DNA of 64,000 bases from Streptomyces graminofaciens. Lineage in GTDB: Bacteria; Actinomycetota; Actinomycetes; Streptomycetales; Streptomycetaceae. The stretch lies in contig NZ_AP018448.1 in the NCBI RefSeq assembly GCF_030294945.1, positions 9,706,501 through 9,770,500 of the forward strand, in the 5' to 3' direction. The position numbers were made by a program, and so were the translations under genes. Below the pieces are notes generated by a model. The model was given only the letters and a program-made list of their open reading frames with translations. It did no database searches and was not told the DNA's origin. Below, piece by piece: positions 1 through 64,000 of the stretch (positions within the stretch are counted from its first letter, which is position 1; the number at the start of each line of letters is the position of its first letter).

Positions 1-1
1 C

Positions 2-496
2 CTCAAACGGCGTACGTCACAGAACATCGTCTGGGGCGGCATCGCCGGCTGCATGCCGGTCCTCATCGGCTGGTCCGCCGTCACGAACTCGATGTCCTGG
101 GCCGCCGTCATCCTCTTCCTCGTCATCTTCTTCTGGACCCCGCCGCACTACTGGCCGCTGTCGATGAAGGTGAAGGACGACTACGCCCGCGTCGGCGTCC
201 CCATGCTCCCGGTGGTCGCCTCCAACAAGGTGGTCGCCCGGCAGATCGTCCTCTACAGCTGGGTGATGGTCGCCGTCTCCCTGCTGCTGACCCCCCTCGG
301 CTACACCGGCTGGTTCTACACCTCGGTCGCCCTGGTGACCGGCGGCTGGTGGCTCTGGGAGGCGCACGCGCTCCAGAACCGCGCGAAGGGGGGCGTGACC
401 GGCGGGAAGCTCAAGGAAATGCGCCTGTTCCACTGGTCGATCACGTACGTGTCGCTCCTGTTCGTGGCCGTGGCGGTCGACCCCTTCCTCCGCTGA
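2..496 (+). CDS. ctaB: Protoheme IX farnesyltransferase (heme O synthase), 3' part
   Basis: The last 164 residues of a polytopic UbiA-type prenyltransferase; the 5' end lies before the window. It transfers a farnesyl group to heme B, giving heme O for cytochrome c oxidase, in the cytoplasmic membrane. The fragment opens with [16 protein letters not shown] and contains [20 protein letters not shown], a conserved CtaB signature, followed by hydrophobic segments near residues 25-45, 80-100 and 145-160. The stop at 494-496 is followed at once by a strong hairpin, so this is probably the last gene of its operon. ctaA (heme A synthase) lies about 2.8 kb downstream on the other strand, the usual actinobacterial neighbourhood. 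Confidence 0.95.
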
Positions 497-505
497 GGCC
501 GAGCA

Positions 506-540
506 CACAGCCCCGCGCCCTTCAAGGGCGCGGGGCTGTG
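506..540 (+). terminator. Rho-independent-type terminator hairpin after ctaB
   Basis: A perfect 15-bp stem (CACAGCCCCGCGCCC paired with its complement) encloses the loop TTCAA, ten bases after the ctaB stop codon. There is no long T-tract, as is usual in Streptomyces. Confidence 0.85.
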
Positions 541-682
541 TCGATCCGTGGCTCCGCCGCGCGGGCGCGAGCAACCACGAACAACCCGCACACGCCCGGC
601 CACAGCAAGGCGAAACGGTGAGTGGCCAACCCCACTCACCCGCCCGTCGCCGCACGGCATACCCATCGGTAGCATCCTGACC

Positions 683-1051
683 ATGGCAGACACCAAGCAG
701 GTAGACGAGGCCACGGACGCCAAGGCGGACCCGAAGGCGGCCGCGAAGGCCGAGCGCAAGGCGGCCAGACTCGCCAAGCAGATCGCCGCCTTCGCCAAGG
801 CCCACGGCGGCGCCGAGGCCCAGGTCGCCTACATCGGCGAGCGCGGCACCCGCATCGTGCTCGTCGGCGAGGACGGCGGCTGGGGCGACCTCGTGGCCCC
901 GACCCACGCCATCGCCGAGCAGGCCGTGCGGAAAGCCGGCGTCACCGTGCACGAGGACTTCGACGGTGAGTTCGCGGCGAAGGTGAAGACCGGCCCCTAC
1001 GAGTGGTCGCGCATGGCCGGCATCCAGGTCGGCGGCCCCAGCAACACCTGA
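683..1051 (+). CDS. Conserved hypothetical protein, Lys/Ala-rich N-terminus
   Basis: A 122-residue soluble protein. Residues 5-40 are very rich in K, A and E (KADPKAAAKAERKAARLAK) and probably helical. The remainder reads as a compact domain (AYIGERGTRIVLVGEDGGWGDLVAP) ending in GGPSNT. I do not recognise a characterised family; similar small proteins occur near ctaB in Streptomyces. ATG 683 is chosen because the reading frame upstream, open to about 548, runs toward the ctaB terminator and has no convincing ribosome binding site. No membrane segment or signal peptide is visible. Confidence 0.8.
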   Translation: MADTKQVDEATDAKADPKAAAKAERKAARLAKQIAAFAKAHGGAEAQVAYIGERGTRIVLVGEDGGWGDLVAPTHAIAEQAVRKAGVTVHEDFDGEFAAKVKTGPYEWSRMAGIQVGGPSNT

Positions 1052-1111
1052 GGCCCGTTCTCCCGTTAGGACCTGACGACAAGCGCAGCGTCCAGTCGCG
1101 GGAGCCCGGTC

Positions 1112-2467
1112 ATGATCGAAACGCCGTCCCTGGTGGACCAGTACTGCCATGGCGTTCTCCGTACGGAGCTGGGTCTCGGCACCTTCGAGGCCCAGCTCGC
1201 CCGCTCGGAGGGACCTCCGGCGGCCGGTACGACCTTCTTCGACACCCAGACCGGCTTCGCGGTACGCCGCTGGTGCCCGCCCCTGCTCGGTCTTGAACCC
1301 CACTGCACGCCCGCCCGCTATCTCGCCCGCCGCCGCGAACTGGGCGTCCTGGAGTCGGGCCGCAGACTGCTGCGGGGCAGCGGCATCACCACCTATCTCG
1401 TCGACACCGGACTGCCCGGCGACCTCACCGGACCGGACGAGATGGCCTCCACGGGGAACGCCGACGCCCACGAGATCGTCCGCCTCGAACTCCTCGCCGA
1501 ACAGGTCGCCGACACCTCCGGCACCGTCGAGTCCTTCCTCGCCAACCTCGCCGAGTCGGTGCACGCGGCCGCCGCCGGCGCCGTGGCCTTCGCATCCGTG
1601 GCGGGCGTACGGCACGGTCTGGCGCTCGCGCCCGAACCGCCGGGCCCGGGGGAGGTGCGCGGCGCCGCCGGCCGCTGGCTGGCGCACCGCCCGGTCGGCG
1701 GCAGCCTCACCGACCCGGTCCTCCTACGGCATCTGCTGTGGATCGCCGTCGCCTCCGGGCGCCCCCTGCAGCTCCACGCGGGCCTGGGGCGTGTTGCGAA
1801 AGTCCCGCCTGCCCCACGACGCCTGGCACACTCCCCCGCTCTCGGCTTCGCCCGAGCGGGAGGGATCCCCGCCGCCGGACCGGGCGAAAGCCCAAGTACG
1901 TCCCGTACGGGGGCTTCCGCCCGGCACACCGGGAGCACGCTCCCCCACTCTCGGCTGCCCTCGAGCGGGGAGACCCCCATGACGCCGCAGGGCCCGCACT
2001 CCGGGTGGACGACGGGACTTCCGCGATACGCCCTGGACGCCCCCACCCCGCGCATCGACCACACCGACCCCGTCCTGCTCACCGACTTCGCCCGTGCCAC
2101 CGCCGGTCTCGGCACCGACCTGGTCCTGCTGCACGGCTACCCGTACCACCGCCACGCCGCCCACCTCGCCGCAGCCTTCCCGCACGTCTACGCCGACCTG
2201 GGCGCCGAACTGGTCCGCACCGGCGCCCGGGCCACCGGCGTACTCGCCGAGGTCCTGGAACTGGCCCCCTTCGGCAAGCTCCTCTTCTCCAGCGGCGCCG
2301 GCGGTCTGCCCGAGCTGCACGTGGTCGGGGCCCGGCTGTTCCGTGAGGCGCTGGCACGGGTGCTGGGCACCTGGGTGGCGGAGGGCGCCTGGTCCCTCGC
2401 GGACGCGCAACGCGTGGCGGGACTCATCGCGGCGGGGAACGCACGGCGGGTGTACGGGCTGGAGTAG
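1112..2467 (+). CDS. Amidohydrolase-family protein interrupted in frame by a repeat element
   Basis: A 451-residue open frame related to metal-dependent amidohydrolases. Residues 1-228 (DQYCHGVL, DTGLPG, EIVRLELLAEQ, QLHAGLG) and 310-451 (LVLLHGYPYHRHAAHLA, YADLGAEL, KLLFSSGAGGLPELHVVGA) read as one TIM-barrel enzyme. About 83 residues between QLHAGLG and APTPRIDHTDP are low-complexity P/S/G-rich sequence encoded by a palindromic repeat element at about 1787-2036 (separate entry). The element keeps the frame, so a full-length product can be made, but it sits just after a strand carrying a likely metal-binding His. Activity is therefore doubtful. The substrate is unknown. Could equally be treated as an insertionally damaged gene. 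Confidence 0.75.
   Translation: MIETPSLVDQYCHGVLRTELGLGTFEAQLARSEGPPAAGTTFFDTQTGFAVRRWCPPLLGLEPHCTPARYLARRRELGVLESGRRLLRGSGITTYLVDTGLPGDLTGPDEMASTGNADAHEIVRLELLAEQVADTSGTVESFLANLAESVHAAAAGAVAFASVAGVRHGLALAPEPPGPGEVRGAAGRWLAHRPVGGSLTDPVLLRHLLWIAVASGRPLQLHAGLGRVAKVPPAPRRLAHSPALGFARAGGIPAAGPGESPSTSRTGASARHTGSTLPHSRLPSSGETPMTPQGPHSGWTTGLPRYALDAPTPRIDHTDPVLLTDFARATAGLGTDLVLLHGYPYHRHAAHLAAAFPHVYADLGAELVRTGARATGVLAEVLELAPFGKLLFSSGAGGLPELHVVGARLFREALARVLGTWVAEGAWSLADAQRVAGLIAAGNARRVYGLE
1787..2036. mobile_element. MITE-like Streptomyces palindromic repeat element inserted in a coding sequence
   Basis: The left end GGGCGTGTTGCGAAAGTCCCG (from 1787) and the right end CGGGACTTCCGCGATACGCCC (to 2033) are imperfect inverted repeats, with about 18 of 22 positions matching. 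The interior holds three further hairpins, including CTCCCCCGCTCTCGG against CCGAGCGGGAGG and CTCCCCCACTCTCGG against CTCGAGCGGGGAG. CCTGG occurs at both borders (1783-1787 and 2032-2036) and could be a target duplication. The insert plus one CCTGG is 249 bp, which preserves the host frame. It encodes no transposase. Interior and ends resemble a repeat family I know to be common between Streptomyces genes. Confidence 0.75.
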
Positions 2468-2484
2468 ATGTCCAGACTCAGTTC

Positions 2485-3237
2485 ATGACCCACAGTGACG
2501 CGACCGTCGCCTTACTCGACCGCTTCCTCGACGAGCTGCACGACCTGGCCCCCGTCGCCGTATGGGCACACGGCTCACTCGGCGGCGGCGACTACCAGCA
2601 GGGCCGCAGCGACCTCGATCTGATCGCGGTCCTCAGGGGCCCGATCACCCCGAGCACGGTCTGGCGGGTGGCATCCCTGCACGCCCGCCTGCGTGCCGAT
2701 CCGCTGGCCGACAAGCTGCACTGCACCTATCTGACCCCCGGCACGGCGGCGGACGTCGAACGCCGGCACCTCACCCGGGCGCGCAAGCAGCTGTTCAAAC
2801 GGCCGGTCGGTCCGGTCGCCCGGCGCGAGCTGCACACCTTCGGGCTGGTCCTGCACGGCGAGGCAGTCAAGGAGCTGCTGCCGCCGGTCTCGGACGGTGA
2901 CCTCGCCGAGTCCGTCGTCCAGGAGCAGTGGGAGTGGCGGCTCGAACTCGCCGAGGCCGCCCGCTGGCACAACGACCTCTGGGTGGACCTCGGCCTGCTC
3001 ACCCACGCCCGCGCCCTGGTCACCCTCTCCGAAGGACGGCTGATCACGAAGCGGGAGGCCCTGGACCTGCTGCCCACGCTGGGCGCGCCCGTCGAGGTGG
3101 TCGAGGACATCGAGCGGCGACGGTACGAGGGCCCGGGCGACCGGCCGCCGAGCGAGGAGTGGACCGCCCGGCGGAGCGCCCTGACCAGGGAGTACCTCGG
3201 CCCGGCGATCGACGCCCTCGTACGGACGTACGGCTGA
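2485..3237 (+). CDS. Nucleotidyltransferase-domain protein (aminoglycoside adenylyltransferase-like)
   Basis: A 250-residue cytoplasmic protein. The N-terminus has the pol-beta-type nucleotidyltransferase signature AHGSLGGGDYQQGRSDLDL (residues 28-46): GS followed by D-x-D, which binds metal and nucleotide. The helical C-terminal half (residues 140-245) resembles the substrate-binding domain of AadA-like or DUF4111 enzymes. Such proteins adenylylate aminoglycosides or other small molecules, but the substrate cannot be read from sequence. It starts 17 bp after the amidohydrolase stop and may be cotranscribed with it. It converges with ctaA, whose stop lies 19 bp away. Confidence 0.8.
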   Translation: MTHSDATVALLDRFLDELHDLAPVAVWAHGSLGGGDYQQGRSDLDLIAVLRGPITPSTVWRVASLHARLRADPLADKLHCTYLTPGTAADVERRHLTRARKQLFKRPVGPVARRELHTFGLVLHGEAVKELLPPVSDGDLAESVVQEQWEWRLELAEAARWHNDLWVDLGLLTHARALVTLSEGRLITKREALDLLPTLGAPVEVVEDIERRRYEGPGDRPPSEEWTARRSALTREYLGPAIDALVRTYG

Positions 3238-3256
3238 GGCGGGTACGCGCGGCGGC

Positions 3257-4273
3257 TCAGGCGTTGGTGGCGACCGGCGTCTCGGCCGCCGCCGGGGCGG
3301 GGACCTCCGACGCCTCGGCCCCCGGCCGCTCCCGCAGGGAGAGCAGCACCCGGAGGGTCGCGATCCACACCAGGCAGGAGCCGAGCATATGGGCGCCGAC
3401 CAGCACCTCGGGGAGATCGGTGAAGTACTGGACGTAGCCCACGGCGCCCTGGGCGAGGAGAACCAGGAACAGGTCGCGGGTGCGGCTCAGGGGGCCGCGC
3501 GGGGCGTCGACCGCCTTGAGGACGAACCACAGGGCGAACGTCAGCGTCACCACGATCCAGGCCAGCACGGCGTGCAGCTTGGTGACGCTCTCCCAGTCCA
3601 GCGGGATGCGCTCGACCTCGCTGGAGTCGCCGGCGTGCGGGCCCGCGCCGGTGACGACCGTACCCACCGCGATCAGCAGGACGGTCGCGCCCACCAGGAA
3701 CCACACCAGCTGCTGCACCGCCTTGCCGACCAGCGGACGCGGCTCGGTGTCGCCCTCGCGGGTCCGCTGCCACATCACCGTGGCGACGGCGATCAGCGCG
3801 GTGGAGAGCAGGAAGTGCGCGGCCACCGTGTACGGGTTGAGGCCGACGAGCACGACGATCCCGCCGAGCACCGCGTTGCCCATGACCACCCAGAACTGCG
3901 CCCAGCCGAGCCGGGTCAGGCCCCGCCGGTACGGCTTCTCCGAGCGCGCGGCGATGATCGCCCAGCCGACCGCCGCGCACAGCACGTACGTCAGCATGCG
4001 GTTGCCGAACTCGATGTAGCCGTGGACGCCCATCGCACGGGTCGCGGTGAGCGAGTCGTCGGTGCACTTGGGCCAGGTCGGGCAGCCGAGGCCGGACCCC
4101 GTCAGCCGTACGGCACCGCCGGTGACCACGATGACCACCGCCATGACGAGCGCGGCGAGGGCCGCCCGCCGGACCGTTCTGGGGTCCGGGGTCCAGCGTT
4201 CGGCGATGAAGGCGAGCGGGTTGCGCGCAGCGGATACGACGTCGGCGCGGGTCACGTTTGGCACGCGCACCAT
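3257..4273 (-). CDS. ctaA: Heme A synthase (COX15/CtaA family)
   Basis: A 338-residue polytopic membrane protein that oxidises the C8 methyl of heme O to the formyl of heme A, completing the aa3-oxidase cofactor. About eight transmembrane helices are visible. Heme-ligand histidines lie in GVHGYIEFGNRML, AAHFLLS, LHAVLAW and GAHMLGS, as in the two-fold symmetric CtaA fold. The GLGCPTWPKC loop carries the Cys pair of Gram-positive CtaA. ATG 4273 (MVRVPNVTRAD) is preferred over an in-frame start ten codons upstream, because family members begin just before the first amphipathic segment. Partner of ctaB at the left end of the window. Confidence 0.93.
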   Translation of the reverse strand: MVRVPNVTRADVVSAARNPLAFIAERWTPDPRTVRRAALAALVMAVVIVVTGGAVRLTGSGLGCPTWPKCTDDSLTATRAMGVHGYIEFGNRMLTYVLCAAVGWAIIAARSEKPYRRGLTRLGWAQFWVVMGNAVLGGIVVLVGLNPYTVAAHFLLSTALIAVATVMWQRTREGDTEPRPLVGKAVQQLVWFLVGATVLLIAVGTVVTGAGPHAGDSSEVERIPLDWESVTKLHAVLAWIVVTLTFALWFVLKAVDAPRGPLSRTRDLFLVLLAQGAVGYVQYFTDLPEVLVGAHMLGSCLVWIATLRVLLSLRERPGAEASEVPAPAAAETPVATNA

Positions 4274-4369
4274 GGTAGGCGGACCGCTTGTGCACGTATT
4301 CACGAGGGGGCGGCCTCGGCCGTGCCCCGCCTGTGACCTGCGCGTACTGTGGCCCGAGCCCGCTCCCGC

Positions 4370-5137
4370 CTACTCCCAGCGGAAGAGGCGCGCGGCGGCG
4401 CCGAGCCCGAGCACGGCCCAGCCGGCCAGGATGCCGAGGTCGCCCCACGGCATGCCCGCGCCGTGCTGGAGCACATCCCGCAGACCGTCCGACAGGGCGG
4501 CGATCGGCAGCAGCCCGAGCACGCTCTGCGCCGCGTCCGGGAACTTGTCCAGCGGCACCACGACCCCGCCGCCCACGAGCAGCAGCAGGAAGACCAGGTT
4601 CGCGGCGGCCAGCGTCGCCTCGGCCTTGAGGGTCCCGGCCATCAGGAGCCCGAGCCCCGAGAAGGCCGCCGTGCCGAAAACCAGGAGCAGGAGTACGGCC
4701 AGGGGGTTGCCGTGCGGCGACCAGCCCATCGCGAAGGCGATCACCGTGAGCAGCACGACCTGGAGGACCTCGGTGACCAGCACGGACAGCGTCTTCGCGG
4801 TCATCAGGCCCCAGCGGGGCAGCGGCGAGACCGCGAGCCGCTTCAGCACGCCGTAGCGGCGCTCGAAGCCGGTGGCGATGGCCTGGCCGGTGAACGCGGT
4901 CGACATCACGGCGAGCGCGAGGATGCCCGGCGCCAGGAAGTCGACCGCCTTGCCCTTGCCCGTGTCGACGATGTCCACCGAGCCGAACAGCACCAGCAGC
5001 AGGGTCGGGATGACGACGGTCAGAAGCAGCTGCTCGCCGTTGCGCAGCAGCATCTTCGTCTCCAGGACCGCCTGCGCCGCGATCATGCGGGGGAGGGGGG
5101 CGGCGCCCGGCTTCGGCGCGTACGTACCCGTGCTCAT
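4370..5137 (-). CDS. ABC-2 type transporter permease
   Basis: A 255-residue protein with six predicted transmembrane segments. It begins with a cytoplasmic stretch (MSTGTYAPKPGAAPLPRMIAAQ), then LLLTVVIPTLLLVLFGSVD, LAVMSTAFTGQAIATGFERRYGVLKRLAVSPLPRWG (the typical ABC-2 permease coupling region) and the hydrophobic C-terminal half. It pairs with the ATPase encoded upstream on the same strand. The ATG at 5135-5137 overlaps the TGA of the last of three small repeated reading frames, and its ribosome binding site (AAGGAG, 8 nt upstream) lies inside that repeat. Probably an exporter; substrate unknown, commonly a small molecule or lipid in this family. Confidence 0.92.
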   Translation of the reverse strand: MSTGTYAPKPGAAPLPRMIAAQAVLETKMLLRNGEQLLLTVVIPTLLLVLFGSVDIVDTGKGKAVDFLAPGILALAVMSTAFTGQAIATGFERRYGVLKRLAVSPLPRWGLMTAKTLSVLVTEVLQVVLLTVIAFAMGWSPHGNPLAVLLLLVFGTAAFSGLGLLMAGTLKAEATLAAANLVFLLLLVGGGVVVPLDKFPDAAQSVLGLLPIAALSDGLRDVLQHGAGMPWGDLGILAGWAVLGLGAAARLFRWE

Positions 5138-5229
5138 GAACGCAGCTCCTTGCCGGTCAGCTCCAGGCTGTGTCTTCCCGGGGGACGCCCCCCGGACCTC
5201 CGGCAGAGGGTGGTCGTGGCCGGAATCAT
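5134..5229 (-). CDS. Repeated 31-residue minicistron, copy 3 (next to permease)
   Basis: An open frame of 31 codons plus stop: ATG at 5227-5229, TGA at 5134-5136. It ends in LELTGKELRS, an exact copy of the C-terminus of the upstream ABC ATPase. An AAGGAG motif 8 nt before its ATG comes from the previous repeat, and its TGA overlaps the permease ATG (ATGA). Whether the peptide is stable or only passes ribosomes on by coupling is unknown. This copy differs from copy 2 by one substitution (Arg for Gly after LCR). Confidence 0.45.
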   Translation of the reverse strand: MIPATTTLCRRSGGRPPGRHSLELTGKELRS

Positions 5230-5321
5230 GAACGCAGCTCCTTGCCGGTCAGCTCCAGGCTGTGTCTTCCCGGGGGACGCCCCCCGGACCCCCGGCAGAG
5301 GGTGGTCGTGGCCGGAATCAT
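5226..5321 (-). CDS. Repeated 31-residue minicistron, copy 2
   Basis: Same organisation as the neighbouring copies: ATG at 5319-5321, TGA at 5226-5228, both ends joined to the neighbouring frames by ATGA overlaps, AAGGAG 8 nt before the start. The product begins MIPATTTLCRGSGG and ends LELTGKELRS. No known domain. Confidence 0.45.
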   Translation of the reverse strand: MIPATTTLCRGSGGRPPGRHSLELTGKELRS

Positions 5322-5413
5322 GAACGCAGCTCCTTGCCCGTCAGCTCCAGGCTGTGTCTTCCCGGGGGACGACCCCCGGACCCCCGGCAGAGGGTGGTCG
5401 TGGCCGGAATCAT
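5318..5413 (-). CDS. Repeated 31-residue minicistron, copy 1 (next to ATPase)
   Basis: ATG at 5411-5413 overlaps the stop of the ABC ATPase; TGA at 5318-5320 overlaps the start of copy 2. The ATPase's own AAGGAG, within the codons for GKEL, serves this start. Two bases distinguish it from copy 2 within 92 bp, so the repeats have begun to diverge and are not an assembly artefact of identical sequence. Confidence 0.45.
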   Translation of the reverse strand: MIPATTTLCRGSGGRPPGRHSLELTGKELRS

Positions 5414-6333
5414 GAACGCAGCTCCTTGCCCGTCAGCTCCAGAAAAACGTCTTCGAGGGTGTGCCGTTCCACCGAGATCCTGTCCGGCATCACCCCGTGC
5501 TGGGCGCACCACGACGTGACGGTCGCGAGGAGCTGCGGGTTGATTTTGCCGCCCACGCGGTAGACGCCCGGGGTCAGCTCGTCGGCGGTGCAGTCCGCGG
5601 GGAGGGCCTTGAGCAGGGAGGCGACGTCGAGGGCCGGGCGGCCGGTGAAGCGCAGGGTGTTCTCGGCCCCGCCGCGGCACAGCTCCTCGGGGGAGCCCTG
5701 GGCTATGACCCGGCCCGCGTCGATGATCGCCACGTCGTCGGCCAGCTGCTCGGCCTCGTCCATGTAGTGCGTGGTCAGGATGACGGAGACCCCGTCCGCC
5801 CGCAGGTCCCGTACGAGGTCCCAGGTCGCCCGGCGGGCCTGTGGGTCGAGGCCCGCGGTCGGCTCGTCCAGGAACACCAGCTCGGGGCGCCCCACCACGG
5901 CCATCGCGAGGGCGAGCCGCTGCTGCTGGCCGCCGGAGAGCCGACGGTACGTCGTCCGGCCGCAACTGCCGAGCCCCAGGCGCTCGATGAGGGCGTCCAC
6001 GTCGAGGGGGTGGGCGTGCAGCTTGGCCACATGGCGGAGCATCTCGTCGGCGCGGGCGCCGGAGTAGACGCCACCGGACTGGAGCATCACGCCGATCCGG
6101 GGGCGCAGGGCCGAGGCCTCGCGGACCGGGTCGAGGCCGAGGACGCGGACCGTGCCGTCGTCGGGCTTGCGGTACCCCTCGCAGGTCTCGACGGTGGTGG
6201 TCTTGCCCGCGCCGTTGGGGCCGAGCACGGCGGTTGTGCCCGCCCGGGCCACCAGGTCGAGGCCGTTCACCGCGGTCTTCTCGCCGTACCGCTTCACCAG
6301 GGCCTGGACCTGGACCACGGGGTCACTTCGCAT
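5410..6333 (-). CDS. ABC transporter ATP-binding protein
   Basis: A 307-residue cytoplasmic ATPase of the DrrA/CcmA-like exporter class. Walker A is GPNGAGKTTT (about residues 38-47), the signature LSGGQQQR (about 130-137), Walker B LVFLDEPTAGLD (about 150-161), and the switch His lies in LTTHYMDEAE. The C-terminal part (residues 215-307) is the regulatory extension usual for ABC-2 partners. ATG 6333 (MRSDPVVQVQALVKRYG) is chosen because upstream in-frame codons precede the normal family start. TAGACT lies about 10 nt upstream and could be a -10 box of a short-leader transcript. It is linked to the permease through three minicistrons. Confidence 0.93.
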   Translation of the reverse strand: MRSDPVVQVQALVKRYGEKTAVNGLDLVARAGTTAVLGPNGAGKTTTVETCEGYRKPDDGTVRVLGLDPVREASALRPRIGVMLQSGGVYSGARADEMLRHVAKLHAHPLDVDALIERLGLGSCGRTTYRRLSGGQQQRLALAMAVVGRPELVFLDEPTAGLDPQARRATWDLVRDLRADGVSVILTTHYMDEAEQLADDVAIIDAGRVIAQGSPEELCRGGAENTLRFTGRPALDVASLLKALPADCTADELTPGVYRVGGKINPQLLATVTSWCAQHGVMPDRISVERHTLEDVFLELTGKELRS

Positions 6334-6364
6334 GGTCGCCAAGTCTAGGTACGCGGCCGGAGGC

Positions 6365-7177
6365 TCAGGCGGGCGGGTGCTGAAACTCCTCCTCACGGGG
6401 GCGGTGCAGCGCCAGCCACCGCTCCGCGTACGCCACCGCGTCCGCCAATGGGAAGAGCCGTACGTCGGCAGCGCCCACCCGGCCCCGTACGACGGGACGG
6501 TCGCGTTCGAAGTCGTGGCCCAGTTCGTCGAAGCGGTCCGAGGTGATCGACACCTCCGTCACCACCTCCCAGCCCGCCGGTCCCGGCCGACCCACCTTCG
6601 CCAGGGGCGACGGAATCCGGTACTCGGCCAGATGGAAGCCGGTGCAGCTGTCGTAACCGGCGCCGAGCAGGAGCACGCGCGCGCGGAGCCCCTCCAGACG
6701 GGCGAGCGGGCTGTGCTCGCCGAGGCCGCAGTCGAGGGCGTGCCCCTCGGTCACCTCCGCCGCGCGCGGGCCGACCGCGGCGAACGAGGTCTGCGGATGC
6801 GCGCTGCGCAGGGCGCCCGGCCAGGTCCGTACCGTCTCCGGGATCACCCCCATCCCGCGCGAGGGCGTGACGAGGGGGTCGTACACGGGCATCGTGGCGC
6901 GGATCGTCTCCCACCACTCCTCGGGCACCGGTGGACGTCCCCAGTCGGCCGGGTCGGAGAGGTCGCCGGACTGGGTGGGGACGACCAGCGTGCCGTCCGC
7001 GCCGAGGGCGTCGAGCAGTCCCTGGACCACCGCGACGGCACCTCCGCACACCCAGCCGAGCGAGCTGAGGGAGGAGTGGACGAGGAGGGTCTCGCCGCTG
7101 TGGACACCCAGCTCGCGGAGCTGCGTGGCGACGGTGTCCCGGGTGACAAGAGGGCCGGTCGGAGGGGGTGTGGGCAT
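6365..7177 (-). CDS. Aminoglycoside N3-acetyltransferase-like protein (AAC(3) family)
   Basis: A 270-residue protein with the AAC(3) family pattern: [29 protein letters not shown] (residues 31-59), [61 protein letters not shown] (about 96-136) and a C-terminal [15 protein letters not shown]. The family transfers acetyl from acetyl-CoA to the 3-amino group of 2-deoxystreptamine antibiotics, but many chromosomal members have no proven resistance role. It is divergent from sufR across a 161-bp spacer and 31 bp downstream of the ABC ATPase start, so it may be read together with the exporter genes. Confidence 0.85.
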
Positions 7178-7219
7178 GGTTCGTCAGTGTCCTGGACGGG
7201 CCTTCGGCCCGCCACCCAT

Positions 7220-7231
7220 TTGATCGATCAA
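7220..7231. promoter_or_regulatory. Perfect 12-bp palindrome TTGATCGATCAA in the divergent spacer
   Basis: Lies 43 bp upstream of the AAC(3)-like start and about 110 bp upstream of sufR. Its position suits an operator for the acetyltransferase gene, but no regulator can be assigned. Confidence 0.4.
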
Positions 7232-7251
7232 TGATCGTTTCCGCAGGTCAT

Positions 7252-7267
7252 CTTAGGTATGCCTAAG
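7252..7267. promoter_or_regulatory. Palindrome CTTAGGTATGCCTAAG upstream of sufR
   Basis: Six-bp arms CTTAGG and CCTAAG with a 4-bp spacer. The TTAGG and CCTAA arms are those of DtxR/IdeR-type iron boxes, but those boxes have nine bases between the arms, so this is at best a variant or an unrelated operator. It sits where a sufR promoter would be expected. Confidence 0.45.
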
Positions 7268-7325
7268 TGATGCACGGCACCGCCGGGCGGTTCGGGCCCG
7301 GCTTGCCCGGTCCCGAGGAATTACG

Positions 7326-7339
7326 CAACAATGGCGTTG
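7326..7339 (+). promoter_or_regulatory. Candidate SufR operator CAAC-N6-GTTG overlapping the sufR start codon
   Basis: CAACAATGGCGTTG matches exactly the 14-bp CAAC-N6-GTTG palindrome I recall as the Streptomyces SufR binding site. Its last base is the first base of the GTG start, so bound SufR would block a transcript starting at or near the coding region. This supports autoregulation of the suf operon by its own [Fe-S] repressor. Confidence 0.8.
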
Positions 7340-8091
7340 TGAAAAACGTCGGCGAGACTCGGGTGACCCCCACCGGGGCCCCTCAGGAGGAGCTCGCGAC
7401 CGGGGAGCGCTCGACGCGCAACCGGGTCGCGCGGTCCATCCTGGACCACGGTCCGTCGACCGTCGCCGAGCTGGCCGGCCGACTGGGCCTCACCCAGGCG
7501 GCCGTACGGCGCCACCTCGACGCCCTGGTCGGTGACGACGTCGTCGAGGCCCGTGAGCAGCGGGTGTACGGGGCGCGTACGCGCGGCCGGCCCGCCAAGG
7601 TCTTCGTGCTCACCGACTGCGGCCGGGACGCCTTCGACCAGTCCTACGACAAGCTCGCCGCGGACGCCCTGCGCTGGATCCAGGAGCGGTTCGGCGGTGA
7701 CGAGGCGGTCGTCGCCTTCGCACGCGCGAGGATCGCCGAGCAGGCCGCCGCCTACCGCGCGGCGATCGAGGCCGCCGCCCCCGAAGAGCGTACGGAGGCC
7801 CTGGCCAAGGCCCTGAGTGCCGACGGGTACGCTGCTACGGCGCGCAGTGCGCCCCTCCCGCAAAAGGGTGAGCAGCTGTGTCAGCACCACTGCCCCGTCG
7901 CCCATGTCGCGGAGAAGTTCCCGCAGCTCTGTGAGGCGGAGACCGAGATCTTCTCCCAACTGCTCGGGACGCACGTCCAGCGACTGGCGACCATCGCGCA
8001 CGGTGACGGCGTCTGCACGACGTTCATCCCAAAGATTTCCCACACCACACATCACGCATCTGCAAGCACGGCCGGGAGGAACCCCGCATGA
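7339..8091 (+). CDS. sufR: Fe-S cluster-sensing transcriptional repressor of the suf operon
   Basis: A 250-residue winged-helix regulator. Residues 20-75 form the helix-turn-helix ([23 protein letters not shown]) followed by the wing ([18 protein letters not shown]). The C-terminus holds the cysteines expected to bind an Fe-S cluster: CQHHC, a further Cys in FPQLCEAE, and [13 protein letters not shown] 7339 is chosen because the CAAC-N6-GTTG operator ends there and upstream codons lack a ribosome binding site. The stop overlaps the sufB ATG by 4 bp, so repressor and assembly genes are coupled. Holo-SufR should repress the operon when clusters are plentiful. Confidence 0.92.
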
Positions 8092-9512
8092 CTCTCCCCA
8101 TCGAGGAGACTGCCCACCCCGAGCTCGAGGGCCTGGGTAAGTACGAATACGGCTGGGCGGACTCCGACGAGGCCGGTGCCTCTGCCAAGCGCGGGATCAA
8201 CGAGGACGTCGTCCGCGACATCTCCGGGAAGAAGAACGAGCCGGAGTGGATGACCAAGCTCCGTCTCAAGGGCCTGCGCCTGTTCGAGAAGAAGCCCATG
8301 CCGAACTGGGGCTCGGACCTGTCGGGCATCGACTTCGACAACATCAAGTACTTCGTGCGCTCCACGGAGAAGCAGGCGGAGTCCTGGGAGGACTTGCCCG
8401 AGGACATCAAGAACACGTACGACAAGCTCGGCATCCCGGAGGCGGAGAAGCAGCGCCTCGTCGCCGGTGTCGCGGCCCAGTACGAGTCCGAGGTCGTCTA
8501 CCACCAGATCCGTGAGGACCTGGAGGAGCAGGGCGTCATCTTCCTCGACACCGACACCGCGCTGAAGGAGCACCCGGAGCTCTTCAAGGAGTACTTCGGC
8601 ACCGTCATCCCGGTCGGCGACAACAAGTTCGCGTCGCTGAACACCGCGGTGTGGTCGGGCGGCTCCTTCATCTACGTGCCGAAGGGCGTGCACGTCGAGA
8701 TCCCGCTCCAGGCCTACTTCCGTATCAACACGGAGAACATGGGCCAGTTCGAGCGGACCCTGATCATCGTCGACGAGGGTGCCTACGTGCACTACGTCGA
8801 GGGCTGTACGGCTCCGATCTACAAGTCGGACTCGCTGCACAGCGCCGTGGTCGAGATCATCGTCAAGAAGAACGCCCGCTGCCGTTACACGACCATCCAG
8901 AACTGGTCGAACAACGTCTACAACCTGGTCACCAAGCGCGCCGTGGCGTACGAGGGCGCGACCATGGAGTGGATCGACGGCAACATCGGCTCCAAGGTCA
9001 CCATGAAGTACCCGGCCGTCTACCTGATGGGCGAGCACGCCAAGGGCGAGACCCTCTCCATCGCCTTCGCGGGCGAGGGGCAGCACCAGGACGCCGGCTC
9101 CAAGATGGTCCACATGGCACCGAACACCTCCTCCAACATCGTCTCCAAGTCGGTGGCGCGCGGTGGCGGTCGTACGTCCTACCGCGGTCTCGTCGAGATC
9201 GGCGAGGGCGCCCACGGCTCCAAGTCGAACGTGCTGTGCGACGCGCTGCTCGTCGACACCATCTCCCGCTCCGACACGTACCCCTACGTGGACGTCCGCG
9301 AGGACGACGTGTCCATGGGCCACGAGGCGACCGTCTCCAAGGTCTCCGAGGACCAGCTCTTCTACCTGATGAGCCGTGGTCTGAGCGAGTTCGAGGCGAT
9401 GGCCATGATCGTGCGCGGCTTCGTCGAGCCCATCGCGAAGGAGCTGCCCATGGAGTACGCCCTCGAGCTCAACCGGCTGATCGAGCTGCAGATGGAAGGC
9501 GCGGTCGGTTAA
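8088..9512 (+). CDS. sufB: Fe-S cluster assembly scaffold protein SufB
   Basis: A 474-residue scaffold subunit of the SufBCD complex, on which sulfur and iron are assembled into Fe-S clusters. It shows the family's N-terminal region (residues 1-130), then the beta-helix core with [64 protein letters not shown] and the C-terminal [29 protein letters not shown]. Length is typical. It overlaps sufR by 4 bp, and a 62-bp spacer with AGGAAAGAGAG leads to sufD. In Streptomyces suf is normally the only complete housekeeping Fe-S system, so this operon is probably essential. Confidence 0.97.
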
Positions 9513-9574
9513 GACCCGCACTCCGGACAACAGCTAGCGAAATCTGACGCAGGAAAGAGAGCAGACCGACAGCC

Positions 9575-10756
9575 ATGGCTGAGGCTCAGAACATCCCGGT
9601 GGGGTCCACCACCGCCGGCTCGATCGCGGTGGCCGCCGAGTCGACCGTCGCCACGCGCATGAGCGCGCCCCCCTCGTTCGACGTGGCGGACTTCCCGGTC
9701 CCGCACGGCCGCGAGGAGGAATGGCGGTTCACCCCGCTGGAGCGGCTGCGCGGGCTGCACGACGGCACCGCCGTCGCCACCGGCGAGGGCGTGAAGGTCG
9801 ACGTCCAGGCCCCCGAGGGCGTCATCGTCGAGGCCGTCGGCCGTGACGACGCGCGCCTCGGCAAGGCCGGCACCCCGGTGGACCGCATCGCCGCCCAGGC
9901 GTACTCCGCGTTCGAGAAGGCCGGCGTGGTCACCGTCCCCAAGGAGACGGTGCTCACCGAGCCCATCCGGATCGCGGTGCAGGGCGAGGGCGGGGTCGCC
10001 TTCGGCCACCAGGTGATCGAGCTGGGCGCCTTCGCCGAGGCCGTCGTCGTCATCGACCACACCGGTGACGCGGTGCTCGCCGCCAACATCGACTACATCC
10101 TGGGCGACGGCGCCAAGCTGACCGTCGTCTCGGTCCAGGACTGGGACGACAAGGCCGTGCACGTGGCCCAGCACAACGCGCTGATCGGCCGGGACGCCAC
10201 CTTCAAGTCGTTCGTGGTCACCTTCGGCGGCGACGTCGTACGCCTCCACCCGCGCGTCGCCTACGCCGGCACCGGCGGCGAGGCCGAGCTGTTCGGCCTG
10301 TACTTCACGGACGCGGGCCAGCACCAGGAGCACCGCCTCCTCGTCGACCACAACACCCCGCACTGCAAGTCCAACGTCATGTACAAGGGCGCGCTCCAGG
10401 GTGACGGCGCCCACGCGGTGTGGATCGGCGACGTGCTGATCGAGGCCAAGGCCGAGGGCACCGACACCTACGAGATGAACCGGAACCTCGTCCTCACGGA
10501 CGGCGCCCGGGTCGACTCGGTGCCGAACCTGGAGATCGAGACCGGCGAGATCGTCGGCGCCGGGCACGCCAGCGCCACCGGCCGCTTCGACGACGAGCAG
10601 CTTTTCTACCTGATGGCCCGCGGCATCCCGGCCGACGAGGCCCGTCGCCTGGTGGTCCGCGGCTTCTTCGCCGAGCTCGTCCAGCAGATCGGCGTCGACG
10701 ACATCGAAGAGCGCCTTCTCGTGAAGATCGACGAGGAGCTGGAGGCGTCGGTCTGA
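9575..10756 (+). CDS. sufD: Fe-S cluster assembly protein SufD
   Basis: A 393-residue partner of SufB with the same C-terminal fold: EQLFYLMARGIPADEARRLVVRGFFAELV at about residues 340-368, and HNALIGRDATFKSFVVTFGGDVVRLHPRV in the beta-helix core. It forms the SufB-SufD heterodimer that docks two SufC ATPases. The stop overlaps the start of the ferredoxin gene by one base (TGATG). Confidence 0.96.
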   Translation: MAEAQNIPVGSTTAGSIAVAAESTVATRMSAPPSFDVADFPVPHGREEEWRFTPLERLRGLHDGTAVATGEGVKVDVQAPEGVIVEAVGRDDARLGKAGTPVDRIAAQAYSAFEKAGVVTVPKETVLTEPIRIAVQGEGGVAFGHQVIELGAFAEAVVVIDHTGDAVLAANIDYILGDGAKLTVVSVQDWDDKAVHVAQHNALIGRDATFKSFVVTFGGDVVRLHPRVAYAGTGGEAELFGLYFTDAGQHQEHRLLVDHNTPHCKSNVMYKGALQGDGAHAVWIGDVLIEAKAEGTDTYEMNRNLVLTDGARVDSVPNLEIETGEIVGAGHASATGRFDDEQLFYLMARGIPADEARRLVVRGFFAELVQQIGVDDIEERLLVKIDEELEASV

Positions 10757-11091
10757 TGACCACCTTCGACCGTGCCCGTTTCGTCCGGGCCTGTGGGCTG
10801 AGCGAGCTGGAGGAGGACACCCCGAAGCGGGTGGAACTCGACGGCACGCCGGTCTCGGTCGTGCAGACCGAGGGGGAGGTGTTCGCCATCCACGACATCT
10901 GCTCGCACGCGAACGTCTCGCTCTCCGAGGGCGAGGTGGAGGACTGTCAGATCGAGTGCTGGCTGCACGGCTCCAGCTTCGACCTCCGCACCGGCAAGCC
11001 GTCCGGCCTTCCCGCGACGCGCCCCGTCCCCGTATACCCCGTAAAGATCGAAGGGGACGACGTGCTCGTCTCCCTCACCCAGGAGTCCTGA
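10756..11091 (+). CDS. Rieske-type [2Fe-2S] ferredoxin of the suf operon
   Basis: A 111-residue non-heme-iron ferredoxin. The cluster ligands are in CSHANVSLSEG (Cys-x-His, about residues 46-48) and CWLHGSSFDLRTG (Cys-x2-His, about 65-68), the Rieske pattern Cx1H-Cx2H. It is embedded between sufD and sufC, joined to both by one-base and seven-base spacing. Its place suggests electron delivery to cluster assembly, which is inferred rather than shown. Confidence 0.92.
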   Translation: MTTFDRARFVRACGLSELEEDTPKRVELDGTPVSVVQTEGEVFAIHDICSHANVSLSEGEVEDCQIECWLHGSSFDLRTGKPSGLPATRPVPVYPVKIEGDDVLVSLTQES

Positions 11092-11098
11092 GGAACCC

Positions 11099-11863
11099 AT
11101 GGCAACGCTTGAAATCCACGACCTGCACGTCACCGTCGAGGCCGACAACGCCACGAAGGAGATCCTCAAGGGCGTCGACCTCACCGTGAAGCAGGGCGAG
11201 ACGCACGCCATCATGGGCCCCAACGGCTCCGGCAAGTCGACCCTCGCCTACTCCCTCGCGGGTCACCCGAAGTACACGATCACCGGCGGCACCGTGCTGC
11301 TCGACGGCGAGGACGTCCTGGAGATGTCCGTCGACGAGCGCGCCCGTGCCGGCCTGTTCCTCGCGATGCAGTACCCGGTCGAGGTCCCCGGTGTCTCGGT
11401 CTCCAACTTCCTGCGCACCTCCGCCACCGCCATCCGCGGCGAGGCCCCCAAGCTGCGCACCTGGGTGAAGGAGGTCAAGGAGGCCATGCAGCGCCTCAAC
11501 ATGGACCCCTCCTTCGCCGAGCGCAACGTCAACGAGGGCTTCTCCGGCGGTGAGAAGAAGCGCCACGAGATCCTCCAGCTCGAACTGCTCAAGCCGAAGG
11601 TCGCGATCCTCGACGAGACGGACTCCGGTCTGGACGTCGACGCCCTCCGGATCGTGTCGGAGGGTGTGAACCGGGTCCGTGAGACGGGCGAGGTCGGCAC
11701 CCTGCTGATCACCCACTACACGCGCATCCTGCGCTACATCAAGCCCGACCACGTGCACGTCTTCTCCGGCGGCCGGATCGTCGAGTCGGGTGGCCCCGAG
11801 CTCGCCGACAAGCTGGAGAACGAGGGCTACGAGGCTTACACGAAGGGTGGCGCATCCGCGTGA
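11099..11863 (+). CDS. sufC: Fe-S cluster assembly ATPase SufC
   Basis: A 254-residue ABC-type ATPase of the soluble SufBCD complex. Walker A GPNGSGKST, signature FSGGEKKRHEI and Walker B VAILDETDSGLDVDAL are intact, and the switch His is in LLITHYTRILRY. The TDSGLD sequence after Walker B is characteristic of SufC rather than transporter ATPases. Ribosome binding site GAGG lies just before the ATG. It overlaps sufS by 4 bp (GTGA). Confidence 0.97.
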   Translation: MATLEIHDLHVTVEADNATKEILKGVDLTVKQGETHAIMGPNGSGKSTLAYSLAGHPKYTITGGTVLLDGEDVLEMSVDERARAGLFLAMQYPVEVPGVSVSNFLRTSATAIRGEAPKLRTWVKEVKEAMQRLNMDPSFAERNVNEGFSGGEKKRHEILQLELLKPKVAILDETDSGLDVDALRIVSEGVNRVRETGEVGTLLITHYTRILRYIKPDHVHVFSGGRIVESGGPELADKLENEGYEAYTKGGASA

Positions 11864-13116
11864 CACAGCTGCCGGGCCTCCTCGACACCGAGGCGCTCCG
11901 CAAGGACTTCCCCGTCCTGGACCGAGTGATCCACGACGGCAAGAAGCTCGTCTACCTGGACAACGCGGCGACCTCGCAGAAGCCGCGCCAGGTCCTGGAC
12001 GCCCTGAACGAGTACTACGAGTGCTACAACGCCAACGTCCACCGCGGTGTGCATGTGCTCGCGGAGGAGGCCACGGCGCTGTACGAGGGTGCGCGCGACA
12101 AGGTCGCCGCGTTCATCAACGCGCCGAGCCGCGACGAGGTGATATTCACCAAGAACGCCTCCGAGTCGCTCAACCTCGTGGCGAACATGCTGGGCTGGGC
12201 CGACGAGCCCTACCGCGTGGACTCCGAGACCGAGATCGTGATCACTGAGATGGAGCACCACTCCAACATCGTGCCGTGGCAGCTGCTCTCGCAGCGCACG
12301 GGCGCGAAGCTGAAGTGGTTCGGCCTGACGGACGACGGCCGTCTCGACCTCTCGAACATCGACGAGATCATCACGGAGAAGACGAAGATCGTCTCCTTCG
12401 TGCTGGTGTCGAACATCCTCGGCACGGTGAACCCGGTCGAGGCGATAGTGCGCCGGGCGCAGGAGGTAGGCGCCCTGGTCTGCATCGACGCCTCGCAGGC
12501 CGCGCCGCACATGCCGCTGGACGTGCAGGCCCTCCAGGCCGACTTCGTGGCCTTCACCGGCCACAAGATGTGTGGCCCGACGGGCATCGGTGTCCTCTGG
12601 GGCCGCCAGGAGCTGCTGGAGGACCTGCCTCCGTTCCTGGGCGGCGGCGAGATGATCGAGACGGTGTCGATGCACTCGTCGACGTACGCCCCCGCCCCGC
12701 ACAAGTTCGAGGCGGGCACCCCGCCGATCGCGCAGGCGGTCGGTCTGGGCGCGGCGATCGACTACCTGAACGCGATCGGCATGGACAAGATCCTCGCCCA
12801 TGAGCACGCGCTCACCGAGTACGCGGTGAAGCGGCTGGCGGAGGTCCCCGACCTGCGGATCATCGGCCCGACGACGGCCGAGGACCGGGGCGCGGCGATC
12901 TCCTTCACGCTCGGTGACATCCACCCGCACGACGTGGGCCAGGTACTGGACGAGCAGGGCATCGCGGTCCGGGTCGGCCACCACTGCGCCCGCCCCGTGT
13001 GCCTGCGGTACGGAATTCCCGCGACCACGCGAGCGTCGTTCTATCTGTACTCCACGCCGGCCGAGATCGACGCTCTGGTCGACGGCCTGGAGCACGTTCG
13101 GAACTTCTTCGGCTGA
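11860..13116 (+). CDS. sufS: Cysteine desulfurase SufS (class V aminotransferase fold)
   Basis: A 418-residue PLP enzyme that releases sulfur from cysteine as an enzyme persulfide. The PLP-binding Lys is in FTGHKMCGPTGIGVLWG (about residue 232), and the catalytic Cys in RVGHHCARPVC (about residue 371). The short active-site loop is that of type II desulfurases, which need SufU as sulfur acceptor. GTG start within the GTGA overlap with sufC. PLP-site residues THHS analogues (EMEHHSNIVPW) are present. Confidence 0.97.
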   Translation: MTQLPGLLDTEALRKDFPVLDRVIHDGKKLVYLDNAATSQKPRQVLDALNEYYECYNANVHRGVHVLAEEATALYEGARDKVAAFINAPSRDEVIFTKNASESLNLVANMLGWADEPYRVDSETEIVITEMEHHSNIVPWQLLSQRTGAKLKWFGLTDDGRLDLSNIDEIITEKTKIVSFVLVSNILGTVNPVEAIVRRAQEVGALVCIDASQAAPHMPLDVQALQADFVAFTGHKMCGPTGIGVLWGRQELLEDLPPFLGGGEMIETVSMHSSTYAPAPHKFEAGTPPIAQAVGLGAAIDYLNAIGMDKILAHEHALTEYAVKRLAEVPDLRIIGPTTAEDRGAAISFTLGDIHPHDVGQVLDEQGIAVRVGHHCARPVCLRYGIPATTRASFYLYSTPAEIDALVDGLEHVRNFFG

Positions 13117-13134
13117 GGGACGTGAGCTGAGACC

Positions 13135-13602
13135 GTGAAGCTGGATTCGATGTACCAGGAAGTCATCCTGGACCACTACAAGCACCCGCACGGGCGTGGT
13201 CTTCGGGACGGCGACGCCGAGGTGCACCACGTCAACCCGACCTGCGGTGACGAGATCACTCTGCGCGTGAAGTACGACGGCACGAAGATCGAGGACGTCT
13301 CGTACGAGGGCCAGGGCTGCTCGATCAGCCAGGCCTCGGCCTCCGTGCTGAACGATCTCCTGGTCGGCAAGGACCTCGCCGAGGCGCAGAAGATCCAGGA
13401 GACCTTCCTGGAGCTGATGCAGTCCAAGGGGAAGATCGAACCGGACGACGCGATGGAGGAGGTGCTGGAGGACGCGGTCGCGTTCGCCGGTGTCTCCAAG
13501 TACCCGGCACGGGTCAAGTGCGCCCTCCTGAGCTGGATGGCGTGGAAGGACGCGACGGCCCAGGCCCTGGGCGGAGCCGACGCCGAAAGGAAGACGGCAT
13601 GA
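13135..13602 (+). CDS. sufU: Zinc-dependent sulfurtransferase SufU
   Basis: A 155-residue IscU-fold protein that takes sulfur from SufS. The three conserved cysteines appear in NPTCGDEITLRV, GQGCSISQASAS and RVKCALLSWMAW, with the Asp of CGD, as needed for zinc binding and sulfur relay. The 18-21 residue insertion between the second and third Cys regions is typical of SufU rather than IscU. GTG start; stop overlaps the next ATG (ATGA). Confidence 0.96.
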   Translation: MKLDSMYQEVILDHYKHPHGRGLRDGDAEVHHVNPTCGDEITLRVKYDGTKIEDVSYEGQGCSISQASASVLNDLLVGKDLAEAQKIQETFLELMQSKGKIEPDDAMEEVLEDAVAFAGVSKYPARVKCALLSWMAWKDATAQALGGADAERKTA

Positions 13603-13931
13603 GCGAGACCGTGGAGATGAAGCCGGCCTCGGAGGAAGAACTCCGGGAAGCCCTGTACGACGTCGTCGACCCCGAGTTGGGCATCGACGTCGTCAACCTC
13701 GGCCTCATCTACGGCATTCACATCGACGACGCGAACATCGCGACGATCGACATGACTCTGACCTCGGCGGCCTGCCCGCTGACGGATGTCATCGAGGACC
13801 AGGCCAAGTCCGCCACGGACGGCCTCGTCAACGAACTCCGTATCAACTGGGTCTGGATGCCCCCGTGGGGCCCCGACAAGATCACGGACGACGGCCGCGA
13901 GCAGCTCCGGGCGCTCGGGTTCAACGTCTGA
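13599..13931 (+). CDS. sufT: SufT-type metal-sulfur cluster biosynthesis protein (MIP18/DUF59 family)
   Basis: A 110-residue protein of the MIP18/PaaD/DUF59 family: ALYDVVDPELGIDVVNLGLIYGI at residues 20-42, then TLTSAACPLTDVIEDQ with the conserved Cys. Family members help Fe-S protein maturation or cluster carriage. It is last in the suf operon, overlaps sufU by 4 bp and is followed by a strong terminator. Confidence 0.9.
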   Translation: MSETVEMKPASEEELREALYDVVDPELGIDVVNLGLIYGIHIDDANIATIDMTLTSAACPLTDVIEDQAKSATDGLVNELRINWVWMPPWGPDKITDDGREQLRALGFNV

Positions 13932-13943
13932 GGAACTGACACG

Positions 13944-13977
13944 TGTGGCCCCCCGGCAGAAGCCGGGGGGCCACACT
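13944..13977 (+). terminator. Terminator hairpin of the suf operon
   Basis: A perfect 15-bp stem GTGTGGCCCCCCGGC with loop AGAA, starting 12 bases after the sufT stop codon. It may also serve the convergent AbfB-domain gene. Confidence 0.9.
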
Positions 13978-14000
13978 GCGTACTACCGGGGCGACGCCGC

Positions 14001-14933
14001 TCAGCCGAAACCCTTCACAAGACGGAAGAAGAAGTCCTGACGGCCGGTCGTGTTGTAGCCGTACGGGTCCAGGACCAGCTCGAAGTTCTCGTGCCGCAGG
14101 AAGCGGTCGGGATAGTTCACCGACTTGAGCATGACGGCGTCCGAGTACGGCGACCGCATCGGGCAGAACGTGGCGTCCTGCTTGAAGAGGTTCGAACCGT
14201 CGTTGCCACTGACGCGAAGGCGGAAGTTCTGGTGGCGGACGTAACGGCCGTCCTCCATGCGGAAGGAGTAGCAGGAGGAGTCCGCGAGCCCGGAGACCAC
14301 CGCGAAGGACGAGTCCTCCCTGGTCTCGCTCCCGCTGTGGGAGCTCACCTGGTCGAGCCGGATCGCTCCGCCGCTCAAGTGCCAGTACCGGTCCGGGTAA
14401 TTGACGGCCTGTACGGATTTCCGCGACGAGGACGTCGAGGAGGAGGGCGGCTTGTTCGAGCCCGAGGACCCCGACGACCCTGAGGACTTCGACGGCTTCG
14501 GGTCCGGCTTGCTGCCGCCCTCTTGGCTCTCGGACGAGGAGTCCGAGTCGTCGTCCGAGCCCTTGGCGTCGTCCGACTTGCCCTTCGAGGACTCCTTCTC
14601 GCTCTGCGGCTTCGACAGACCACTCTTGCCGTCCGGCGCCGACGTCGGGGACGCGGGCAGCGTGATGCCGGGGGTCACGGCGTCACCGGCCGAAGTGGTC
14701 CGGCCCGTGCGCTCCCTTGACTTGTCGTCGCTCTCGCTGTTCTGCATGACGAGCGCGGTCACACAGGAGGAGACGACAGCCAGGGCCAGCGCACCGGCCA
14801 GCCAGAGCCGACGGGTGCCGGGTATTCGGCCTTCGTCCGGAGCCTCGCCGGTCTCCCAGACCTTCGCGGGTCTGGGCGCGGGGAGCTGGGGAGTTGACTG
14901 GTCCGGAGCAGGTCCGGATTTCTTTGGTGGCAT
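14001..14933 (-). CDS. Membrane-anchored protein with C-terminal AbfB (CBM42-like) arabinose-binding domain
   Basis: A 310-residue protein with four parts: a proline-rich cytoplasmic N-terminus (residues 1-42), one transmembrane helix (LWLAGALALAVVSSCVTALVM, about 44-64), a long Ser/Asp/Lys/Pro/Gly-rich linker (65-175), and a C-terminal beta-trefoil. The trefoil repeats are marked by SVQAVNYPDRYWH, GRYVRHQNFRLRVS and KSVNYPDRFLRHENFEL, the AbfB domain that binds arabinofuranosyl side chains. No catalytic domain is present, so it may tether or sense arabinan-type sugars at the surface. ATG 14933 is supported by AAGGGA 7 nt upstream. Confidence 0.82.
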   Translation of the reverse strand: MPPKKSGPAPDQSTPQLPAPRPAKVWETGEAPDEGRIPGTRRLWLAGALALAVVSSCVTALVMQNSESDDKSRERTGRTTSAGDAVTPGITLPASPTSAPDGKSGLSKPQSEKESSKGKSDDAKGSDDDSDSSSESQEGGSKPDPKPSKSSGSSGSSGSNKPPSSSTSSSRKSVQAVNYPDRYWHLSGGAIRLDQVSSHSGSETREDSSFAVVSGLADSSCYSFRMEDGRYVRHQNFRLRVSGNDGSNLFKQDATFCPMRSPYSDAVMLKSVNYPDRFLRHENFELVLDPYGYNTTGRQDFFFRLVKGFG

Positions 14934-15268
14934 GCGCGGTTCCCTTGGCGCCGCTCGGGGCGGGCGCGAATTCGTCCTGCGGGTTCGACAGGGGATGAGC
15001 GGTGTCACCGGTATGCGAGACCTTGGCGGTCGTCACAGATCCGGAAGATTGACCGTTGAAACAGTAGTGGACCAAGTGGTCTTTGAGTGAGTGCTTCCAT
15101 AACGGAACGGCCCCGAAAGCAGGGGCTCTTGGGGCCTGGAGGGGGTCTTGGTACGGACCGCCGCGTCCGAATGTGGCGTTACGGCGCGATCCGTGCGGAC
15201 GTGGTCGCGTACGCGGCCTACGCGCGTCATGTGTACGGACGTACGCATCGATGTGTACGATCGTACAC
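14934..15268. other. Divergent intergenic region between the AbfB gene and the SMR gene
   Basis: 335 bp without a convincing gene. It holds the AbfB gene's ribosome binding site, the short dyad GACCAAGTGGTC (15070-15081), a GGCCCC/GGGGCC pair near 15117-15144, and direct GTGTACG/CGTACG repeats leading into the 20-bp palindrome at the SMR start. Confidence 0.7.
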
Positions 15269-15270
15269 AT
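15251..15270. promoter_or_regulatory. Perfect 20-bp palindrome over a leaderless promoter and the SMR start codon
   Basis: ATGTGTACGATCGTACACAT is a perfect palindrome. It contains TACGAT at 15256-15261, placed exactly where a -10 hexamer of a leaderless transcript beginning at the ATG (15269) would lie. A related half site GTGTACGGACGTACG lies just upstream. It is a strong candidate operator for the TetR protein encoded downstream in the same transcript. Confidence 0.75.
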
Positions 15271-15589
15271 GGGATATCTACTGCTCGCCGGAGCCATCGC
15301 CGCCGAGGTCGCCGCCACCACCGCCATGAAGTACAGCGAGGGCTTCAGCCGGCTGTGGCCCTCGGTGGTGACCGGCCTCGGCTACCTCGTCTCGTTCGTG
15401 CTGCTCGCCCAGGCGCTGAAGTCCATGTCGATCGGCACGGCCTACGCCATCTGGTCCGGCGCCGGCACCGCGACCGTCGCCGTGATCGGGCTGGTGCTCT
15501 TCGGTGAGTCCCTGGGCCTCGCCAAGGTCGCCGGAATAGCGCTGATCATCGCCGGAGTGGTGGTGCTGAACCTGGGAGGTGCCCACTGA
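15269..15589 (+). CDS. Small multidrug resistance (SMR) family efflux protein
   Basis: A 106-residue four-helix membrane protein of the EmrE/QacE/SugE family. Helix 1 carries the conserved Glu (AGAIAAEVAATTAMKYSEGF), followed by LWPSVVTGLGYLVSFVLLAQAL, GTAYAIWSGAGTATVAVIGLVLFGE and the last helix ending LNLGGAH. SMR dimers exchange protons for cationic drugs or guanidinium. No ribosome binding site precedes the ATG, and the -10-like TACGAT lies 7 nt upstream, so a leaderless mRNA is likely. The stop overlaps the TetR gene start by one base. Confidence 0.93.
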   Translation: MGYLLLAGAIAAEVAATTAMKYSEGFSRLWPSVVTGLGYLVSFVLLAQALKSMSIGTAYAIWSGAGTATVAVIGLVLFGESLGLAKVAGIALIIAGVVVLNLGGAH

Positions 15590-16149
15590 TGGCCCGTCGG
15601 TACGACCCCGAGCGGCGACAGCGGATCATCGACGCGGCGATCCGGGTGGTGGGCGAGAAGGGCATCGCCGGGCTGAGCCACCGCGCTGTCGCGGCCGAGG
15701 CGGACGTACCGCTCGGCTCGACGACGTACCACTTCACCACCCTGGACGAGCTCATGGTCGCCGCGCTGCGACAGGCCAACGAGGGTTTCGCGAAATCCGT
15801 CGCAGCGCGCGACGCCCTGCGGGACCCCGGCACCGACCTCGCCGCCGAACTGGCCGCACTGGGCGGTGAATGGTTCGCCGGTGACCGCACGGGCCTGGAG
15901 GTGGAGTACGAGCTCTACCTCGCCGCTCTGCGCAGGCCCGCCCTGCGGCCCGTGGCCGACGAGTGGGGCCGGGCCTTCGCCGACTCGCTCGCCCGCCGCA
16001 CCGACCCGGTGACCGCGCGGGCGCTGGTCGCGCTGATCGACGGCATCTGTCTGCAGGTGCTGCTGACGGGGGCGCCCTACGACGAGGAGTACGCGCGGGA
16101 GGTACTGGCGCGGGTGATTCCCCGAGGAACCCCTCGGCGCGAGTCGTGA
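15589..16149 (+). CDS. TetR-family transcriptional regulator of the SMR pump
   Basis: A 186-residue repressor. Residues 8-55 are the TetR DNA-binding domain (RQRIIDAAIRVVGEKGIAGLSHRAVAAEADVPLGSTTYHFTTLDEL). The C-terminal ligand-binding domain is helical. Cotranscription with the pump (TGATGG junction) and the palindrome at the pump start support local autorepression relieved by a pump substrate. Confidence 0.92.
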   Translation: MARRYDPERRQRIIDAAIRVVGEKGIAGLSHRAVAAEADVPLGSTTYHFTTLDELMVAALRQANEGFAKSVAARDALRDPGTDLAAELAALGGEWFAGDRTGLEVEYELYLAALRRPALRPVADEWGRAFADSLARRTDPVTARALVALIDGICLQVLLTGAPYDEEYAREVLARVIPRGTPRRES

Positions 16150-16236
16150 ACCTTCTTCCGCCCATCGGGGAACAGGGGGTGACAGGAACACGGCGAAAGC
16201 AGAGGGCGGGCTTGTGACGAGCAGGGGGAGAACCTG

Positions 16237-16836
16237 GTGAGCGGACCACCGCAGGCGCAGTTAGAGGACGACGCAGAGGTCGTCGCCCAGTCGCTGGAAC
16301 AGCCGGAGCTGTTCGCACGGCTCTACGACCGCTACGCGCCGGACATCCACCGCTACGTGGCCCGGCGACTCGGCGACGGCATGGCCGACGACATCACCGC
16401 CGACACCTTCCTCACGGCGTTCCGCATCCGCGGCCGCTACGACCGGAACCACGCCAACGCCCGCCCCTGGCTGTACGGCATCGCGGGCAACCTCATCGGC
16501 AAGCACCGCCGTACCGAGGTGCGGGCCCTCAAGGCGCTGGCGCGCACCGGCCACGACCCGGTCGCGGCGTCCTGGAGCGAGACCTGGGTCGAGCAGACCG
16601 ACAGCAGGGTGGCCGCGCAGGGACCGCTCGCCGGAGCGCTGGCGGCGCTGTCGTCGGGGGACCGGCACGTGCTGTTGCTCGTCGCCTGGGCCGACCTCGG
16701 CTACCAGGAGGTCGCCCAGGCCCTGGACATCCCGGTCGGGACGGTCCGCTCGCGGCTCAACCGCGCGCGGCGCAAGGTGCGTACGGCGCTGGGAGCCGAC
16801 CCGGCGTTCGTCGGTAACACTGCGGAGGTGGTCTGA
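16237..16836 (+). CDS. ECF-type RNA polymerase sigma factor
   Basis: A 199-residue sigma factor. Region 2 spans residues 20-90 (LFARLYDRYAPDIHRYVARRLGDGMADDITADTFLTAFRIRGRYD) and region 4 residues 130-185 (LAALSSGDRHVLLLVAWADLGYQEVAQALDIPVGTVRSRLNRARRKVR). GTG start with GGGGGAG 7 nt upstream. The next gene starts one base after its stop and encodes a single-pass membrane protein, the usual layout of a sigma factor with a membrane partner. Target promoters are unknown. Confidence 0.93.
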   Translation: MSGPPQAQLEDDAEVVAQSLEQPELFARLYDRYAPDIHRYVARRLGDGMADDITADTFLTAFRIRGRYDRNHANARPWLYGIAGNLIGKHRRTEVRALKALARTGHDPVAASWSETWVEQTDSRVAAQGPLAGALAALSSGDRHVLLLVAWADLGYQEVAQALDIPVGTVRSRLNRARRKVRTALGADPAFVGNTAEVV

Positions 16837-16837
16837 C

Positions 16838-17806
16838 GTGGACGAGTTGACCGAGGTACGGCAGTTGCGCTCCGGGGCACAGACCCCCGACCGGGCCCGG
16901 CTGGCGCCCGGCCGCACCCTGCTGCTGGACGCGGTGCGGGCCGGGGAGCGACGGCGTCGGGTGTGGGCGCGGCCCCAGCTGGCGATCGTCGGGGTCGTGG
17001 CGACGGTGACCGCGGTGGCGGTGACCGCGTCGCTTCTGGCGGGAGGGGACCACACCCGAGAGCAGGTGTCACCTGCGGCGCTGACCAATGCCGACCTGTC
17101 GGGGATGAGCGCGGCCGAGCTGCTGGAGCGGGCGGCGAAGGCGGTGGAGGGGCAGCCGACGGTTCCGGAGCCGAGGGCCAAGCAGTGGATCTACACCAAG
17201 TCGACGCTGGAGGCACCGGACGAGGAGGAGGTGCAAGTCGTCGGTACGGCGCCGTTCGCGCAGGAGATCTGGACGCGCTACGACGGTGGGGCGACGGCCC
17301 ACGGGTGGCGTTCCACGAAGGACGGCGATATCAAGCTCCGCATCACGGAGACGAAGCCGGGGAGCCCTGCCGAGGGTGACGACCGTTCCCCGCAGGAGCT
17401 GTACCGCTTCCTGACCACCCTGCCGTCCGACGGCGAGGGAGCGCTGGAGGCCATCCGCGAGGAGGACGCCATCCCCGCGGAGGAGGGGAGCACACAGGCC
17501 GAGCAGGACGCCGTCGAGATCTCCGCCCTCCTCGACGCCGACATCAAGCCGTCCAAAGGCCTGGCCGGCCTCTACCGGGCCCTGGCCACCCTGCCCGACC
17601 TCTCCCTGGTCGACCACCTCGTCAAGGACGCCACGGGGCGGCGGGTCATCGCGTTGAGCGAGGGCACGGCCGCCGACCGGTACTGGCTGATCGACCCGGA
17701 GACGTACGACGTTCTCGGTACGCAGCACATCCGGGGCGGCAAGGTGATCGGCGGCAACTCGCTCATCAGCAGAGCCGTCGTGGACAAGGCGGGCGAGCGC
17801 GACTGA
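16838..17806 (+). CDS. CU044_5270-type membrane protein paired with an ECF sigma factor
   Basis: A 322-residue single-pass protein: a short cytoplasmic N-terminus with Arg cluster (AGERRRRVWARPQ), one helix (LAIVGVVATVTAVAVTASLLAG, about residues 46-67), then a large extracytoplasmic domain containing AKQWIYTKSTLEAPDEEE and LYRFLTTLPSDGEGALEAI. This is the pattern of the CU044_5270 family, commonly encoded just after ECF sigma factors in Streptomyces. The N-terminus lacks a zinc-finger (HxxxCxxC) anti-sigma motif, so direct anti-sigma action is not evident. Confidence 0.8.
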   Translation: MDELTEVRQLRSGAQTPDRARLAPGRTLLLDAVRAGERRRRVWARPQLAIVGVVATVTAVAVTASLLAGGDHTREQVSPAALTNADLSGMSAAELLERAAKAVEGQPTVPEPRAKQWIYTKSTLEAPDEEEVQVVGTAPFAQEIWTRYDGGATAHGWRSTKDGDIKLRITETKPGSPAEGDDRSPQELYRFLTTLPSDGEGALEAIREEDAIPAEEGSTQAEQDAVEISALLDADIKPSKGLAGLYRALATLPDLSLVDHLVKDATGRRVIALSEGTAADRYWLIDPETYDVLGTQHIRGGKVIGGNSLISRAVVDKAGERD

Positions 17807-17820
17807 CCTCGGCCCCTGAC

Positions 17821-17861
17821 GCCGGGCGGCCCGTCCCACGGGGGTGGGCGGGCCGCCCGGC
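17821..17861 (+). terminator. Terminator hairpin between the sigma cassette and dapD
   Basis: A 13-bp outer stem GCCGGGCGGCCCG with its complement and an inner CCCAC/GTGGG extension, 14 bases after the preceding stop codon. Confidence 0.85.
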
Positions 17862-17946
17862 ACCGTATGTCCGTAAAGTGCCCGGCCCCTGAGACGCCCC
17901 CGGCGCGGGTTGGCCCGCACAGCCCCCGGACAGTTAGGTTGCCCTC

Positions 17947-18936
17947 ATGACCGACACGACTGCTCCTCGCACCACCGGCGCCGTGGCCGCCGGCCTCGCC
18001 ACGATCGCCGCCGACGGCACCGTTCTCGACACCTGGTTCCCCGCGCCCGAGCTGGTCGCCGAGCCCGGCCCGGCCGGCACCGAGCGGCTGTCCGCCGAGC
18101 GGGCCGCGGAGCTGCTGGGCGGTGGCGCGACCGCCGCGCTCGGTCAGGACTCGCGCCGGGGCGTCGAGGTCGTCGCGGTCCGCACGGTCATCTCCTCGCT
18201 CGACGAGAAGCCGAGCGACACGCACGACGCCTACCTCCGCCTCCACCTGCTCTCCCACCGCCTGGTCAAGCCGCACGGCCAGAGCCTGGACGGCGTCTTC
18301 GGCCTCCTCGCCAACGTCGCCTGGACCTCCCTCGGCCCCGTCGCCGTCGACGACATCGAGAAGGTGCGCCTCAACGCCCGCGCCGAGGGCCTGCACCTCC
18401 AGGTCACCTCGATCGACAAGTTCCCGCGCATGACGGACTACGTCGCCCCCAAGGGCGTCCGGATCGCCGACGCCGACCGCGTCCGCCTCGGCGCGCACCT
18501 CGCCGAGGGCACCACGGTCATGCACGAGGGCTTCGTCAACTTCAACGCGGGCACCCTCGGCACGTCCATGGTCGAGGGCCGGATCTCCGCCGGCGTCGTC
18601 GTCGGCGACGGCTCGGACATCGGTGGCGGCGCCTCCACGATGGGCACGCTCTCCGGCGGCGGCAACGTCATCATCTCCATCGGCGAGCGCTGCCTGATCG
18701 GCGCCGAGGCGGGCGTCGGCATCGCGCTGGGCGACGAGTGCGTCGTCGAGGCCGGCCTCTACGTCACCGCCGGCACCCGGGTCACCATGCCCGACGGCCA
18801 GGTCGTCAAGGCCCGCGACCTCTCCGGCGCCTCGAACATCCTCTTCCGCCGCAACTCGGTCACCGGCGTCGTCGAGGCCCGCCCGAACAACGCGGTCTGG
18901 GGCGGCCTGAACGAGATCCTCCACAGCCACAACTGA
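17947..18936 (+). CDS. dapD: 2,3,4,5-tetrahydropyridine-2,6-dicarboxylate N-succinyltransferase
   Basis: A 329-residue left-handed beta-helix acyltransferase of the actinobacterial DapD type. It succinylates tetrahydrodipicolinate in the lysine/meso-diaminopimelate pathway, needed for the cell wall. The core shows hexapeptide turns ([60 protein letters not shown]), and the C-terminus ends [13 protein letters not shown]. Start ATG 17947 follows the terminator by 85 bp. dapA, an earlier step of the same pathway, lies 2.3 kb downstream on the other strand. Confidence 0.95.
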
Positions 18937-19022
18937 TCATCAAGGCCCCACGTACGGGTTACTCGGCGTGACCTTCGCGCGGTCCAGGCAGATGAACGGG
19001 CGGACACGGAGTCCGATCAGCT

Positions 19023-19063
19023 GCCGAGCCGACGAAATGAGGGGCCGACGAGATGAGGGGCCG
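19023..19063 (+). repeat. 16-bp tandem repeat spanning alternative start codons of a small gene
   Basis: GAAATGAGGGGCCGAC and GAGATGAGGGGCCGAG follow each other, with a third partial GGATGAGG. Each unit contains ATGAGGGG, so start codon and purine-rich ribosome binding sequence are repeated together. Confidence 0.7.
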
Positions 19064-19292
19064 AGGGATGAGGAACGACCGGGCGAGGGGCGTGGCGCGC
19101 GTGGTCACGGGGGTGCTGGCCGGGGCGACGCTGTGCTGGCTTCCGGCCGGGGCCGCGTACGCGGACGAGACCAACACCTCCTCGCACAACGGCCCCCGCA
19201 TCGGGCTCGTCAACGTCGGCCAGGTCGACGACCCGATGGAGGACGTGCTGGAGCACACGCTGCTGTTCGGTGACGGGTACCGCTGGGGCTGA
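19053..19292 (+). CDS. Small secreted protein of unknown function
   Basis: A 79-residue precursor: basic N-terminus (MRGRGMRNDRARGVARV), hydrophobic core VTGVLAGATLCWLPAGAA, cleavage near AYA-DE, then a mature peptide of about 41 residues with NGPRIGLVNVGQVDDPMEDVLEHTLLFGDGYRWG. No cysteine in the mature part and no recognised domain; related short peptides ending this way are known to me only as Streptomyces hypothetical proteins. ATG 19068 is an alternative start five codons later. Followed by a strong terminator, so probably monocistronic. Confidence 0.65.
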   Translation: MRGRGMRNDRARGVARVVTGVLAGATLCWLPAGAAYADETNTSSHNGPRIGLVNVGQVDDPMEDVLEHTLLFGDGYRWG

Positions 19293-19313
19293 CCCGGCCG
19301 TCGTCGGGAATTT

Positions 19314-19345
19314 GGGCCCGTACGCGCACACGCGCGTACGGGCCC
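19314..19345 (+). terminator. Terminator hairpin after the small secreted-protein gene
   Basis: A perfect 14-bp stem GGGCCCGTACGCGC with loop ACAC, 21 bases after the stop codon. Confidence 0.85.
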
Positions 19346-19472
19346 GCACCTTTCTCCGCCCGTCCACGGTCCCCTCCCACGACTTTCTTCTCCGGGGTGA
19401 CATAGCCGGGCGCGGGTCCGCGCGTCACACAGAGCACAGGGGCGGGACACAGGGCCCGCCAGGGAAGAGAAG

Positions 19473-20033
19473 GTGACGATGGATGCCGCGGGGCAGGAGA
19501 GCTTCCGGGAATTCGTGGCCGGACGGTCGTCGGCGCTGCTGAAGACCGCCGTGCTGCTGAGCGGCGGGGACCGGCACGCCGCCGAGGATCTGCTGCAGAA
19601 CGCGCTGATCAAGGTCGCCGGCCGTTGGCAGCGGATCGACGAGCCGGAGGCGTACGTACGGCGGATCCTCTACCGGCAGCAGGTCAGCCGGTGGCGGCTG
19701 AAGTGGCGGCGCCGGGAGCTGACCGTCGCCGAGCCGCCCGAGAGCGGCGCCGCCGACGGGGCGGCCGGGGTGGAGCTGCGGCTGGTGATGCGCGGGGCGC
19801 TGGCCCGGCTCACCGCCCGGCAGCGAACCGTGCTGGTGCTCCGCTACTTCGAGGATCTGCCCGAGGGCGAGGTGGCCCGGATCCTCGGGTGCTCCGTCGG
19901 GACCGTCCGGTCCACGACCCACCGCTCGCTGGCCCGCCTGCGCGAACTCGCGCCCGAGCTGGCCACGCTCGGTCCCGCCGCCGCCGAACATGCTCCGTCC
20001 CGTGACTTCTCGCCCGTGGAGGTGCGTCCGTGA
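19473..20033 (+). CDS. SigE-family (ECF) RNA polymerase sigma factor
   Basis: A 186-residue sigma factor of the actinobacterial SigE subfamily: FREFVAGRSSALLKTAVLLSGGDRHAAEDLLQNALIKVAGRW (region 2, residues 9-50), VRRILYRQQVSRWR, and region 4 LTARQRTVLVLRYFEDLPEGEVARILGCSVGTVRSTTHRSLARLR (about 112-156). The start may be GTG 19473 or ATG 19479, which share the purine stretch GAGAAGG. The stop overlaps the next gene's GTG (GTGA), coupling it to a membrane protein. Confidence 0.92.
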   Translation: MTMDAAGQESFREFVAGRSSALLKTAVLLSGGDRHAAEDLLQNALIKVAGRWQRIDEPEAYVRRILYRQQVSRWRLKWRRRELTVAEPPESGAADGAAGVELRLVMRGALARLTARQRTVLVLRYFEDLPEGEVARILGCSVGTVRSTTHRSLARLRELAPELATLGPAAAEHAPSRDFSPVEVRP

Positions 20034-21256
20034 ACGTCGATGAACTGGTGCGTGACTCCCTGCGGGAGCAGGCCGCCGAACAGACGCCCCTGGAGCCGGG
20101 CTTCGCGGACCGGGTGCTGGCGGTCCGGCGGGGCCGCAGGAACCGCACGATCGCGTGCACCGCCGCCGCCACGGCTGCGGTCGTGGCTGTCGCGGTGGGC
20201 GTGCCCGCACTGACCGGCGGCGGGGACGAGGTGCGGCCCGCCAGCGAGATGAACAAGAGCGACATCATCGCGCACCCCGACCAGTCACCGCCGAGGAACA
20301 TGATCGCCGCGGGTGACACCGCGCTCTCCGCGTTCTTTGTGCGCAAGGCGGTCAAGCAGCCGGGCGGGGACATCGTCAACACCCGCGTCTACGGCCTTCT
20401 CGACCAGAAGACGGCCGCGTACCGCAAGACCAAGTGGGCGTTCCTGGACGTCGCACCAGGTATGCGCACCGCGGCCGTGCTGGAGGGCGACCTGCCCGCC
20501 AAGCGAATCGGCTTGCTCGACATGATCACGGGCAAGGTGGAGCGCTGGATCCCGGTGGACCACGGCGTCGCGTCCGTCGAGTTCTCCCCGGACGGCACCA
20601 AGCTCCTCGCGACGACCTACTCCAAGAACCCCGATCGGGACTTCGCCGATCACCCGCAGAACGTCAATGGCAAGGTGGTGCCGGGCCCCGTCCCCAGCAG
20701 GACCGGGTTCTCCGTCGTGGACCTGGGCTCGGGCGAGGAGAACTGGCACAAGGCACCGCAGTGGAAGGACGAGTCGGGCTTCCTCTTCAACAGCCGGGAC
20801 GACCTGGAGTGGAGCAAGGACGGCCGGTCCGTCTCCTCGGACATCGGGGACGAGCCGTTCCGGCAGTACTACGACCTGAACGGCGACAAGATCGACATCC
20901 CTGCGTCCGAGAAGTACGTCAGCAATGCGGAAGCCGGTCTGTCACCCGACGGGAAGCTGATCGGGGGCGACTTCTCCGGTCACGGTGGCAAGGTCTCCTC
21001 CGAGATCGTCGACTCGCGCACCGGCGAGAGGGTCACGACCGTGCCGGGCCAGCAACTCCTCGCCTGGGCGGACGACGAGCGGATCATCGCCTGGGGCTGC
21101 GACCCCAAGAGGTGCAGTGGCAAGGGTGAGTTCCACAACCAGCTCATCCTCCTCACCGTCGGCAGCGACAAGGTCATCCAGCTCAGCGGGTTCCGTAAGG
21201 CCTCGGCCGAGTACCCCGGTCGCTGGAACCCGGTGTTCACCCAACGCTGGAGCTGA
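20030..21256 (+). CDS. Single-pass membrane protein with WD40/TolB-like extracytoplasmic domain, partner of the SigE-like sigma factor
   Basis: A 408-residue protein: cytoplasmic N-terminus (MNVDELVRDSLREQAAEQ), transmembrane helix TIACTAAATAAVVAVAVGVPAL (about residues 44-65) and a large outer domain with propeller-like blades (GVASVEFSPDGTKLLATTYSK, DDLEWSKDGRSVSSDIGD, AGLSPDGKLIGGDFSG). Such proteins commonly follow SigE-family genes in Streptomyces. A role in sensing or sigma control is inferred from context. The 3' end overlaps the convergent dapA by 20 bp. Confidence 0.8.
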   Translation: MNVDELVRDSLREQAAEQTPLEPGFADRVLAVRRGRRNRTIACTAAATAAVVAVAVGVPALTGGGDEVRPASEMNKSDIIAHPDQSPPRNMIAAGDTALSAFFVRKAVKQPGGDIVNTRVYGLLDQKTAAYRKTKWAFLDVAPGMRTAAVLEGDLPAKRIGLLDMITGKVERWIPVDHGVASVEFSPDGTKLLATTYSKNPDRDFADHPQNVNGKVVPGPVPSRTGFSVVDLGSGEENWHKAPQWKDESGFLFNSRDDLEWSKDGRSVSSDIGDEPFRQYYDLNGDKIDIPASEKYVSNAEAGLSPDGKLIGGDFSGHGGKVSSEIVDSRTGERVTTVPGQQLLAWADDERIIAWGCDPKRCSGKGEFHNQLILLTVGSDKVIQLSGFRKASAEYPGRWNPVFTQRWS

Positions 21257-22181
21257 CCGCCCCCTCCGGCCGGACGCAGGAGCCGACCAGTTCCTCGTAA
21301 GCCCTCAGCAGCCCGTCGGTCGTCTCACGGTCGGCGGGCCGCAGCGGGGCGCGGACCGGGCCCGCGGGCAGGCCGAGCCTGTTGAGGAGGGCCTTGGCGG
21401 TGACCGTACCGGGCAGCCCCGCGGCCGTCATCGACTCGATGAGCGGGGTGGCGCGTTGCTGGAGGCGGGCGGACACGGGGGTGTCGCCCGCCTCGAACGC
21501 GTCCAGGACCGCCCGGAGTCGCGCGGGGACGACGTTCGCGACCGTGCTCACGTAACCGGCGCCGCCCACCGCGTACAGGGCGAGAATGTGTTCGTCGCAG
21601 CCCGCGTAGTACGCCAGGTCCGTGCGGGCGAGCACCTTCTGGGCCGCGAGGAAGTCGTAGGAGCAGTCCTTGACCGCGACGATCCGGGGATGCTCGGCGA
21701 GGCGGATCATCGTGTCCGGTTCGATGCGGGTGCCGGTGCGGCCCGGGATGTCGTACAGGGCGATCGGCAGTCCGCAGGCGTCGGCCAGTTCGCGGAAGTG
21801 CGCCTCGACCGCGTCCTGCGGAGGCCTGCTGTAGTACGGCGTGACCGCCAGCAGCCCGTCCGCGCCCGCCTTCTCCGCCGCGAGCGCCAGCCGCACGGTG
21901 TGCAGGGTGTCGGCGGTGCCCACGCCCGCCACGATCACGGCCCGCTCGCCGACCGCCGCCCGGACCGCGCGGATCAGTTCCGCCTTCTCCGCGTCCGAGG
22001 TCGTGGGCGACTCGCCCGTCGTCCCCGACAGCACCAGCCCGTCGCAGCCCTCCGTCACCAGCCGGTCGGCCAGCCGCTGGGCGCCGTCGAGGTCGAGGGC
22101 GCCGGAGTCGGTGAAGGGGGTGATCATCGCGCAGAGGGCACGGCCGAAGGGGGCGGGGCGGGGCGGTGCGTATGTCGTCAT
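21237..22181 (-). CDS. dapA: 4-hydroxy-tetrahydrodipicolinate synthase
   Basis: A 314-residue TIM-barrel class I aldolase condensing pyruvate with aspartate semialdehyde, the committed step to lysine and diaminopimelate. DapA-specific residues are intact: Thr pair in SGTTGESPTT, Tyr in TPYYSRPPQ, Tyr and Arg in ALYDIPGRTG, and the Schiff-base Lys in IVAVKDCSYD. ATG 22181 (MTTYAPPRPAPFG) is chosen over an upstream in-frame codon. Given the two other DHDPS-family genes in the window, this is the one with the full DapA residue set. Confidence 0.9.
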   Translation of the reverse strand: MTTYAPPRPAPFGRALCAMITPFTDSGALDLDGAQRLADRLVTEGCDGLVLSGTTGESPTTSDAEKAELIRAVRAAVGERAVIVAGVGTADTLHTVRLALAAEKAGADGLLAVTPYYSRPPQDAVEAHFRELADACGLPIALYDIPGRTGTRIEPDTMIRLAEHPRIVAVKDCSYDFLAAQKVLARTDLAYYAGCDEHILALYAVGGAGYVSTVANVVPARLRAVLDAFEAGDTPVSARLQQRATPLIESMTAAGLPGTVTAKALLNRLGLPAGPVRAPLRPADRETTDGLLRAYEELVGSCVRPEGAVSSSVG

Positions 22182-22348
22182 GGGGGTAGTCTCGACCGGC
22201 CGATGGTGAAGCTCCACTTAAATTTTCTACGAGGTATGCGTGAGCTTTGCTACGAGGTTGGCGGTGTGGGGTGCGCGGGTTGACCTGAAGTTTGGTTGAG
22301 GTTGGAGGGTTGGGTCGTTCGCAACCACCGCCAACCCCGGAGGAACTG

Positions 22349-23038
22349 ATGACCCGTCGTACGGATATCCACCCCGACCTCACCCGGGCCGAGGTCCGGG
22401 CACCCTCCTTCAGCACGTGGCGGGTCGGTACGCCCGAGCGGCAGCGGGCGGCCGTCGAGGCCATCGCCGGCGTGTGGCAGCGTCGGGACTGGCCCGCGGC
22501 CGGCGGCCTCGGCTACTACGTCTACACGGGACATGACGGAACGACCCTGCTGCATCATGCCCAGTGGGCCGGTGAGCAGGACTACGCGGCGTTCGTGAAG
22601 ACCCGGCGGCAGGAGCGTGTCGACGAGATCGACATCGCCGTGCCGGGCATCGAGCGGGTGGCGCTCGATCACTACACGCGTTACCGCAGCCGTGAGCGGG
22701 CCGCCGGTGACGAGCGGGTGCCCGGGCTGATCGTCACCGTCCGGGTCGACTTCGAGGGCGGCGCCGCCGACCGGCGGCGGGAGTGGGTCGATCTCGTGAT
22801 GGACGCCGGTACCGAGGACGTGGAGAGCGACCGCGGCCTCATCTCCGCGCACTTCCATCTCGGCAAGGACGGCACCCACGTCCTGAACTACGCCGAGTGG
22901 GAGAGCCCGGAGTCGTACGACGTGGCCATCGCCGATCAGACGCCGACACCAGCTTGGGAGCGCGTCAAGGCCTTCCCCGGGCTGAAGGCCTTCACGGGCA
23001 GCCGGTACGACTACGCCCTCGGCCTAGTTCCCGACTGA
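22349..23038 (+). CDS. Tandem antibiotic-biosynthesis-monooxygenase (ABM)-like domain protein
   Basis: A 229-residue soluble protein made of two ferredoxin-like ABM domains. Domain 1 has FSTWRVGTPERQRAAVEAIAGVWQRRDWP and HDGTTLLHHAQWAGEQDYAAFVKT. Domain 2 has the equivalent REWVDLVMDAGTEDVESDRGLISAHFHLGKDGTHVLNYAEWESPESYDV. ABM domains often oxidise small molecules without cofactors, but many are of unknown function. ATG 22349 is set by GGAGGAAC 2-9 nt upstream. Stand-alone gene with a terminator behind. Confidence 0.82.
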   Translation: MTRRTDIHPDLTRAEVRAPSFSTWRVGTPERQRAAVEAIAGVWQRRDWPAAGGLGYYVYTGHDGTTLLHHAQWAGEQDYAAFVKTRRQERVDEIDIAVPGIERVALDHYTRYRSRERAAGDERVPGLIVTVRVDFEGGAADRRREWVDLVMDAGTEDVESDRGLISAHFHLGKDGTHVLNYAEWESPESYDVAIADQTPTPAWERVKAFPGLKAFTGSRYDYALGLVPD

Positions 23039-23055
23039 GCCCGGCAAGGGGACGC

Positions 23056-23098
23056 ACGACCGGGCCCGGCCTTCCGGGGGAGGGCCGGGCCCGGTCGT
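23056..23098 (+). terminator. Bidirectional terminator between ABM gene and nuclease gene
   Basis: A 16-bp perfect stem ACGACCGGGCCCGGCC with its complement around an 11-nt loop, between two convergent genes. Confidence 0.88.
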
Positions 23099-23107
23099 GA
23101 TCAGGTG

Positions 23108-24934
23108 TTACGGGCGGAACCGCAGGACCGACGGGTCGTGGTCGCTGATCTGGTCGTTGAACTCCGCGTTGATGTGCACGCTGTCGTACGTGAACTCGCA
23201 GGAGCGCCGGATCGACGGGCTGACCAGGATCTGGTCCAGGACCTGGGCGTTGCCCTGGTAGACGTACGAGTAACGCTCGCTCTTCGGCAGCGACTTGACC
23301 GCCGACCACAGCACGCCGTCGTCCTCGAGCAGCTTCGCGGTGTCGGAGAACTCGAAGTCGTTGATGTCGCCGAGGGCGATGACATCCGCGTTCTTCTGGG
23401 TCGCCAGGATCTCCTTGACGAACGTGTTCACGGCGGTCGCCTGGAGGTGCCGCTGGGTCTCCGAGCTGCGCGCCGGCGGCTGGAACTGCGCGTGCAGCGA
23501 CTGGTCGCCGCCCTTGGACGCGAAGTGGTTCGCGATCACGAAGACCGTCTTGCCGCGGAAGACGAACTCGCCGGCCAGCGGCTTGCGGCTGTTCTTCCAG
23601 GCGTCGTTCGCCGGGTCGATACGGCCCGGGGAGACGGTCAGATGGGCCTTGCCGTAGGACTTCGTCACACCGACGGCGGTCGAGGCGTCGCCGCCCGCGC
23701 GGTCGGTGAAGGAGACCCGCTCGGGGTTGAACAGGAAGACCTGGCGGATGTTGCCGCCGGGCTCGCCGCCGTCCGCGAGGTTCACCGGGTCGATGGAGCG
23801 CCAGTCGTACGTCGGGCCGCCGGCCGCCGCGATCGCCTCGACCAGCTTCTTCACGGTCTGGTCGGCGGCGACCGTACCGTCGTTGGTCGCGCCGTTGTTG
23901 TCCTGGATCTCCTCCAGGGCCACGATGTCGGGCGACTGCAGGTTGTGCACGATCGCGGCCGCGTGGTCCGCGAAGCTGCTGTCGGACGGGTCCAGGTTCT
24001 CGACGTTGTACGTCGCCACCGCCAGCTCGCCACGACCCTGCTTGCGGGTCGTCTCGCGCTCCGTACCGCCCTGCTGGAGGGCGCCGATCTCGTTGGCGAC
24101 CAGCGTGTAGCCGCCGAACTGGTTGTAGTCCAGCGGGCCCGCGGTGGTGCCCTTCAGGACGTCACCGACGTTCGCCTTCGGGAAGTCCGCGACCGCGCCC
24201 AGCGACTGGATCTGCAGTCGGCCGGTGTTCTGCGAGGTGTAGGAGCCGTACACCGTGCCGCCGCGGCGGGTGGCGTTCTCGCGCGGCTTCACCGTGACCC
24301 ACAGCTCGGTGAACGGGTCGGTCGCGGTGACCACACGGGTGTCGGCGACCTGGACGTTCATGCCCTCCAGGGACTCGTAGTAGTCCAGGGCGTACTTGGC
24401 GGGGTCCAGGGTCAGGCCGTTGATCGAGCCGCCCGCGGCCGTGTCGCCCTCCGGGGCGTACGCGCCCGGCACCGACTTGGCGTTCACCACGGTCGCGGCG
24501 GGGACCGCGTTGCCGCTGGAGACCACGGTCACCGTCGGCTTGGTGATCTCCGTCACGGACTGGTTTCCGGTCGAAGTGCCGCCGGGGACGAACTCGGTCA
24601 CCGTGCCCGCGACCGTGACCGAGTCGCCGACGGAGACGGTCGGCTTGGAGCTGGTGAAGACGAACACGCCCTCACTGGTGGCCGGGTTGCCGTCCGCCTG
24701 GAGGTCCTGGATCCAGAAGCCACGCGACGAACCGTAGGTCCGCACACCCGTGACGACGCCCGCCACATCGGTGACCTTCTGGCCGACGAGCGGGGACGTG
24801 CGGGTCGTGCCCTGGATGTCGTGGATGCGTATCGCGTCCGCCTGGGCGGGCGAGGTCAGGGCCACGGCGGAGACCGTGGAGCAGATCGTGGCGACGGTGA
24901 GCGCGCCGATGCGCGCGGTTCTCTTGCTCGGCAA
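23108..24934 (-). CDS. Secreted ExeM/NucH-type endonuclease/exonuclease/phosphatase
   Basis: A 608-residue precursor with a Sec signal (MPSKRTARIGALTVATICSTVSAVALTSPAQA). Residues 35-290 form OB-fold/beta modules (HDIQGTTRTSPLVGQKVTDVAGVVTGVRTYGSSRGFWIQD) typical of ExeM-like nucleases. Residues 300-608 are the EEP catalytic domain, with YNVENLDP, IVALEEIQDNNG, ANHFASKGGD, ALGDINDFEF and the final ISDHDPSVLRF. It probably degrades extracellular DNA or RNA, perhaps for phosphate. The start codon is TTG (24932-24934), supported by GGAGGG about 5 nt upstream. A 15-bp motif in its upstream region recurs before a secreted phosphatase at 62.6 kb. Confidence 0.88.
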   Translation of the reverse strand: MPSKRTARIGALTVATICSTVSAVALTSPAQADAIRIHDIQGTTRTSPLVGQKVTDVAGVVTGVRTYGSSRGFWIQDLQADGNPATSEGVFVFTSSKPTVSVGDSVTVAGTVTEFVPGGTSTGNQSVTEITKPTVTVVSSGNAVPAATVVNAKSVPGAYAPEGDTAAGGSINGLTLDPAKYALDYYESLEGMNVQVADTRVVTATDPFTELWVTVKPRENATRRGGTVYGSYTSQNTGRLQIQSLGAVADFPKANVGDVLKGTTAGPLDYNQFGGYTLVANEIGALQQGGTERETTRKQGRGELAVATYNVENLDPSDSSFADHAAAIVHNLQSPDIVALEEIQDNNGATNDGTVAADQTVKKLVEAIAAAGGPTYDWRSIDPVNLADGGEPGGNIRQVFLFNPERVSFTDRAGGDASTAVGVTKSYGKAHLTVSPGRIDPANDAWKNSRKPLAGEFVFRGKTVFVIANHFASKGGDQSLHAQFQPPARSSETQRHLQATAVNTFVKEILATQKNADVIALGDINDFEFSDTAKLLEDDGVLWSAVKSLPKSERYSYVYQGNAQVLDQILVSPSIRRSCEFTYDSVHINAEFNDQISDHDPSVLRFRP

Positions 24935-25351
24935 GGGGTCCCTCCGGGGACGTCAGTGGGCGCCGGGACGAGGGTGGAACGAGGGGCAGGGCTGAGGCTG
25001 TCGGCGACCGGTGGGGCGGTGCGACGCGCGTAGAGACCAGTCGGCGTCGACTGTGGGCGACCCTGAGGGTTCCTCAGGGCTACCCATGAGTTTCTACGCG
25101 CGTCAATCTCCTGCCTGGTCAGGCCAGTTGTCAAGGTTTCAGCCATGTACGACGCGTGACAGGTACATGAACCGGGTGGCATGGGTCGAAATCCGTCTAG
25201 GCTGAGCGGCTGCCGTGGTGTCGCACGTAGTGCGTACAGGTATCACGTTCAGGTATCGCGTTCGTGTGCCGTGTTCATGTGCCGCTTTCACGTGGTGCGT
25301 TCACGTGGTGCGTTTCCCCAGTGATCGTTCGTCCGGAGGAGAACTCAGCCG
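24935..25351. other. Upstream region of the nuclease gene and of the unknown 25352 gene
   Basis: 417 bp without a gene. It contains GACGCGCGTAGAGAC (25023-25037) and its inverted near-copy (25090-25104), a perfect 8-bp hairpin CCCTGAGG-GTT-CCTCAGGG (25061-25079), and short direct repeats CAGGTATC.CGTTC (twice) and ACGTGGTGCGTT (twice) between 25235 and 25315. Confidence 0.7.
25023..25104. promoter_or_regulatory. Inverted pair of GACGCGCGTAGARAC motifs upstream of the nuclease gene
   Basis: The motif is on the plus strand at 25023-25037 (G at position 13) and on the minus strand at 25090-25104 (A at position 13), flanking a hairpin. The same 15-mer stands 5 bases before the start codon of the HAD phosphatase at 62599. 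Candidate shared promoter or operator sequence. Confidence 0.55.
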
Positions 25352-26791
25352 ATGTCAGACAGCTCGCCTCTGCCGCCGGTGCGGCTGCTCGCCGACGCGG
25401 AGCTGGCGCGGGACGCCCTTGCCGCCCCGCTGCTCTCGCGCGCCGCCCGCCTCGCCCGCTGGGCCGGGCCGGACACGCGCGTCGGCGCCGGTGGCGAACT
25501 CGTCGAGGAGCAACTGCCCGCCGCGGCCGAGGCGCTCGGTCTCACCGGCGAGGACGCGGCGGCCTGGGCGAGCGAGGCCTGGCGGGTGGCGGTGGACACC
25601 GGGCTCGTCGACATCGTGGACGAGGAGAGCGGCACGGTCGCCGCGGGCGAGGAACTCGCACTGCTGACCTCCGGCGGACCGCAGGACGTTCTGGCCCTCT
25701 GGCTCACCGCACTGGAGACCGTCCTCGCCGACGCGAGCGTGCCCGACCTCGACGGCATCGTCGGCGCAGTGGAGGCGGGTGGTGAGATCGACTTCTCCGA
25801 GCTGGGCTGGGACCCCGAGGCCGAGGCGGAGTTCCTCGACGGAGTGCTCGGCAACCTCTATCTCCTCACCGTCAACGAGGACGGGCCGGGCGACAGCCCC
25901 GTTCCGCTGCCCGCCCTCGCCGCCTCGATGATCCTGCCGGACGACATGGGCGAACCCACCAACGACGTACTGGAACAGGTGTCGGACGCGATGATGCGGC
26001 TCGACGGCCAGTTCCGGGTGCTGGAGCCGATCGGGCTGGTGGAGTACCAGCCGGTCGACGAGGCGCTGATGGCGGACGCGGAGGGGACCGCCGAGGGCGC
26101 GGGTGCCTCCGCTGTGGACGAAACCGATGTCACGCGGTACGGGATGGTGCGCCTGACCCCGCTCGGCCTGTACGGGATGCGGACGCGGCTGCTGGAGGCG
26201 GGGGTCGCGGCACCGGCGGTCGGGGAGCTCGCCGACAAGGGCGCGGACGCCCTGCTGGACGGCACGGCGGAGTTTCCGCCCACGGCTGCCCAGGCCGAGA
26301 CCGAGCAGTGGCTCGCCCGCCGGGAGTCGCTCGCCGCGGCCAGGGAACTGCTCTCCGCCGCGCGCGGTTCCGACGAGGGGGCGCCGCTGCGCCGACTGCG
26401 CTGCCAGCAGGCCCTGTCCCTGGTCGGCACCGCCGCGGAGCCCGCGCTGCGGGAGGTCCTCGACGACCCCGAACTCGGCGGTCTGGCCCGGGTCTGGCTG
26501 ACCGAGCGGGGCGCCGCGGACGTGCCCGCGCCGTCTCAGGACATGGTCTTCTGGCTCACCATCGACACACTCGCCGCGCAACTGGCGGCGGAGGGCAACT
26601 CCGCGGAGCTGCGGGCCCTGGTGCAGGGGCTCGCGCAACAGCACGGTGGCTTCTTCGCCGCGGCCTGGCGGGTGGACCATCCGGCCACGCCCGACGTCCT
26701 GGAGGCGATGGGTCGGATCCACCCCGACAAGCGGGTGGCGAAGGAGGCGAGGAAGGCGGCGTTCAAGGCGAGGTCGCAGCGGGCGGATTGA
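25352..26791 (+). CDS. Conserved hypothetical protein, acidic, HEAT-like helical
   Basis: A 479-residue cytoplasmic protein, strongly Ala/Glu/Leu-rich, with a helical character and no signal peptide or membrane segment. Recognisable stretches are PVRLLADAELARDALAAPLLSRAARLARWAGP at the N-terminus, a middle acidic domain with YGMVRLTPLGLYGMRTRLLEAG (winged-helix-like wording), and a C-terminal HPATPDVLEAMGRIHPDKRVAKEARKAAFKARS that looks like a HEAT repeat. I know such proteins only as Streptomyces hypotheticals. ATG 25352 follows GGAGGAG. Function not assigned. Confidence 0.75.
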   Translation: MSDSSPLPPVRLLADAELARDALAAPLLSRAARLARWAGPDTRVGAGGELVEEQLPAAAEALGLTGEDAAAWASEAWRVAVDTGLVDIVDEESGTVAAGEELALLTSGGPQDVLALWLTALETVLADASVPDLDGIVGAVEAGGEIDFSELGWDPEAEAEFLDGVLGNLYLLTVNEDGPGDSPVPLPALAASMILPDDMGEPTNDVLEQVSDAMMRLDGQFRVLEPIGLVEYQPVDEALMADAEGTAEGAGASAVDETDVTRYGMVRLTPLGLYGMRTRLLEAGVAAPAVGELADKGADALLDGTAEFPPTAAQAETEQWLARRESLAAARELLSAARGSDEGAPLRRLRCQQALSLVGTAAEPALREVLDDPELGGLARVWLTERGAADVPAPSQDMVFWLTIDTLAAQLAAEGNSAELRALVQGLAQQHGGFFAAAWRVDHPATPDVLEAMGRIHPDKRVAKEARKAAFKARSQRAD

Positions 26792-27348
26792 GTGCCGCCG
26801 CGCCTATGAGGCGGTGGTCGGAGGGCGGTGTTGTCGGGTGCGGGTGGGTGGGGGCTGGTCGCGCAGTTCCCCGCGCCCCTGGAAGCAACGGCCCCTGCGG
26901 GCGGGCCTGAAAGCACCCGCTCCGCAGGCGTGAGAGCAACGGTCCCGCGGGCCTGCGAGCACCGGCTCCGCGGGCGTGAGAGCAGCGGCCCCGCGGGCCT
27001 GGAGCATCGAGCATCGGCTCTGTGGGCGTAAAGGCAACGGTCCTGTGGGCCTGAAAAGACCAGGGCGCAGCCCGGTCTTTTCAGGGGCGCGGGGAACTGC
27101 GCGAGCAACCACATCCCACCCGCACCCGCCCACGCGCCCCACCCACCCGACCTCTCCCGCGCGTACGGGGTGGAAGGGGCAGAGCCCCTGGGGGATGGGA
27201 CGGGTAGGGGCGGTGGGGGCGAGAAACCCCTCTGACGTCGCCCCGCGTTCAACCCCTGTTCAGGCACACCCGCGACCGTATGGGCGCCCCCCGGTCCACC
27301 GCCCCCCACTGCCACCCCAGGGTCACCACACCGTCAGCAGGAGACAGC
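26792..27348. repeat. 557-bp intergenic region built from Streptomyces-type repeats
   Basis: No gene seen. Outer arms GGTCGCGCAGTTCCCCGCG (from 26859) and its inverse near 27081-27110 enclose a degenerate array of about 21-25-bp blocks alternating AGCAACGGCCCC.GCGGGCCTG and GAGCACCGGCTCCGCGGGCGTG. A hairpin AAAAGACC...GGTCTTTT occurs at about 27053-27080. The right part (27175-27235) matches, with changes, a block near 37990-38065. The right edge includes the ribosome binding site CAGGAGACAG of the next gene. Confidence 0.8.
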
Positions 27349-28848
27349 ATGTCGCTCACCCGCAGGGACTTCGCCAGAACATCCGCGGTCACCGGCGCCG
27401 GTGTCGCACTGGTCGGCAGCGTAGGCGCCCTCGCCACCGCCCCGAACGCCCTCGCATCGACGGACACGGACACGGACACGGACGCCGACACCGGCACCGA
27501 GACCGACACCGGCACCGAGAGCGCGAGCGACACCGCCGCGGACCGTCACGGCACGGCCGGCGTCGGATACGGCCCCCTCCTCCCCGACCCCGACGGCATC
27601 CTCGCCCTCCCCGCCGGCTTCAAGTACCGCGTCATCACCTACTCCGGCCGGACCAAGCTGGACTCCGGCGAGTACACCCCCGGGAAGCACGACGGCACCG
27701 CCACCTTCTGCGGCCCCCGCGGCACCACCCTCCTCGTCAACAACCACGAGCTGAAGGGCCCCCGCGCCAACTGGACGTACCCCGTCCCGCTCACCGAGGG
27801 CCTCGTCTACGACCCGGCCGCGGCCGGCGGCTGCACGGTCGTCGAGGTCCGCCCGGGCGGTCACGTCGCCGAGTGGGTCGGCATCGCCGGCACCTCCACC
27901 AACTGCGCCGGTGGCAGCACCCCGTGGGGCACTTGGCTGACCTGCGAGGAGAACTCCGACCGGGCCGGCGTCAACGGTATGACGAAGGACCACGGCTATG
28001 TCTTCGAGGTCGACCCCGTCGACCGCCGCGCCAACCGCGACCCCAAGCCGCTGAAGTTCTTCGGCCGCTACGACCACGAGGCCGTCGTCATCGACCCCAA
28101 GCGCGGCCACGCCTACCTCACCGAGGACGCGGCGGGCCCCAACGGCCTCCTCTACCGCTGGACCCCGCCCAAGGGCTTCGAGTACGGCCACGGCAGGTTC
28201 CGTGAGCTCGCCGACGACGCCGGTGTCCTCCAGGCACCCAAGTGCTACGACTCCGGCGGCCAGTTCGTCGACGACCTCTCCCGCGCCACCAGGATCGGCA
28301 CGGTGTACGGCGTCGACTGGGTCGACGTCCCCGACCGGGACGCGAAGACCGTAGCCGTCCGCAAGCAGTTCGGCGCCGGGGAGATCACCCGTGCCCGCAA
28401 GCTGGAGGGCATGTGGTGGGCCGACGGGGGCGCGTACGTCGTCTCCTCGTACGCCCGTGACGAGAGCCCCGTCCGGCACGACGGCCAGGTCTGGTTCTAC
28501 GACCCCAAGCGCCGCACCCTGACCCTGAAGGTCCTGCTCGGCGTGAACCCCGACCCCGCCGTGGACGGCGCCTTCGACGGCCCCGACAACATCACCGTCT
28601 CCCCGTACGGCGGCCTCGTCATCGCCGAGGACGGCGAGGGCGTCCAGCACCTCTTCGGCGCCACCGACAGCGGCCGTACGTACCCCATCGCCCGCAACGA
28701 CCTCAACATCGGCACCGAGGAGGAGCCCGAGTTCAGCGAGTTCACGGGCGTCACCTTCTCGCCCGACGGGCGGACGCTGTACGCCAACATCCAGGAGCCG
28801 GGGATCATGCTGGCGATCACCGGGCCGTGGAAGCGCCAGAAGCGGTGA
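27349..28848 (+). CDS. Tat-exported PhoX/DUF839-family protein
   Basis: A 499-residue protein with a twin-arginine signal (SLTRRDFARTSAVTGAGVALVGS). Right after cleavage comes a low-complexity Asp/Thr stretch (DTDTDTDADTGTETDTG, about residues 43-60). The remainder matches the PhoX/DUF839 beta-propeller: ILALPAGFKYRVITYSG, HELKGPRANW, GTWLTCEENSD, GYVFEVDP, GMWWADGGAYVVSSY, PDNITVSPYGGLVIAEDGEG. PhoX enzymes are Ca/Fe-dependent alkaline phosphatases; DUF839 members are often unproven. ATG 27349 follows AGGAGACAGC. Three GCGGTGAC direct repeats straddle the stop codon (28852-28880). Confidence 0.88.
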   Translation: MSLTRRDFARTSAVTGAGVALVGSVGALATAPNALASTDTDTDTDADTGTETDTGTESASDTAADRHGTAGVGYGPLLPDPDGILALPAGFKYRVITYSGRTKLDSGEYTPGKHDGTATFCGPRGTTLLVNNHELKGPRANWTYPVPLTEGLVYDPAAAGGCTVVEVRPGGHVAEWVGIAGTSTNCAGGSTPWGTWLTCEENSDRAGVNGMTKDHGYVFEVDPVDRRANRDPKPLKFFGRYDHEAVVIDPKRGHAYLTEDAAGPNGLLYRWTPPKGFEYGHGRFRELADDAGVLQAPKCYDSGGQFVDDLSRATRIGTVYGVDWVDVPDRDAKTVAVRKQFGAGEITRARKLEGMWWADGGAYVVSSYARDESPVRHDGQVWFYDPKRRTLTLKVLLGVNPDPAVDGAFDGPDNITVSPYGGLVIAEDGEGVQHLFGATDSGRTYPIARNDLNIGTEEEPEFSEFTGVTFSPDGRTLYANIQEPGIMLAITGPWKRQKR

Positions 28849-28925
28849 CACCGAAGCGGTGACTTCCCAAGGCGGTGACTCCGAAGCGCTGATTAATTCG
28901 TTCGCCCGACCCGTGGTTCGCCTCC

Positions 28926-28938
28926 TAGAGTCATTCTC
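28926..28938 (+). promoter_or_regulatory. Candidate promoter of the Y-RNA array
   Basis: TAGAGT at 28926-28931 fits a -10 box, with TTCGCC at 28901-28906 as a weak -35 (19-bp spacing). A start 7-8 bases after the -10 falls on 28938-28939, exactly where the first base of the terminal stem of Y-RNA-like module 1 begins. Confidence 0.5.
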
Positions 28939-29076
28939 GTCCAGGTGCGAAGGCAGGACCTACTTCCACTGATAATGGGGCGGTCGCGGGTTCGAGTCCC
29001 GCCACCGGTACAACTTGCCGGTGTAGCTCAGGGGTTAGAGCACCTACGTCGGTTCCGCCGGCTTCGATCTCTGGAC
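28939..29076 (+). ncRNA. Y-RNA-like module 1 with a circularly permuted class I tRNA-like domain
   Basis: Terminal stem GTCCAGG (28939-28945) pairs with TCTGGAC (29070-29076). An internal loop (TGCGAA against GGCTTCGATC) leads to a 9-bp helix GGCAGGACC (28952-28960)/GGTTCCGCC (29051-29059) with one A-C mismatch. The distal part reads as tRNA halves in reverse order: T arm GCGGG-TTCGAGT-CCCGC (28986-29002), acceptor 3' strand CACCGGT, linker ACAACTT, acceptor 5' strand GCCGGTG, TA, then D arm GCTC-AGGGGTTA-GAGC (29026-29041). The anticodon-stem equivalent is weak. The layout resembles bacterial YrlA RNAs, which carry tRNA-mimicking modules and bind Ro60/Rsr, encoded just downstream. Confidence 0.85.
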
Positions 29077-29089
29077 ACCCAAAACTTCA

Positions 29090-29172
29090 TGCACCTCCCG
29101 GTGCGCCGGCTGCGGCTACTTCTTCTCCCAAAAGAATTCGATGCCGCCGCCGACTTGATCTCGGGAGGCGCA
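29090..29172 (+). ncRNA. Y-RNA-like module 2 with a simple hairpin
   Basis: Terminal stem TGCACCTCCCGG (29090-29101) pairs with TCGGGAGGCGCA (29161-29172), with one mismatch. The internal loop is TGCGCC against GACTTGATC. The helix GGCTGCGGC (29108-29116)/GCCGCCGCC (29143-29151) has its single mismatch at the same fourth position as in modules 1 and 3. The end is a small TTCTT...AAGAA hairpin instead of a tRNA-like domain. Its 3' strand can pair alternatively with 29342-29354. Confidence 0.7.
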
Positions 29173-29354
29173 GCATATGGTGGGTGCCCGGTGCGCAGGC
29201 AGCGGATACTTCGGGAACTGGTGGGGATTGCTCCTCATGCGGGTTCGAATCCCGTCATCGACCTCTGGTCGATGTGGCGGAACGGAAGACGCGCCAGTTA
29301 TAAGCAACCGTCGCCGACTTCGACCTCGGGCGCCCTCCTTTTGCTGCGCCTCCC
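29163..29354 (+). ncRNA. Y-RNA-like module 3 with a circularly permuted tRNA-Leu-like domain
   Basis: Inner terminal stem GGTGGGTGCCCGG (29179-29191)/TCGGGCGCCCTCC (29326-29338) can be extended outward, past a 3x3 loop, by a perfect 13-bp helix 29163-29175/29342-29354. The internal loop (TGCGCA against GACTTCGACC) and the helix GGCAGCGG/CCGTCGCC repeat the module plan. The tRNA-like part is complete but permuted: anticodon-stem strands AACTGG (29216-29221) and CCAGTT (29294-29299), 5-bp variable arm GGGGA-TTGC-TCCTC, T arm 29239-29255 with TTCGAAT loop, 7-bp acceptor stem CATCGAC (29256-29262)/GTCGATG (29268-29274) joined by CTCTG, and 3-bp D stem GCG/CGC. TTTT after the inner stem could end transcription. 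Confidence 0.85.
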
Positions 29355-29388
29355 TCCGAAGCAATCATTCCATGCACGAAGTGCTGGC

Positions 29389-29404
29389 GAATTCGGGGGA
29401 ATTC
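29389..29404 (+). promoter_or_regulatory. Hairpin GAATTC-GGGG-GAATTC holding the rsr ribosome binding site
   Basis: A 6-bp stem with the purine-rich GGGG in the loop, ending 3 bases before the ATG at 29408. It could modulate translation initiation of rsr. Confidence 0.5.
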
Positions 29405-29407
29405 ATC

Positions 29408-30991
29408 ATGGCGCGATTCAACACCAAGGCAACCAAGGCGCAGCCCACGTCGCGAGTGACGTCGACGGGGCGGGTGCTCCGTACCTTCGAGGGCGGCCGT
29501 GGCCGTGAGCGGGACGAGCGTTCCGAGCTGTTCCTGCTGTCGATCGCCAACTTCGTCGCGCAGAAGACCTTCTACGAGAGCGGCGAGGACCGGGACGACC
29601 GGTTCGCCGCGCTCGTCCGGCTGCTCGCCGTCACCGACCCGACGTGGACGGCCGGTCTGCTCGCCTGGCTGCGCGGCGAGGGCAACCTCCGTACGGCCTC
29701 GATCGTGGGCGCCGCCGAGTATGTGAAGGCGCGGCTCGACGCGGGAGCGACTGATGGCCCTTCGAACAGGCAGGTCGTGGACTCCGTGCTGCGGCGCCCC
29801 GACGAGCCCGGCGAGCTGCTCGCGTACTGGACCTCGCGTTACGGCCGTAACATCCCCAAGCCCGTGAAGCGGGGCGTGGCCGACGCCGTACGCCGCCTCT
29901 ACAGCGCGAAGTCGCTGCTGAAGTACGACACGGCATCCAAGGGCTACCGCTTCGGCGACATTCTCAACCTGGTGCACGCCGCGCCGGACCCGACCAAGCC
30001 GTGGCAGGGCGACCTCTTCCAGTACGCGCTCGACCGGCGGCACAACCCGGACACGGCCGTCGTACCCAAGTCGCTGCCCGTGCTCGCGGCCCACCGGGAC
30101 CTGATGGCGCTGCGGCCCGCCAAGCGGCGCAGGGTCGTGGCCGGTGCGCAGGGCGCGCGGCGGCTCGCGGACGCGGGGATCACCTGGGAGGCGCTGGCGG
30201 GCTGGCTGCAGGGCCCGATGGACAAGGCGGCCTGGGAGGCCGTCATCCCGTCCATGGGCGCGATGGCACTGGTGCGCAACCTGCGGAACTTCGACGAGGC
30301 GGGTGTCTCGGACGAGGTCGCGGCGCAGGTGGCGGCCAGGATCAGCGACCCGGCCGAGGTCGCGCGCTCGCGGCAGTTCCCGTTCCGCTATCTCTCCGCG
30401 TACCAGCACGCGCCCTCGCTGCGCTGGGCGTACCCGCTGGAGCAGGCGCTCGGCCACTCGCTGGCCAATGTGCCCGCGCTGCCCGGCCGGACCCTGGTCC
30501 TGGTCGACCGCTCGGGCTCGATGTTCTACTCGAAGCTGTCCGACCGCTCGTCGCTCAGGTACGCCGACGCGGCGGCGATCTTCGGTACGGCGCTCGCGCT
30601 GCGGGCGGCGAACGCGGATCTCGTCGAGTTCGGGAGCACCAGCAAGCCGGTGGAGTTCCGCAAGGGCGAGTCGGTGCTGAAGATCATCGGCCGCTTCGGG
30701 GACCTGGGCGGCACCGACACCACCGAGGCCGTCCGCCGGCACTACCGGAAGCACGACCGGGTGCTGATCGTCACCGACGAGCAGGCCACGTACAGCCACT
30801 ACGGCGACCCGACCCGGCAGGTGCCGGACGACGTACCGGTCTACACCTGGAACCTCGCCGGGTACCGGGCGGGCCACGGCCCCTCGGGCAAGGCGAACCG
30901 TCACACCTTCGGCGGGCTCTCGGACGCGGCCTTCCGGATGGTTCCGCTGCTGGAGGCGGCGCGGGACGCCGACTGGCCGTGGGCCGTCTGA
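29408..30991 (+). CDS. rsr: Ro60 orthologue, TROVE-domain RNA-binding protein
   Basis: A 527-residue protein. Residues 1-345 form the TROVE/HEAT ring (TSRVTSTGRVLRTFEGGRGRERDERSELFLLSIANFVAQKTFYESG..., LLAWLRGEGNLRTASIVGAAEYVKARL), which binds Y RNAs on its outside and misfolded RNA ends in its hole. Residues 350-527 are a von Willebrand A-type domain with MIDAS motif TLVLVDRSGSMFYSK. ATG 29408 is preferred: upstream in-frame codons lie inside the Y-RNA structures. In bacteria with Rsr, Y RNA tethers it to exoribonuclease PNPase for structured-RNA decay; a similar role here is inferred from the adjacent RNA array. Confidence 0.93.
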   Translation: MARFNTKATKAQPTSRVTSTGRVLRTFEGGRGRERDERSELFLLSIANFVAQKTFYESGEDRDDRFAALVRLLAVTDPTWTAGLLAWLRGEGNLRTASIVGAAEYVKARLDAGATDGPSNRQVVDSVLRRPDEPGELLAYWTSRYGRNIPKPVKRGVADAVRRLYSAKSLLKYDTASKGYRFGDILNLVHAAPDPTKPWQGDLFQYALDRRHNPDTAVVPKSLPVLAAHRDLMALRPAKRRRVVAGAQGARRLADAGITWEALAGWLQGPMDKAAWEAVIPSMGAMALVRNLRNFDEAGVSDEVAAQVAARISDPAEVARSRQFPFRYLSAYQHAPSLRWAYPLEQALGHSLANVPALPGRTLVLVDRSGSMFYSKLSDRSSLRYADAAAIFGTALALRAANADLVEFGSTSKPVEFRKGESVLKIIGRFGDLGGTDTTEAVRRHYRKHDRVLIVTDEQATYSHYGDPTRQVPDDVPVYTWNLAGYRAGHGPSGKANRHTFGGLSDAAFRMVPLLEAARDADWPWAV

Positions 30992-31004
30992 CGGAGCGCG
31001 GTGA

Positions 31005-31040
31005 GTGTGGCCCGTATCCCAGTGGGGGTACGGGCCACAC
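31005..31040 (+). terminator. Terminator hairpin after rsr
   Basis: GTGTGGCCCGTA and TACGGGCCACAC form a 12-bp stem closed by a short CCC/GGG extension, 14 bases after the stop codon. Confidence 0.85.
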
Positions 31041-31079
31041 CCTTGTTCGCGCCCCGCACTGACATCTAACATTTCAGTT

Positions 31080-31892
31080 ATGGAGCCCATACGACCCGTC
31101 GGCCGCACCCTGCTCAGGGATCAGGCCTACCTCGCCATCAGGGACGCCATCGTGACCGGCGAGATCGAGCCCGGGGCGGTGGTGCGGGACGCCGAGTTCG
31201 CGGAGCTGCTCGGGCTGTCCCGGGCGCCGGTGCGGGAGGCGTTCTCGCGGCTCGTCGACGAGGGGCTGCTGGAGAGCAAGCCGCAGAGCTACACGCGGGT
31301 CACGGCCGTCGTGGCCGCCGATGTCCGGGACGCCGCCGCCGTGGTCGGCGCCATGCACGAGCTGGCCACCCGGGTCGCGGTGCCCCGGCTGTTCGCGGCG
31401 GACGTCGAGACGATGCGCTCGGCCAACGGGCGGTTCGCGGCGGCCGTCCGCGCGGGCGACGTCGACGCCGCCCTGGTCGCCGACGACGAGCTGCACGACG
31501 TCCTCGTCCGGGTGAGCGGCAACCGCGCGGCCGCCGCCACCGTCGCCCGCTACACCCCGCTCATCCGCCGCCTGGAGAGGCGCCGCTTCGGTGAGGGCGG
31601 CAACTGCCGTTCGGCCGGCCTGCACGAACAGTTGATCGAGGCCTGCGCGGCCGGTGACGTGGACGAGGCGGTCCGGGTCACGGCGGAGATCTGGCGCGGA
31701 TTGGCGGCACTCGCCGACGGATCCGACGCCGAAGGGCGTGTCGCCGACGAGCGTGTCGCCGCAGGGCGTGACGCCGACGAACGTGACGCCGACGAACGTG
31801 ACGCCGACGAGCGTGACGCCGGCGAACCTGACGTCGCCGCGCTCGCCGATGCGCCCGAAGCCGTTGCCCCCGGCGGCCGAGCCGACCACTGA
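31080..31892 (+). CDS. GntR-family (FCD) transcriptional regulator with an acidic repeat tail
   Basis: A 270-residue regulator. Residues 8-75 form the winged helix ([54 protein letters not shown]), followed by the helical FCD ligand domain (residues 85-215, with [13 protein letters not shown]). The C-terminal 50 residues are an unusual repeat tail ([17 protein letters not shown]) encoded by 15-bp tandem DNA repeats. It lies 26 bp upstream of acdS and is the likely regulator of that gene. The promoter region TCTAACATTTCAGTTATG has TAACAT about 8 nt before the start, so the transcript may be short-leader. Confidence 0.88.
31737..31826 (+). repeat. Six 15-bp tandem repeats inside the GntR gene
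   Basis: Units of the form CGTGACGCCGACGAA at 31737, 31752, 31767, 31782, 31797 and 31812. Units 3-5 are nearly identical; the outer units are diverged. Each adds five residues (RDADE) to the C-terminus. Confidence 0.9.
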
Positions 31893-31918
31893 CCCACGCC
31901 ACCAACCCGGGAGAACCC

Positions 31919-32938
31919 GTGTCTCTTTCGTCCTTCGAGCGCTACCCCCTCCTCTTCGGGCCCTCACCGGTCCACCCGCTGGAGCGCCTGACCGCCCACC
32001 TCGGCGGCGCCTCCCTCTGGGCCAAGCGCGAGGACTGCAACTCCGGTATCGCGTACGGCGGCAACAAGACCCGCAAGCTGGAGTACCTCGTCGCCGACGC
32101 GCTCGCCCAGGGTTGCGACACCCTCGTCTCCATCGGCGGTGTGCAGTCCAACCACACCCGCCAGGTCGCCGCCGTCGCCGCCCGTGCCGGGCTCAAGTGC
32201 GTGCTCGTACAGGAGAGTTGGGTCGAGTGGCCCGACGCCGTGTACGACAAGGTCGGCAACATCCTGATCAGCCGGCTGGCCGGTGCCGAGGTGCGACTCG
32301 TCCAGGCCGGCTTCGACATCGGCTTCAAGGAGAGCTGGGACCTGGCGCTCAGGGAGGTCGAGGAGAGCGGCGGCAAGCCGTACGCCATCCCGGCCGGAGC
32401 CTCCGACCACCCCCTCGGCGGCCTCGGCTTCGCCGGCTGGGCGTACGAAGTGGCCGAGCAGGAGCGGGAGTTGGGCGTCTTCTTCGACACGGTGATCGTG
32501 TGCTCGGTGACCGGCTCGACCCAGGCCGGTATGGTCGCCGGCTTCGCCGCGCTGGAGGAGGCGGGCGGACGGCCGCGCCGGGTCCTCGGCATCGACGCCT
32601 CGGCGAAGCCGGCCCCCACCCGCGAGCAGATCGCCCGCATCGCGCAGAACACCGGTCAACTCATCGGGCTCAAGCGGGACTTGACCGTGGCCGACGTCGA
32701 GTTGGACGAGCGCTATCACGGGGGGATCTACGGCGTCCCGGACGACGCCACCCTCGTGGCCATGCAGCTCGCCGCGCGCACCGAAGGCATGATCACCGAC
32801 CCCGTGTACGAGGGGAAGTCGATGGCCGGGATGGTCGACCTGGTCGAGCGCGGCGAGATCGGGCGGGAGTCCACCGTGCTCTACGCCCACCTCGGCGGAC
32901 AGCCCGCGCTGAACGCGTACAGCGGGGTGATCCAGTGA
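31919..32938 (+). CDS. acdS: 1-aminocyclopropane-1-carboxylate (ACC) deaminase
   Basis: A 339-residue PLP enzyme that opens ACC, the plant ethylene precursor, to alpha-ketobutyrate and ammonia. The PLP Lys is in [13 protein letters not shown] (about residue 50), followed by [18 protein letters not shown] and the phosphate-binding [18 protein letters not shown] and LYAHLGG near residues 295 and 322 fit ACC deaminases rather than D-cysteine desulfhydrases, which share the fold. GTG start. Downstream of and probably controlled by the adjacent GntR protein. ACC deaminase is typical of plant-associated bacteria. Confidence 0.88.
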
Positions 32939-33206
32939 CCTCGGCCGCGCTGCTGCGGGGCTGACCCGGACCCGGCTCCCGCCGGAGCCCGTCGCCGGCC
33001 GGACACGGTGCGCGGCGTGTGGGCGGACGATCGCGGGGGTGGCCGGGCGGCGAGCGGGTCGAGCCGATGGTCCCCGTCGTCGGGAGACGCTCGATGTGCT
33101 CTCCCATCAGGCGGACGCGGGGGTCGGATACCGCGAGAACCCCGACGACGTACTGGCCCGGCACCTCGGCGGGTGCCGCTGGTGCCGAAGATATGGCCGA
33201 GGTGAC
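32939..33206. other. Intergenic stretch between acdS and the TerD gene, no gene assigned
   Basis: About 270 bp. Open frames exist on both strands but none has a good start, conserved wording or codon pattern different from chance. One plus-strand frame reads DVLARHLGGCRWCRRYG, faintly like a Cys-rich zinc motif, but runs on into the opposite gene. Possibly gene debris. Confidence 0.5.
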
Positions 33207-33240
33207 CACAGGCGGGTGTGGGCGCCCGCACCCGCCTGTG
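33207..33240. terminator. Bidirectional terminator between acdS and TerD gene
   Basis: A 12-bp stem CACAGGCGGGTG with its complement and an inner GGGC/GCCC pair, ending 4 bases from the convergent stop codon. Confidence 0.88.
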
Positions 33241-33244
33241 ATCC

Positions 33245-34477
33245 TCAGAGCGACTGGGCCGCCGGCTTCACCATCCCTCTGACCGTGCGGGACTTCACGA
33301 AGTCGCCCATGGCCGTCATCTCCCACTCGCCGGAGAACTGCTTGATCAGCTTGGCCATCATCACGCCGGTCTGCGGCTCGGCGTTGGTGAGGTCGAAGCG
33401 GACCAGTTCCTCGCCGGTGGCGGCGTCGAGGAGGCGGCAGTAGGCCTTGGCGACCTCGGTGAACTTCTGGCCGGAGAAGGAGTTGACCGTGAAGACCAGG
33501 CCGGTGACGTCCTGGGGGAGGCGGCCGAGGTCGACCACGATCACCTCGTCGTCCCCGCCGCCCTCGCCCGTGAGGTTGTCCCCGGAGTGCTTGATCGCGC
33601 CGTTCACGATCGACAGCTTGCCGAAGTAGCAGCTGTCGATGTGGTTGCGCTGCGGGCCGTACGCGATGACGGACGCGTCGAGGTCGATGTCCTTGCCCCG
33701 GTACGCCGGCTCCCAGCCGAGGCCCATCTTGACCTGGGAGAGGAAGGGGCGGCCGCCCTTGACCAGGGAGACCGTCTGGTTCTTCTGGAGGCTGACGCGG
33801 CCCTTGTCGAGGTTGATCTTGCCGGAGCCGGGCGCGGGGGCGGCGGGCGCGGCCGGAGGGGCGGCGGGCACCGGGGGCGCGGCCGCGAGGCGTGGGTCCA
33901 GGGGCGGGGCCGGCGGGGTCACCGGGGCCTGGACGGTGGGCGCGGGTGGGGCGACCGGGGCAGCGGGGGCCGCCGGTTCCTCCACCGTGACGCCGAAGTC
34001 CGTCGCGATGCCGGCGAGGCCGTTGGCGTACCCCTGGCCGACCGCGCGGGCCTTCCACACGCCGTTGCGCAGATAGATCTCGACGACCACCAGGGCGGTC
34101 TCCGTGCCCAGCTGGGGCGGGGTGAACGTGGCGATCACCGAGCCGTCGTCCGCGCTGCGGATCGTGGCCGTGGGCTCGATGCCCTGGAAGGTCTGGCCCG
34201 CCGCGTCGGGGCTGGCGGTGACGACGATCTTCTCGATGCCCGGCGGGACGGCCGTCGTGTCGACCGTGATCGAGTCGGGGGTCGTGCCGCCGCCGGAGCG
34301 GTACGTCACGCCGGGGCCGGTCGGCTGGTTGTAGAAGATGAAGTCGTCGTCCGAGCGCACCTTGCCGTCGGCGGTGAGCAGCAGGCCCGATACGTCGAGC
34401 CGCACGGGGGCGGCGACGTCCACCGCGACGCGGGCGACGGGCAGCGGGGTGTTCGAGCCGGGGGTCATAGCTGTCAT
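33245..34477 (-). CDS. Double TerD-domain protein (tellurium resistance/stress family)
   Basis: A 410-residue cytoplasmic protein. Two calcium-binding TerD/vWA-like folds flank a Pro/Ala-rich linker (residues 165-225). Domain 1 has KVRSDDDFIFYNQPTGPGVTYRSGG and VVVEIYLRNGVWKARAVGQGYANGL. Domain 2 has LSQVKMGLGWEPAYRGKDIDLDASVIAYG, HSGDNLTGEGGGDDEVIVVDLGRLP and VKAYCRLLDAATGEELVRFDL-type strands. TerD proteins bind calcium and are linked to tellurite, phage or differentiation responses; no ter operon is nearby. Start ATG 34477 (MTAMTPGSN) or 34468; neither has a strong ribosome binding site. Confidence 0.88.
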   Translation of the reverse strand: MTAMTPGSNTPLPVARVAVDVAAPVRLDVSGLLLTADGKVRSDDDFIFYNQPTGPGVTYRSGGGTTPDSITVDTTAVPPGIEKIVVTASPDAAGQTFQGIEPTATIRSADDGSVIATFTPPQLGTETALVVVEIYLRNGVWKARAVGQGYANGLAGIATDFGVTVEEPAAPAAPVAPPAPTVQAPVTPPAPPLDPRLAAAPPVPAAPPAAPAAPAPGSGKINLDKGRVSLQKNQTVSLVKGGRPFLSQVKMGLGWEPAYRGKDIDLDASVIAYGPQRNHIDSCYFGKLSIVNGAIKHSGDNLTGEGGGDDEVIVVDLGRLPQDVTGLVFTVNSFSGQKFTEVAKAYCRLLDAATGEELVRFDLTNAEPQTGVMMAKLIKQFSGEWEMTAMGDFVKSRTVRGMVKPAAQSL

Positions 34478-34622
34478 GCCTGGTGAACGATGCAAGCGGC
34501 TTTGCCGTTCCCTTACCCGACGCCGTTCGGGTCAACGGTTGCCGTGGACGTCCAGCACGGGGCCGCGGCGAACACGACGATGGACGGGCCCTTTCGGTAC
34601 CCGCCCACCTCACACGTGCGTC

Positions 34623-35432
34623 TCAGTACGGCCAGATCGGGGGATCGCTCACGAAGTGGCCGCCGAGGTTGGCGTGGGCCACGTTCCCGGGGTCCAGCTC
34701 GCCCTGCTCGGCGATGAGCTTCTCGGCGTACGGCTCGGAGTCGTCCTGCGGTTCGTAGCCGAGGGCGCGGGCGCTCGACAGGTCCCACCACAGGCGGGTG
34801 TTGGCGGAGGAGCCGTAGACGACGGTGTGGCCGACGTGCTCGGCGGTCAGGGCAGCGTGGAGGAGACGGGCGCCGTCGGCCGGGCTCATCCAGAGGGAGA
34901 GCATGCGCACGCTCGTGGGCTCGGGGAAGCAGGAGCCGATACGCACGGAGACGGTCTCCAGGCCGTGCTTGTCCCAGTAGAACTGGGCGAGGTCCTCGCC
35001 GAAGGACTTGGACAGACCGTAGAAGGTGTCCGGGCGGTGCGGGGTGTCGACGGGGATCAGGGGGTCGTCGCCCTGCGGGCGCGGCGTGAAGCCGACCGCG
35101 TGGTTGGAGGAGGCGAAGACGATCCGCCCGACGCCCTCCGCATGGGCCGCCTCGTACAGGTTGTACGTCCCCTCGATGTTGGCCTTGAGGATCTTCTCGA
35201 AGGAGGCTTCCAGGGAGATGCCCGCGAGGTGGATGATCGCGTCGACGCCCCGTACGGCCTCGCGCAGGGCCGCCTTGTCGGCGAGGTCGGCGACGATCGC
35301 GTCCGGCTCGCCCTCGATCGGGCGCAGATCGAGCAGGCGCAGCTCGTAGCCGTACTCCGGGAGCAGCTCCCGCATCAGCGTGCCGAGGCCGCCGGCGGCG
35401 CCGGTGAGCAGAACGGTGCGGGGAGCGGGCAT
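34623..35432 (-). CDS. udh: Uronate dehydrogenase (NAD-dependent, SDR/epimerase fold)
   Basis: A 269-residue extended short-chain dehydrogenase. The nucleotide motif is TGAAGGLG (residues 9-16), the active site YGLSKSFGE (Tyr-x3-Lys, about 134-138), with FASSNHAVGF and RIGSCFPEPTSVRML characteristic of uronate dehydrogenases. It oxidises galacturonate or glucuronate to the aldaric acid lactone. ATG 35432 is chosen because AAGGAG lies 8 nt upstream. Divergent from kdgD, the enzyme two steps later in the oxidative galacturonate route, across a spacer with shared inverted repeats. Confidence 0.82.
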   Translation of the reverse strand: MPAPRTVLLTGAAGGLGTLMRELLPEYGYELRLLDLRPIEGEPDAIVADLADKAALREAVRGVDAIIHLAGISLEASFEKILKANIEGTYNLYEAAHAEGVGRIVFASSNHAVGFTPRPQGDDPLIPVDTPHRPDTFYGLSKSFGEDLAQFYWDKHGLETVSVRIGSCFPEPTSVRMLSLWMSPADGARLLHAALTAEHVGHTVVYGSSANTRLWWDLSSARALGYEPQDDSEPYAEKLIAEQGELDPGNVAHANLGGHFVSDPPIWPY

Positions 35433-35470
35433 CCTCGGGTCTCCTTGCATCGTCAACCGTGCACATGTAC

Positions 35471-35493
35471 GTCCATGATTCACATTCGTGGAC
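35471..35493. promoter_or_regulatory. Inverted repeat GTCCATGA-N7-TCGTGGAC upstream of udh
   Basis: Eight-bp arms with one mismatch, 38 bp before the udh start codon. GTCCAT/ATGGAC recurs at 35605-35623 nearer kdgD, suggesting one regulator for both genes. Confidence 0.5.
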
Positions 35494-35637
35494 ACGCTAG
35501 GGAGTGCGGGACTCGTGCGTCAAGTGTGGCGCGGAGGTGAGGGATCCGCTGGCGTGTCGGGGGTCGGTCCGCTTGACCGGCCCCGAGAGGGCGTCTTAGC
35601 GTGGTCATGTTCATGAATATGGACGCTGGTCAGGCAC

Positions 35638-35709
35638 ATGGACCGCATGGGCCGTATGGGCCGCATGTGTCGTATGGACCGTATGGACCGCATGGACCGC
35701 GTGGACTGA
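35638..35709 (+). CDS. Candidate leader peptide of Met-Asp/Gly-Arg repeats upstream of kdgD
   Basis: A 23-codon frame made of tandem 9-bp repeats (ATGGACCGC and variants), giving MDR/MGR triplets and stopping 33 bp before the kdgD start. A second frame over the same DNA (35607-35717, 36 codons) gives repeated GPH/GPY. Neither has a clear ribosome binding site. It may be only a DNA repeat. Confidence 0.25.
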   Translation: MDRMGRMGRMCRMDRMDRMDRVD

Positions 35710-35742
35710 ACACCTGAACCGCACATGGACTTGGGAGAGCCC

Positions 35743-36738
35743 GTGACCTCAGCCCCGCTCGCCGCCCGCCTCAGCGTCCCCAGCGGGCCGCTGTTCTTCC
35801 CCGTCACGGCGTACGGCCCGGACGGCACGGTCGACCTCGTCGCGTTCCGCGCGCATGTGCGCCAGGGCGTCGAGGCCGGTGCCGCCGCCGTCTTCGCCTG
35901 CTGCGGCACCGGGGAGTTCCACGCGCTCACGCCCGAGGAGTTCCAGGAGTGCGTACGGGCGGCGGTGGCGGAGACGGCCGGGCGGGTGCCCGTCGTGGCC
36001 GGCGCGGGTTACGGCACCGCGCTCGCCGTGCGCTACGCCCGCCTCGCCGAGGAGGCGGGCGCCGACGGACTGCTCGCCATGCCGCCGTACCTCGTCGTGG
36101 CGCCGCAGGAGGGGCTGCTGCGGCACTACCGCGCGCTGGCCGCCGCGACCTCGCTCCCCGTGATCGTCTACCAGCGCGACAACGCCGTGTTCACACCGGA
36201 GACGGTGGTCGAGCTGGCCCGCACGGAGGGGATCGTCGGCCTCAAGGACGGCGTCGGCGACCTGGACCTGATGCAGCGGATCGTGAGCGCGGTGCGGAGC
36301 GAGGCGCCGGCTGACGGGCCGGGTGAGGGGCTGGACGGGGCGCCGGATGACTTCCTCTACTTCAACGGGCTGCCGACCGCCGAGCTGACCCAGCCCGCGT
36401 ACCGTGGCCTCGGCGTCACGCTGTACTCGTCGGCCGTGTTCTGCTTCGTGCCGGAGATCGCGCTGGCGTTCCACGAGGCGCTGCGGTCGGGCGACGAGGC
36501 GTTGGTGCGGCGGCTCCTCGACGGTTTCTACCGGCCCTTCGTCGAACTCCGCTCCCAGGGGCGCGGCTACGCGGTGTCGCTGGTGAAGGCCGGGGTACGG
36601 CTACGGGGGTTGGACGTGGGAGAGGTACGGCCGCCGCTGCACGAGCCGGCCGGGGAACACGTCGAGCGGCTGGGCCGGTTGATCGAGCGCGGGTACGCGC
36701 TGCTGGAGGAGCAAGAGAAGGTGCGGGAGGACAAGTGA
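35743..36738 (+). CDS. kdgD: 5-dehydro-4-deoxyglucarate dehydratase
   Basis: A 331-residue DHDPS-superfamily TIM barrel that dehydrates and decarboxylates 5-keto-4-deoxyglucarate to alpha-ketoglutarate semialdehyde. Family marks: FACCGTGEFHALTPEEF, MPPYLVVAPQEGL, VIVYQRDNAVFTPETV (Tyr), the Schiff-base Lys in GIVGLKDGVGDLDLMQRIV, and NGLPTAELTQPAYRGLGVTLYSSAVFCFVPE. GTG 35743 is chosen because GGGAGAG lies 4-10 nt upstream; ATG 35725 is an alternative. The stop overlaps the next gene's GTG by 4 bp, coupling it to an uncharacterised protein. Confidence 0.88.
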   Translation: MTSAPLAARLSVPSGPLFFPVTAYGPDGTVDLVAFRAHVRQGVEAGAAAVFACCGTGEFHALTPEEFQECVRAAVAETAGRVPVVAGAGYGTALAVRYARLAEEAGADGLLAMPPYLVVAPQEGLLRHYRALAAATSLPVIVYQRDNAVFTPETVVELARTEGIVGLKDGVGDLDLMQRIVSAVRSEAPADGPGEGLDGAPDDFLYFNGLPTAELTQPAYRGLGVTLYSSAVFCFVPEIALAFHEALRSGDEALVRRLLDGFYRPFVELRSQGRGYAVSLVKAGVRLRGLDVGEVRPPLHEPAGEHVERLGRLIERGYALLEEQEKVREDK

Positions 36739-37907
36739 AGGCGTCGACGTTCGTCTACCCCTGGGACGTGGTCGGGGACCCGGCGGCCGCGGAACTGATC
36801 GCCGGGCTGGGCGTACGGCAGGTGACCCTCGCCTCCGCGTACCACTCCACACGCGCGCTCACCCCCCGGCACCCCCGCCACCGCATCGTCACCGCCGAGC
36901 ACGCGGCCGTGCTGTACCCCGTCGGCGAGCGCTGGGAGGGTCGTACGCTGCGGCCGTACGCGGCGGGGGAGTGGGCGCCCGGCGACGCGTTCGGGGAGGC
37001 GGCCGAGGCACTGTCGTCCGTCGGCCTGGAGGTGCACACCTGGGTGGTCCTCGCGCACAACTCCCGGATGGGCGCGGAGCATCCGTCGACGTCGGTGGTC
37101 AACGCGTACGGGGACCGGTATCCGTGGGCGCCCTGCATCGCGCAGCCGGCGACGCGGGAGTACCTCGTGGATCTGGCCGTCGAGGCCGCGGTCCGGCCCG
37201 GAGCGCTGGGCACCGAGCTGGAGTCCCTGGGCTGGTACGGCATCTCTCATCTGCACGCCCACGACAAGACGGGCGGGGTGGGGCTCGGGGACGCCGGTCA
37301 GTACCTGATGTCGCTGTGCTTCTGCGGGACCTGCCGGGACGGGTACGAGGGTGTCGGCCTGTCCGCCGACGCGCTGGCGGCGGCCGTCCGTGACGCCCTG
37401 GAGCCGGTGTGGCGGGGCGAGGTGGCCGACGAGGGCTGGGCGTCGGTGGAGAAGCTGCTCGGTGCGGAGCGGGCGGCGGGTACGCGGGTGTGGCGGGACG
37501 GGGTCGCGCGTTCCTTGCAGGAGGCGGCGGTGACGGCGGTACGGGCGGCCGCGCCTTCGGGTTTCCAGGTGCTGCTGCACGCCGATCCGTTGACGTATCG
37601 CTGTGGGGCGAACCCCGGGGTGGACGCCTCGCACATCCTCGAGGTGGCCGACGGGGTGGTTGTGCCGTGTGCGGGTGGGGTGGGGGCGGTGGCCGCGTTC
37701 GCGGAGGCGAGGGCGGCGGCTGCCGGGCCGGTGTTGGCCGCCAACTTCCCTGTCGTGTCGGGGATGGGCGGGAGCCCGGCGACGTTGGCGGAGGACGCGG
37801 TGCGGGCGGCATCCGTGGGGGCGACGGAACTGCGGCTCTATCACGTGGGGTTGGCGTCGGACGGGGATCTGGGGGTTGTGCGGGGGGCGTTGGCGGAGGT
37901 GGGGTGA
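36735..37907 (+). CDS. Uncharacterised TIM-barrel-like protein coupled to kdgD
   Basis: A 390-residue soluble protein, GTG start inside the GTGA overlap with kdgD. It opens KASTFVYPWDVVGDPAAAELIAGLGVRQVTLASAYHS, which looks like the first strands of a barrel, and contains VHTWVVLAHNSRMG, CIAQPATREYLVDLAVEAAV, GWYGISHLHAHDKTGGVGLG and the Cys motif SLCFCGTCRDGYEG, followed by a helical C-terminal half. I know similar reading only as putative glycosidase-like hypotheticals. Context suggests a role with uronic or aldaric acids. It could be the missing lactone-opening or aldarate step, but nothing in the sequence proves this. Confidence 0.6.
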   Translation: MKASTFVYPWDVVGDPAAAELIAGLGVRQVTLASAYHSTRALTPRHPRHRIVTAEHAAVLYPVGERWEGRTLRPYAAGEWAPGDAFGEAAEALSSVGLEVHTWVVLAHNSRMGAEHPSTSVVNAYGDRYPWAPCIAQPATREYLVDLAVEAAVRPGALGTELESLGWYGISHLHAHDKTGGVGLGDAGQYLMSLCFCGTCRDGYEGVGLSADALAAAVRDALEPVWRGEVADEGWASVEKLLGAERAAGTRVWRDGVARSLQEAAVTAVRAAAPSGFQVLLHADPLTYRCGANPGVDASHILEVADGVVVPCAGGVGAVAAFAEARAAAAGPVLAANFPVVSGMGGSPATLAEDAVRAASVGATELRLYHVGLASDGDLGVVRGALAEVG

Positions 37908-37925
37908 TCCGAAGGGTTCCGCCTT

Positions 37926-38066
37926 GCTCGCGCAGTTGCTTTTCAGGGGCGCGGGGAACCGCGCGACAAGCCCCACCGGGCGGCGGCCGACACACCTTCC
38001 CCGGGGTCTGGGTGCGTGGCCCCCAGGGACGGGACGGGCAGGGGCGGCGGGGGCGACGAAGCTCTC
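37926..38066. repeat. Streptomyces intergenic repeat (copy of the family at 26.8-27.2 kb)
   Basis: GCTTGCTCGCGCAGTTGCTT...GGGGCGCGGGGAACCGCG forms an imperfect hairpin (about 37926-37970). It is followed by GGGACGGGCAGGGGCGGCGG, which is near-identical to a block at 27196-27220. It lies between the convergent 390-residue gene and the MFS gene and may act as terminator. Confidence 0.7.
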
Positions 38067-39314
38067 TCAGGACGATGTCCGTGCGGAGGCATTCGGCCCC
38101 CGCCACCACCCCCGTCCCCACACCAGCCCACCCACCGGCACCACACACGCCACCCCCACCCCCACCAACAACCCCCGCACCTCCGCCACTTCGACCAGCG
38201 CCGCCCCCACCGCCATCCCCACCGCCGTCGGCGCCAGCAGCACCGTGTTGGCCGTCGCGGCAACCCGCCCCAGCAACTCGGGCGGAGCCTCCCGCTGGAC
38301 CGCCGTGAACGCGGCGATCAGTACGCACGGCAGCCCGACACCGATCGCCGCGGCGCAGGCGAGGGCCACCACGTCGTGGGGCAGCGCGCGGAGCGCCATG
38401 GCGAGGCCCGTCAGGGTGATCCCGTACGCGGCGAAGCGGCGTTCGCCGAGCCGCCGCAGCAGGGGCCCCGCCGCCAGACCGATCGCCACCGAGCCCGCTC
38501 CCTGCGCCACATACAGGAGACCCGCGTAGGCGGGGGTGTGGCCCAGGGACTCCACCAGCGCGTACACGGCCGCTCCGTTGACTCCGGAGAGCAGCATCGT
38601 CGCGCCACCGGCGAGGACCAGGGGGCGCAGCCGCCCGTGGTGCCACAGAAAGCGGGCGCCCTCCGCCGTGCGGGTGCGCCAGCCCGTCACCGGCGGCGTC
38701 GGCTCCGGCTCCCGGACGCGGAGCGAGGCGTACACTCCCGCCGCCGCCACGAACGTGGTCGCGTCCAGCAGTACCACCGTCGCGCCGCCGTACGCCGTGT
38801 AGAGGCCCGCGCCCGCCAGGGGCGCCAGCAGCTTCATGCCCTCGTTGGCCGTCATGCGCAGCCCGTTGAAGTCGCCCAGCAACGCCTTGTCCACGGCCGT
38901 GGCGACCAGCGCCGACTCGGCCGCGTCCTGGACGACGCCCGCCGCGCCGTACACCAACAGGACCGGGAAGAGGAGCCAGAGAGCGGCCCGCGAGTCCACG
39001 GTGACGAGGGGGAGGAGCAGGGCCGCCAGGGCCAGGTTCGTCCAGATGAGCAAGGGGCGGCGGCGCACTCGGTCCGCGAGTGTGCCGAGGAGCGGGCCGG
39101 TGAGGGTGGGGGCCCAGAGCGCGAACGCGCACAGTGCCGCCAGGCCGTCCGAGCCCGTGAGGTCCTTGACCCAGACGCCCGCCACCAGCCACATCGCCGA
39201 CGAACCGAAGCCCGAGACGACCACCGCACCCAGATACGGCCCCGCGTCACGGTCCTTGAGGACGCGCGCCACCGCCCAGGTCCCCCGTGCCCGCCGTGCC
39301 TTCGTGTCTGTCAT
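38067..39314 (-). CDS. Major facilitator superfamily transporter
   Basis: A 415-residue protein with about twelve hydrophobic segments. The loop between helices 2 and 3 carries GTLADRVRRRPLLIWTN, and the second half repeats LAAGPLLRRLGERRFAAYG. It resembles the MFS_3/enterobactin-exporter-like efflux group in Streptomyces. The substrate is unknown. ATG 39314 (MTDTKARRARG) is chosen over a long upstream frame that lacks hydrophobic or conserved content. Divergent neighbours are a TetR gene and a hydrolase gene, so it may be an efflux pump under that TetR. Confidence 0.88.
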   Translation of the reverse strand: MTDTKARRARGTWAVARVLKDRDAGPYLGAVVVSGFGSSAMWLVAGVWVKDLTGSDGLAALCAFALWAPTLTGPLLGTLADRVRRRPLLIWTNLALAALLLPLVTVDSRAALWLLFPVLLVYGAAGVVQDAAESALVATAVDKALLGDFNGLRMTANEGMKLLAPLAGAGLYTAYGGATVVLLDATTFVAAAGVYASLRVREPEPTPPVTGWRTRTAEGARFLWHHGRLRPLVLAGGATMLLSGVNGAAVYALVESLGHTPAYAGLLYVAQGAGSVAIGLAAGPLLRRLGERRFAAYGITLTGLAMALRALPHDVVALACAAAIGVGLPCVLIAAFTAVQREAPPELLGRVAATANTVLLAPTAVGMAVGAALVEVAEVRGLLVGVGVACVVPVGGLVWGRGWWRGPNASARTSS

Positions 39315-39364
39315 GGCAGGTGATCGTGGCGCTAAGGCGCCGCCGCGCGGATCGGGCAAGTGCC

Positions 39365-39997
39365 CTAGAACACCGAGTCGTCGCGTTGCCGGAGCCGGGA
39401 CGCCAACCCCTCGAAATAGCTGCGGTGTACGGCGGTCAGGTCCACCTGTTCGGGGTCCAGGAGCCACAGCAGATGGGCCCCCTCGATGAACGCGGCCGTC
39501 TCCGCGGCCAGGGTCGCCGGGTCCAGGTCGGCGCGGGCCGAACCGTCGGCCACCGCGCGCGTGAACAGGGAGACCAGATGGGCCCGCAGCGCCCGGCCGC
39601 GGTCCCGGAACCAGGTGTGGAGCCCGGAACCGGGCTCCAGGTTCTCCGCGGTGAGGGTGGTGTGCAGGGCGGCCAGCTCGCGTTCGGTGGCGGCGGTGTG
39701 CTCGGCGTCCCTCAGGAACCAGTCGAAGGCCTGCTCAAGGGTGGGTTCGGCGTCCCGCGGGATGTCCAGCCGTGCCAGGGCGCGCCGGTCGGCCTCCTCC
39801 AGGACCGCTCGTACGAGTCCGTCCTTGCTGCCGAAGTGGTGGATGAGGGCGGACGGGGTGGCGCCGGCGCGCTCGGCGATCGCGGCCACTCCGGTGCCGC
39901 GCACCCCCTGCCGTGCGAACAGCTCGATCGCGGCGTCGACCATGGCGCGGCGACGCTCCACGCCCCGCTTCTGCACCTGCCCCTTGACTCCGGCCAT
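39365..39997 (-). CDS. TetR-family transcriptional regulator
   Basis: A 210-residue regulator. The N-terminal domain is RRRAMVDAAIELFARQGVRGTGVAAIAERAGATPSALIHHFGSKDGLVRAV (residues 12-62), the C-terminal ligand domain is helical with HTAATERELAALHTTLTAENLEPGSGLHTWF. It lies upstream of the MFS gene on the same strand (50-bp gap) and divergent from an alpha/beta hydrolase (121-bp spacer with three CGCCCCCT repeats), and may control both. Confidence 0.9.
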   Translation of the reverse strand: MAGVKGQVQKRGVERRRAMVDAAIELFARQGVRGTGVAAIAERAGATPSALIHHFGSKDGLVRAVLEEADRRALARLDIPRDAEPTLEQAFDWFLRDAEHTAATERELAALHTTLTAENLEPGSGLHTWFRDRGRALRAHLVSLFTRAVADGSARADLDPATLAAETAAFIEGAHLLWLLDPEQVDLTAVHRSYFEGLASRLRQRDDSVF

Positions 39998-40118
39998 GGG
40001 GATCAGGGTGCCCGTATCCGTCGATGGCGTCCAACTCGCCCCCTCGCCCCCTCGCCCCCTCGCGCACATGCGGGAAATCGGGTGCGGTCTCCGCGCCAAG
40101 TCATTATCTTGAACGGTC

Positions 40119-41087
40119 ATGCAGGAAAATGAAGAGAAGACACTCAAGAACGGGTACCTGTCGGGGCGCGAGCGGATCGTCCGTGCGGGCGACCTCGAAC
40201 TGTGGGCCGAGGACTTCGGTGACCCGGGCCGGCCGACGGTGCTGCTGGTCATGGGCGCGCAGGCGCAGGGCGTCCAGTGGAACGACGGCATCGTCCGTCG
40301 GCTGGTCGACGGGGGGCGCCGGGTCATCCGCTACGACCACCGCGACGTCGGACGCTCGTCCGTCGTGGACTTCGCGGCCCGGCCGTACACCGTCGCCGAC
40401 ATGGCCTCCGACGCGCTCGCAGTCCTGGACGCGTTCGGAGCCGAACGGGCCCATCTGGTGGGCGCGTCCCTCGGCGGCGTCATCGCCCAGCGACTGGCCC
40501 TCACGCACCCGCACCGGGTGCTGACCCTGACGAGCCTGTCGTCCCAGCCCCTCGGCACGGACACGGTGGCGTCCGTTCAGCGCGTCCTGGCGGGGCTGCC
40601 TCCGCTCCCCGGTGAACTTCCGCCGCCCAGGCCCGAGTTGCTGGCCGCGCTCGCCTCGGCCTTCCCCGACCCGGAAGCGGGCCTGGAGGGATACGTCACC
40701 GCCCGGATGCCGCTGTGGCGGGTGCTGCACGGCCCGGTGCTGCCGTTCCCCGAGGACGAGTACCGCGCGATGGAGCGGCAGGTGTACGAGCGGGCGCGTG
40801 ATCTGCGGGCCGCGCTCAACCACACGCTCGCCGGGGCCGCCGACACGGGCACCACCGTGGACCTGGCCTCCGTCACCGCGCCGACGCTCGTGCTGCACGG
40901 CACCGAGGACCCGATGTTCCGGCCCGCGCACGCCGAAGCCACCGCCTCCGCCATACCCGGCGCCCGCCTGGTCATGATCGAGGGCATGGGCCACACCCTG
41001 CCCACGGCACTCGACGACCGCCTGGCCGACGAGATCCTGCACCACACCGGGCGCGCGCAGGAGGCCCCCGGGAGCAGCAAGCCGTAA
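40119..41087 (+). CDS. Alpha/beta-fold hydrolase
   Basis: A 322-residue soluble hydrolase. The nucleophile elbow is GASLGG (Ser about residue 113), the oxyanion region VMGAQAQG, the acid in LHGTEDPMF (about 263), and the His in MGHTLP (about 290), completing the triad. The DHRDVGRSS stretch is typical of aclacinomycin methylesterase-like and epoxide-hydrolase-like members. Substrate unknown. Its promoter spacer contains TCATTATCTT about 10 nt before the ATG and is shared with the TetR gene. Confidence 0.88.
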   Translation: MQENEEKTLKNGYLSGRERIVRAGDLELWAEDFGDPGRPTVLLVMGAQAQGVQWNDGIVRRLVDGGRRVIRYDHRDVGRSSVVDFAARPYTVADMASDALAVLDAFGAERAHLVGASLGGVIAQRLALTHPHRVLTLTSLSSQPLGTDTVASVQRVLAGLPPLPGELPPPRPELLAALASAFPDPEAGLEGYVTARMPLWRVLHGPVLPFPEDEYRAMERQVYERARDLRAALNHTLAGAADTGTTVDLASVTAPTLVLHGTEDPMFRPAHAEATASAIPGARLVMIEGMGHTLPTALDDRLADEILHHTGRAQEAPGSSKP

Positions 41088-41137
41088 GAACACCCAAACG
41101 GGACGCAAGCCCCGTCCCGTGTCCGTACGCTCCCCCC

Positions 41138-41887
41138 ATGCCCCTCAGTCTCACCGTCCTCGGCACCGCCTCCCCGTACCCGCAGCCCGGCCGCCCGGCC
41201 TCCGGCTATCTGGTGCGCGGCGGGGGTGCCGAGGTCTGGGTGGACGCGGGGTTCGGGACCTTCGCCGAGTTGCAGCGGCACACGGATCCCACCCGGCTCA
41301 CCGCGATCTGGATCTCCCATCTGCACGCGGACCACAGTGCCGATCTGCTCGCCGCCGCCTACGGCTTCGCGTACGGCGGGCTCACCCTGCCCGCGCCGAT
41401 CCCCGTCTACGCGCCCGCCGACTGCGCCCGACGGATCGCCGGATACTTCGGTCGGCCGGACACCGCTTTCCTGAACAGTGTCTTCGACTTCCGTTCGCTG
41501 TACGACGGGCACACCGTCCAGCACTGGAACCTCACCCTCACCTCCCGCGCCGTCGCCCACGACACCGAGGCGTACGGGCTGCGCGCCGAATGCCAGGGGC
41601 GCGTGCTCGCGTACTCCGGGGACAGCGGGCCCTGCGACGCGCTGCCCGCCCTCGCCGCGAGCGCCGACCTGTTCCTGTGCGAGGCGGACATCGACGCGCA
41701 TCGCGATGGCGAACCCCGCGTGCATCTCACCCCCGAGGACGCCGGCGCCTGTGCGAAGGGTGCGAGCCGACTGCTCGTCACGCACGTGGGGCCGACGCTC
41801 ACCCCGGAGCGGGCGACGGTGCGAGCCGCCATGGCCTTCGGGGGACCGACCGACACCGCGCGTGAGGGCGACACCAAGATCGTGTGA
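41138..41887 (+). CDS. MBL-fold (RNase Z-like) metal-dependent hydrolase
   Basis: A 249-residue metallo-beta-lactamase-fold enzyme. Metal ligands appear in SHLHADHSAD (HxHxDH, about residues 67-72), SGDSGP (Asp about 164) and THVGP (His about 218). The domain order (TVLGTASPYPQPGRPASGYLV at the start) is that of RNase Z/ElaC-like proteins without the exosite. Substrate unknown. A short ACGGGAC/GTCCCGT hairpin (41097-41119) lies in the gap after the preceding hydrolase gene. Confidence 0.87.
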   Translation: MPLSLTVLGTASPYPQPGRPASGYLVRGGGAEVWVDAGFGTFAELQRHTDPTRLTAIWISHLHADHSADLLAAAYGFAYGGLTLPAPIPVYAPADCARRIAGYFGRPDTAFLNSVFDFRSLYDGHTVQHWNLTLTSRAVAHDTEAYGLRAECQGRVLAYSGDSGPCDALPALAASADLFLCEADIDAHRDGEPRVHLTPEDAGACAKGASRLLVTHVGPTLTPERATVRAAMAFGGPTDTAREGDTKIV

Positions 41888-41952
41888 CGGCAACCGCACC
41901 TTCTTTTGTCAGAAGCATTGACGAAACACAGGGCCCCTCCTACCTTCAACGC

Positions 41953-42019
41953 GTCGTACTTCGTACGTCATATATGAGACGCGATATGGGAGATCCCATA
42001 CGTGAGATCCCATACGTGA
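41953..42019. promoter_or_regulatory. Repeat-rich operator region upstream of the GntR gene
   Basis: Contains GTCGTACTTCG (41953-41963), the palindrome TCATATATGA (41968-41977), the palindrome TATGGGA-GA-TCCCATA (41985-42000) and a direct repeat GATCCCATACGTGA (two copies, about 41992-42019). GTCGTACTTCG recurs on the other strand upstream of the ABC operon at 45467-45477, which points to a common regulator, plausibly the GntR encoded here. Confidence 0.6.
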
Positions 42020-42035
42020 GATTCGAGAGGCGCGC

Positions 42036-42683
42036 ATGACCTCTGTGCCCACGCCGATCCCGTCCCGCACGCAGTTCGTGCTGGACGCGATCAAGCACCG
42101 CATCCTCACCGGGCAGTTGACGCCCGGTCAGGCCCTGGTCGAGACCGAGCTGGCCGCGCAGTTCGGCGTGTCCAAGACGCCCGTGCGCGAGGCGCTGAAG
42201 ACACTGGCCGGGACCGGACTCGTCGTGATGAGCCAGTACAAGGGCGTCACGGTGCGCATGGTGGACGCGGACATGGCGCGCGAGGTCTACGACGTACGGC
42301 TGCTGCTCGAACCGGAGGCCCTGCGGCGGGCCGTGCGACGCGGGTCATCCCTGGAGGCGGCGCGGGACGCGCTCGCCCGCTCCGACCGGGCCACGGACAC
42401 CGCCGAACGCTCGCTCGCCAACCGGGAGTTCCACCGCTCGCTGTACATGCCGTGCGGCAACCCGCTGCTCGGCCGGATGCTCGACGAGGTGCGCGACCAG
42501 GCGGCCCTCGTCTCGGCCGTCGCCTGGGCCGCCGACCCCTCCTGGGAGCGGGAGGCGAGCGAGCACCGCGAGATCCTGCGGCTCGCCCTCGACGGCGACG
42601 CCGACGGCGCGGCCGCCGCCCTCCACGCCCACATCGCGTCGTTCGTCGAACGGGCCTTCCCCGAGGCCGACGAGGAGCGGTGA
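42036..42683 (+). CDS. GntR-family (FCD) regulator of the sugar-acid/pectin operon
   Basis: A 215-residue FadR-type regulator: winged helix at residues 8-75 (TQFVLDAIKHRILTGQLTPGQALVETELAAQFGVSKTPVREALKTLAGTGLVVMS) and FCD domain (DVRLLLEPEALRRAV, NREFHRSLYMPCGNPLLGRML, SEHREILRLALDGD), whose Asp/His residues usually bind a metal and an organic acid. It directly precedes the DHDPS-like and dehydratase genes, so a 2-keto-3-deoxy acid or uronate inducer is plausible. Its upstream region is packed with dyads. Confidence 0.9.
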   Translation: MTSVPTPIPSRTQFVLDAIKHRILTGQLTPGQALVETELAAQFGVSKTPVREALKTLAGTGLVVMSQYKGVTVRMVDADMAREVYDVRLLLEPEALRRAVRRGSSLEAARDALARSDRATDTAERSLANREFHRSLYMPCGNPLLGRMLDEVRDQAALVSAVAWAADPSWEREASEHREILRLALDGDADGAAAALHAHIASFVERAFPEADEER

Positions 42684-42689
42684 TCCTCC

Positions 42690-42753
42690 GAGTCCATGAG
42701 TCCATGAGTCCTTGAGTCCACGAGTCCGCGAGTCCACGAGTTTCCGAGTCCTC
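42690..42753 (+). repeat. Eight tandem 8-bp repeats (GAGTCCAT type)
   Basis: Units start at 42690 and every 8 bases to 42746: GAGTCCAT twice, then GAGTCCTT, GAGTCCAC, GAGTCCGC, GAGTCCAC, GAGTTTCC, GAGTCCTC. They fill most of the 87-bp gap between the GntR gene and the next gene and end 18 bases before its ATG. Confidence 0.9.
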
Positions 42754-42770
42754 GAAGAGGAAGGGCATCA

Positions 42771-43682
42771 ATGAGCAGCGTGACGTTCGAGACCCAACGG
42801 GCGGCCCTGGCCGACGTGGTGGCGATCCCGGTGACTCCGTTCGCCGAGGACGGCACCGTCGACCAGGGCGCCCACCGGGCCCTGCTGCGTCGGCTGCTCG
42901 ACGGAGGCGTCACCACCCTCACGCCGAACGGCAACACCGGCGAGTTCTACGCGCTGACGCCCGAGGAGCGGCGGCTGGTCACCGAGCTGACCATGGACGA
43001 GGTCGGCGACCGGGCCGTGATCCTGGTCGGTGTCGGGCACGACGTGCCGACCGCGATCGCCTCCGCCGAACACGCCCGCGCGGTCGGCGCGCAGATGGTG
43101 ATGGTCCATCAGCCCGTCCACCCGTACGTCTCGCAGGGCGGCTGGGTCGACTACCACCGGGCCATCGCCGAGGCCGTGCCCGAGCTGGGCGTCGTCCCGT
43201 ACATCCGCAACTCCCAGCTCACCGGCGCCCGCCTCGCCGAACTCGCCGACGCCTGCCCGAACGTGATCGGCGTCAAGTACGCCGTCCCGGACGCGGCCCG
43301 CTTCGCCGCCTTCGCCCGCGACGCCGGGCTGGAGCGCTTCGTATGGGTGGCCGGGCTCGCGGAACCGTACGCGCCCTCGTACTTCTCGGCCGGCGCCACC
43401 GGCTTCACCTCGGGGCTCGTGAACGTCGCCCCGGCCGTTTCGCTGAACATGATCGAAGCGCTTCGATCGGGCGACTTCCCGGGCGCCATGAAGGTCTGGG
43501 AGCAGATCCGCCGCTTCGAGGAGCTGCGCGCGGCGAACGGCTCCGCCAACAACGTCACCGTCGTCAAGGAGGCCCTCGCCTCGCTCGGCCTGTGCCGCCG
43601 GGAGGTCCGCCCGCCCAGCAGGGAACTGCCCGAGGACGAGCGGGCCGAGGTCGCCGGGATAGCCGCCGGGTGGTCCCTGTGA
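42771..43682 (+). CDS. DHDPS/NAL-family lyase or dehydratase for a 2-keto-3-deoxy sugar acid
   Basis: A 303-residue TIM-barrel class I aldolase family member: TPNGNTGEFYALTPEE (residues 45-60), Tyr in VVPYIRNSQLTG, Schiff-base Lys in VIGVKYAVPD (about residue 165). It lacks the GTTGES and PGRTG motifs of true DapA. Coupled by a 4-bp overlap to an IlvD/Edd-type sugar-acid dehydratase, it likely cleaves or dehydrates that enzyme's 2-keto-3-deoxy product. An 18-bp palindrome GATCGAAGCGCTTCGATC lies inside the gene (43451-43468). Confidence 0.82.
   Translation: MSSVTFETQRAALADVVAIPVTPFAEDGTVDQGAHRALLRRLLDGGVTTLTPNGNTGEFYALTPEERRLVTELTMDEVGDRAVILVGVGHDVPTAIASAEHARAVGAQMVMVHQPVHPYVSQGGWVDYHRAIAEAVPELGVVPYIRNSQLTGARLAELADACPNVIGVKYAVPDAARFAAFARDAGLERFVWVAGLAEPYAPSYFSAGATGFTSGLVNVAPAVSLNMIEALRSGDFPGAMKVWEQIRRFEELRAANGSANNVTVVKEALASLGLCRREVRPPSRELPEDERAEVAGIAAGWSL
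43451..43468. promoter_or_regulatory. Perfect 18-bp palindrome with AAGCGCTT core inside the DHDPS-like gene
   Basis: GATCGAAGCGCTTCGATC is a perfect palindrome. The AAGCGCTT core is typical of LacI-family operators and also occurs at 45504-45511 and 52336-52343. Confidence 0.45.
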
Positions 43683-45460
43683 CGAACACCGAGAGCACGA
43701 GGAACGGCGCGACGGACGAGCCCCTCGGCGGAAAACGCCCCGAGGAACTCCGTAGCCACCAGTGGTACGGCAGCGGTGTCTCGTCGGGGCTGCGCTCCTT
43801 CTCCCACCGCGCCCGCACCCGCCAGCTCGGCTACCTCCCCGAGGAGCACCTGGGCAAGCCGGTCATCGCGATCCTCAACACCTGGTCGGACATCAACCCC
43901 TGTCATGTGCACCTCCGTGATCGCGCGCAGGCGGTCAAGCGGGGTGTGTGGCAGGCGGGCGGTTTCCCGCTGGAGTTCCCGGTCTCGACCCTCTCCGAGA
44001 CCTTCCAGAAGCCGACCCCGATGCTCTACCGCAACATGCTCGCGATGGAGACCGAGGAACTGCTCCGCTCGTACCCGGTCGACGGGGCCGTGCTGATGGG
44101 CGGCTGCGACAAGTCGACCCCCGCCCTGCTCATGGGAGCCGCCTCCGTCGACCTGCCGACCGTGTTCGTGCCCGCCGGGCCCATGCTGCCGGGTCACTGG
44201 CGCAACGAGGTCCTCGGCTCCGGCACCGACATGTGGAAGTACTGGGACGACAAGCGCGCGGGCCTGATCGGTGACTGCGAGATGACCGAGCTGGAGAGCG
44301 GTCTCGCCCGCTCGCCGGGCCACTGCATGACGATGGGTACGGCCTCCACGCTCACCGCCGCCGCAGAGGCGCTGGGTGTCACCGTCCCGGGCGCCTCCAG
44401 CATCCCGGCCGTCGACTCGGGGCACGACCGCATGGCGGCCGCCGCCGGGCTCCGGATCGTCGAACTGGTCCACAAGGACCGGAAGCTCCTGAGCATCCTC
44501 ACCCCGGAGGCCTTCGAGGACGCCGTCACCACCGTCCTCGGCCTCGGCGGCTCCACCAACGCCGTCATCCATCTCATCGCCATGGCCGGCCGCGCGGGCG
44601 TCAAGCTCACCCTCGACGACTTCGACCGCATCGCCCGTACCGTCCCGGTGCTGGCCAACGTCCGGCCCGGCGGCCAGAAGTACCTGATGGAGGACTTCCA
44701 CTTCGCCGGCGGCCTGCCCGGGTTCCTGTCCCGGATCACCGACCTGCTGCATCTGGACCGCCCGACCGTCTCGTACGACACGATGGGTGAGCAGCTCGAC
44801 GGGGCGCTCGTCCACAACGACGACGTCATCCGCACCCGGGAGAACCCGGTGGCGGCCGAGGGCGGAGTCGCCGTGCTGCGCGGCAACCTCTGCCCGGACG
44901 GCGCGGTCATCAAGCACATCTCCGCCGAGCCGCACCTGCTCAGCCACACCGGCAGCGCGGTCGTCTTCGACGACTACAGGACCATGCAGCGGACCATCAA
45001 CGACCCGGACCTCGGCATCACCGCCGACAGCGTCCTCGTGCTACGGGGCTCCGGACCCAAGGGCGGCCCGGGCATGCCCGAGTACGGCATGCTGCCCATC
45101 CCCGACCACCTGCTGAAGCAGGGCGTACGGGACATGGTGCGGATCTCCGACGCCCGGATGAGCGGCACGAGTTACGGCGCCTGCGTCCTGCACGTGGCGC
45201 CCGAGTCGCACGTCGGCGGGCCCCTCGCCCTGGTCCGCACGGGCGACTCGATCACCCTCGACGTAGCGGCACGCACCCTGCAACTCAACGTGGACGACGA
45301 GGAGTTGGAGCGCCGCCGTGCGCAGTGGACCCCGCCGCCCACCCGGTACGAGCGCGGCTACGGCGCGCTCTACAACGAACAGATCACCCAGGCGGACACC
45401 GGCTGCGACTTCGAGTTTCTGGCCCGGCCGGGCAAGGTGCAGGACCCGTACGCGGGCTGA
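43679..45460 (+). CDS. IlvD/Edd-family sugar-acid dehydratase
   Basis: A 593-residue Fe-S dehydratase. Family marks: NTWSDINPCHVHLRDRAQAVKRGVWQAGGFPLEFP, GGCDKSTPALLMGA (cluster Cys), SPGHCMTMGTASTL, VAVLRGNLCPDGAVIK and ISDARMSGTSYGACVLHVAPE. The HVHLRDRA and ARRDHD-like wording and about 590 residues fit the arabonate/gluconate-type dehydratases rather than isoleucine-pathway IlvD. With the coupled DHDPS-family gene it would turn an aldonic or aldaric acid into central metabolites by a non-phosphorylating route. The exact substrate is not readable. GTG start within a GTGA overlap. Confidence 0.85.
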   Translation: MTNTESTRNGATDEPLGGKRPEELRSHQWYGSGVSSGLRSFSHRARTRQLGYLPEEHLGKPVIAILNTWSDINPCHVHLRDRAQAVKRGVWQAGGFPLEFPVSTLSETFQKPTPMLYRNMLAMETEELLRSYPVDGAVLMGGCDKSTPALLMGAASVDLPTVFVPAGPMLPGHWRNEVLGSGTDMWKYWDDKRAGLIGDCEMTELESGLARSPGHCMTMGTASTLTAAAEALGVTVPGASSIPAVDSGHDRMAAAAGLRIVELVHKDRKLLSILTPEAFEDAVTTVLGLGGSTNAVIHLIAMAGRAGVKLTLDDFDRIARTVPVLANVRPGGQKYLMEDFHFAGGLPGFLSRITDLLHLDRPTVSYDTMGEQLDGALVHNDDVIRTRENPVAAEGGVAVLRGNLCPDGAVIKHISAEPHLLSHTGSAVVFDDYRTMQRTINDPDLGITADSVLVLRGSGPKGGPGMPEYGMLPIPDHLLKQGVRDMVRISDARMSGTSYGACVLHVAPESHVGGPLALVRTGDSITLDVAARTLQLNVDDEELERRRAQWTPPPTRYERGYGALYNEQITQADTGCDFEFLARPGKVQDPYAG

Positions 45461-45465
45461 ACGGT

Positions 45466-45482
45466 GCGAAGTACGACTTCGC
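45466..45482. promoter_or_regulatory. Inverted repeat GCGAAGT-ACG-ACTTCGC upstream of the ABC operon
   Basis: A 7-bp perfect dyad starting 6 bases after the dehydratase stop. Its minus strand contains GTCGTACTTCG, identical to a site upstream of the GntR gene (41953-41963). Candidate GntR operator, or a hairpin between operon halves. Confidence 0.55.
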
Positions 45483-45501
45483 GCACACCCATGCACAGCG
45501 A

Positions 45502-45513
45502 GAAAGCGCTTCC
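45502..45513. promoter_or_regulatory. LacI-type operator-like site GAAAGCGCTTCC before the ABC operon
   Basis: Near-palindromic with AAGCGCTT core, 54 bp upstream of the first permease start codon. No LacI gene is in the window. Confidence 0.55.
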
Positions 45514-45566
45514 TGCACGCCGGGAGCACCACGCACGCACGACGTACCGAGAAACGGAGAACAGTC

Positions 45567-46502
45567 ATGGCCCAAGCCGCAGCCGTGGCGAAACCGCCCG
45601 CGCCACCCCGGCGGCGCCGTGCCTCCGCGACCCCGCGCAGGCTCCCGTACCTGCTGATCGCCCCGGCCGCCCTGCTCATGCTGGGCTTCATCGCCTACCC
45701 GGTCATCAGCGTCTTCTACTACAGCCTGCAGCACTACAACCCCACCAAGCCCTGGCGGAACGGCTTCGCCGGCTTCGACAACTTCGTCCACGCCTTCACC
45801 GAGGACCCGCTGTTCTGGGACACCCTGGTCTTCAGCGCCAAGTGGGTCGTCGTCGAGGTCTCCCTCCAGCTCCTGTTCGGTCTCGCCCTCGCGCTGATCG
45901 TCAACCAGACCTTCGCGGGGCGGGCGCTCGGCCGTGCGCTGGTCTTCTCACCGTGGGCCGTCTCCGGCGTCCTGACCTCCGCGATCTGGGTGCTGCTCTA
46001 CAACTCCCAGACGGGCATCACCCGTTACCTCGCGGACATGGGCGTCGGCGAGTACGGCACCAGTTGGCTCTCCGACACCTCCACCGTCTTCTCGGCGGCG
46101 ATCGTCGCCGACCTGTGGCGCGGTGTCCCCTTCTTCGCGATCCTCATCCTCGCCGACCTCCAGTCCGTCTCGAAGGACCTGTACGAGGCCGCCGAGGTCG
46201 ACGGCGCCAGCCGCGTCCGGCAGTTCCTGCACATCACGCTGCCGCACCTCAAGGACGCGATCATCCTCTCCACGCTGCTGCGCGCGGTGTGGGAGTTCAA
46301 CAACGTCGACCTCCTCTACACCCTGACCGGCGGCGGACCGGCGGGGGAGACCACGACCCTCCCGCTGTACATCGCCAACACCTCCGTCGACGCCCACAAC
46401 TTCGGCTACGCGTCCGCCCTGACCACGGTCGCGTTCGTGATCCTGCTCTTCTGCTCGATCGTCTATCTGCGGCTGAGCAAGTTCGGAGGCGAGTCCAAGT
46501 GA
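45567..46502 (+). CDS. ABC sugar transporter permease (MalF-type)
   Basis: A 311-residue carbohydrate ABC permease: basic N-terminus (PPAPPRRRRASATPRR), six helices, and the coupling EAA loop DLYEAAEVDGASRVRQFLHITLPHL (about residues 205-229). ATG 45567 follows GGAGAACAGTC. The next permease overlaps by 4 bp. With pectate lyase genes in the same transcript it probably imports oligogalacturonides. No ATPase is encoded here; Streptomyces commonly share the MsiK ATPase among such systems. Confidence 0.92.
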   Translation: MAQAAAVAKPPAPPRRRRASATPRRLPYLLIAPAALLMLGFIAYPVISVFYYSLQHYNPTKPWRNGFAGFDNFVHAFTEDPLFWDTLVFSAKWVVVEVSLQLLFGLALALIVNQTFAGRALGRALVFSPWAVSGVLTSAIWVLLYNSQTGITRYLADMGVGEYGTSWLSDTSTVFSAAIVADLWRGVPFFAILILADLQSVSKDLYEAAEVDGASRVRQFLHITLPHLKDAIILSTLLRAVWEFNNVDLLYTLTGGGPAGETTTLPLYIANTSVDAHNFGYASALTTVAFVILLFCSIVYLRLSKFGGESK

Positions 46503-47407
46503 TCACCAAGGACGCCGAGAGGACCGCTCCGGTGACACCCGCGCCGTCGTCCTCGGCCACGGAGCCCCCGCAGCGGCCCCGCAAGCACCGCCGCGCCTGG
46601 GACGAGGTGCCGCGCTGGCAGATCTACACGCCCCTGGGCATCTATCTCGTCTTCACCCTCGTCCCCTTCTACTGGATCCTCCTCTTCGCGCTCCGCAAGC
46701 CCGGCTCGACCTCGCTCGTGCCCTGGCCCATCACCTTCGAGCACTTCGAGAAGGTGTGGAACGAGCGCAGCTTCGGCACCTACTTCCAGAACAGCGTGCT
46801 CGTCGGTGTCGCCACCCTGGTGATGACCACGGTCGTCGCCCTGGCCGGCGGCTACGCCCTCGCCCGCTTCGACTTCAAGATCAAGCGCGGGTTCATGCTG
46901 GCGCTGCTGTGCTCCCAGTTCGTGCCGGGCGCGCTGCTCCTCGTCCCGCTCTTCCAGATCTTCGCCGAGCTGCAGATGATCAATTCGCTGGGCAGTGTCA
47001 TCCTCGCCGAGACGGTCTTCCAGCTGCCGCTGTCGATGATCCTGATCAGCAACTTCATCAAGAACGTGCCGTACTCCCTGGAAGAGGCGGCCTGGGTCGA
47101 CGGCTGCAACCGGTTCACCGCCTTCCGGGTGGTCGTACTGCCGCTGCTGCGCCCCGGGCTGATCGCGGTCGGTTCCTTCGCCTTCGTGCACTCCTGGAAC
47201 CACTTCCTGTTCGCCCTGATGTTCCTCAGCAACCAGGAGAAGCAGACCATCCCGGTGGGCCTGAACACCCTGCTCAGCGCCGACAGCGTCGACCTGGGCG
47301 CACTGGCGGCGGGCGGCATCATCGCCGCCGTACCGGTCGTCATCGTCTTCGCCTTCATCCAGAAGTGGCTGATCACGGGCTTCAGCGCCGGGGCGGTGAA
47401 GGGATGA
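46499..47407 (+). CDS. ABC sugar transporter permease (MalG-type)
   Basis: A 302-residue second permease: cytoplasmic N-terminus (PRKHRRAWDEVPRWQIYTPLG), six helices and EAA loop SLEEAAWVDGCNRFTAFRVVVLPLLRPG (about residues 196-223). GTG start inside the GTGA overlap with the first permease, and its stop overlaps the pectate lyase ATG, so transporter and lyase are translated from one coupled message. Confidence 0.92.
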   Translation: MITKDAERTAPVTPAPSSSATEPPQRPRKHRRAWDEVPRWQIYTPLGIYLVFTLVPFYWILLFALRKPGSTSLVPWPITFEHFEKVWNERSFGTYFQNSVLVGVATLVMTTVVALAGGYALARFDFKIKRGFMLALLCSQFVPGALLLVPLFQIFAELQMINSLGSVILAETVFQLPLSMILISNFIKNVPYSLEEAAWVDGCNRFTAFRVVVLPLLRPGLIAVGSFAFVHSWNHFLFALMFLSNQEKQTIPVGLNTLLSADSVDLGALAAGGIIAAVPVVIVFAFIQKWLITGFSAGAVKG

Positions 47408-48708
47408 GAACCCACCGCAGAGCACTACAACTCACTGCCCTCGCAGGGATGTTGGGCCTCGCGCTCACCACCCCGGCCGGGGCCGGCACCCGGGACATCA
47501 GCCGGGACACGCTCGCGACGGACGACGGCTGGGCGGCCGCCGACGGTGGTACCACGGGGGGTTCCACCGCAGACGACGCCCATGTCTTCACCGTACGCAC
47601 CCGGAGCGAGCTGGTCCGCGCGCTCGACGGCGGCAGCGCCACCCCGAAGATCATCCGGATCGCGGGGACCGTCGACGCCAACACCACCGACGACGGCGAC
47701 CGGCTCGACTGCGACGACTACGCCACCGGCGGCTACGACCTGGACGCCTACCTCGCCGCGTACGACCCGCGCACCTGGGGCTCCGCCAAGCCCAGCGGCC
47801 CGCAGGAGCAGGCCCGCCAGGCCTCGGCGGCCAAGCAGGCCGAACGGGTCGAGCTGGCCGTGGGCTCCAACACCACGATCGTCGGCCTCAAGGGCGCGGT
47901 CCTGAAGGGCGCCAGCCTCCAGCTCAGGGGCGCGGACAACGTCATCGTCCGCAACCTCGAACTCCGCGACGCCTACGACTGCTTCCCCGTCTGGCAGCCC
48001 AACACCGGCGGCCTGGGCGACTGGAAGACGGCGTACGACAACATCTGGGTGCGCGGCGCCGGCCATGTCTGGATCGACCACGTCACGCTCTCCGACAAGG
48101 GCCATCTCGACGAGGACGAGCCGACCTACTTCGGCCGCAACTTCCTCCGTCACGACGGCCTGCTCGACATCACCAACGCCTCCGACCTGGTCACCGTGTC
48201 ATGGAGCCGCTTCGCCGACCACGACAAGGCGATCCTCATCGGCAACGGCGACACGGCCACCGGGGACCGGGGCAAGCTGCGGGTGACCCTGCACCACAAC
48301 CAGTTCGAGAACGTCGTCCAGCGCGCGCCCCGCGTCCGCTTCGGACAGGTGCACCTCTACAACAACCGGTACGTCGTCCCGGCCGACGCCCATGACTACC
48401 GCTACTCCGTCGGGGTCTCCACCGAGTCCGCCGTGTACGCCGAGAACAACGCGTTCACCACGCCCGGTCATGTCGAGGCCGCCGACCTGGTGAAGAGCTG
48501 GAACGGCACCGCCCTGCACCAGACCGGCACCCTCTTCAACGGCTATCCGGTGGACCTGCTGGCCATCTACAACGCCTACAACTCCGCCAGCGAGCGTGAT
48601 CTCACGGCCGACGTCGGCTGGACGCCTACCCTGCACCAAAAGATCGACAGCGCCGAGAGGGCCGACCGAGAGGTGGCACGCGGCGCGGGCGCAGGGAGGA
48701 TCCGATGA
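47404..48708 (+). CDS. Secreted pectate lyase, PL1 family
   Basis: A 434-residue precursor with signal peptide (RTHRRALQLTALAGMLGLALTTPAGA). It is a right-handed beta-helix PL1: GGTTGG near residue 50, SNTTIVGLKGAVLKGASLQLRGADNVIVRNL, VWIDHVTLSDKGH (vWiDH motif), LLDITNASDLVTVSWSRFADHDKAILIGNG, LRVTLHHNQFENVVQRAPRVRFGQVHLYNN (catalytic Arg region). It cleaves de-esterified polygalacturonate by beta-elimination, with Ca. Placed between ABC permeases and an oxidoreductase with 4-bp overlaps. A close paralogue lies at 56727. Confidence 0.92.
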   Translation: MRTHRRALQLTALAGMLGLALTTPAGAGTRDISRDTLATDDGWAAADGGTTGGSTADDAHVFTVRTRSELVRALDGGSATPKIIRIAGTVDANTTDDGDRLDCDDYATGGYDLDAYLAAYDPRTWGSAKPSGPQEQARQASAAKQAERVELAVGSNTTIVGLKGAVLKGASLQLRGADNVIVRNLELRDAYDCFPVWQPNTGGLGDWKTAYDNIWVRGAGHVWIDHVTLSDKGHLDEDEPTYFGRNFLRHDGLLDITNASDLVTVSWSRFADHDKAILIGNGDTATGDRGKLRVTLHHNQFENVVQRAPRVRFGQVHLYNNRYVVPADAHDYRYSVGVSTESAVYAENNAFTTPGHVEAADLVKSWNGTALHQTGTLFNGYPVDLLAIYNAYNSASERDLTADVGWTPTLHQKIDSAERADREVARGAGAGRIR

Positions 48709-49886
48709 ACCCGAACACGACCTCGTACGACACTCCGCTTCCGCTCGTCCTCGCGGGCGCCCGGGGCCACGGCCGCTGGCACCTGGAGAACATCCGGCGG
48801 CTGGCGGACAAGGGGATCGTCCGGCTCGCCGGGATCTGCGAGCTGACCCCGCTGGGCGCGGACGAGATCCCGGACGGCCTCGGCACACCCGAGCAGTCCG
48901 CCGACTTCGGCGCGCTCCTCGACTCGACCGGCGCGGCGATCGCGGTCATCTGCACCCCGATCCCCACCCACACCGACCTGGCGCTGATCGCGGCCGAGCG
49001 GGGCGTGCACATCCTGCTGGAGAAGCCCCCGGCCCCGTCGTACGCCGAGTTCCGCCGGATGGCGGACGGGGTGGCGGCCGCCGGTGTAACCGGTCAGATC
49101 GGTTTCCAGTCGCTGGGCTCCCACGCCGTGCCCGCGATCCGCGAGCTGGTCGCCGAGGGCGCGATCGGCGAGGTCGTCGGCATCGGCGGCGCCGGGGCCT
49201 GGGCGCGGCCCGAGGACTACTACAAGCGGGCGCCCTGGGCGGGCAAGCGGCGCATGAACGGCGTCGACGTGATCGACGGGGCGCTGACCAACCCCCTCGC
49301 GCACGCCGTCGCCACCGGGCTCGCACTCGGCGGCGCCACCCGCGCCGAGGACGTCACCGGCATCGAGACCGAGCTGCTGCGCGCCAACGACATCGAGTCC
49401 GACGACACGTCCTGCGTGCGCGTCACCACGGCCGACGGCGGCCGGATCACCGTCGCCGCCACGCTGTGCGCCGAGAACCCCGACGACCCGTACGTCGTCG
49501 TGCACGGCACCAGCGGCCGGATCACCTTCTGGTACAAGCAGGACCGCGTACTGCTCCAGCGTGCCGGACACGGCCCGGAGGAGATCGACTACGGCCGCAC
49601 GGACCTGCTGGAGAACCTGGTCGACCACCTCGTCGACGGCGTCGACCTGCTGGTCCCGCCGGACGCGACCGGCGCGTTCATGAAGGTCGTCGAGGCGATC
49701 CGCGTCGCCCCGGACCCGATCGCGCTCCCGGCCACGGCCTGGCACCTGCTCCCCGAGGAGAACCGCCGGGTCGTCGACGGCATCGACTCCCTGGTGACAT
49801 CCGCCGCCGAGACCCTCGCCCTCTACTCCGAGCTGGGCGCCCCCTGGGCGCTCCCCGACGCTCCAGCGAACGAGGTGAGCACGTGA
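48705..49886 (+). CDS. Gfo/Idh/MocA-family oxidoreductase
   Basis: A 393-residue NAD(P)-dependent dehydrogenase. The N-terminal Rossmann fold (residues 10-130) has LAGARGHGRWHLENIRRL, VICTPIPTHTDLALIAAERGVHILLEKPPAPS (the EKP motif Lys). The C-terminal domain contains GFQSLGSHAVPAIRELV and NPLAHAVATGLALGG. It acts on a sugar or uronate derivative. The G-x-GxxG motif is present in the modified form GARGHG. ATGA overlap with the lyase before and GTGA overlap with the PmoA-like gene after. Confidence 0.88.
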   Translation: MNPNTTSYDTPLPLVLAGARGHGRWHLENIRRLADKGIVRLAGICELTPLGADEIPDGLGTPEQSADFGALLDSTGAAIAVICTPIPTHTDLALIAAERGVHILLEKPPAPSYAEFRRMADGVAAAGVTGQIGFQSLGSHAVPAIRELVAEGAIGEVVGIGGAGAWARPEDYYKRAPWAGKRRMNGVDVIDGALTNPLAHAVATGLALGGATRAEDVTGIETELLRANDIESDDTSCVRVTTADGGRITVAATLCAENPDDPYVVVHGTSGRITFWYKQDRVLLQRAGHGPEEIDYGRTDLLENLVDHLVDGVDLLVPPDATGAFMKVVEAIRVAPDPIALPATAWHLLPEENRRVVDGIDSLVTSAAETLALYSELGAPWALPDAPANEVST

Positions 49887-50731
49887 CGATGACGAACGAC
49901 TCCCTGGTGCTGCGCGTGGCGGGCCGCCCGGTCGGCCGTTACCTCACCCGGTCCGAACTGCCGGCCCGCCTCTCCCCACGCCCCTACCTCCACCCGGTCA
50001 CCACCCTCTCCGGTACGGCGGTCACCGAGCTGAGCCCCGCCGACCACCTCCACCACCTCGGCGTCGGTGTCGCCGTTCCCGACGTCGAGGGGTACAACTT
50101 CTGGGGCGGCCGGACCTACGTCCAGGGCCAGGGCCCGACCGAGCTCGACAACCACGGCTCCCAGCGCCACACCGCCTTCCAGCTCCGCGACCCCGACGGC
50201 TTCGTCGAGGAACTGCGCTGGGTGGCGTCCGGCATCGAGCTGCTGCGCGAACGCCGCACGGTCGCCGCCACCGAACTGACCGATACCGCCTGGGCGTTGG
50301 ACTTCACCTTCTCGCTCACCAACATCACCGGTGAGCCGGTCTCCATCGGCAGCCCCGCCACCAACGGGCGCCCCGGAGCCGCGTACGGCGGCTTCTTCTG
50401 GCGGGCCAGGAAGGAGGCCGAGCCCCCGCGTGTGTTCACCGCCGAGAGCGAGGGCGAGCCGGAGGTCCACGGCACCCGCGCCGACTGGCTCGCCCTCGCC
50501 GGCGGGGACTGGACGCTCGTCTTCGCCGGAGCCACCGACACCACCCGCCGCGACCCGTGGTTCGTCCGGGCCGACGAGTACCCCGGCGTCGGCTCGTCCC
50601 TCGCGCACGACGAACGCGTGCCCATCGAGCCCGGGGAGACCCTGGTACGCCGGGTCGTCACCGTCGTCGCCGACGGCCGTCTCGACCGGGGCGAGGCCGC
50701 GGCCCTCATACGCAAGGCGGTGAGCCGGTGA
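49883..50731 (+). CDS. PmoA-family (DUF6807) protein
   Basis: A 282-residue beta-rich protein. The family wording is evident: RPYLHPVTTLSGTAVTELSPADHLHHLGVGVAVPDVEGYNFWGGRTYVQGQG (residues 35-85), HGSQRHTAF, and AAYGGFFWRARKEAEPP. The annotation PmoA comes from similarity to a methane-oxygenase-associated domain; real functions are unknown. These proteins often accompany Gfo/Idh/MocA oxidoreductases in polysaccharide loci, as here. HPV..HHLGVG histidines could bind metal. Coupled by GTGA on both sides. Confidence 0.8.
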   Translation: MTMTNDSLVLRVAGRPVGRYLTRSELPARLSPRPYLHPVTTLSGTAVTELSPADHLHHLGVGVAVPDVEGYNFWGGRTYVQGQGPTELDNHGSQRHTAFQLRDPDGFVEELRWVASGIELLRERRTVAATELTDTAWALDFTFSLTNITGEPVSIGSPATNGRPGAAYGGFFWRARKEAEPPRVFTAESEGEPEVHGTRADWLALAGGDWTLVFAGATDTTRRDPWFVRADEYPGVGSSLAHDERVPIEPGETLVRRVVTVVADGRLDRGEAAALIRKAVSR

Positions 50732-52278
50732 CCGGCATGTCCACGAGCGCGCCCGCCTTCTCCGCCGACCAGGGCGACGGCACCTACCGCAACCCGGTCC
50801 TCGACGCCGACTGGTCGGACCCCGATGTGCTGCGCGTCGGCGACGACTTCTATCTGACCGCCTCCAGCTTCGGCCGGGTCCCGGGTCTTCCCCTGCTCCA
50901 CTCCCGGGACCTGGTCAACTGGACGCTCGTCGGCCACGCGCTCCAACTCCTCGAACCCGCGAGCGAGTTCAGGGTCCCGCGCCACGACTGCGGAGTCTGG
51001 GCGCCCTCGCTCCGGCACTTCGACGACCGGTTCTGGATCTTCTGGGGCGACCCCGACCACGGCATCTACCAGGTCAACGCCCCCGAGATCAGGGGACCCT
51101 GGACCCGCCCGCACCTGGTCAAGGAGGGCAAGGGGCTCATCGACCCGTGCCCGCTGTGGGACGAGGAGACCGGCGAGGCGTACCTCGTGCACGCCTGGGC
51201 CAAGTCCCGCTCCGGTGTCAAGAACCGGCTCACCGGGCACCGGATGCGGCCCGACGGCACCGGCCTGCTCGACGAGGGCAAGGTGATCGTCGACGCGGAC
51301 CGGCTGCCGGGCTGGTTCACCCTGGAGGGCCCCAAGCTCTATCACCACGACGGCTGGTTCTGGATCTTCGCCCCCGCCGGGGGAGTGGAGACCGGCTGGC
51401 AGGGCGTCTTACGCTCCCGCGAGTTCTTCGGCCCGTACGAGGAACGGATCGTCCTGGAGCAGCACGACACCGAGGTCAACGGCCCCCACCAGGGCGGTTG
51501 GGTGCGCACGGGGGGAGGACAGGACTGGTTCCTCCACTTCCAGCAGCGGGGGGCGTACGGCCGGGTCGTCCACCTCCAGCCGATGGCCTGGGGTGACGAC
51601 GGCTGGCCCGTGCTCGGCGCCGCGGGCGCCCCCGTCGCCCTACACGACAAGCCGGCGCTGCCCGTGCAGCCGCTCGCCGCGCCCGCCACAGACGACGACT
51701 TCCCCGGCGGCCGCTTCGGACGGCAGTGGCAGTGGACCGCCAACCCGCAGGACGGCTGGGCCACCCAGCACTCCGGGGACGGGCTGCGGCTGACCTGCGT
51801 ACGCCATGTCGACGCCCATGACCTGCGGAAACTGCCGAACGTGCTCACCCAGCGGCTGCCGGGCGTCCCGGCCGTCGTCGAGGTGGGGCTGCGGCTCGAC
51901 AGCGAGGAGCCGGGGGCGCGGTCCGGGCTCGCGGTGCTCGGCGACGCCTTCAGCTGGATCGGGCTCCAGCGAGGTGCCGACGGGACCGCGCACCTCGTCC
52001 ACCGGTTCGCCGAGACCGTCGCCGAGCGGGAACGGGACGCCGGCCGTCCGCGCCCGGCGCCAGAAGGCCGCGCCCGGCTGCGGATCGAGACCGGCGCCGG
52101 GGCGCGCTGCCGCTTCTCGTACGACGTGGGGGAGGGCTGGGAGCCCTCGGGCCAGGTCTTCGCCGCCACCCCCTGGCGCTGGGTCGGCGCCCTGCTCGGC
52201 CTCTTCGCGGTCGCGCCCACCGGCGGGGGCCACGCCGGGGCGGCCACGTTCACGCACTTCCGCATCACCCGCTCGTAG
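50728..52278 (+). CDS. Glycoside hydrolase family 43 exo-enzyme with C-terminal beta-sandwich
   Basis: A 516-residue protein without signal peptide, so probably cytoplasmic. The five-blade propeller (residues 18-305) shows the three acidic residues of GH43: Asp in LDADWSDPDVLRVGDDFYL, Asp in LIDPCPLWDEETGEAYLVHAW, and Glu in TLEGPKLYHHDGWFWIFAPAGG. The C-terminal domain (about 330-516) is a GH43_C2-type sandwich. Likely a beta-xylosidase, arabinofuranosidase or galactosidase acting on imported oligosaccharides. GTG start in GTGA overlap; last gene of the tightly overlapped chain begun at 45567. Confidence 0.88.
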   Translation: MTGMSTSAPAFSADQGDGTYRNPVLDADWSDPDVLRVGDDFYLTASSFGRVPGLPLLHSRDLVNWTLVGHALQLLEPASEFRVPRHDCGVWAPSLRHFDDRFWIFWGDPDHGIYQVNAPEIRGPWTRPHLVKEGKGLIDPCPLWDEETGEAYLVHAWAKSRSGVKNRLTGHRMRPDGTGLLDEGKVIVDADRLPGWFTLEGPKLYHHDGWFWIFAPAGGVETGWQGVLRSREFFGPYEERIVLEQHDTEVNGPHQGGWVRTGGGQDWFLHFQQRGAYGRVVHLQPMAWGDDGWPVLGAAGAPVALHDKPALPVQPLAAPATDDDFPGGRFGRQWQWTANPQDGWATQHSGDGLRLTCVRHVDAHDLRKLPNVLTQRLPGVPAVVEVGLRLDSEEPGARSGLAVLGDAFSWIGLQRGADGTAHLVHRFAETVAERERDAGRPRPAPEGRARLRIETGAGARCRFSYDVGEGWEPSGQVFAATPWRWVGALLGLFAVAPTGGGHAGAATFTHFRITRS

Positions 52279-52317
52279 CCCGACGCACGCCATCCGTACC
52301 GCCTGTTGGGAGCCGCA

Positions 52318-54291
52318 ATGACGCACCTCCGTAGCAAGCGCTTGCCAGGCAGGGGGAGATCCCTCGCCGCCGTCACCGTGCTGGTGGCCTCGTTCGTCGT
52401 CGGCGCGTTCACCCCCGCCGAGGCCGCTCAGCCCGCCGCGGCTCCCCGGTGGGCCGACGAGCCCCATGGCTTCGCGTCCCTCGCCGGCGGTACCACCGGT
52501 GGCGAGGGAGGGAAGGTGGTGACGGTCACCGACCAGGTGTCCCTGGTGAGGTACGCGTCCGCTGCGGAGCCGTACGTCATCCGGGTCAAAGGGGCGATCG
52601 ACGTCGAGCCCTTCGGTTCGGACGTGGTCGTGGCCTCGAACAAGACCCTGATCGGCGTCGGCGACACCGGCGAGATCGTGCACGGAGAGCTGCACCTGGG
52701 CCCCGGCACCAGCAACGTCATCATCCGCAATCTGACGATCCGCGACTCCTACGTCGAGGGCGACTGGGACGGCAAGACGACCGACTTCGACGCGATCCAG
52801 ATGGACACCGTCGACCACGTCTGGATCGACCACAACCGCTTCGAGCACATGGGCGACGGGCTGCTCGACATCCGCAAGGACAGCCGGTACATCACCGTCT
52901 CCTACAACCAGTTCAAGAACCACAACAAGGCCTTCGGCATCGGCTGGACCAGCAACGTCCAGACCGAGATCACGGTGGACCACAACTGGTTCAGCGGCAC
53001 CAAACAGCGCAACCCGTCCGCCGACAACTGCGCCTACGCGCACCTCTACAACAACTACCTCTCGGCCCAGGTGACCGACGGCGACCCCGTGTGGACGTAC
53101 GGGAACTGGTCGCGCGGCAGGACCAGGATGGTCATCGAGAACAGCTACTACGACGGCGTCCAGCATCCCTACCAGGCGGATGCCACAGCCGAGTTGGTGC
53201 AGCGCGGGTCGATCCTGAAGAACGTCAGCGGGCGGCAGGACGTCTGGGGTGAGGCCTTCGACCCGAGGGACTTCTACGCCTACCGGCTCGACCCGGCCGC
53301 CGCCGTGCCCGCGCTGGTCACCCGCTTCTCCGGGCCGCAGAAGCGGATCGGCACGAACACGACTCTTCAGGTCCCGGGCGCGTATCCGACCGTGCAGGCA
53401 GCCGTGGACGCCGTGCCCGACGGCAACGACGGCACGGTCACGATCCGGATCGCGCCCGGCACCTACCGCGAGCAGGTCCGCATTCCCGCGGGCAAGCCGA
53501 AGTTGGTGCTGCAGGGGACTGGACAGGATCGCGCCGACACCGTCATCGTCTACGACACGCCCGCCGCGTACGGCGGCTCCAACGGCAGCGCCACGGTACG
53601 GATCGCCGCGAACGACGTCACGGCCCGCCACCTCACCTTCAGCAACGACTTCGACGAGGCCGCGCACGAGCTGAACGGCGAGCAGGCCCTCGCGATGAAG
53701 ACGGTCGGCGACCGGATCGTCTTCGAGGACACCGCGTTCCTGGGCAACCAGGACACCCTGATGACCGACAGCCCCCGGCTCGACGTGATCAGCCGGGTCT
53801 ACATCCGCGACTCGTACATCGAGGGCGATGTCGACTTCATCTACGGCCGGGCGACCACGGTCATCGAGCGGTCCGTCATCAAGGCGCTGAGCCGCGGCTC
53901 GGACACCAACAACGGCTACATCACGGCCGCCTCGACCTGGAAGGACAACCCGTACGGATTCCTGATCACGAAGTCGAAGGTGATCAGCGACGCGCCTGCC
54001 GGGTCCTTCCACCTCGGCCGGCCCTGGCACCCGGGCGGCGAGCCCGCCGCCATCGCCCAAGTGCTGTTCCGCGACACCGAGTTGCCCGCCGCGATCAAGT
54101 CCGCGCCGTGGACCGACATGAGCGGCTTCTCGTGGAAGGACGCCCGGTTCACGGAGTACCGCGCCTACGGGCCGGGCGCGGGCGCGGGCGCCGACCGGCC
54201 GCAGCTGCCGGCGGCGGACGCGGGGACGTACACGGTCGGCAAGTACCTGGCGGGCGTGGACGGCTGGGCGCCGCACACCGTCCGGCGCTGA
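52318..54291 (+). CDS. Secreted bifunctional pectate lyase (PL1) - pectin methylesterase (CE8)
   Basis: A 657-residue precursor with signal peptide (residues 1-37, ending AEA-A). Residues 45-340 are a PL1 lyase: GGTTGGEGGKVVTV, IRDSYVEGDWDGKTTDFDAIQMD, VDHVWIDHNRFEHMGDGLLDIRKDSRYITVSYNQF, VDHNWFSGTKQRNPSADNC. Residues 350-650 are a CE8 esterase: YPTVQAAVDAVPDG, GEQALAMKTVGDRIVFEDTAFLGNQDTLM, YIEGDVDFIYGRATTVIE (catalytic Asp), FHLGRPWHPGGE (Arg/Trp). One chain can de-esterify and cut pectin. ATG 52318 follows GGGAG. GCAAGCGCTTGC, a perfect operator-like palindrome, lies in the signal-peptide codons (52334-52345). Confidence 0.92.
   Translation: MTHLRSKRLPGRGRSLAAVTVLVASFVVGAFTPAEAAQPAAAPRWADEPHGFASLAGGTTGGEGGKVVTVTDQVSLVRYASAAEPYVIRVKGAIDVEPFGSDVVVASNKTLIGVGDTGEIVHGELHLGPGTSNVIIRNLTIRDSYVEGDWDGKTTDFDAIQMDTVDHVWIDHNRFEHMGDGLLDIRKDSRYITVSYNQFKNHNKAFGIGWTSNVQTEITVDHNWFSGTKQRNPSADNCAYAHLYNNYLSAQVTDGDPVWTYGNWSRGRTRMVIENSYYDGVQHPYQADATAELVQRGSILKNVSGRQDVWGEAFDPRDFYAYRLDPAAAVPALVTRFSGPQKRIGTNTTLQVPGAYPTVQAAVDAVPDGNDGTVTIRIAPGTYREQVRIPAGKPKLVLQGTGQDRADTVIVYDTPAAYGGSNGSATVRIAANDVTARHLTFSNDFDEAAHELNGEQALAMKTVGDRIVFEDTAFLGNQDTLMTDSPRLDVISRVYIRDSYIEGDVDFIYGRATTVIERSVIKALSRGSDTNNGYITAASTWKDNPYGFLITKSKVISDAPAGSFHLGRPWHPGGEPAAIAQVLFRDTELPAAIKSAPWTDMSGFSWKDARFTEYRAYGPGAGAGADRPQLPAADAGTYTVGKYLAGVDGWAPHTVRR
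52334..52345. promoter_or_regulatory. Palindrome GCAAGCGCTTGC at the start of the PL1-CE8 gene
   Basis: A perfect 12-bp palindrome with the AAGCGCTT core, 16 bases inside the coding region. Third copy of that core in the locus. Confidence 0.4.
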
Positions 54292-54396
54292 GCCCGGCGC
54301 GCCTCGAAGAGGCCCCCACAACTCCAGGCCCTACAGCCTGCGACCCCCCACAACTTCATAAACCCTCAGTTGGATCCAGAAGAAGAGAGCCGTTCA

Positions 54397-55746
54397 ATGA
54401 AGATCAGCAATCGCAGAAGCAGGCGTGCCGCCGTGGCCGTCGCCCTGGGTTCCGTGCTCGCGCTGACCGCCACCGCGTGCGGTGACGACGGCAGCGGGAC
54501 GGGCGGCGACAAGGGCTCCGAAGGCAGCGGCAAGGGCAAGATCGTCTTCTGGGACAACAACGGCGGTGTGCGCACCGAGATCTGGAAGGAGATCATCGCC
54601 GACTTCGAGAAGGCGAACCCGGACATCGACGTCGAGTACGTCGGTATCGCCTCCACGGAGTACCAGTCGAAGGTCGACACCTCCATCCACGGCGGCGGTC
54701 TCCCCGACGTCGGCGGTGTCGGCGCGGCGATGATCGCCGGGATCGCCGCGCAGAGGGCGCTGGAGCCCCTCGACAGCCGTCTCTCCAAGTCCTCCCTGAA
54801 CGGCAAGCTCAACGAGGCCATGGTCGAGTCGCTGAAGTCGGCCGGTGGCGGGGACGAGCTGTACTCGATCCCGACCTCCGCCAACAACGGCGTCCTCTAC
54901 TACCGCACCGACCTGTTCAAGAAGGCGGGCCTCGACGCGCCGACCACCTGGGACACGTTCTACGAGGCCGCGGAGAAGCTCACCGACAAGAAGAAGAACG
55001 AGTTCGGCTACACCATCCGCGGTGGCGCCGGCTCGATCGCCCAGGCGCTGGACGCGATGTACGGCCAGTCCGGCATCACCTCGTTCTGGGACGCGAGCGG
55101 TGAGAAGACCACGGTCAACGACCCGAAGAACGTGGCGGCGCTGGAGAAGTACGTCGGCCTCTACAAGAAGGTCACACCGGCCGCCGACCTCAACAACGAC
55201 TTCACCAAGATGGTCGCCCAGTGGGACTCCGGCACGATCGGGATGCTCAACCACAACCTGGGCTCCTACCAGGACCATGTGAAGGCGTTCGGCGACAAGT
55301 TCCGGGGCATCCCGCAGCCCACCGGGCCCGGCGGCAAGCGGGTCCAGGTCTCCAACCCGGTCGACGGCATCGGTCTGTTCAAGAGCTCCAAGAACAAGGA
55401 AGCGGCCTGGAAGTTCATCGAGTTCGCCACCTCGCACGAGGAGAACTCCAAGTTCAACGAGTCGGCGGGGCAGGTGCCGGCCAACACCGAGGCCGCGAAG
55501 GACGCGTGGATCTCGAAGGCCGAGCCGACGAAGCTGGCCGCCGAGGCGCTGAGCGACGGGTCCACGACCATCGTGCAGTTGCCGTACTACCTGCCGGACT
55601 GGAACACGATCTCGAAGACGGACAACGAGCCGGCGTTCCAGAAGGTGATGGATGGCCAGACGAGTGCGAAGGACTTCCTCGACTCGCTCGCCGATCAGCT
55701 GAACGAGGCGCAGAAGGAGTGGAGCGAGCAGAAGAAGAAGGGCTGA
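54397..55746 (+). CDS. Extracellular sugar-binding lipoprotein of an ABC transporter
   Basis: A 449-residue solute-binding protein of the carbohydrate type 1 cluster. The lipobox is LTATAC (Cys about residue 28), followed by a Gly/Ser/Asp linker and the binding fold (KIVFWDNNGGVRTEIWKEIIADFEKANPDIDVEYVGI, LYSIPTSANNGVLYYRTDLFKKAG, TPAADLNNDFTKMVAQWDSGTIGMLNHNLGS). ATG 54397 follows GAGAG. It probably feeds the MalF/MalG-type permeases encoded 7-9 kb upstream, whose operon has no binding protein. Separate promoter region with CCACAACT direct repeats (54316 and 54348). Confidence 0.92.
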   Translation: MKISNRRSRRAAVAVALGSVLALTATACGDDGSGTGGDKGSEGSGKGKIVFWDNNGGVRTEIWKEIIADFEKANPDIDVEYVGIASTEYQSKVDTSIHGGGLPDVGGVGAAMIAGIAAQRALEPLDSRLSKSSLNGKLNEAMVESLKSAGGGDELYSIPTSANNGVLYYRTDLFKKAGLDAPTTWDTFYEAAEKLTDKKKNEFGYTIRGGAGSIAQALDAMYGQSGITSFWDASGEKTTVNDPKNVAALEKYVGLYKKVTPAADLNNDFTKMVAQWDSGTIGMLNHNLGSYQDHVKAFGDKFRGIPQPTGPGGKRVQVSNPVDGIGLFKSSKNKEAAWKFIEFATSHEENSKFNESAGQVPANTEAAKDAWISKAEPTKLAAEALSDGSTTIVQLPYYLPDWNTISKTDNEPAFQKVMDGQTSAKDFLDSLADQLNEAQKEWSEQKKKG

Positions 55747-55789
55747 CAACTCGGTCCGGTTCGTCTGTGGCCGGCTGCGGGTTCGGTTG

Positions 55790-55834
55790 TGGCTGGTCAC
55801 GCAGTTCCCCGCGCCCCTGAAGAGGGGCGCGGGG
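55790..55834 (+). terminator. Repeat-derived terminator after the binding-protein gene
   Basis: CCCCGCGCCCCT-GAAG-AGGGGCGCGGGG is a 12-bp perfect hairpin (55807-55834). The left arm GGTCACGCAGTTCCCCGCG belongs to the same repeat family as 26859 and 37930. Confidence 0.8.
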
Positions 55835-55866
55835 GCACCATCCCCACTCTTGAAAGGCACCCGCAC

Positions 55867-56670
55867 GTGTCCCTCACCCGTAGACAGGTCACCACCGCGG
55901 CCCTTGCGGCCGTGCCCCTCGCCCTCGGCGCCACCGGGCCCGCGTACGCCGCCTCCTCCGGCGGGGCCCGCCGTGAGCGCACCGTCTTCATCGCCGGTGA
56001 CTCGACCGCCGCCCAGAAGTACGCCGACGCCGCGCCCGAGACCGGGTGGGGCATGGCGTTCCCGTTCTTCCTCTGTTCCGGACTGGCCGTCGCCAACCAC
56101 GCCGTCAACGGGCGGAGTTCGAAGAGCTTCATCGACGAGGGGCGGCTGGACGTCGTCCTGGAGGCCATCCGGCCCGGTGACCTCCTGATCATCCAGTTCG
56201 GTCACAACGACTCCAAGGTCGCCGACCCCACGCGCTACACCGAGCCCTGGAGCACGTACCAGGACTACCTGCGCCAGTACATCGACGGGGCCCGCGCCCG
56301 GGGTGCCCGCCCCGTGCTCGCGACCTCCGTCGAGCGCAGAAAGTTCGATGCGGGCGGCAACGCCGTGCCGACCCACGGCGACTATCCGGCAGCGATGACC
56401 GCCCTCGCCGAGGAGGAGGGGGTCGCGCTCCTCGACATCCAGGCACTCTCCATCGCCCTGTGGCAGAGGCTCGGCGTCGAGGAGACCAAGAAGTACTTCA
56501 ACTGGACCGCCACCGAGCAGGACAACACACACTTCAATCCGCCGGGGGCCATCGCGGTGGCTCGGCTGGTGGTGAGTGAGCTGCTGCGTCGCCGGGTGCT
56601 CGCCCGGCGGGATGTACGGCGGCTCGACGAGGAGATCCCCGAGTCCTGGATCACCTGGCCCCAGGCGTAG
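55867..56670 (+). CDS. Secreted rhamnogalacturonan acetylesterase-like protein (CE12, SGNH fold)
   Basis: A 267-residue precursor with a Tat-like signal (SLTRRQVTTAALAAVPLALGATGPAYA). SGNH blocks: Ser in FIAGDSTAAQKYADAAPETGWGM, Gly/Asn in VNGRSSKSFIDEG, GHND in IIQFGHNDSKV, and Asp/His in EQDNTHFNPPGA. It removes acetyl groups from pectin backbones or side chains, aiding lyases. GTG 55867 has GAAAGG 11-16 nt upstream, the same leader pattern (AAAGG.ACCCGCAC) as the next gene. Confidence 0.9.
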   Translation: MSLTRRQVTTAALAAVPLALGATGPAYAASSGGARRERTVFIAGDSTAAQKYADAAPETGWGMAFPFFLCSGLAVANHAVNGRSSKSFIDEGRLDVVLEAIRPGDLLIIQFGHNDSKVADPTRYTEPWSTYQDYLRQYIDGARARGARPVLATSVERRKFDAGGNAVPTHGDYPAAMTALAEEEGVALLDIQALSIALWQRLGVEETKKYFNWTATEQDNTHFNPPGAIAVARLVVSELLRRRVLARRDVRRLDEEIPESWITWPQA

Positions 56671-56726
56671 TCCCCCCCCGCAGAACCGCCTCAAGAACCC
56701 CCTTGCTTCGAAAGGAACCCGCACCC

Positions 56727-58034
56727 ATGCGTCCCCGTATCTGGCATGCCCATGTCATGACTTCCGTCGTCGGCTGCACCGCGCTCGTGCTCGGCGTCAC
56801 CGGGACCGGCGTCGCGTCCGCCGCCCCGCGTGATCTCGGTCGGGAAATTCTCACCACCGGTGACGGGTGGGGCTCGGAGGGCGCCGGTACCACCGGTGGC
56901 TCGGCCGCCGACGCCTCGCACGTGTACACCGTCACCACCTGGGCCCAGTTCAAGGCCGCGCTCAGGGACGGCGGAGACGCGCCGAAGATCATCAAGGTCA
57001 AGGGCATGATCGACGCCGTCTCCCAGGGCTGCGAGGCCTTCGTCGCCGGGGGATACGACCTCCAGCAGTACCTCAAGGACTACGACCCGGCCGTCTGGGG
57101 CAACGACAAGGTCGCCAGCGGCCCGCAGGAGGACGCGCGGGTCGCGTCCGCCGCCAACCAGGACTCGGAGATCAAGGCCGCCGTCCCCAGCAACACCACC
57201 ATCGTCGGCGTCGGCAAGAACTCCGGCATCCTCGGCGGCAGCCTCCAGATCAAGGGCGTCTCGAACGTCATCCTGCGCAACCTCACCATCGAGGCCCCCC
57301 TCGACTGCTTCCCCAAGTGGGACCCGACCGACGACAACAGGACCGGCAACTGGAACTCCGAGTACGACGCCGTGGTCGTCTACGGCACCGATCACGTGTG
57401 GATCGACCACAACACGCTCACCGACGGGCGCTACCCCGACAGCGAGCGGCCGGTCTACTTCGGCAAGGTCTTCCAGCAGCACGACGGGCTCACGGACATC
57501 GTGCGGGGCTCCAACTACGTGACCGTGTCCTGGAACCGCTTCCAGAACCACGACAAGAACATGCTGATCGGCAACGGCGACGGCCTCGCCACCACCGACG
57601 CGGACAAGCTCAAGGTCACCATGCACCACAACCGCTTCGACGGGATCCTGCAGCGTTCCCCGCGGGTGCGGTTCGGACAGGTCGACGTCTACAACAACCA
57701 CTACGTGGTGACCGAGGAACAGAAGGACGACTACTACATCTTCGGTGTCGGCATCCGCTCGCAGCTCCACGCCAGTGACAACGCGATCTCGCTGCCGTCC
57801 GGCGCGAGCGTGGGCAAGGCGCTGAAGAAGTGGAACGAGTCCCCGCTCACCGCCCAGAACAACTACGTCAACGGCAAGCTGACCGACCTGATCGCCGTCC
57901 ACAACGCCGAGGTCCCCGGCGAGATCCTGCAGTCCGGTGCCGGGTGGACGCCGACCCTGCGCAAGAAGGTCGACTCGCCGCGTGCCGTGCCGGGCATCGT
58001 CGGCGCCCACGCGGGTGCCGGAAAGGTCTGCTGA
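56727..58034 (+). CDS. Secreted pectate lyase, PL1 family (paralogue)
   Basis: A 435-residue precursor with signal peptide ending near ASA-AP. PL1 motifs: GAGTTGGSAADASHVYTVT, SNTTIVGVGKNSGILGGSLQIKGVSNVILRNL, DHVWIDHNTLTDGR, VTVSWNRFQNHDKNMLIGNGDG, LKVTMHHNRFDGILQRSPRVRFGQVDVYNN. It is closely similar throughout to the lyase at 47404, including the inserted YDLQQYLKDYDPAVWG region, so the two are recent paralogues. The stop overlaps the CE8 gene start by one base (TGATG). Confidence 0.92.
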   Translation: MRPRIWHAHVMTSVVGCTALVLGVTGTGVASAAPRDLGREILTTGDGWGSEGAGTTGGSAADASHVYTVTTWAQFKAALRDGGDAPKIIKVKGMIDAVSQGCEAFVAGGYDLQQYLKDYDPAVWGNDKVASGPQEDARVASAANQDSEIKAAVPSNTTIVGVGKNSGILGGSLQIKGVSNVILRNLTIEAPLDCFPKWDPTDDNRTGNWNSEYDAVVVYGTDHVWIDHNTLTDGRYPDSERPVYFGKVFQQHDGLTDIVRGSNYVTVSWNRFQNHDKNMLIGNGDGLATTDADKLKVTMHHNRFDGILQRSPRVRFGQVDVYNNHYVVTEEQKDDYYIFGVGIRSQLHASDNAISLPSGASVGKALKKWNESPLTAQNNYVNGKLTDLIAVHNAEVPGEILQSGAGWTPTLRKKVDSPRAVPGIVGAHAGAGKVC

Positions 58035-59152
58035 TGAGCGCCCGGCCGGCCGGGATCGGCAGACGGTCGTTCGTCGTGGCGAGCGTCGGCGCGGCGCTCG
58101 CGCTGGGCGTCACACCCGACGCCCGTGCCGCGCGGGCACGCTCACCCTTCGGGCGGTACGGGTCACCGGCCGCCCGGCTCACCGAGCGGACCCTGTACGT
58201 GGACGCGGGCGGCGCCGGTGACTTCACCACCGTCCAGGCCGCCGTGACCGCCGCGAGCGGGAGTGGGTACACGCTCGTCATCGCGCGCGGCGTCTACCGG
58301 GAGACGGTCGCCGTGAGCACCGCCCGTACGGAGATGACCTGGATCGGGGCCTCGGGGAACGCCCGTGACGTGGTCGTCGTGTACGACAACGCGGCCGGTA
58401 CCCCGAAACCCGGCGGCGGCACCTACGGCACGACGGGCTCGGCGACCACTCTCGTGCAGGCCGCCGGGTTCACCGCCCGGGACATCACCTTCGCCAACGA
58501 CTGGCTGCGCGCCGACCACCCCGAGATCACCGGCACCCAGGCCGTCGCCATCAAGGTGCAGGGCGACCGGTCGCTGTTCGACCGGTGCCGCTTCCTCGGA
58601 CACCAGGACACGCTCTACGCCGACTCGATGGCCCTCGGCACGTTCGCCCGCCAGTACTTCCGGGACTGCTACGCCGAGGGCGACGTGGACTTCGTGTTCG
58701 GCCGGGCCACCGCCGTCTTCGAGCGCTGCCACTTCCACACCCTGACCCGCACGGACCTGACCGGGGCCCCGTACGGGTTCGTCTTCGCACCCTCCACCGC
58801 GGGGGCCAACCCGCGCGGCTATCTGGTGACCGGCAGCCGCGTCACCAGCGAGGCGCCGAACGCCTACTACAAGCTGGCCCGCCCCTGGGTGCCCAGCTCC
58901 GACACCACCGCCCGGCCCATGCTGACCGTCCGCGAGACCCGTCTCGGCGCCGGCATCGACGCGGTGGCCCCCTACACCAACATGTCGGCCGGCTTCCCCT
59001 GGCAGGACCAGAGGTTCGCCGAGTACCGCAACACCGGCCCGGGCGCGGTGATCTCGATACCGGAGAACCGCCCCCAGCTCACGGCCACGGACGCCGAGGC
59101 CCACACCCGCGCGGTGTACCTCGGCGACTGGACCCCGCTGAAGGGATGCTGA
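58034..59152 (+). CDS. Secreted pectin methylesterase, CE8 family (first of a tandem pair)
   Basis: A 372-residue precursor with a Tat signal (GIGRRSFVVASVGAALALGVTPDARA). CE8 motifs: GDFTTVQAAVTAA, GTYGTTGSATTLVQAAGFTARDITFANDW, TQAVAIKVQGDRSLFDRCRFLGHQDTLY, YAEGDVDFVFGRATAVFE (catalytic Asp) and LARPWVP (Arg/Trp). It removes methyl esters from homogalacturonan, making substrate for the pectate lyases. Followed after one base by a second CE8 gene. Confidence 0.92.
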   Translation: MSARPAGIGRRSFVVASVGAALALGVTPDARAARARSPFGRYGSPAARLTERTLYVDAGGAGDFTTVQAAVTAASGSGYTLVIARGVYRETVAVSTARTEMTWIGASGNARDVVVVYDNAAGTPKPGGGTYGTTGSATTLVQAAGFTARDITFANDWLRADHPEITGTQAVAIKVQGDRSLFDRCRFLGHQDTLYADSMALGTFARQYFRDCYAEGDVDFVFGRATAVFERCHFHTLTRTDLTGAPYGFVFAPSTAGANPRGYLVTGSRVTSEAPNAYYKLARPWVPSSDTTARPMLTVRETRLGAGIDAVAPYTNMSAGFPWQDQRFAEYRNTGPGAVISIPENRPQLTATDAEAHTRAVYLGDWTPLKGC

Positions 59153-59153
59153 C

Positions 59154-60194
59154 ATGCGCCGGCGCACACTGCTCACCGGGTTCGCCGGCGGCCTCGTGGC
59201 AGCCGGCGCCACCCCCGCCTTCGCAGCGGAACGGGAAGCCCTCCGCCGGGTCCTGCACGTCCGGCCCGGCGGCTCGGTCCAGGCCGCCGTGGACGCCGTC
59301 GACGGCCCCGGCTGGACGATCGTCGTACACCCGGGGACGTACCGCGAAGTCGTCAACATCCCCGCGAGCAAGGGCGACCTGACGCTTCGCGGTGCCTCCC
59401 GCGACCCCCGCGCCGCTGTCATCGTCTTCGACCGGGCCAACGGCACACCCCGCCCCGAGGGCGGTACGTACGGCACCGCCGGGTCCGCCACCTTCACCTC
59501 GGCGGCGCCCGGGCTGACCGTACGGGACCTGACCCTCGCCAACGACTGGCTGCGCGCGGACCACCCCGACATCACCGGAACCCAGGCCGTCGCCGCGTAC
59601 GTCACCGGCGACCGGTCGCACTTCGAGCGCGTACGGCTGCTCGCCCACCAGGACACGCTGTTCGCGGACACCACCGCCCTGACCGCCTTCGACCGGCAGT
59701 ACTACCGGGACTGCCACATCGAGGGCGACGTCGACTTCGTGTTCGGGCGGGCCAGGGCCGTCTTCGAGTCCTGCCACTTCCACACGCTCCAACGGGACGT
59801 GTCCTTCACCCCCAAGGGCATGGTGTTCGCCCCCGCCACCGCCCGCGCCAACCCCTACGGCTTCCTCGCCCTGCGCGGCCGGATCACCTCCGGCGCCGAG
59901 GACGCGGCGTACAAGATCGCCCGGCCCTGGGTGCCCTCGTACGAGACGACCGCCTGGCCCTCCCTGGTCGTGAGGGACACCTGGGTCGGCCCCGGGATCG
60001 ACGCCGTCGCCCCCTACACCAACATGCGCGAGGCCTACCCCTGGCAGACCATGCGCTTCGGCGAGTACGCCAACTCCGGCCCGGGCGCGGTGATCTCGGT
60101 ACCGGAGAACCGGCCCCAGCTCACCGACGCCGAGGCCCGGCTGCACACCAGGCGCACCTATCTCGGGGACTGGAGACCCGATGGGTGCCCGTGA
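59154..60194 (+). CDS. Secreted pectin methylesterase, CE8 family (second of a tandem pair)
   Basis: A 346-residue precursor with a Tat-like signal (MRRRTLLTGFAGGLVAAGATPAFA). Same CE8 plan as the preceding gene: SVQAAVDAVDG, TFTSAAPGLTVRDLTLANDWLRADHPDITGTQAVAAYV, LLAHQDTLFAD, HIEGDVDFVFGRARAVFE, IARPWVPSYETTAWPSLVV, VAPYTNMREAYPWQTMRFGEYANSGPGAVISVPENRPQLT. The tandem pair arose by duplication. The last 14 bases overlap the original ATG (60181) of the next gene. Confidence 0.92.
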   Translation: MRRRTLLTGFAGGLVAAGATPAFAAEREALRRVLHVRPGGSVQAAVDAVDGPGWTIVVHPGTYREVVNIPASKGDLTLRGASRDPRAAVIVFDRANGTPRPEGGTYGTAGSATFTSAAPGLTVRDLTLANDWLRADHPDITGTQAVAAYVTGDRSHFERVRLLAHQDTLFADTTALTAFDRQYYRDCHIEGDVDFVFGRARAVFESCHFHTLQRDVSFTPKGMVFAPATARANPYGFLALRGRITSGAEDAAYKIARPWVPSYETTAWPSLVVRDTWVGPGIDAVAPYTNMREAYPWQTMRFGEYANSGPGAVISVPENRPQLTDAEARLHTRRTYLGDWRPDGCP

Positions 60195-61339
60195 CCCGGT
60201 GGGGCGGCGGGCCTTCGTGGTGGGGACGGGGGGCGGCGGCCCTGTTCGCCGGGGCGGGAGCCCAGCCGGCCGTCGCCGCGGAGGTGGGCGCCCTCCCCGA
60301 CTTCCATCCCCTCCTCAAGGACGAGCTGCGCTTCCCGCTCGCCTGGGGTACCTCCCCGATCCGCGACTTCCGCACCTGGCGGCGGACCGCCCGCGCGAAG
60401 GTCGAGGAGCACCTCTTCGTAGGCCGGGACGACACCCCGTACGACCCGGAGTTCGACGAGCGGCGCGGCGAAGGCGACGGCTACACCCGTGAGCTGGTCA
60501 CCTTCTCCCTCTCCCGCTACGGCCGGGCGCGCGCCGCCCTGCTCACCCCGCAGGGCAGCGGACCCTTCCCCGCCGTCCTCCTTCTGCACGACCACGGAGC
60601 CAAGTTCGACATCGGGAAGGAGAAGCTGGTCCGGCCCTGGTACGACGACACCCGGCAGGCCGCCGCGCAGGCCTGGGCCGACCGGTACTTCAGCGGACGG
60701 TTCGTCGCCGACGAACTGGCCCGGCGCGGCTACGTCGTCCTCGCCGTGGACGCGCTCGGCTGGGGCGACCGGGGCCCGGTCGCCTACGACCAGCAGCAGG
60801 CCCTCGCCGGCAACCTCTACAACCTGGGCTCCTCGCTCGCCGGGCTCATGGCCAGGGAGGACGTGCGCGCCGCGGGCTTCCTGGCCGGGCTCGACCGGGT
60901 GGACCGGCGCCGGGTCGCCGCCTTCGGCTTCTCCATGGGCGCCTTCCGGGCCTGGCAGACGGCCGCGCTCAGCGACGACATCGCCGCCGCGGCGAGCGTC
61001 TGCTGGATGACCGGCCTCAAGGAGGTCATGGTCCCCGGCAACAACATCCTGCGCGGCCAGTCCTCCTACTACATGCTCCACCCGGGGCTCTCCCGGTACC
61101 TCGACTTCCCCGACGTGGCGAGCATCGGAGCCCCCAAGCCGATGTTCTTCCTCAACGGCGGGCTCGACCCGCTGTTCCCCGCCGACGGCGTTCGCGTGGC
61201 GTACGACAAGCTGCGCGCCGTCTGGGGGTCCCGCCACGCCGAGGAGCGGTTGCGCCTGAAGACCTGGCCCGACCTGGGCCATGAGTGCACCGCACCCGTG
61301 CAGGACGAGGTCTTCGACTGGTTCGACCTCGTTCTGTGA
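60185..61339 (+). CDS. Alpha/beta-hydrolase (acetyl esterase-like) with a frameshifted Tat signal
   Basis: A 384-residue frame. Residues 30-384 encode a dienelactone-hydrolase/acetyl-xylan-esterase-like enzyme: FPAVLLLHDHGAKFDIG, VLAVDALGWGDRG, FGFSMGAFRAWQTA (nucleophile Ser), LNGGLDPLFP (acid), WPDLGHECT (His). The natural N-terminus appears to start at ATG 60181 in another frame (GRRAFVVGTG), a Tat signal, and to join this frame after removing one G from the six-G run 60228-60233, giving GTGAAALFAGAGAQPAVAA. As read, only GTG 60185 opens the frame, with a damaged signal (WGGGPSWWGRG). Either a sequencing error, a recent mutation, or slippage. Confidence 0.75.
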   Translation: MPVTRWGGGPSWWGRGAAALFAGAGAQPAVAAEVGALPDFHPLLKDELRFPLAWGTSPIRDFRTWRRTARAKVEEHLFVGRDDTPYDPEFDERRGEGDGYTRELVTFSLSRYGRARAALLTPQGSGPFPAVLLLHDHGAKFDIGKEKLVRPWYDDTRQAAAQAWADRYFSGRFVADELARRGYVVLAVDALGWGDRGPVAYDQQQALAGNLYNLGSSLAGLMAREDVRAAGFLAGLDRVDRRRVAAFGFSMGAFRAWQTAALSDDIAAAASVCWMTGLKEVMVPGNNILRGQSSYYMLHPGLSRYLDFPDVASIGAPKPMFFLNGGLDPLFPADGVRVAYDKLRAVWGSRHAEERLRLKTWPDLGHECTAPVQDEVFDWFDLVL

Positions 61340-61376
61340 ACCATCCCCCACCCGCACGAGAAGGGAACCGCTCTCC

Positions 61377-62489
61377 ATGTCTCGTCGTACCGCCCTCGCC
61401 ACCCTGGCAGCCCTGAGCCTCGGTGCCGGCCTCGCCGTACTCCCCACCCAGGCGTACGCGGCCACCGTCGTCGTCAGCAATTCCACCGACCTGTCCAACG
61501 CCATCAAGAACGCGACCGCCGGCACCACCATCCAGGTGCGCGGCGGCACGTACTACCCGACGGCGACCCTCCAGTCGACTGCCAACGGCACGTCCTCCAG
61601 CCGGATATACCTCCAGCCGTACGGCTCCGAGACCGTGAAGATAGACGGCTCGAACCTCCCCGACGGCGACTGGATCTTCAAGCTGACCGCCGACTATTGG
61701 ACCGTCTCCGGCATCACCTTCCAGAACTCGCCGGACAGCGCGGTCGTCTGCCAGTCCTGCGCCTCCACGGTCTGGGACAACATCAAGACCATCAACGGCG
61801 GTGACTCCGGCTTCACGCTCACCGGCGACAGCACCACCAACAACACCGTCCGCAACCTCGACTCCTACGGCCACTACGACCCGGCCAACCACGGCGAGAA
61901 CGCGGACGGCCTCGCCATCAAGTTCGGCTCCGGCAGCGGCAACCTGGTCACCGGCGCCCGCCTCTACAACAACTCCGACGACGGCCTGGACTTCTGGTCC
62001 TTCTCCTCGCCGGTCACCGTCGAGCACACCTGGGCCATGGGCAACGGCAGGAACCGCTGGTCGGACTCCGCGTTCGCGGGCGACGGCAACGGCTACAAGC
62101 TGGGCGGGGACGGCGAGGTCGTCGCCCATGTCATCAACAACTCGGCGGCCTGGGACAACGCGGGCAACGGCTTCACCGAGAACAGCAACAAGGGCGCCAT
62201 CGCCATCAACCGCACCACCGCCTACGCCAACGGCAAGTGGGGCTACTACTTCGCCACCGGCGCCGGCCGGCTCGGCAAGAACCTGGCGGTCTCCAACGGC
62301 AGTGGCTCGGTGAGCAAGGGCTCGTCGGTCGTGTCGTCCGGCAACAACTGGGACTCGGGCATCTCGACGCCCGCGTTCCGCTCCACCAACGCCTCGACGA
62401 CGTTCAACGCCCGCCAGTCGAGCGGGGCGCTGCCCGCGACCACATTCCTGACGACCGGCAGCACCACCATCGGGGCCACCATGGACTGA
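61377..62489 (+). CDS. Secreted pectate lyase, PL9-type parallel beta-helix
   Basis: A 370-residue precursor with signal peptide (MSRRTALATLAALSLGAGLAVLPTQAYA). The helix repeats read TVVVSNSTDLSNAIKNATAGTTIQVRGGTYYP, WTVSGITFQNSPDSAVVCQSC, and the PL9 core NADGLAIKFGSGSGNLVTGARLYNNSDDGLDFWSF...FAGDGNGYKLGGDGEVVAHVINNSAAWDNAGNGFTENSNKG, with Asp-rich Ca sites and the catalytic Lys expected in GNGYKLGG. It adds a lyase of a different family to the PL1 set. ATG 61377 follows GAAGGGAACC. Confidence 0.9.
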   Translation: MSRRTALATLAALSLGAGLAVLPTQAYAATVVVSNSTDLSNAIKNATAGTTIQVRGGTYYPTATLQSTANGTSSSRIYLQPYGSETVKIDGSNLPDGDWIFKLTADYWTVSGITFQNSPDSAVVCQSCASTVWDNIKTINGGDSGFTLTGDSTTNNTVRNLDSYGHYDPANHGENADGLAIKFGSGSGNLVTGARLYNNSDDGLDFWSFSSPVTVEHTWAMGNGRNRWSDSAFAGDGNGYKLGGDGEVVAHVINNSAAWDNAGNGFTENSNKGAIAINRTTAYANGKWGYYFATGAGRLGKNLAVSNGSGSVSKGSSVVSSGNNWDSGISTPAFRSTNASTTFNARQSSGALPATTFLTTGSTTIGATMD

Positions 62490-62578
62490 CCGTCGGCCCA
62501 CCGCCCCGGGGCGCTTGACCCGATTTTTGCCCGTGAACGAGGTCTCGATCAGGCAACGGGTCTCGCGCCCACCGGGGT

Positions 62579-62593
62579 GACGCGCGTAGAAAC
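62579..62593 (+). promoter_or_regulatory. GACGCGCGTAGAAAC motif just upstream of the HAD phosphatase gene
   Basis: Identical to the motif upstream of the secreted nuclease (25090-25104 on the other strand). TAGAAA within it could be a -10 box for a short-leader transcript. Confidence 0.5.
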
Positions 62594-62598
62594 CTGTC

Positions 62599-63396
62599 AT
62601 GCATAAGTCACTGCGTTTCACGGCGATCGCCGCGGCCTGTGCCGTCGCCGGTGCCGGTCTCTACGGCGCCGGCGCCGCCACGGCCGGACAGTCCACGGCC
62701 AACTCCACCCACGAGCCCTACAACATCGGGCTGCTGGTCAAGGACATCGACACCTATTACGGCACCACGCTCGACAGCGCCGGCGTGTACCAGGCGTCCA
62801 AGGACAGCCCGTACGCCAAGGACCTCGCCGCCCTCGACAAGGCCGCGAAGAAGTACATGGCCGAGGCCGCCAAGAAGGCGAAGAAGAAGGGCAAGAAGCC
62901 CGCGGTCGTCTTCGACATCGACGACACGTTGCTGCTCAGCCTCGACTACGAGAAGAAGACGAACTACACCTACAACTCGACCACTTGGGCCGAGTACGTG
63001 AACAAGGCCGACCGCCCGGCCGTCTTCGGCAGCCCCGAGCTGGTCAAGTACGCCAAGAAGAAGGGCGTGACGGTCTTCTACAACTCGGGCCTCGCCGAGG
63101 CGCAGCGCTCCGCCGCCGTCGACAACCTGAAGAAGATCGGCGCCGATGTGAACCTCGACGCCGACCACATGTTCCTCAAGGACAAGGCGAACCCGCCGTC
63201 CTATCTGAGCGCCTGCGCCACCCCGGGCACCTGGACCTGCACGACGGTGCAGTACAAGTCCGGCACCCGCAAGCACATCGAGAAGGACCTCGGGTACGAC
63301 ATCATCGCCAACTTCGGCGACCAGTACACCGACCTCGAAGGCGGCTACGCGGACAAGAAGTACAAGCTGCCGAACCCGACGTACTTCGTCAGCTGA
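62599..63396 (+). CDS. Secreted HAD-family (class IIIB) acid phosphatase
   Basis: A 265-residue precursor with signal peptide (MHKSLRFTAIAAACAVAGAGLYGAGAATA). HAD motif I is VVFDIDDTLLLSLDY (nucleophile Asp about residue 113), motif II the Ser in VTVFYNSGLAEAQR, motif III Lys in FLKDKANPPS, motif IV GDQYTDLEGG. The Lys-rich AAKKAKKKGKK stretch precedes motif I. It hydrolyses phosphomonoesters outside the cell. Monocistronic, with a strong terminator behind. Shares an upstream 15-mer with the nuclease gene at 23-25 kb, which suggests joint control of nucleic-acid phosphate scavenging. Confidence 0.9.
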   Translation: MHKSLRFTAIAAACAVAGAGLYGAGAATAGQSTANSTHEPYNIGLLVKDIDTYYGTTLDSAGVYQASKDSPYAKDLAALDKAAKKYMAEAAKKAKKKGKKPAVVFDIDDTLLLSLDYEKKTNYTYNSTTWAEYVNKADRPAVFGSPELVKYAKKKGVTVFYNSGLAEAQRSAAVDNLKKIGADVNLDADHMFLKDKANPPSYLSACATPGTWTCTTVQYKSGTRKHIEKDLGYDIIANFGDQYTDLEGGYADKKYKLPNPTYFVS

Positions 63397-63412
63397 GTTG
63401 CCGTGCGCGTTG

Positions 63413-63452
63413 CCGTGCCCCCGCCCGGTCCTCGGGCCGGGCGGGGGCACGG
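63413..63452. terminator. Bidirectional terminator between phosphatase and GH43 gene
   Basis: A perfect 16-bp stem CCGTGCCCCCGCCCGG with an 8-nt loop, between convergent genes. Confidence 0.9.
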
Positions 63453-63478
63453 CCGGATGGCGCGGGCGCGCCCGGACC

Positions 63479-64000
63479 TCAGGACCGCGCCGGGCTCACC
63501 GGATAGGCGGCCAGCAGCCGCTGGTACTCCTTGCGCGTCACCGGGATGACCGTGCCGTGGCGGGGGCTGCTCGGCAGTTGGTAGTTCTGCGAGGGGGTCC
63601 ACCTGCCCGAGTCGAGGTCGGTGGTCTCGAAGGGGAGGTAGCCCCGGCCGCCGTACTCGTCGATGAACAGGTACCACTTCTCCTCGGTGTTCGACTTGAA
63701 GACCGTCGGGCCCTCACCGCGGTCCATCGCGCCGCTGCCGATGCAGTCCGCCACGAAGTCGTACTTCGTCGAGGTCAGCGACGTCGACTTCTCCCCGGTG
63801 ACGAACTTCGCGCAGGGGCTGGAGGAGGTCGGGTCGCGCTCGTCCTTGGTGTAGCGGTAGTAGGTGCCCTTGTGCTCGACGACCGTGGAGTCGATGACCG
63901 AGTAGCCGGGGTCGTTCCAGACCTTGGGCGCGCTGAAGGTGCGGAAGTCCTTCGTCGTCGCGTACAGCATCTTGTTGTACGTCGAGCCGGTGTGGTCCGG
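63479..64000 (-). CDS. Glycoside hydrolase family 43-like protein, 3' part
   Basis: The last 173 residues of a protein whose start lies beyond the window's right edge. The readable part has propeller-type blades: MLYATTKDFRTFSAPKVWNDPGYSVIDSTVVEHKGTYYRYTKDE, GEGPTVFKSNTEEKWYLFIDEYGGRGYLPFETTDL, as in GH43 arabinofuranosidase/xylosidase-like proteins. GEGPTVF would hold the general-acid Glu. Its secretion cannot be judged. Likely part of the plant-polysaccharide locus. Confidence 0.75.
   Translation of the reverse strand, partial: PDHTGSTYNKMLYATTKDFRTFSAPKVWNDPGYSVIDSTVVEHKGTYYRYTKDERDPTSSSPCAKFVTGEKSTSLTSTKYDFVADCIGSGAMDRGEGPTVFKSNTEEKWYLFIDEYGGRGYLPFETTDLDSGRWTPSQNYQLPSSPRHGTVIPVTRKEYQRLLAAYPVSPARS

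Follow-up and report, generated by a model that had tools for sequence, protein, structure and literature searches.

To our knowledge, there is no settled answer to the question of why bacterial Y RNAs imitate tRNA. The question is raised by a locus of Streptomyces graminofaciens in which three foldable units (28939-29338, forward strand) sit between a PhoX gene and rsr; coordinates are those of the window, i.e. the whole stretch of 64,000 nt that was analysed (contig NZ_AP018448.1, positions 9,706,501 to 9,770,500). In this one organism, a common scaffold would carry three different heads, of which one would be an entire tRNA complete with its anticodon arm. What do these units share, how far do their heads imitate tRNA, and what could such a set do beside a single rsr?

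The rsr leader and its repeated scaffold

The rsr gene (29408..30991, + strand) codes for a Ro60/TROVE protein of 527 aa (PF05731 TROVE, 51.4 bits, cut-off 23), related to the TROVE entries 9KOP and 9L5Y of the PDB (E 9e-28). The units in its leader, all on the + strand and 6-13 nt apart, lie at 28939..29076 (unit 1), 29090..29172 (unit 2) and 29179..29338 (unit 3). They adjoin a Ro60/TROVE gene and possess a conserved basal stem with internal loops, two features by which bacterial Y RNAs are recognised. The places of the units and their common register agree with those given in an earlier reading made from the sequence alone. Downstream of rsr, the window harbors a GntR/FCD regulator (31080-31892), followed 3' by an ORF (31919-32938) which, from its translation, we take to resemble an ACC deaminase.

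The comparative set consisted of the best 80 of 269 named rsr relatives, the nearest of which are Streptomyces. All three units were matched by pattern in 61 of these 80 loci, which supports, for Streptomyces, the proposed arrangement of several differently headed Y RNAs next to a single rsr. Unit 1 is missing by pattern in 16 loci, among them one that cannot be judged with its 292 nt of upstream sequence (L048); two loci have no pattern match for unit 2 and one has none for unit 3, the respective unit being reduced there when inspected by eye. Apparent four-unit arrays obtained with a loose pattern in five loci (L025, L032, L029, L052 and L065, at about -581) are false, the extra matches lying inside the PhoX gene.

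Structures were counted on alignments drawn from the window sequence or, for the class I variant of unit 3 described below, from the locus L007. The alignments hold 72 of 76 distinct rows for unit 1 (four, cut short by the end pattern, were dropped), 79 of 113 for unit 2 and 76 of 106 for unit 3. At the related loci, 97-99.7% of the pair cells are standard, versus 30-57% in slid controls, and each of the four unit alignments contains 5-20 pairs changed on both sides, so that the compensatory changes whose absence would have spoken against the units are present in all of them. In single-sequence folding against shuffles, unit 2 has a z of -4.5, unit 1 of -1.8 and unit 3 of -2.1; since the advantage over shuffles is only moderate for units 1 and 3, the argument for the units is based on covariation. 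Comparative sequence analysis thereby confirms the presence of three predicted Y-RNA units upstream of rsr.

The alignments define a scaffold made of a lower stem with an invariant G-U pair, internal loops of the TGCG/CTTGATC type, an upper helix and a UMCUUC element. The lower stem closes in the G-U pair in every row (72/72 for unit 1, 79/79 for unit 2, 31/31 and 45/45 for the two alignments of unit 3), as expected from the terminal G-T pair seen in the window, and this holds for all 227 rows; the 5' loop, read earlier as TGCG, starts with these letters in 225 of them. The motif U(A/C)CUUC (TACTTC or TCCTTC), absent from the sequence-only reading, follows the upper helix in 227/227 units. The mismatch that had been placed always at the fourth position of the upper helix stands in the three units of the window, but across the homologous units the fourth pair is non-standard in only 193 of 227 (three of the 193 being gap or ambiguous cells). 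The lower stem may outlive the rest of the RNA: it is retained in the reduced unit 3 of two loci (L024 and L068), where head and upper helix have been lost, and in the reduced copies of unit 2, with no more than a short loop besides it, found in 10 of the 80 named loci (eight by pattern, L010 and L059 by eye).

A predicted promoter -10 box, TAGAGT (28926..28931, + strand), is a conserved hexamer ahead of unit 1. Among 87 fetched unit-1 loci, a count that leaves out the window and includes some genomes twice from two collections, a TANNNT hexamer lies 5' of unit 1 in 87, takes the form TAGAGT, TAAAGT, TACAGT or TATAGT in 81, and stands exactly 7 nt before unit 1 in 85. Because of this fixed distance, unit 1 probably begins at the transcription start, which is predicted at its first base, G28939. 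At the other end of the leader, a Shine-Dalgarno (SD) motif precedes rsr in 78 of the 80 named loci, and single-sequence folds predict a hairpin, CCTCCGAA/TTCGGGGG, over the rsr ribosome-binding site (29353..29399, + strand).

Three kinds of head

The alignment of unit 1 is 99.7% paired over 72 rows, with 8 pairs changed on both sides (slid controls 30-48%), and covariation covers both its lower stem (28939-28945/29070-29076) and its upper helix (28952-28960/29051-29059). All elements of the head lie on the + strand, in the order anticodon arm, variable loop, T arm, acceptor 3' strand, short loop, acceptor 5' strand, UA, D arm and A26. The anticodon arm (28964..28980; UUCCA-CUGAUAA-UGGGG, with 5 bp and a 7-nt loop containing U33, A37 and A38) is also supported by covariation; it is followed by a variable loop of 5 nt (28981-28985), the T arm GCGGG-TTCGAGT-CCCGC (28986..29002, helix 4 of the alignment), the acceptor stem CACCGGT - ACAACTT - GCCGGTG with its short closing loop (29003..29023, 3 pairs changed on both sides), the D arm GCTC..GAGC (29026..29041), whose helix is invariant in the alignment, and A26 (29042). 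The tRNA is therefore opened between tRNA positions 26 and 27 and not in the anticodon loop. The reversed tRNA halves with acceptor, T and D arms that had been recognised in units 1 and 3 are confirmed, while the description of unit 1 as class I-like was right but incomplete: as judged from the alignments, its head comprises an entire permuted tRNA in which the anticodon arm is preserved and the opening point is another one.

The anticodon stem is 100% paired in these rows, with changes from C-G to G-C in four rows, from A-U to G-C in one and from U-G to U-A in one, so that two of its pairs have changed on both sides. U33 and A38 are present in 71/71 seven-nucleotide loops, a single row having a loop of six, and the anticodon triplet varies. 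Beyond this set, 44 further matches of the unit-1 model were taken from 30 chosen loci (other actinobacterial families, less similar or second Streptomyces loci, a Rhodococcus plasmid and Nonomuraea). A 5-bp stem at the exact tRNA spacing is found in 24 of them (2.2% in shuffles), a fraction that is biased upwards because the model itself contains the anticodon arm; at the same spacing, eight of the 44 have four pairs (15.6% in shuffles) and 12 have three or fewer. The 24 five-bp arms represent 11 stem combinations, 17 of them lie outside the genus of the window, and they carry U33 in 24/24 and A38 in 23/24 cases, neither base having played a part in picking the stems. As a whole, the 44 matches are 96.7% paired, with 28 pairs changed on both sides, in an alignment fitted to the model.

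Once their halves are re-ordered, 72/72 unit 1 heads pass as tRNA in ARAGORN, versus 0/720 fully shuffled copies and 3/72 rows left in genome order. Since 687 of 720 re-ordered copies with a shuffled anticodon arm also pass, this test supports only the rest of the cloverleaf and not the arm. A t6A37 reading of the loop (U36, A37) was dropped, U36 being found in 71/71 Streptomyces loops but in 7/24 elsewhere. Derivation of head 1 from one particular tRNA is likewise unsupported: its best match reaches 70%, within the range of tRNA-to-tRNA identities (median 64%), in a partial set of 24 tRNA records with none for Leu or Ser.

The head of unit 3, supported by covariation on 29183-29334, is opened in the anticodon loop as in YrlA, with the anticodon stem stacked on the Y stem. 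In the window it is a class II permuted tRNA that we take to be Leu-like, a name given from general knowledge as the comparison holds no tRNA-Leu gene. The 3' strand of its anticodon stem, AACTGG (29216..29221, + strand), pairs with CCAGTT (29294-29299), and this stem is 89% paired in the class II rows with 3 pairs changed on both sides. The long variable arm described earlier (29222..29237, + strand; TGGGG/CCTCA) is borne out by changes on both sides at 4 of its 5 pairs. The class II rows are 97.0% paired overall with 11 pairs changed on both sides. Among the 24 tRNA records used for head 1, again with no Leu or Ser, this head is closest to tRNA-Asp (62%), and there is a weak match to tRNA-Sec (21.8 bits versus 47).

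The same place is occupied by two head classes among the 84 scored loci (L038 being left out): a Leu-like D arm (GGCGGAA..GACGC) is present in 47 and a class I D arm (TAGCTCA..TAGAGC) in 37. The variable region has at least 20 nt in 36 of the 47 Leu-like heads versus none of the 37 class I heads. The class I rows are 97.6% paired with 20 pairs changed on both sides, in an alignment that includes two loci with a Leu-like D arm (L016 and L033). Mapped on an rsr tree with 87 rows, unit 3 switches class at least 19 times, versus 9 changes for the presence of unit 1 and 7 for the reduction of unit 2; the tree was built by a quick method and has 21 weak forks, and the 19 changes stand without a shuffled-label baseline and count a recombined allele as a change. 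By either route, change or recombination, the sequences point to frequent head exchange at unit 3. A class I unit 3 accompanies 15 of the 18 loci that lack unit 1, but a test on independent pairs gives a median p of 0.125, and a link between the loss of unit 1 and a class I unit 3 is suggestive only.

Unit 2, supported by covariation on 29092-29168, has a small hairpin as head and no permuted module of T arm, acceptor and D arm; it is 98.2% paired in 79 rows, with 5 pairs changed on both sides. The 3' strand of its lower stem overlaps the 5' strand of a further helix, which was missed by the sequence-only reading and which we call helix B: GGGAGGCGCAGC (29163..29174, + strand) pairs over 12 bp with GCTGCGCCTCCC (29343..29354, + strand), beyond unit 3. 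As helix B and the lower stem of unit 2 use the same strand, they are mutually exclusive. The MFE fold of the entire leader contains helix B, and compensated variants occur (GCGCGAC/GTCGCGC and GCGCGGC/GCCGCGC), as do rows with mismatches (e.g., L028 and L072). The mean duplex energy of 89 distinct own pairs was equalled in 0/300 permutations, a score that could in part come from the relatedness of the loci; the gain is modest, with an own mean of -23.7 over 107 loci versus -21.1 for mixed partners. The role of helix B most likely lies in the processing of the leader or in a feedback of Rsr on its own mRNA, both of which are speculative.

Association with rsr and occurrence beyond the locus

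Of 51 genomes with a strong rsr, 46 contain full-length matches of the unit-1 model (E<=1e-6), as does one of the 49 others (100 genomes, own included), in a hand tally from two tables in which some matches lie away from rsr. In the one exception (G069), two unit-1-type matches lie no more than about 1 kb from a divergent TROVE-like match, and the five rsr genomes without a match have other Y-like units upstream of rsr when inspected by eye (L114, L116, L124, L126 and L129). The comparison of these sequences thus establishes a shared scaffold, three predicted head types and their co-occurrence with rsr. Full-length matches extend to several other actinobacterial families, and some loci contain two or three consecutively. 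At a threshold of 1e-7, 65 of 394 genomes of the class match the model, some of these matches being tRNA junctions, and a TROVE match is present in the fetched stretch for 26 of 29 class-wide loci (L205-L233).

Some individual loci deserve mention. The layout recurs on a Rhodococcus rhodochrous plasmid (L185, NZ_CP027560.1): two model matches, with a third Y-like unit between them by eye, lie directly upstream of a TROVE gene, and one of the matches has an Asn-like anticodon loop. In another genome (L158, G088), a long array of tRNA genes some 2 kb upstream of rsr has a Y RNA embedded in it, whose 5-bp anticodon arm is perfectly paired. A match at L159 (R1, 52.8 bits) lies among tRNA fragments and may be false. 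Eleven loci (L148-L155, L157, L161 and L162) harbor unit-1-type RNAs for which the surrounding 5-6 kb that were read contain no TROVE match; at L148-L150 the Y RNAs are followed by a terminator-like hairpin, as seen by eye. The Y RNAs of L148-L153, L161 and L162 have tRNA heads, that of L148 with a Glu-like D arm and that of L162 presumably Ser-like. Moreover, ARAGORN calls tRNA-Asp or tRNA-Glu genes inside Y RNAs at L148 (3107-3184), L153 (3039-3108) and L154 (3055-3126), which is likely a source of wrong tRNA annotation. YrlA-like RNAs also follow a gene annotated as RNA-binding protein in Mycobacterium phage Whirlwind (L183), where the head has no clear anticodon arm, and at further phage loci (L188-L204); R1 matches (E<=0.01) were obtained in 11 of the 16 phage loci searched. 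The phage gene was considered as a TROVE candidate, but Pfam reads it as DUF2828/DUF7788 and the phages are therefore not used as support.

Proposed function of the array and its relatives among known RNAs

We consider it very probable that the rsr leader consists of three paralogous Y RNAs arranged in tandem behind one promoter, whose heads would serve as adaptors for one Rsr ring. By analogy with YrlA, where the scaffold holds Rsr and the head engages a partner such as PNPase, three heads would mean three adaptors. From what is known of Y RNAs, each scaffold would bind Rsr and each head would recruit or imitate a different partner: unit 1 would display an entire tRNA, its anticodon arm folded; unit 3 would display the body of a tRNA, class I-like or Leu-like, that lacks the anticodon loop; and unit 2 would display a small hairpin. 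In the simplest mechanism, these alternative adaptors would tether the Rsr ring to PNPase, for RYPER-like decay, and to tRNA-handling proteins.

The layout of the leader itself invites another explanation, namely that the structures mainly riboregulate rsr, with helix B and the SD hairpin acting as a switch and no trans-acting RNA being released. The short distances between the units, the conservation of helix B and its exclusion of the unit 2 stem, and the SD hairpin in the folds would all fit such a cis-acting leader. It is nevertheless unlikely in view of the eleven loci whose unit-1-type RNAs have no TROVE match nearby, three of them with the terminator-like hairpin, and of heads that retain full tRNA features for which a cis switch has no need. 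Far less credible still is the idea that the units have no function and are either tRNA genes in decay or captured junctions between tRNA genes. The junction of tandem tRNA genes does have the arm order of the unit 1 head: in the genome of S. graminofaciens itself (G000:C1:8742645-8742723; L141 1475-1627), the junction of two tRNA-Asn genes 5 nt apart matches positions 26-104 of the unit-1 model with 54.7 bits, so that the arrangement can arise by junction capture. Of 61 same-genus genomes, 55 show a match confined to positions 26-104, whether or not they have rsr, and only that of the own genome was identified as tRNA-Asn. These matches stop short of the scaffold, whereas the units show compensatory changes throughout and an invariant enclosing scaffold; among 22 same-genus genomes without a strong rsr, 16 have a 26-104 match but no full-length one and six have neither. 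The identity of head 1 to its best tRNA match, no higher than that between tRNAs (in the partial set), also speaks against a remnant.

A narrower doubt concerns the anticodon hairpin of unit 1, which might be a mere extension of the loop in a head that opens in the anticodon loop as YrlA does, with positions 39-43 pairing to the CCU after A26. The CC after the D arm is conserved, one locus (L123) fits both pairings, and RF02553 closes the head of unit 1 by such a 3-bp pairing, one pair of it non-standard. The double changes at columns 30-40 and 31-39, on the other hand, fit the hairpin alone, and the five-bp arms with U33 and A38 kept in 24 of 44 other Y RNAs, in 11 stem combinations, point the same way even if the model favours such matches; we therefore regard the loop extension as improbable. 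The preferred reading of the array as a set of adaptors could be carried further, tentatively and with considerable doubt: actinobacterial Y RNAs may form a modular display of interchangeable imitations of tRNA classes to Rsr, among them complete tRNAs that include the anticodon arm, and in this display helix B would couple the occupancy of unit 2 by Rsr to the translation of rsr. The turnover of the heads would follow from a role as decoy or sensor, directed at enzymes by which the anticodon arms of tRNAs are attacked or repaired (anticodon nucleases, toxins and repair enzymes), which, if true, would place the locus in an arms race. In any case, the array gives a genetic handle on the imitation of tRNA by Y RNAs, as close species of these soil bacteria differ in head class at one place and so offer natural swaps with which to test which tRNA feature matters.

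At curated thresholds no Rfam family matches in the window, where ARAGORN finds 0 tRNA genes. The proposed search with the YrlA family (RF02553) left all units below the gathering score of 69 (35.6 bits for unit 1 and 17.3 bits for unit 3), and this score was reached in 0/61 genomes; at its cut-off, the family fails to detect the Y RNAs in those actinobacteria that were searched. In the open-licence literature searched, which did not include the papers defining YrlA, no account turned up of Y RNAs in Streptomyces, of a Y RNA that has an anticodon arm or is opened at 26/27, of a Leu-like head, of head exchange or of helix B. It is already known, however, that a Y RNA can contain a permuted tRNA and that Y RNAs can stand in tandem.

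Permuted tRNA genes and tandem tRNA junctions share with unit 1 the order 3' half, spacer, 5' half, with the breakpoint between D and anticodon arms, but here the head sits inside a Y scaffold, its anticodon is unconserved and there is no sign of decoding use. Vertebrate Y RNAs resemble the units in their two helices separated by internal loops, and their Ro-binding letters GGUCCGAAGG and CUUGAC resemble GGTGCGAAGG and CTTGATC; they have no tRNA head, and the likeness is one of layout and letters. YrlB is the simple Y RNA of the Salmonella pair. In its layout, like the simple Y RNAs (YrlB and the Y RNA of Deinococcus), unit 2 has a Y stem and a non-tRNA head and, as in Salmonella, stands in tandem with a tRNA-like one; the difference lies in the three units and their place upstream of rsr, the Salmonella order being rsr-yrlBA-rtcBA according to PMC7790460. 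The closest relative is YrlA, which according to the literature imitates tRNA by circular permutation (Salmonella YrlA, PDB 6CU1; PMC11472068, PMC8394870), binds both Rsr and PNPase, is a substrate for modification by DusA and by TruB (PMC8394870), and takes part in the Rsr-Y RNA-PNPase assembly RYPER (reviewed in PMC8394870). It too is a Y RNA beside rsr with permuted T, acceptor and D arms, a module present in units 1 and 3. RF02553 aligns over its full length (1-114) to some unit-3 places of the relatives, with up to 58.4 bits, but covers only 24-84 on unit 1 of the window and in most unit 1 places of the relatives. Its printed consensus is without an anticodon hairpin and closes the head via the anticodon stem, whereas unit 1 keeps the arm and opens between 26 and 27, and unit 3 of the window differs from YrlA by its class II body with a long variable arm.
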